A DNA stretch of 13,881 bases from Chitinophagaceae bacterium UBA3961 (GTDB lineage Bacteria; Bacteroidota; Bacteroidia; Chitinophagales; Chitinophagaceae): assembly GCA_002385265.1 (NCBI GenBank), contig DGDD01000215.1, positions 1 through 13,881 of the forward strand, written 5' to 3'. Position 1 is the first letter of the stretch. The number at the start of each line of letters is the position of its first letter. Under the pieces are notes generated by a model. The model made no database searches. It had not been told where the DNA came from and was given only the letters and a program-made list of their open reading frames with translations. Shown here in pieces: positions 1 through 13,881 of this stretch. The translations under genes were made by a program, and so were the position numbers.

Positions 1-480
1 GCACAATTTTTACCTGACGCTCCAAGAAAACAATTGTTCTGGCTCTTAGCACTCACCGTTCTTCAACTCATTTATGGAGCATTCATGGCCGGATTAAAAG
101 CAGCCCTTGCCGCTCCTACTTGGCCAACCATCAACGGTTCTTGGTTCCCCGAATCAATGACCGGTAATGTGCTGCACGATGTTATTACCATTCACTTTAT
201 TCATAGAGGCTTGGCTTATTTGTTGGTTGTGGCAACGCTTGCTTGGTGGTGGAAGAACAGAGCAGCCACCGGATACAAGCCCTTCGACCGATGGAAGAAT
301 GTACCGCTGCTCTTGATTCTTGCTCAATTGGTGCTCGGAATTCTCACAGTATTAAATGCAACCCAGCCGAATTTGCTCATTCTATTTGGAGCATTGCATC
401 AGTTTATAGGAATGGCTTTTGCCAGTAGTATTGTGGTTTCCATTTATTTATTAAAACCAACGGGTTTGAATTTAAAGTAA
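1..480 (+). CDS. ctaA: Heme A synthase (COX15/CtaA family), 5'-truncated by window edge
   Basis: The reading frame is open from base 1, so this is the C-terminal part (159 codons) of a gene that starts outside the window. The internal TTG at 34 is not a credible start. The family is an integral membrane enzyme that oxidises the C8 methyl of heme O to give heme A for aa3-type cytochrome oxidases. Visible here are four hydrophobic segments and the two histidine motifs of the second half of the protein: HRGLAYL (His at partial residue 68, base 202) and LHQFIGMAF (His at partial residue 133, base 397). Family knowledge makes these the likely axial heme ligands. The segment AAPTWPTINGSWFP, in the loop before the first His, resembles the usual TWP motif. 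The N-terminal half cannot be judged. The next gene starts 55 bases downstream on the same strand but is functionally unrelated. Confidence 0.87.
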   Translation, partial: AQFLPDAPRKQLFWLLALTVLQLIYGAFMAGLKAALAAPTWPTINGSWFPESMTGNVLHDVITIHFIHRGLAYLLVVATLAWWWKNRAATGYKPFDRWKNVPLLLILAQLVLGILTVLNATQPNLLILFGALHQFIGMAFASSIVVSIYLLKPTGLNLK

Positions 481-493
481 CGGAAGGGTTATG

Positions 494-535
494 AAAAGCA
501 ACGTTTAATTGTTAACTTGTTAAGGTGTTGCTTTT
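494..535 (+). terminator. Inverted repeat ending in T4 directly before the patatin start codon
   Basis: AAAAGCAAC (494-502) and GTTGCTTTT (527-535) are perfect 9-base inverted repeats with a 24-base loop. The 3' arm ends in four T and touches the ATG at 536. It could be a weak terminator for the heme A synthase transcript or a hairpin that limits initiation of the next gene. The long loop makes strong termination uncertain. A five-codon ORF (491-508) overlaps the left arm and is probably chance. Confidence 0.35.
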
Positions 536-2743
536 ATGAAACCATTCATACGATTTGTTTACCATTCCTTTCCTTTCCAACTCTTGATTTTACATATCAA
601 GAAGTTCCCTGTATTGCTCATATTCTGGTACATTCTATTTAGCACCATCAGCAGCGGTTTCATGAAAAGTTATGGCGCATATTCGCTATTTCTTGGCCCC
701 GAATACTTGGGCTCTGTAAACCCATTAGGGGCTGCAATAGTTGGAGTGGCCATTGGCATTTTTATCATGAGTTGGCATATTACAACTTTCATATTGTTCT
801 CTCGACACTTTCGGTTTCTAGCTACTACTTCCAACCCGTTTTTAAAATATTGTATCAATAATAGCGCGCTCCCTGCTGTGTTTTTAATTTATTATATTAT
901 TCGAATGTCCATTTACGATAGTGGAAATGAATTGATGAGCGCGGGAGATGTTACCCTTCAAGTATTGGGCTTTTTGGCGGGGATATTGTTTTTGATCTTG
1001 ATTTCTTTTCTCTACTTCTTTCGTTACGACCGTCGTATCGCCCGAAATTTAAGTCCGGTGATCAGCAATCCTCAACTTTTCAAATCACAATTCAAGAAGA
1101 AGCAAGTGAAGTTGAACGATAGCCGAGTGATTCAAGTTGATTGGTTTTTCCGTGGTCCCTTTACAATTAAAAAAGTAAGAGATGTATCGCATTACAGCGA
1201 CGATTTTATCGAATCTGTTTTGAAGCGACATCACTTTGCTTCTGTTGTAGCCGTATTTATTGCTTTTATCTTTTTAGTAGTAGTGGGATATTTCCTCGAT
1301 TACAAGGCATTTCAATTGCCCGCGGCGGCCGGCATTACTGTTTTTTTTGCTATTGTAATTGCCGTTATAGGTGCCTTTACCTACTTTACGCAATCGTGGA
1401 GCATTCCTTTGTTGCTCTTGCTATTTTTTCTGATAAACTTGTTGTTCAAATTTGACATCATCGATCCTACCAATAAAGCCTACGGAATTAATTACGCTAA
1501 TAAGAAAGAGCGTCCAGACTATAGTCCTGAGTATTTAGCCGCTTTGTGTAGCGATAGTATTGTTTTGCGTGATCGAACTAACATGGAGGCGTTGTTAGAT
1601 CGATGGAAGGCAAAACAAAAAGATAGTTTGCCCTTGCTTTACATTATTAATACCAGTGGTGGTGGAAACCGAAGTGCTCGCTTTACAATGGAAGTGTTGC
1701 AACACCTCGATTCAGTGAGTAATGGAACCATTCTGCGTAAGACTGTTTTGATCAATGGCGCAAGCGGTGGTATGTTAGGTGCCTCTTATTTTCGAGAATT
1801 GGATTTGCAGCGACAAAAAGGCCTTTTAAAAAATATTACTGATCCGGTATATGCCGACAACATTTCTCAGGACCTCTTGAATCCGATCTTTAGTTCGTGG
1901 GTTGCGCGTGATATTGCGGCGCCTGCGCAAAAGTTCAAGATTGGCAGTTTTCAATATTTGAAAGACAGGGGTTATGCTTTTGAAGAGAAATTGAATGAGA
2001 ATGCAGGAGGGCTTTTCAATAAATCGATACGCGATTACAAAGAACTAGAATCGAAAGCGGAAAGCCCCATGGTTGTTTACAATACGGTGGTTTCAAGAGA
2101 TGGAAGAAAGTTCTTGATTGGTACGCAGCCAATGAGTTTTTTAATGAAAGCCAATGCTGGTGATAGTCCTGATGCGATTGATTTTAATGCCTTTTTCAAA
2201 TATCAGTCGCCCGATCAATTGCGCGTATTGAGTGCCATGAGAATGAATGCCACTTTCCCTTATGTACTGCCGAATGTATGGTTGCCTTCGAATCCGGTGA
2301 TTGATGTAATGGATGCCGGTTTACGTGATAACTACGGCATGGAGACCAGTTATCGATTTTTAACGGCCATGCGACCTTGGATTGAAAAGAATTGCAGTGG
2401 CATTGTATTGATTCAAATTCGGGATCGTAAAACAGGAGGCTGGGATCATCCTTTTGAATCGGGAAATATCAGCGAGGTATTAACGCGTCCATTTTTGTTG
2501 TTGCAAAACAACTGGTATAAAATGCAAGAGTACAATCAAACCGATCTTTTTCAGAGCGAGCAACAATTGTTCAAAGGAAAAATTCACAAGATCACTTTTC
2601 AATACAATGCCCAAACCGAAGAATCCGGCGCAGCCTTGAGCTTCCATTTAACAAAACGAGAGCAACAAGATATCACGAAATCGCTGCATTTGAAGATGAA
2701 CCAGGAGGCCTTGAGTTATTTCGCGAAACTGAGTGGTAATTAA
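536..2743 (+). CDS. Patatin-like serine hydrolase with multi-pass membrane N-terminus
   Basis: A 735-residue protein. The first ~310 residues hold about seven hydrophobic segments (roughly 22-42, 60-87, 108-125, 141-165, 235-258, 265-285, 290-308), separated by a basic cytosolic-looking stretch at 165-230. The C-terminal ~370 residues read as a patatin-type Ser-Asp dyad hydrolase. The oxyanion-type loop is SGGGNRS (374-380), the nucleophile elbow GASGG places Ser at 410, and DAG with Asp at 593 fits the catalytic aspartate. Such enzymes cleave acyl esters of phospholipids or other lipids; the substrate here is unknown. The architecture suggests a hydrolase held at the inner membrane. The ATG at 536 is chosen because it precedes the first hydrophobic segment and is preceded closely by the upstream gene. 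The stop codon lies inside a TAATTAA repeat. It has no cotranscribed lipid gene beside it; the lipid kinase downstream is convergent. Confidence 0.82.
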   Translation: MKPFIRFVYHSFPFQLLILHIKKFPVLLIFWYILFSTISSGFMKSYGAYSLFLGPEYLGSVNPLGAAIVGVAIGIFIMSWHITTFILFSRHFRFLATTSNPFLKYCINNSALPAVFLIYYIIRMSIYDSGNELMSAGDVTLQVLGFLAGILFLILISFLYFFRYDRRIARNLSPVISNPQLFKSQFKKKQVKLNDSRVIQVDWFFRGPFTIKKVRDVSHYSDDFIESVLKRHHFASVVAVFIAFIFLVVVGYFLDYKAFQLPAAAGITVFFAIVIAVIGAFTYFTQSWSIPLLLLLFFLINLLFKFDIIDPTNKAYGINYANKKERPDYSPEYLAALCSDSIVLRDRTNMEALLDRWKAKQKDSLPLLYIINTSGGGNRSARFTMEVLQHLDSVSNGTILRKTVLINGASGGMLGASYFRELDLQRQKGLLKNITDPVYADNISQDLLNPIFSSWVARDIAAPAQKFKIGSFQYLKDRGYAFEEKLNENAGGLFNKSIRDYKELESKAESPMVVYNTVVSRDGRKFLIGTQPMSFLMKANAGDSPDAIDFNAFFKYQSPDQLRVLSAMRMNATFPYVLPNVWLPSNPVIDVMDAGLRDNYGMETSYRFLTAMRPWIEKNCSGIVLIQIRDRKTGGWDHPFESGNISEVLTRPFLLLQNNWYKMQEYNQTDLFQSEQQLFKGKIHKITFQYNAQTEESGAALSFHLTKREQQDITKSLHLKMNQEALSYFAKLSGN

Positions 2744-2757
2744 TAATTAATAATGAA
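2737..2757 (+). repeat. Period-7 AT repeat, three units, overlapping the patatin stop
   Basis: TAATTAA (2737-2743), TAATTAA (2744-2750) and TAATGAA (2751-2757) follow each other without spacers. The TAA at 2741-2743 is the stop of the patatin gene, so the repeat begins inside the coding sequence. Confidence 0.7.
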
Positions 2758-2791
2758 ACAGCCGGCAGTCAGGTTGATTGAATATCGGAGG

Positions 2792-2839
2792 CTAATCTGT
2801 GTTAATCCGTTTTAATTTGTGGGAATCGGTGGTCAAAAA
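2792..2839 (+). repeat. Four-unit AATCTGTG-type element, copy 1
   Basis: Four degenerate decamers in register: TAATCTGTGT, TAATCCGTTT, TAATTTGTGG, GAATCGGTGG, followed by TCAAAAA. A second copy with the same beginning and the same GTGGTCAAAAA end lies at 10802-10849. It is intergenic, on the same strand as the patatin gene it follows. There is no coding potential. Confidence 0.8.
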
Positions 2840-2867
2840 TAACGGTGAAATATTGAAAGACTCCTAG

Positions 2868-2910
2868 CGCTGCGTTGCCGCTGCGATCGCTGCGCCGCTG
2901 CGGTAAAAAA
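2868..2910 (+). repeat. Four-unit CGCTGCG element, copy 1
   Basis: Four exact copies of CGCTGCG start at 2868, 2879, 2888 and 2896, spaced 11, 9 and 8 bases, and the last runs into GTAAAAAA. It is very GC-rich against an AT-rich surrounding. The reverse-strand element at 4582-4622 has the same word and identical spacing. Confidence 0.85.
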
Positions 2911-2998
2911 TAGAGTAATGCTTTGCAGTGAATAACTCTAATTAATTAGTTTGATAATTATATTCATTTAGCAGCAAGACCAAATCTTCGGAGGCCCC

Positions 2999-3032
2999 AA
3001 TTCTTAATTCTTAACTCTTAATTCTTAATTAA
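2999..3032 (-). repeat. Period-7 AATTCTT repeat overlapping the lipid kinase 3' end
   Basis: On the plus strand AATTCTT occurs at 2999, 3006 and 3020, with AACTCTT at 3013, then AATTAA. The stop codon of the minus-strand lipid kinase (3027-3025) and its last sense codon lie within the repeat. The remaining bases between the patatin and kinase genes (2758-2791, 2840-2867 and 2911-2998) show only a 6-base inverted repeat TAGAGT/ACTCTA (2911-2916, 2935-2940). Confidence 0.75.
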
Positions 3033-3936
3033 CCCCCGCTCTAGGTCGTATTAGTTTGAAAAAATTCGGAAGAATTTTGATTTCAAATCTACTCTCGGTT
3101 TCGGAAGGCTCACCATCAATATGCAAAGGTGCTTTACTGGGGTTCTCAATAGTGAGTTGGTCCGTTTGAAAATAGATGATGGATTGTTGCAAAGAGTTCT
3201 CTGCTGTTTTTACTTTCCCGAGCAATACCTGTTTCACTACATTTAGTAATAAAAGCGGTTTAGCAGTTTTCTTCACTATTACAATATCCAATAACCCGTC
3301 GTTTAATAAAGCTTCCGGTGCAATGGTGAAGCTATTTCCGAATTGATTACTATTGGCTACACTGATGAAGAATGCTTCTGTATCGAAACGCAAACCATTA
3401 GCGCTGATCGTAAAGGGGTAAAAGGGAGCAGTAAAGAAGTGACGTGTGGTGAGTCGTGCATAGGTTTTCAATCCCCTGCTTTCTTGTTCTGCAAATTCAT
3501 GGGCCACTCCGGCATCAAAACCTAGGCCAGCCAACATGCATGCAAAACGATTGTTGATCATGAATCCATCAGTTAAAGCCGGCTTGCCGGTGAATAGAAT
3601 CTCTAATGCTTTTTCGGGATTTTTAGGAATGTTGGCAGTAAGTGCAAGTCCGTTTCCCGATCCCATGGGAATGATTCCGAAAGGGATGTTCAAATGAGCG
3701 AGTGCATTTACTACTTGATTGACACTGCCATCGCCACCGCAGATCCCAATTTTGTTAAACTTCTCTGTTTTGATATAATCAACTAGATGATCGTAGTTGC
3801 CATCTTGGGTGGTTCCTTCAAAAGTAAAGTCGATGATTGCTGAACGGGTGATATTTTCAATTTTGTTTCTCAGCACCTTTTTAGATCTGGTACCGGAAAT
3901 TGGGTTCATTAAGTAAAGTATTTTATCCCGTTTCAT
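3025..3936 (-). CDS. Diacylglycerol kinase catalytic-domain lipid kinase (YegS/DgkB-like)
   Basis: A 303-residue soluble or membrane-associated kinase of the family that phosphorylates lipid hydroxyls (diacylglycerol, sphingosine or similar) with ATP. The ATG at 3936 is preferred over an in-frame TTG nine bases upstream, because MKRDKILYLMNPISG is the usual family beginning. Motifs from N to C: NPISGT (11-16), the nucleotide-binding GGDGS (67-71) with NQVVNAL following, GSGNGLA (92-98), GLGFDAGV (137-144), NDGLLDI (212-218) and HIDGEP (272-277) near the end. The length is normal for the family and all expected glycine-rich motifs are present, so it is likely active. It is convergent with the patatin gene and lies 45 bases downstream of the secreted-protein gene on the same strand, possibly cotranscribed with it. 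The lipid substrate cannot be read from sequence. Confidence 0.9.
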   Translation of the reverse strand: MKRDKILYLMNPISGTRSKKVLRNKIENITRSAIIDFTFEGTTQDGNYDHLVDYIKTEKFNKIGICGGDGSVNQVVNALAHLNIPFGIIPMGSGNGLALTANIPKNPEKALEILFTGKPALTDGFMINNRFACMLAGLGFDAGVAHEFAEQESRGLKTYARLTTRHFFTAPFYPFTISANGLRFDTEAFFISVANSNQFGNSFTIAPEALLNDGLLDIVIVKKTAKPLLLLNVVKQVLLGKVKTAENSLQQSIIYFQTDQLTIENPSKAPLHIDGEPSETESRFEIKILPNFFKLIRPRAGVN

Positions 3937-3981
3937 GTGCGTCAATATCGAGCACGAAGATACAGTAGTAATGCGATATAC

Positions 3982-4425
3982 TTAATCTTCCAATATCAAT
4001 ACACCCAAGACATTTCTTTTGATGCGTATGGCTTTTGCCATGGCGGGATCAGCAGGAGCGAGCCAAGCGCAGATGTTCAATTTTTTTCTGGTCCAAATTA
4101 TTTTGAGCAGGTCTTTATTGAATAGGAAGATCTGATCGGCACTATCTTTCTGAGCCGTTCCTTCTCCTTTTTCATCAAATAGTCCAATGCTTCTTACCCA
4201 ACCTTTGGGAACTTCATTGGCTTTGTTGTCGTCGAATTCGATTTTGAACAGGTTGTTGTTCGATAGATCGGCTTTTTTCACACGAATGACGTTGGCAACG
4301 GTATCGTCAACGGTAGATGATTTTATAACAGCTTTTTTGTTGAGAGTAATTTTCCAACTGCTCATTTGAGCGGATGCGGATAAAGAAATAGCCAATAAAG
4401 CGATGAATACGATTGCCTGTTTCAT
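3982..4425 (-). CDS. Small secreted protein of unknown function
   Basis: A 147-residue protein that I do not recognise. It starts with a clear signal peptide, MKQAIVFIALLAISLSASA, with a signal peptidase I site after residue 19 (ASA/Q), so the mature part (about 128 residues) should be periplasmic or exported. The mature part mixes charged and beta-prone segments, has no transmembrane helix and no sorting domain, and contains one cysteine (in LNICAWL). A short pattern KITLNKKAVI... followed by FKIEFDD and IIWTRKKLNICAWL suggests a small beta-sandwich, but this is a guess. The ATG at 4425 sets the signal peptide correctly. The upstream side is an island of repeats. The lipid kinase follows 45 bases downstream on the same strand, so the two may share a transcript. 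Confidence 0.75.
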   Translation of the reverse strand: MKQAIVFIALLAISLSASAQMSSWKITLNKKAVIKSSTVDDTVANVIRVKKADLSNNNLFKIEFDDNKANEVPKGWVRSIGLFDEKGEGTAQKDSADQIFLFNKDLLKIIWTRKKLNICAWLAPADPAMAKAIRIKRNVLGVLILED

Positions 4426-4461
4426 GGTGACAAGATAGTGAATTTTATAATAAATTTTGGT

Positions 4462-4501
4462 TCACCGCAGTGCTCGCAAAGTCCGCTAAGTAGTCGCAAA
4501 G
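4462..4501 (-). repeat. Four-unit CTTTGCG element
   Basis: Read on the minus strand: CTTTGCG (4501-4495), CTTAGCG (4490-4484), CTTTGCG (4481-4475) and CACTGCG (4472-4466), then GTGAACC. Start spacing is 11, 9 and 9. It has the same layout as the CGCTGCG elements with a different word, and the same GCGGTGAA ending. It lies about 40 bases upstream of the start of the secreted-protein gene. Confidence 0.8.
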
Positions 4502-4504
4502 ACC

Positions 4505-4580
4505 CTCGTTCTTGTATTCCACCTGTTCTTCCCTCTCTTCTTTCTCAATATTTCCTTTCTCCAGTCCTCTCCTTATTGTT
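4505..4580 (+). repeat. Pyrimidine-rich tract (left half of the 352-base gap)
   Basis: Mostly C and T on the plus strand, with recurring TTCTTCC, TTTCTCC and CCTCTCC words and occasional purines. It lies between the CTTTGCG and CGCTGCG elements. Short ORFs running through it have repeat-derived, biased composition and are not genes. Confidence 0.6.
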
Positions 4581-4581
4581 T

Positions 4582-4622
4582 TTTCACCGCAGCGGCGCGG
4601 CGTGCGCAGCGATTGCGCAGCG
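4582..4622 (-). repeat. Four-unit CGCTGCG element, copy 2 (inverted orientation)
   Basis: Read on the minus strand: CGCTGCG (4622-4616), CGCTGCG (4611-4605), CGCCGCG (4602-4596) and CGCTGCG (4594-4588), followed by GTGAAAAAA. Spacing is 11, 9 and 8, identical to the plus-strand copy at 2868-2910, while the spacer bases differ (CAAT for TTGC, CA for AT). Confidence 0.85.
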
Positions 4623-4650
4623 CTGGCAGTCACCCTGTATTTCATTGATC

Positions 4651-4681
4651 AGGATTTTCAGGATTAAAGGATTGACAGGAT
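4651..4681 (-). repeat. Four-unit ATCCT element
   Basis: AGGAT occurs on the plus strand at 4651, 4660, 4668 and 4677, spaced 9, 8 and 9. On the minus strand this reads as a run of ATCCTG/ATCCTT words separated by A/T-rich triplets. It is intergenic, downstream of fabH and in the same orientation as it. Confidence 0.8.
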
Positions 4682-4698
4682 AGTTGCTTCAAATTCTA

Positions 4699-4779
4699 TT
4701 CCTCCTGTTCCTCTTCCTGTTCTTTCTCTGTCTTTCCTCGTTTCCTCGTCTCCTCTCATCCTCGTTCCTCCCTCTTCTC
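4699..4779 (-). repeat. Purine tract (GAGGAA words) at the 3' end of fabH
   Basis: About 80 bases that are almost purely pyrimidine on the plus strand (purine on the transcript of fabH). They are made of repeated TTCCTC/TTTCCTCG words with G about every 8-12 bases. The tract abuts and includes part of the fabH stop codon (4780-4778). It creates a spurious Arg/Glu-rich ORF on the minus strand. Confidence 0.75.
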
Positions 4780-5827
4780 ACCATTTCATCAAACAACTCG
4801 CCCAGGTAAACCCGCTTCCAAACGCTGCTAAACAAACGAGGTCTCCTTTCTTTATTTTTCCTGCTTCCCAAGCTTCGCATAAGGCTATGGGTACGGAAGC
4901 GGCTGTTGTATTGCCGTATTTGTGAATGTTATTGAATACTTGGTCGTCGCGCAATCCAAGTTTTTGCTGAACAAACTGGGCGATTCTTAAGTTGGCTTGG
5001 TGGGGAATCAACACCGAAATATCGGAGGGCTGATAGCCATTGGCTTGCAGTGCTTCTACAATGACTTCCGGAAATTTAACTACCGCTTTTTTGAATACCG
5101 AGGGGCCGTCCATAAAAGGGAAGTTCTGTGCATTGTCGATCATGTTGTGACTCATGAACATTTGTCCAATAGGCGCTTCGTCAAAATTAGCCAACGGCTC
5201 TTTGGTCCAATGGTTGGCGTGCGTGCCGGGATTGTACATTGCTAATATCTCTGCACTTTCTCCATCGCTGTGTAAATGGGTGCTTAAGATCGCAGATTGA
5301 TCATCGGAAGAGGGCTGCAAAACTACCGCGCCGGCACCGTCTCCGAAAATCACACTAACATTTCTGCCTCGAGTACTAAAATCGAGTCCGAAAGAATGTT
5401 TCTCACTTCCAATTACCAATATGTTTTTGTACATGCCGGTTTTTATGAATTGATCGGCTACACTTAAGGCATATACGAAACCGCTGCATTGATTTCGAAT
5501 GTCTAAAGCTCCAATTTCTTTCATCTTCATGGCTCTTTGTACCAATACGCCACAGCCTGGGAAATAATAGTCGGGCGAGAGTGTTGCAAATACAATGAAG
5601 TCGATATCCTGAGGAGTAATGCCTGCTCTTTCGATGGCGATTTTAGAAGCTTCTACTGCCATTGTGGTGGTAGTTTCTTCTGTGCGATGGGCATAACGGC
5701 GTTCTTTGATGCCGGTTCTTTCTTGGATCCATTCGTCGCTGGTATCCATATACTTGGTAAGGTCCTGATTGGTAACTACATTATTCGGCACATACATGCC
5801 TATTCCTGCAATTTTTGAACTGAACAT
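4778..5827 (-). CDS. fabH: Beta-ketoacyl-ACP synthase III (FabH-type)
   Basis: A 349-residue thiolase-fold condensing enzyme. The family joins an acyl-CoA primer to malonyl-ACP at the first step of fatty acid synthesis or of a related pathway. The N-terminus SSKIAGIGMYVPNNVVTN and the segment TSDEWIQERTGIKERR are typical. The catalytic triad is complete: Cys114 in NQCSGF, His276 in IPHQANLRI and Asn306 in KYGNTTAAS. Compared with the roughly 317-residue enteric FabH, the distance from Cys to His is about 30 residues longer; the extra part is around MYNPGTHANHWTKEPLANFDEAPIGQMF. I chose ATG at 5827 over a TTG six bases upstream. It is the last gene of a likely three-gene unit, 50 bases after the VOC gene. 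Bacteroidota often carry several FabH paralogues, so this copy may serve a specialised lipid or pigment rather than bulk synthesis. Confidence 0.92.
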   Translation of the reverse strand: MFSSKIAGIGMYVPNNVVTNQDLTKYMDTSDEWIQERTGIKERRYAHRTEETTTTMAVEASKIAIERAGITPQDIDFIVFATLSPDYYFPGCGVLVQRAMKMKEIGALDIRNQCSGFVYALSVADQFIKTGMYKNILVIGSEKHSFGLDFSTRGRNVSVIFGDGAGAVVLQPSSDDQSAILSTHLHSDGESAEILAMYNPGTHANHWTKEPLANFDEAPIGQMFMSHNMIDNAQNFPFMDGPSVFKKAVVKFPEVIVEALQANGYQPSDISVLIPHQANLRIAQFVQQKLGLRDDQVFNNIHKYGNTTAASVPIALCEAWEAGKIKKGDLVCLAAFGSGFTWASCLMKW

Positions 5828-5877
5828 GTGCAAGCTGTTTAATCGTTATAGTGTAACAGTAGTAAAGCTAAAATGTT

Positions 5878-6288
5878 TTACTTAAAGATCTGATTGAACT
5901 CCAAGCGTTCGCCATCGGGTCCGGTAATGTTAAAAAAGGCCACGCCTTTCTCCCAAAAGTTGAGGTGTACGGGCGCTTCTTCTAATACATTGTAACCGTT
6001 TTCTTTTGCGATGCGGAAACATTCGTTCACATCATCTACATCAAAACAGATGTGATCGATGTGACCATCTTTTCTGCTTGTGATGGAAGGAATGATAGGA
6101 TCGGGGAATTGGTACAATTCTAAAACAATTGCATTCAATTCCATCATGATACAGGTTCCCTTTCCTCCTTCATAGTCGAAAGGTTTTCTCATGGTTGTTT
6201 TAAACCCAAGTTTTTTATAGAAAGGCTCGCTTTGGGCGAGGTTGCTAACAGGAATGCCTATATGCTGAAGAGATTTTATTGGAATCAT
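5878..6288 (-). CDS. VOC (glyoxalase/bleomycin-resistance fold) family protein
   Basis: A 136-residue single-domain protein with the two beta-alpha-beta-beta-beta halves of the vicinal oxygen chelate fold. Candidate metal ligands sit at the expected four places: His9 (LQHIGIPV), Glu57 (IVLELYQ), His79 (GHIDHICFDV) and Glu130 (GERLEFNQ). His76 is an alternative to His79. The C-terminal GPDGERLEF stretch is typical of glyoxalase-like enzymes. Members include lactoylglutathione lyase, methylmalonyl-CoA epimerase, dioxygenases and resistance proteins, and the substrate here cannot be assigned. The ATG at 6288 starts ten bases after the stop of the acyltransferase gene, which implies cotranscription; fabH follows 50 bases later. 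Confidence 0.85.
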   Translation of the reverse strand: MIPIKSLQHIGIPVSNLAQSEPFYKKLGFKTTMRKPFDYEGGKGTCIMMELNAIVLELYQFPDPIIPSITSRKDGHIDHICFDVDDVNECFRIAKENGYNVLEEAPVHLNFWEKGVAFFNITGPDGERLEFNQIFK

Positions 6289-6297
6289 AGCAATTAT

Positions 6298-7398
6298 TTA
6301 AACACGTACATACCATTTTTTCTTATCCATCCACCAGCCTGCAAGCCAGCAAGTGAGCATCCACCAAAGTGCGAAGGCAAGTGATGCCCAATAATGTCCG
6401 AGATAGCTGAATACATTTAAGAAGATCCATCTATAAAGCGGTACATCACCTACTTTAATAGTCCACATGAGTATTACGCCCACTTCACTTAGCAAATAAA
6501 TAAAGAGGGGATTCTTGCCTACTGTTTCAAAGAACCAAGCGTATTTGTTTTTTTGGCGAATGTCGACCAAGTAGATGATAGCAGATATGATCATGAGGTC
6601 AATGCCTACGGTGTACAATACGAAGGAACTGGTCCATAGTTTTTTATTGATGGGGAAACTGCTGTCCCAGAAATATGCCAGTGTAATGCAAGCTGCACCT
6701 GCAAGCAATAGGTGCGTCAGGCCTTCAAATGTTTTTCCTTTTTGTTGGATATAGAGTCCGGCAAAGTATCCAAACACCACATTGCCAATTGCGGGGAAAG
6801 TGCTCAATACGCCTTCGGGATCGAAAGCTATTCCTTCGCCATGGTACAAATGGTTTGGACCCATGAGCCATAAGTCGAATTTAAGTGCGGCGTTCCCTTC
6901 CAAAGTGAAATCACCATAGGCACTCATCACCCATTTGTAAGCTACCAATATGAACAAGGTGATACCAAATACCCATTTAGGTTTTAAGAAATACACCATT
7001 AAAGAAGCAATGCCATAGCATAAACCAATGCGTTGCAGTACACCCAAAATGCGGGTATGATCGAAAGGTCTGAATACCCATCCGTTGGCAGTATGGTCTA
7101 CAAAGGGAAACCAATACATGAGGAAGCCTAGTAAGAAAATAAGAAAGGTTCTTTTGAGAATTTTGAGTACCACTTTTGAGGTGGGTAAACTTTCCCATTT
7201 TGGAAGCACAAAACTCATGGCATTTCCTACAGCGAAAAGAAAAGAGGGGAATACCAAGTCGGTAGGGGTGAATCCGTGCCAGTTCGCATGTAACAAGGGG
7301 GCAAATGTATATTCATCTCCTCCTGTATTTACGATGATCATGAAGCAAATCGTGAGGCCTCTAAATACATCCAAGGCCTGAAAGCGTTGAGAGCTCAT
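6298..7398 (-). CDS. HGSNAT/NagX-like (DUF5009) transmembrane acyltransferase
   Basis: A 366-residue polytopic membrane protein with about ten hydrophobic segments. The start SSQRFQALDVFRGLTICFMI, followed by VNTGG, HANWHGFTPTDLVFPSFLF (His37, His41, Asp47) and a long membrane region, matches the family of heparan-alpha-glucosaminide N-acetyltransferase. In that family an acetyl group from cytosolic acetyl-CoA is passed through the membrane to a sugar amine. Bacterial members are often linked to amino-sugar metabolism; here no sugar genes are adjacent, so the acceptor is unknown. The ATG at 7398 is preferred over a TTG at 7434 because QRFQALDVFRG is the canonical beginning. It is the first gene of the unit with the VOC and fabH genes, and is divergent from the alpha/beta hydrolase. 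Confidence 0.85.
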   Translation of the reverse strand: MSSQRFQALDVFRGLTICFMIIVNTGGDEYTFAPLLHANWHGFTPTDLVFPSFLFAVGNAMSFVLPKWESLPTSKVVLKILKRTFLIFLLGFLMYWFPFVDHTANGWVFRPFDHTRILGVLQRIGLCYGIASLMVYFLKPKWVFGITLFILVAYKWVMSAYGDFTLEGNAALKFDLWLMGPNHLYHGEGIAFDPEGVLSTFPAIGNVVFGYFAGLYIQQKGKTFEGLTHLLLAGAACITLAYFWDSSFPINKKLWTSSFVLYTVGIDLMIISAIIYLVDIRQKNKYAWFFETVGKNPLFIYLLSEVGVILMWTIKVGDVPLYRWIFLNVFSYLGHYWASLAFALWWMLTCWLAGWWMDKKKWYVRV

Positions 7399-7471
7399 AT
7401 GCAGTGTTTGATTTGGGAAGATAGTTATTTTCAATCATTCTCATCGTATCTTTAAGCAAAGATTGCCTTCA
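7399..7471. promoter_or_regulatory. Divergent intergenic region with probable promoters
   Basis: Only 73 bases separate the start codons of the acyltransferase (minus) and the hydrolase (plus), so both promoters must overlap here unless one lies inside a neighbour. For the hydrolase, TATCTTTA at 7447-7454 resembles the Bacteroidota TAnnTTTG box except for the last base, with a TTTT 16 bases upstream (7427-7430). For the acyltransferase only the weaker TATCTTCC (7424-7417 on the minus strand) is seen. Confidence 0.4.
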
Positions 7472-8458
7472 ATGAAAAAGCTGAAAATTGCAGTAGTTGT
7501 TTTACTATTGTTAACCATCGTTTACCTACTTGGTCCTCATCCGGCAACTCCTGTATACGACACGAAACTTCCGGATGCTCCGGCAGATCTTCAGCAACTG
7601 AGTCAATATGTTTCTCAGCTTGAACGAGTTCAAAAAGTAAAAGAAGACAACGAGGCCAAGATAGTTTGGAACAATGATTCCATGCCTGCTAAAACAAAAT
7701 ATGCCATTGTTTATTTGCATGGTTTCTCGGCTTCTCATGAAGAAGGCAATCCGGTGCATATCACAATTGCTCGTGAAATGGGTGCGAATTTGTATTTGTC
7801 GCGTTTAGCCGATCATGGCGTGGATACCACCGAACCCTTCATGCAATTAACGGCTGACCGCTATTGGGAGACCTGCAAACAAGCGTTGGCCATTGGATCG
7901 AAATTGGGAGAGAAAGTGATTTTGATGGCTACTTCCACGGGTGGTACCAATGCTTTGCAATTAGCGGCTGCTTATCCTGATAAAATAGCAGGACTGATTC
8001 TTTATTCACCCAATATTGCGATCAATGATCCCAATGCTTGGCTGCTTAACAATCCATGGGGATTGCAAATTGCCCGACTAGTGAAAGGATCAGATTATAA
8101 TATTACGCCTGATCAACGCCCGATCTATAAGAAGTACTGGTATTCAAAGTATCGATTAGAAGGTGCAGTAGCTTTAGAAGAATTGTTAGAAACCACCATG
8201 AACGAAGAAACTTTCAAAAAAATACACCAGCCTACTTTAGTGCTCTGTTATTACAAGGATGAGGAGCATCAAGATCCGGTAGTGAAAGTTTCGGCCATGA
8301 AAACCATGTTTGAGCAGTTGGGAACAGCCGCAGCCAACAAGCAAATGGTTGAACTTCCCAATGTTGGCGACCATGTTTTAGCCTCTCCTATTAAATCAAA
8401 GGATGTAGAATCGGTCTTAAAGTATACCAGAAGCTTTGTGAAGGCACAGTTCCAATAG
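7472..8458 (+). CDS. Membrane-anchored alpha/beta hydrolase
   Basis: A 328-residue alpha/beta hydrolase. Residues 4-21 (LKIAVVVLLLLTIVYLLG) form one hydrophobic segment that acts as an uncleaved anchor or signal. The oxyanion-hole HG lies in YLHGFSASHEEG. The nucleophile elbow reads A-T-S-T-G with Ser155, so the usual first glycine of GxSxG is alanine. Asp268 in HQDPVV (Asp263 is an alternative) and His301 in VGDHVLASP complete a plausible triad. These enzymes cleave esters, amides or lipids; the closest functional analogy is carboxylesterase/lysophospholipase-like, without a firm substrate. The ATG at 7472 is preferred over the TTG at 7463. No operon partner is visible: typA follows after 200 bases with its own likely promoter. 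Confidence 0.85.
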   Translation: MKKLKIAVVVLLLLTIVYLLGPHPATPVYDTKLPDAPADLQQLSQYVSQLERVQKVKEDNEAKIVWNNDSMPAKTKYAIVYLHGFSASHEEGNPVHITIAREMGANLYLSRLADHGVDTTEPFMQLTADRYWETCKQALAIGSKLGEKVILMATSTGGTNALQLAAAYPDKIAGLILYSPNIAINDPNAWLLNNPWGLQIARLVKGSDYNITPDQRPIYKKYWYSKYRLEGAVALEELLETTMNEETFKKIHQPTLVLCYYKDEEHQDPVVKVSAMKTMFEQLGTAAANKQMVELPNVGDHVLASPIKSKDVESVLKYTRSFVKAQFQ

Positions 8459-8555
8459 CTCGTATTATTTGTTATTTTTTCGTTACTAATTGGCTCAAAT
8501 TCAGCGCTATCGGCAATTTTAGGGACCGGATAGTGATAATCCCCTTTATTTGTTG

Positions 8556-8563
8556 TACATTTG
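8556..8563 (+). promoter_or_regulatory. Putative typA promoter -7 box, TACATTTG
   Basis: TACATTTG fits the TAnnTTTG -7 consensus of the Bacteroidota primary sigma factor. It lies 95 bases before the typA ATG. No good TTTG -33 box is present at the expected distance, so the call rests on the one element. A GC-rich imperfect hairpin (8578-8585 with 8612-8619) would lie in the leader. Confidence 0.45.
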
Positions 8564-8658
8564 CACCCTCAAAAAACTTGGCCGGGGTGAACGCTGTGCT
8601 ACATCTGCCATCCGGCTGGTGATCAACTGCTAACTGCTTGCCTTTCAAAGCAATACAA

Positions 8659-10473
8659 ATGAATATTCGCAACATCGCAATTATCGCTCACGTTGACCAC
8701 GGTAAAACTACCCTGGTTGATAAAATCTTACACGCCACTAAAGTATTCCGCGACAATCAGGAAACAGGCGAATTGATCATGGATAACAACGACCTCGAAA
8801 GAGAGCGTGGTATCACCATTTTCAGTAAAAACGCCGCGGTTACTTACAACGACGTTAAGATCAACGTAATTGATACTCCAGGCCACGCCGACTTCGGTGG
8901 TGAAGTGGAGCGCGTTCTTAAAATGGCCGACGGGGTAATCTTGTTGGTGGATGCATTTGAAGGACCCATGCCTCAAACTCGTTTCGTATTGCAAAAAGCA
9001 TTGCAGTTGAACTTGAAGCCTATCGTGGTAATTAACAAAGTAGACAAGCCGAACTGTCGTCCTGATGAAGTGCACGATGCTGTTTTCGAATTGTTTTTCA
9101 ACCTCGATGCTTCTGAAGAGCAGTTGAATTTCCCTACCTACTACGGAAGTGGTAAGAACGGATGGTTCAACGATTCTTTAACTCAGATCGATAATATCAA
9201 TCCTTTGTTGGATGGTATTTTGAAATATGTTCCCGAACCTAAAGTAGCTGAAGGTCCTTTGCAAATGCAAATTACCTCTTTGGATTACTCTTCTTTCTTA
9301 GGTCGTATCGCTATCGGTAAAGTAAGCCGTGGCGTGATCAAAGAAAACCAAGCGGTTGCCTTGATGCAGGCCGATGGTTCTATCAAAAAGCAGAAAGTGC
9401 GTGAATTGTATGTGTTCGAAGGAATGGGTAAGAAAAAAGTTACTGAAGTTGTAGCAGGTGATTTGTGTGCAGTAGTAGGTATCGAAGATTTCAACATCGG
9501 TGATACCATTGCTGATGCTGAAAACCCTGAAGCATTACCGGTGATCAGTGTAGACGAACCAACCATGAACATGTTGTTCTCTATCAACAACTCACCTTTC
9601 TTTGGTAAGGATGGTAAGTTCGTTACCAGCCGTCACTTGCGTGATCGCTTGATGAAAGAAACAGAAAAGAACCTCGCTTTGCGTGTAATGGACAGTGATG
9701 AAGGTGATAGTTTCATTGTTTACGGTCGTGGTATCTTACACTTGGGTGTATTGATTGAAACCATGCGTCGTGAAGGATATGAACTTACAGTAGGTCAACC
9801 ACAAGTAATTGTGAAAGAGATCGATGGTAAGAAATGCGAACCATATGAGAGCTTGGTAGTAGACGTTCCTCAAGAATTTGCTTCTAAAGTAATTGACTTG
9901 GTTACACGTAGAAAAGGTGAAATGCATGTAATGGAAACCAAGGGTGAAATGCAACACTTAGAGTTTGAAATCCCTTCAAGAGGATTGATCGGATTGCGTA
10001 CTCAAATGTTGACGGCTACTACTGGTGAAGCTGTAATGGCTCACCGTTTCATCGATTACAAACCGTGGAAAGGACCTATCCCCGGAAGAAACAACGGTGT
10101 ATTGTTAGCAAAACAAACCGGAACAACAACCGGATACTCAATTGACAAATTACAAGACCGCGGTACTTTCTTTGTTGACCCGGGTGAAGATGTTTACGCT
10201 GGTCAAATTATTGCGGAACACATCAAACCAGGCGACTTAGTGGTAAATGCAATTGAAGGAAAGAAATTGACCAACATGCGCGCCAGTGGTAGTGATGCAG
10301 CTACTAACATCGCTCCTAAAGTATTATTGACTTTGGAAGAATGTATGGAATACATTCAGTTTGATGAGTGTATTGAGGTAACGCCTAATTTCATTCGTAT
10401 GCGTAAAACCATTTTGGATGAAGAAGAGCGTAAGAAGCAGTTGAAGAGAATGCAAGCAGAAGCGGTGAATTAA
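8659..10473 (+). CDS. typA: Translational GTPase TypA/BipA
   Basis: A 604-residue ribosome-associated GTPase of the EF-G/LepA superfamily that acts in 50S assembly and stress or low-temperature growth. Motifs in order: G1 [10 protein letters not shown] (10-19), G2 RERGITI, G3 [12 protein letters not shown]4 NKVDKP, and a G5-like region around YYGSGKNGW. The C-terminal half holds the family signature region [18 protein letters not shown], then the segment [23 protein letters not shown], and the [13 protein letters not shown] region of the specific C-terminal domain. Length is normal (about 600-610). The ATG at 8659 ([15 protein letters not shown]) is chosen; an open in-frame stretch upstream has only a TTG at 8638 and leads into non-homologous sequence. 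The gene is single, with its own promoter and a hairpin terminator 27 bases after the stop. It is convergent with the tRNA and the acyl-CoA ligase. Confidence 0.97.
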
Positions 10474-10500
10474 TTTGATCATTAGTTGATTTTAAATAGA

Positions 10501-10534
10501 AGTCCCAACTTCGCATAGCGAGTTGGGACTTTTT
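10501..10534 (+). terminator. Rho-independent terminator of typA
   Basis: AGTCCCAACT (10501-10510) pairs perfectly with AGTTGGGACT (10521-10530), and the inner CGC/GCG pairs extend the stem with one bulge. The T-run 10530-10534 follows directly. On the other strand the T-richness after the stem is poor, so it mainly serves typA, though it could also stop minus-strand transcription from the tRNA. Confidence 0.85.
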
Positions 10535-10555
10535 CATTTTCACATTCACAAACTT

Positions 10556-10579
10556 TTGAATTTGCGAATTAGTTAGTGG
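10556..10579 (+). repeat. Period-8 GAATTA repeat on the tRNA 3' side
   Basis: TTGAATTT (10556), GCGAATTA (10564) and GTTAGTGG (10572) follow in register of eight bases, and the last unit overlaps the tRNA 3' end. It resembles the repeat at 10661-10684 on the other side of the tRNA. Confidence 0.4.
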
Positions 10580-10648
10580 TCTCACCAAGAATCGAACTTG
10601 GATCAAGCGTTTAGGAAACGCTCGTTTTATCCATTAAACTATGAGACC
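10577..10648 (-). tRNA. tRNA-Arg (anticodon CCT)
   Basis: A 72-base cloverleaf. The acceptor stem GGTCTCA pairs fully with TGAGACC. The D arm has stem GTTT/AAAC around an AATGGATA loop, the anticodon stem AGCGT/ACGCT closes a TTCCTAA loop with anticodon CCT (reads AGG), a four-base variable loop follows, and the T arm CCAAG/CTTGG closes TTCGATT. The discriminator is A. CCA is not encoded (CTA follows), as is usual where CCA is added enzymatically. No other tRNA is adjacent. It lies between the typA terminator and the acyl-CoA ligase 3' region. Confidence 0.95.
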
Positions 10649-10660
10649 GAGAATTGATTT

Positions 10661-10684
10661 GTAAATTAGTGAATTAGTTAATTC
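10661..10684 (+). repeat. Period-8 GAATTA repeat on the tRNA 5' side
   Basis: GTAAATTA (10661), GTGAATTA (10669) and GTTAATTC (10677) are three units in register of eight bases. It lies 13 bases upstream of the tRNA 5' end. The rest of the 308-base gap 10649-10956 outside the named repeats (10685-10801 and 10879-10956) shows nothing I can identify. Confidence 0.55.
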
Positions 10685-10801
10685 GGGAGTCAGTGTTGTT
10701 CGATTAAAATCAATGGATAGTGAAGCCTTCAATAACATTATAGAGCTGAGAAAAAGATAATTTGGGAGTTGATTGCAATTAGCAGTTTAGGCATGAGTAC
10801 T

Positions 10802-10849
10802 CTAATCTGTGTAAATCTGTCTTAATCTGCGTATTCTGTGGTCAAAAAA
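10802..10849 (+). repeat. Four-unit AATCTGTG-type element, copy 2
   Basis: Units after the leading C: TAATCTGTGT, AAATCTGTCT, TAATCTGCGT, ATTCTGTGG, then TCAAAAAA. It aligns with the element at 2792-2839 across its length with one single-base gap, and both begin with CTAATCTGTGT and end with GTGGTCAAAAA. It lies between the tRNA and the acyl-CoA ligase, antisense to the latter's transcript. Confidence 0.8.
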
Positions 10850-10850
10850 G

Positions 10851-10878
10851 CCTAACGCCTAACACCTAAAGCCCAACA
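10851..10878 (+). repeat. Period-7 CCTAACG repeat, four units
   Basis: CCTAACG (10851), CCTAACA (10858), CCTAAAG (10865) and CCCAACA (10872) follow without spacers. It begins one base after the A-run of the preceding element, so the two form a composite. Confidence 0.75.
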
Positions 10879-10956
10879 CACAGAACTCAATAACTGAAAA
10901 TTCACAAGTTACCCATGTTCAAAGTATAATTTAAGAAGTAAAGCACTTATCTACTC

Positions 10957-12738
10957 TTACGCATAAATCCTTTCAATCGCCGCGCCGTATTTCTCCATTA
11001 CTACTTTTCGTTTCAACGACATTTTCGGCGTGAGTTCTCCTGTGTTCACACTCCATTCATTAGGAAGTAGTTCAAACTTCTTGATCTGCTCAACATGATT
11101 GAAAAACTTATTGAAGCTTTCTACCAATTCTTTGTACAATTCTAACACCTTTTCATTTTGAATCAATTTTTCCGGTGCTGTTTCTGTAATGCCTTGTTCT
11201 CTGGCCCATACCAATAAATTCGGAAAGGAAGGAACGATCAAAGCACCCACGAACTTGCGTTCCGGCCCTACTACCATCACTTGTTCAATGAACATACTCT
11301 CCTTTAACTTATTCTCAATGGTAAGAGGCGCTACGTATTTGCCACCACTGGTTTTGAACAGCTCTTTCTTACGGTCGGTGATTTTTAGGAATTTGTTATC
11401 GATAATGGTACCAATGTCTCCTGTATACAACCAGCCATCTTTGATTACTTCTTCCGTTAAATCGGGTCGTTTGTAATAGCCTACCATTACATTGGGTCCT
11501 TTACACAGCACCTCACCATCTTCAGCAATCTTGATCTCAACATTGCTCAATTTTGGGCCTACTGTTCCAAACATTCGGTCTGTGATATCAATTCTATTTA
11601 CACAAATAACAGGGGAGCTTTCGGTTAAACCATATCCTTCCATCACCGGAATTTGTGCTGCCGTGAAAATTCGAATCAAACGTACTTGACATGCTGCACC
11701 ACCGGTAACAATGCACTTTACATTATTACCCAGCGCTTCTCTCCATTTCTTAAATACGAGTTTGTTAGCAATAGCTAATTGAATGCGATAGCTCAATGAA
11801 AGCGGTTTGTTGATTTCAAATTGCTCTGCCAATCCATGTGCCCAAAAGAAGAGCTTGCGTTTGATACCTGTTAAACTGCTTCCGGTGAGCATGATGCGTT
11901 CGTATACTTTCTCCAAAAGTCGAGGAACCGTAGTGAACATATCGGGATGTACTTCTTTCAAATTCTCTCCGATGGTATCAAGACTTTCAGCATAATAAAT
12001 TGACTTACCCGAGAACAGATACACATAGGTCACCATCTTTTCGAAGATATGGTTGAGCGGTAGAAAACTCAACACTTTATGTTCGGAGCCTGAAGGGAAA
12101 CATGGAATACTCGCCAAAACATTGCTCAAGATATTATTATGACTGAGCATCACACCTTTGGGTTTTCCGGTAGTGCCGGAAGTATAGATAATGGTTGCTA
12201 TATCTGAGTTTTTTACTTGGGCAGAAATAGTTGGAACCTGAGCTTCCAGCTCGGGACTAGCTTTGGTCCAAAGTTCTTTCCAATGAGCTGCATTGGCAAC
12301 ATGTTCGAAGGTATAGATCGCTTGTAAAGAAGGTACGCGCTCTTTTACACTCAGCACTTTTAAGAATAGTTCTTCATCGTTTACAAAAGCCACTTTCACC
12401 TGAGCATCGTTGAGAATGAATTCGAGTTCATTTACATTAATGGTAGGATAGATTGGAGTTAGAATGGCTCCTATTTGTTGGACCGCTAAATCAACCATGA
12501 TCCATTCCGGACGGTTTTTTGAAATCAACGCTACTTTATCACTGCCTTCAACAGTGCCGTTGTTTCTGCTTATGCCAAGTGCTAATAACCCGGCTCCGAG
12601 TTTCGTAGTGATCTGTTGAACATCTTTTGTAGTATAGCTTTTCCATTGACCGGCTTCTTTTCCGGACAACATACTATTGGTTGGTCTTTTTTCCAATTGA
12701 AAAGCAATGCAATCAAACAATCGTTGTGGATGAGCCAT
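10957..12738 (-). CDS. Long-chain acyl-CoA synthetase (AMP-forming ligase)
   Basis: A 593-residue adenylate-forming enzyme that activates fatty acids to acyl-AMP and then to acyl-CoA, feeding beta-oxidation or phospholipid synthesis, usually at the inner face of the membrane. Motifs in order: P-loop YTSGTTGKPKG (185-195), GYGLTES (368-374) for adenine and acyl binding, YTGD (438-441), DRKKE (455-459) with KTSGGKYVAP (462-471) at the hinge, and TPKMSLKRK near the C-terminus with the adenylation lysine. GSSLTGIKRKLFFWAHG (286-302) is characteristic of the long-chain (FAA1-like) branch. Length is usual for Bacteroidota members. ATG at 12738 begins MAHPQRLFDCIAFQ. It lies 81 bases downstream of the TPR gene on the same strand and may be cotranscribed or have a weak own promoter (TATTTTG near 12762). 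No terminator hairpin is visible after the stop. Confidence 0.93.
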   Translation of the reverse strand: MAHPQRLFDCIAFQLEKRPTNSMLSGKEAGQWKSYTTKDVQQITTKLGAGLLALGISRNNGTVEGSDKVALISKNRPEWIMVDLAVQQIGAILTPIYPTINVNELEFILNDAQVKVAFVNDEELFLKVLSVKERVPSLQAIYTFEHVANAAHWKELWTKASPELEAQVPTISAQVKNSDIATIIYTSGTTGKPKGVMLSHNNILSNVLASIPCFPSGSEHKVLSFLPLNHIFEKMVTYVYLFSGKSIYYAESLDTIGENLKEVHPDMFTTVPRLLEKVYERIMLTGSSLTGIKRKLFFWAHGLAEQFEINKPLSLSYRIQLAIANKLVFKKWREALGNNVKCIVTGGAACQVRLIRIFTAAQIPVMEGYGLTESSPVICVNRIDITDRMFGTVGPKLSNVEIKIAEDGEVLCKGPNVMVGYYKRPDLTEEVIKDGWLYTGDIGTIIDNKFLKITDRKKELFKTSGGKYVAPLTIENKLKESMFIEQVMVVGPERKFVGALIVPSFPNLLVWAREQGITETAPEKLIQNEKVLELYKELVESFNKFFNHVEQIKKFELLPNEWSVNTGELTPKMSLKRKVVMEKYGAAIERIYA

Positions 12739-12819
12739 AGCAAGCTTTTTAGGTGCTTATTCAAGCAACAAAATAGTGATTATGGATGTAAATCCACTAT
12801 AAATTAGGAATTATCTGGC

Positions 12820-13839
12820 TTACATGCGGGTTTGATAGTACTGCCCCTGCGGTACTTTAAATAGCCTGTTTTGCTGGAGGCGAAGAAATTCTTTGTTTTC
12901 CTCTTCGTGGGTATTGGTCCACATTTGATAAGAAGGTAAGCTGGCACTGGCACCTAACAACCATTGATTATAGGCTTCAAAATAGCCCATTTTCAAGAGC
13001 TGCTGGTGGTGGTCAAACAATCGAAAAGCAAAACGGGTATTATTGCCGTTTGCATACCAATCGAGAATGAATCGTGTTCTCAATTTGGTAATGCTTTCCG
13101 GAGTAATACCATTGGTAACGAGACCACCGTGCTTTTTATATAAATCGAGGCAAGTGGATACAAAGCTGTTCTTTGTGTCCTGACCTTTATAGAAATCATC
13201 GCCGGTATAAAGCTTTTTGTAGCCGTCGAGCAACATCTTTTTGATTTCGATGGTACGGTCGGAATAGCTTTCCATGTTCACGAAGATCTCACCATAAATA
13301 AGGCCCCAGAATTTATCGGCAGAGAAATAATAGTATTTGGCTGCATTGTAGTAGTTGCCGGCGTAATTAGGATCCATCTCAATTCCTTTCTCCCAGTTCT
13401 TAACTGCTTCGGTGAATTCTTTCTTCGTCCAAAGCATTTCGCCGTATTCATTGTACAACACACCACTAGCGGGGAATTTCTTGATTCCAGCTCTGTACAA
13501 GCGCTCGCATTCTTTGCGATCTTCCATGGCTTTGTAAATCAGCGCTGTAATTTGATAGCCTTGAACATCGATGTCTTTCCTTTCTGCTAGTGGCTTGGCT
13601 ACTTGAATGGCCGAAGCATAGTCCTTCTTGAGGTAATGACAAAAAGCGAGGTCCTTTAGAATTTCAAGATTGTCGGGGCTAATTTGGTTGGCGCGTGTGA
13701 GCACAATTACCGCATTCGAATAATCACCTTGACGCATAAAAGTACGCGCCGTTTCTTGCAGTTTGCGTGGATCGTTTTCCTGAGCCATGCTGCAGAAGGA
13801 TGCTAAAACGAATAATAAGAAGAGTAATTGTTGCTTCAT
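12820..13839 (-). CDS. Secreted tetratricopeptide-repeat protein
   Basis: A 339-residue protein with a signal peptide, MKQQLLFLLFVLASFCSMA, cleaved before Q20, so it is probably periplasmic. Residues ~25-185 form about four to five TPR units; recognisable ones are around FMRQGDYSNAVIVLTRANQISPDN, CHYLKKDYASAIQVAKPLAE, LYNEYGEMLWTKKEFTEAVKNW and the stretch up to PNYAGNYYNAAKYYY. TPRs form helical scaffolds for protein partners. The C-terminal ~150 residues (from about KFWGLIYGEIF) are helical and not TPR-like, and I do not recognise them. No catalytic motif is visible. The ATG at 13839 gives the correct signal peptide. It is upstream of the acyl-CoA ligase, with which a functional link is unproven. 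Confidence 0.85.
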   Translation of the reverse strand: MKQQLLFLLFVLASFCSMAQENDPRKLQETARTFMRQGDYSNAVIVLTRANQISPDNLEILKDLAFCHYLKKDYASAIQVAKPLAERKDIDVQGYQITALIYKAMEDRKECERLYRAGIKKFPASGVLYNEYGEMLWTKKEFTEAVKNWEKGIEMDPNYAGNYYNAAKYYYFSADKFWGLIYGEIFVNMESYSDRTIEIKKMLLDGYKKLYTGDDFYKGQDTKNSFVSTCLDLYKKHGGLVTNGITPESITKLRTRFILDWYANGNNTRFAFRLFDHHQQLLKMGYFEAYNQWLLGASASLPSYQMWTNTHEEENKEFLRLQQNRLFKVPQGQYYQTRM

Positions 13840-13846
13840 TGTGCTA

Positions 13847-13854
13847 CAAAACTA
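13847..13854 (-). promoter_or_regulatory. Putative promoter -7 box, TAGTTTTG, for the TPR gene
   Basis: TAGTTTTG on the minus strand matches TAnnTTTG exactly and ends only seven bases before the ATG of the TPR gene, so transcription from it would give a leaderless or nearly leaderless mRNA. No clear -33 TTTG is visible before the window edge. Chance occurrence is quite possible. Confidence 0.3.
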
Positions 13855-13881
13855 CAATATTGATGCCAGCCCTGGTTTGAA

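Follow-up and report, generated by a model that had tools for sequence, protein, structure and literature searches.

What are the short GC-rich arrays that stand between genes here, and how did two of them come to share the same internal geometry on opposite strands? The window, i.e., the whole stretch of 13,881 nt that was analyzed, carries CGCYGCG at 2868, 2879, 2888 and 2896 on the plus strand and at 4588, 4596, 4605 and 4616 on the minus strand. A preliminary description, made from the letters of the window, had reported four CGCTGCG words on the plus strand and a minus-strand copy with the same layout, one CGCCGCG unit, the same 11-9-8 spacing and a defined ending. A motif scan bore out both statements. 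The features discussed below are as follows.

2868..2904, plus strand: four-word element, CGCTGCG at 2868-2874, 2879-2885, 2888-2894 and 2896-2902, then GT (motif scan)
2905..2910, plus strand: A-run, the outer end of the first element and a family-wide trait (window sequence, copy alignment)
2845..2867, plus strand: inner flank GTGAAATATTGAAAGACTCCTAG, a drifted form of the GAAATACAGAGAGACTGCCAG flank found at many copies
4586..4622, minus strand: second four-word element, third word CGCCGCG (motif scan)
4579..4585, minus strand: outer end of the second element, GAAAAAA on the minus strand
4623..4645, minus strand: inner flank of the second element, resembling 2845-2867
4461..4501, plus strand: TTCACCGCAG..CGCAAAG..CGCTAAG..CGCAAAG, which compared by eye with the arms of GxxExxY loci is a degenerate arm of left type from the wider family
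2792..2838, plus strand: periodic module of the AATCTGTG type with GGTCAAAAA at its end, part of the same inserted stretch, with the start of a related copy at 10802

The window contains 11 CGCYGCG matches where 1.47 are expected, and none of 200 shuffles reached 11. Both elements follow the formula CGCYGCG-N4-CGCYGCG-N2-CGCYGCG-N-CGCYGCG-GT, i.e., 11-9-8 spacing, followed by an A-run, and they end in GTAAAAAA and GTGAAAAAA; the minus-strand copy has CGCCGCG as its third word. Their GGT ends face one another across 1,681 bases. The likeness reaches 23 bases inward of the first word, with 50 of 68 bases identical side by side, and the pair was also picked up as a 65 nt inverted match that is 77% complementary. 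The first element sits between convergent genes (536-2743 and 3025-3945) and the second between an ORF at 3982-4425 and a FabH-like gene at 4778-5833 (gene names near the elements, i.e., FabH-like, patatin-like and kinase, were read from translations). Neither copy is located in 23S rRNA, both being between protein genes, and an Rfam search of the window returned tRNA only. Two further arrays lie close by: a seven-base periodic ATTCTTA array at 3000-3029, in the same junction as the first element and of a kind common in the genome, and a CAGGATTTTCAGGATTAAAGGATTGACAGGAT periodic module at 4646-4681 that adjoins the second element, similar modules being found beside other copies.

The window pair had been read as part of a dispersed element, either under constraint or copied as a unit, rather than as random low complexity. 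This dispersed-family reading is supported. A search of both strands of the window's own assembly (4,124,017 bp, 304 contigs), with at most three mismatches, returned 118 four-word matches (61 forward, 57 reverse), so the window pair is far from being the sole copies; the reversed pattern gave no match on either strand, and base composition predicts about 1e-12 exact matches. Copy statistics refer to 107 copies, at the same cut of three mismatches, in 839,701 bases, or roughly one fifth of the assembly, i.e., stretches picked around copies and on larger contigs. Eighty-three of these copies are exact, 22 have one mismatch, one has two and one has three. The copies are intergenic: although ORFs of at least 200 aa cover 71% of the examined sequence, 105 of the 107 copies lie outside such ORFs and two touch one. 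An ORF cut of 100 aa gave 26 overlaps among the 107; the 200 aa cut was preferred because shorter ORFs look spurious.

Constraint falls on the words and on their spacing. The mean pairwise difference among words is 0.018 without the C/T site (0.043 with it), whereas the N4 and N2 spacers reach 0.55, which is near saturation, and the single-base spacer 0.11. The inner flank is about as variable as the spacers across the 107 copies, and at the outer end A occupies the second to sixth base after GGT in 0.75-0.88 of them. Grouping intact CGCYGCG words that lie within 20 bases of one another, a scan outside which elements with a 25-60 base insert fall, gave 84 clusters with 11-9-8 spacing and 48 other clusters of at least two words. 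The latter are sub-sets or sums of the same grid (8, 9, 11, 17, 20), besides one 11-8 cluster, in which one whole unit plus its spacer is lost, and one cluster with an extra outer word. Not one of the 132 clusters of at least two intact words has a spacer of another length. Spacing is kept genome-wide and, barring hairpin-interrupted elements, clusters of intact words do not leave the 11-9-8 grid, as expected of an element under constraint.

We refer to one such word array as an "arm". None of 98 relatives (one of the same genus, 58 of the same family and 39 of the same order) carries a copy with at most three mismatches, the same-genus relative being 78% complete. In that same-genus genome, the four genes around the window elements stand in identical order with repeat-free junctions: the ends of the patatin-like gene and the kinase gene overlap, and the FabH-like gene is preceded by a gap of 99 bp. 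A portion of 129,757 bases from this relative contains three scattered generic arms and no pairs. These clean junctions agree with arms that were copied as units, and, at the level of sequence comparison, the element was amplified within this lineage. Most copies are single arms; among the 107, there are two outward inverted pairs within 1 kb, and six copies have a left-type arm within 100 nt on their inner side.

Where arms are paired, they can enclose a gene, a link that the preliminary description had not seen. The window's genome has six matches to the GxxExxY family at five places, one of them a broken gene. The gene at C122:13353-13700 is enclosed by inverted elements, one on the minus strand at 13284 and one on the plus strand at 13823, which are separated by about 500 bp. 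The GxxExxY gene at C122:12386 has a palindrome of a different word on one side only. Those on C115 and C272 have no bracketing arms, and gene-less palindromes adjoin both; the broken copy on C211 has neither arms nor such a palindrome. In one relative from the same family (G011), the only three CTYTGCG-type matches flank a GxxExxY ORF on both sides, and this ORF matches PF13366 with an E-value of 4e-37.

The bracketed gene, of about 125 codons, scores above the curated cut-off of the GxxExxY family (TIGR04256/PF13366) and has the PD-(D/E)XK residues; no DDE transposase was seen in the cassette. E28, D68, K80, Q92 and Y96 are kept in 63/63 sequences and E78 in 62/63, in an alignment that covers 62 of 80 loci, 18 being omitted where the match overran the stop. 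An AlphaFold (AF2) model of the protein has a pLDDT of 96. The top Foldseek matches are SSO0001 (4ic1, E 1.8e-3), which we take to be a Cas4-like nuclease, and lambda-exonuclease folds, none of them at E ≤0.001, and a sequence search of solved structures gave no meaningful match. Residue conservation, the confident fold model and the nuclease folds among the structural matches together suggest that GxxExxY is likely an active PD-(D/E)XK nuclease.

Bracketing of this gene by inverted arms extends across phyla. Named genomes were scanned for GxxExxY loci, and of at least 561 we kept the best 80, of which 77 are testable; the 80 span Bacteroidota, Ignavibacteria, Planctomycetota, Acidobacteriota, Cyanobacteriota, Chloroflexota, Pseudomonadota, archaea and others. 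Two tests were used: (i) an inverted-flank test, which compares the left flank with the reverse complement of the right flank, assumes no word and counts scores of at least 15; and (ii) a strand-specific paired-word test, in which C[AG]CN[AG][AC]G words are taken in pairs. Control positions in the flank and word tests, here and for the S23 genes described below, are random and mostly coding rather than small-gene flanks. An inverted flank match was found at 43 of 77 GxxExxY loci vs 11 of 1,609 control positions; a clear match is absent at 34 of the 77. Of the three archaeal loci that we noticed (L168, L173 and L202), none passed this test, and two carry gene-less palindromes. Paired words in the expected orientation were found on the left at 57, on the right at 49 and on both sides at 41 of the 77 loci; the corresponding numbers for the opposite orientation are 8, 18 and 6, and for 1,818 control positions 1.3%, 1.1% and 0.

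The word was picked after the flanks of 40 loci and the best stretch of all 77 were in view. A subset of 39 loci, partly seen before the word was chosen, has paired words on the left at 31 and on the right at 29, vs 5 and 9 in the opposite orientation. Eight further loci, one on a viral contig and seven on plasmids, were fetched after word and threshold were fixed. Five of the eight have an inverted match of at least 15, and paired words occur on the left at two, on the right at four and on both sides at two, one of the eight having them in the opposite orientation too. Inverted bracketing holds in these later loci, with the exact word looser than in the first set. As for viral contigs, one GxxExxY relative (L303) was confirmed among 346 pattern matches, and inverted arms enclose this one as well.

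The association is also seen at the level of whole genomes. Among 198 genomes of the phylum, GxxExxY is found in 99 and three-word arms in 31; the gene is present in 28 of the 31 arm-bearing genomes vs 71 of the 167 without arms (Fisher p 8e-7, an optimistic value because the genomes are related). In three genomes (G185, G216 and G141), arm pairs enclose GxxExxY genes.

A recurrent location is the junction between the end of a mutA-like gene and the start of mutB in Bacteroidales, which hosts six of the 80 loci (L157, L158, L159, L169, L177 and L182), with differing arms. L270 and L271 (MutB identity 92% and 90%) have short clean junctions where the Bacteroidaceae locus L157 has the gene plus arms; these clean junctions show solely that arms and gene can be jointly absent. 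The GxxExxY motif was found at none of the mutA-mutB sites of 30 genomes examined out of 281 that matched, and two sites without the gene (L273 and L275) have an arm pair, facing inward.

The two arms of a locus match each other in word and spacing. Both arms have the same second word base at 38 of the 41 two-armed loci (20.6 expected) and the same fifth base at 37 (21.2 expected). Spacing is equal in 34 of 41, vs a shuffled mean of 12.3, with none of 5,000 shuffles as high. At the equal-spacing loci, word letters are 0.90 identical within a locus vs 77% across loci, and spacer letters 0.51 vs 0.43. The arms of GxxExxY loci mirror those of the window, i.e., fixed words, fixed spacing and free spacers. 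Similarly, the spacing of three-word arms in 18 other genomes of the phylum agrees at 0.83 within a genome vs 0.37 when shuffled (138 listed places, including three tandem matches in G132 that overlap).

The word does not follow the protein. Mapped on the GxxExxY tree, which is poorly resolved, it requires 15 changes vs a shuffled mean of 13, i.e., it does not cluster (38 of the 41 two-armed loci had one label), and therefore protein lineage does not dictate the word. The word of the gene's arms equals that of distant arms of the same locus in 10 of 13 cases vs 6.6 expected (416 of 5,000 shuffles as high).

Arms also pair without a gene. Away from the gene at the 80 loci, neighboring arm pairs no more than 120 bases apart face outward in 21 cases and inward in four, one of the outward pairs (L188) looking like a coding coincidence; in 840 kb of the window's genome the numbers are 49 and 5, mostly with words other than CGCTGCG. 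Outside the arms, no clear or consistent target-site duplication was found. The longest direct match there has a mean of 5.27 vs 4.47 shuffled (0/300 as high), or 4.83 without L225. At L225, around 9478 and 9984, a 23-base direct repeat stands outside both arms and leads into another left arm; elements can therefore follow one another in tandem, joined by a common linker.

We give an even chance to the reading in which the window elements are solo arms of a mobile, palindromic repeat, with GxxExxY in its gene-bearing form and with the words as recognition sites. The complete form would consist of an arm, a loop and an inverted arm, and would be mostly non-coding. The loop would hold GxxExxY (TIGR04256/PF13366), a putative small PD-(D/E)XK nuclease, in some copies and be short and gene-less in others. 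Each arm would have two to five CRCNRMG heptamer words (CKYNGYG on the reverse strand) at a genome-typical spacing, 11-9-8 here, and an outward end of GGT, plus the A-run in this genome. A protein may read the words at fixed phase, the simplest candidates being the GxxExxY nuclease and a partner of it; spacers would be free to drift because only spacer length would be read. Recognition would lead to the arms being cut and copied into new intergenic sites, with the gene-bearing form as the source and the arms moving as units. That most copies are single arms counts against a simple transposon, since end-to-end DNA transposition does not readily yield single arms; the lack of a clear target duplication and the distribution of the word off the nuclease tree both count against it as well. 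Since the word ignores the nuclease tree, the data also allow a structure-reading nuclease that homes into resident palindromes.

A second gene family is often bracketed in a similar way. The best S23 (TIGR02436) loci of 30 of 58 genomes with a match (L067 and L241-L269) have an inverted flank match of at least 15 in 13 of 30 cases vs 0 of 633 control positions, and many of these matches are arrays with a period of about seven. In intervening sequences (IVS) of 23S rRNA, inverted repeats form a stem with an S23 ORF in the loop (PMC4990558). S23 bracketing therefore links our finding to intervening sequences, which likewise have a small gene in an inverted-repeat loop. By contrast with IVS as presented there, the elements described here are intergenic rather than in rRNA and their periodic words vary by element, and GxxExxY and S23 match different families. 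More tentatively than for the window elements themselves, and with the balance tipping against it, we propose a mobile class set by its architecture: a small gene (GxxExxY or four-helix-bundle S23) between inverted word arrays, with word and spacing private to an element or genome, mostly arm-matched and not set by protein lineage, and with single arms that can be amplified to more than 100 copies in a lineage. If this is true, matched words and spacing with drifting spacers would amount to a self-specified recognition code. If bracketing means mobility, GxxExxY, a very common gene, would gain a role as the nuclease of an element that is widespread, and some of the phylum's periodic intergenic DNA would be explained.

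Could the arms instead be an array of binding sites for a host protein, such as a regulator or a nucleoid protein, selected site by site, with GxxExxY merely favoring such regions? Constrained words, free spacers and a kept phase are the usual signature of multiple sites. Gene context can be read both ways. Of the 61 copies flanked on both sides by ORFs of at least 100 aa, 25 have convergent, 29 tandem and 7 divergent neighbors, vs 69, 147 and 54 among all gaps of at least 100 bases; copies are under-represented between divergent genes, where promoters lie. Moreover, the element is found in 0 of 98 relatives, and a host regulon would not be expected to bracket one gene family across phyla in an oriented, matched way. 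We consider this explanation unlikely.

Comparable in standing, and likewise improbable, is an RNA stem like that of 23S rRNA IVS, in which the arms of a transcript would pair with each other and set the loop gene apart, perhaps with cutting by RNase III. In its favor are the inverted arms at S23 loci, as in IVS (PMC4990558), and the match of word and spacing between arms. However, a stem would favor pairing of the spacers too, and spacer identity between arms is hardly above that across loci (0.51 vs 0.43). Folding argues in the same direction: solo arms as DNA have z-scores of -0.84 and 0.38 and a 66-nt hybrid palindrome -1.21, not clearly beyond shuffles, and RNA folding gives 0.51 and -0.03, with -1.74 for one spacer variant.

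Less probable still is a REP-like single-strand element moved by a Y1 (RAYT) transposase. The genome does have three Y1_Tnp genes, and solo copies would suit single-strand transfer, but the fetched flanks of these genes (up to 1.5 kb) contain neither a paired-word arm nor CGCYGCG, and the arm is no better a hairpin than its shuffles (DNA z-scores as above, -0.84 and 0.38). Other hairpin-like repeats (CCCCTTCAGGGG-like) rather than the four-word element are found near the Y1 transposase genes (L300, L301 and L302). A passive satellite, with words multiplied by slippage, scattered by recombination and owing their geometry to recent descent alone, would fit the many other 7-8 base periodic modules in the gaps of this genome but is already disfavored and has little chance of being correct, since spacers are near saturation without length change, edges are sharp, and the arms of unrelated elements share geometry, also within other genomes (0.83 vs 0.37 shuffled).

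How, then, do the presumed arms of a palindromic mobile repeat compare with known systems? MITEs are short, non-coding, intergenic and present in high copy number, with gene-less palindromes beside a gene-bearing form. The enzyme of a MITE is supplied in trans by a related autonomous element, for which the GxxExxY gene between like arms at C122 would be a candidate counterpart. The elements described here are likewise short, non-coding, intergenic and numerous, with gene-less palindromes alongside a gene-bearing form, but their copies are mostly single arms rather than units with terminal inverted repeats on each copy, their ends are heptamer-word arrays at fixed spacing with no clear target-site duplication, and their gene would encode a PD-(D/E)XK nuclease rather than a known transposase. 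Tn7-type ends are arrays of transposase sites, and TnsA is a PD-(D/E)XK nuclease; several recognition sites per end (putative here) and a PD-(D/E)XK enzyme are shared features, whereas the present cassette has 7-base words and a gene of about 125 codons, with no DDE transposase seen. REP/BIME sequences with RAYT are dispersed intergenic repeats, as are the four-word elements, which differ in having no RAYT linkage and no stable single-arm hairpin. STRR repeats of cyanobacteria consist of head-to-tail heptamers without spacers. Such a spacer-free layout, of the STRR and TAACTGA type, was not found here, where 84 plus 1 clusters of four intact words have 11-9-8 spacing. Sets of TAACTGA heptamers are found in Beggiatoaceae, cyanobacteria and Bacteroidetes, most BOGUAY sets being just upstream of start codons, according to the accessible part of PMC4679880. 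They resemble the present arms as intergenic direct repeats of heptamers, Bacteroidetes included, but no fixed 11-9-8 spacing, inverted partner arm or nuclease gene is described in that part of the report (PMC4679880). The bracketing of GxxExxY by arms was not found described among the listed titles of the open-access literature that was searched, where the GxxExxY name is rare and mentioned in passing. What may be new is the bracketing of a nuclease gene by word arrays; parts of the architecture resemble known palindromic repeats, IVS and heptamer repeats.

Two minor observations concern repeats inside or around the four-word elements. A REP-like hairpin of the TTGTCCTGAGC...GTCGAAGGA type is inserted in the four-word element, and in five cases it stands precisely between words 2 and 3. 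The hairpin string has nine matches in 840 kb at eight places, and seven of these places are within four-word elements, the eighth, on C183, being beside degenerate words (hairpin sites: C80:3682, C94:16143, C99:13185, C221:15970, C260:3067, C211:9283, C226:2549, C21 and C183). Finally, at C99:2666-2838, an inverted four-word pair with a 100-bp gene-less loop is itself enclosed by inverted AACTAAA-type arrays, i.e., the brackets are nested.
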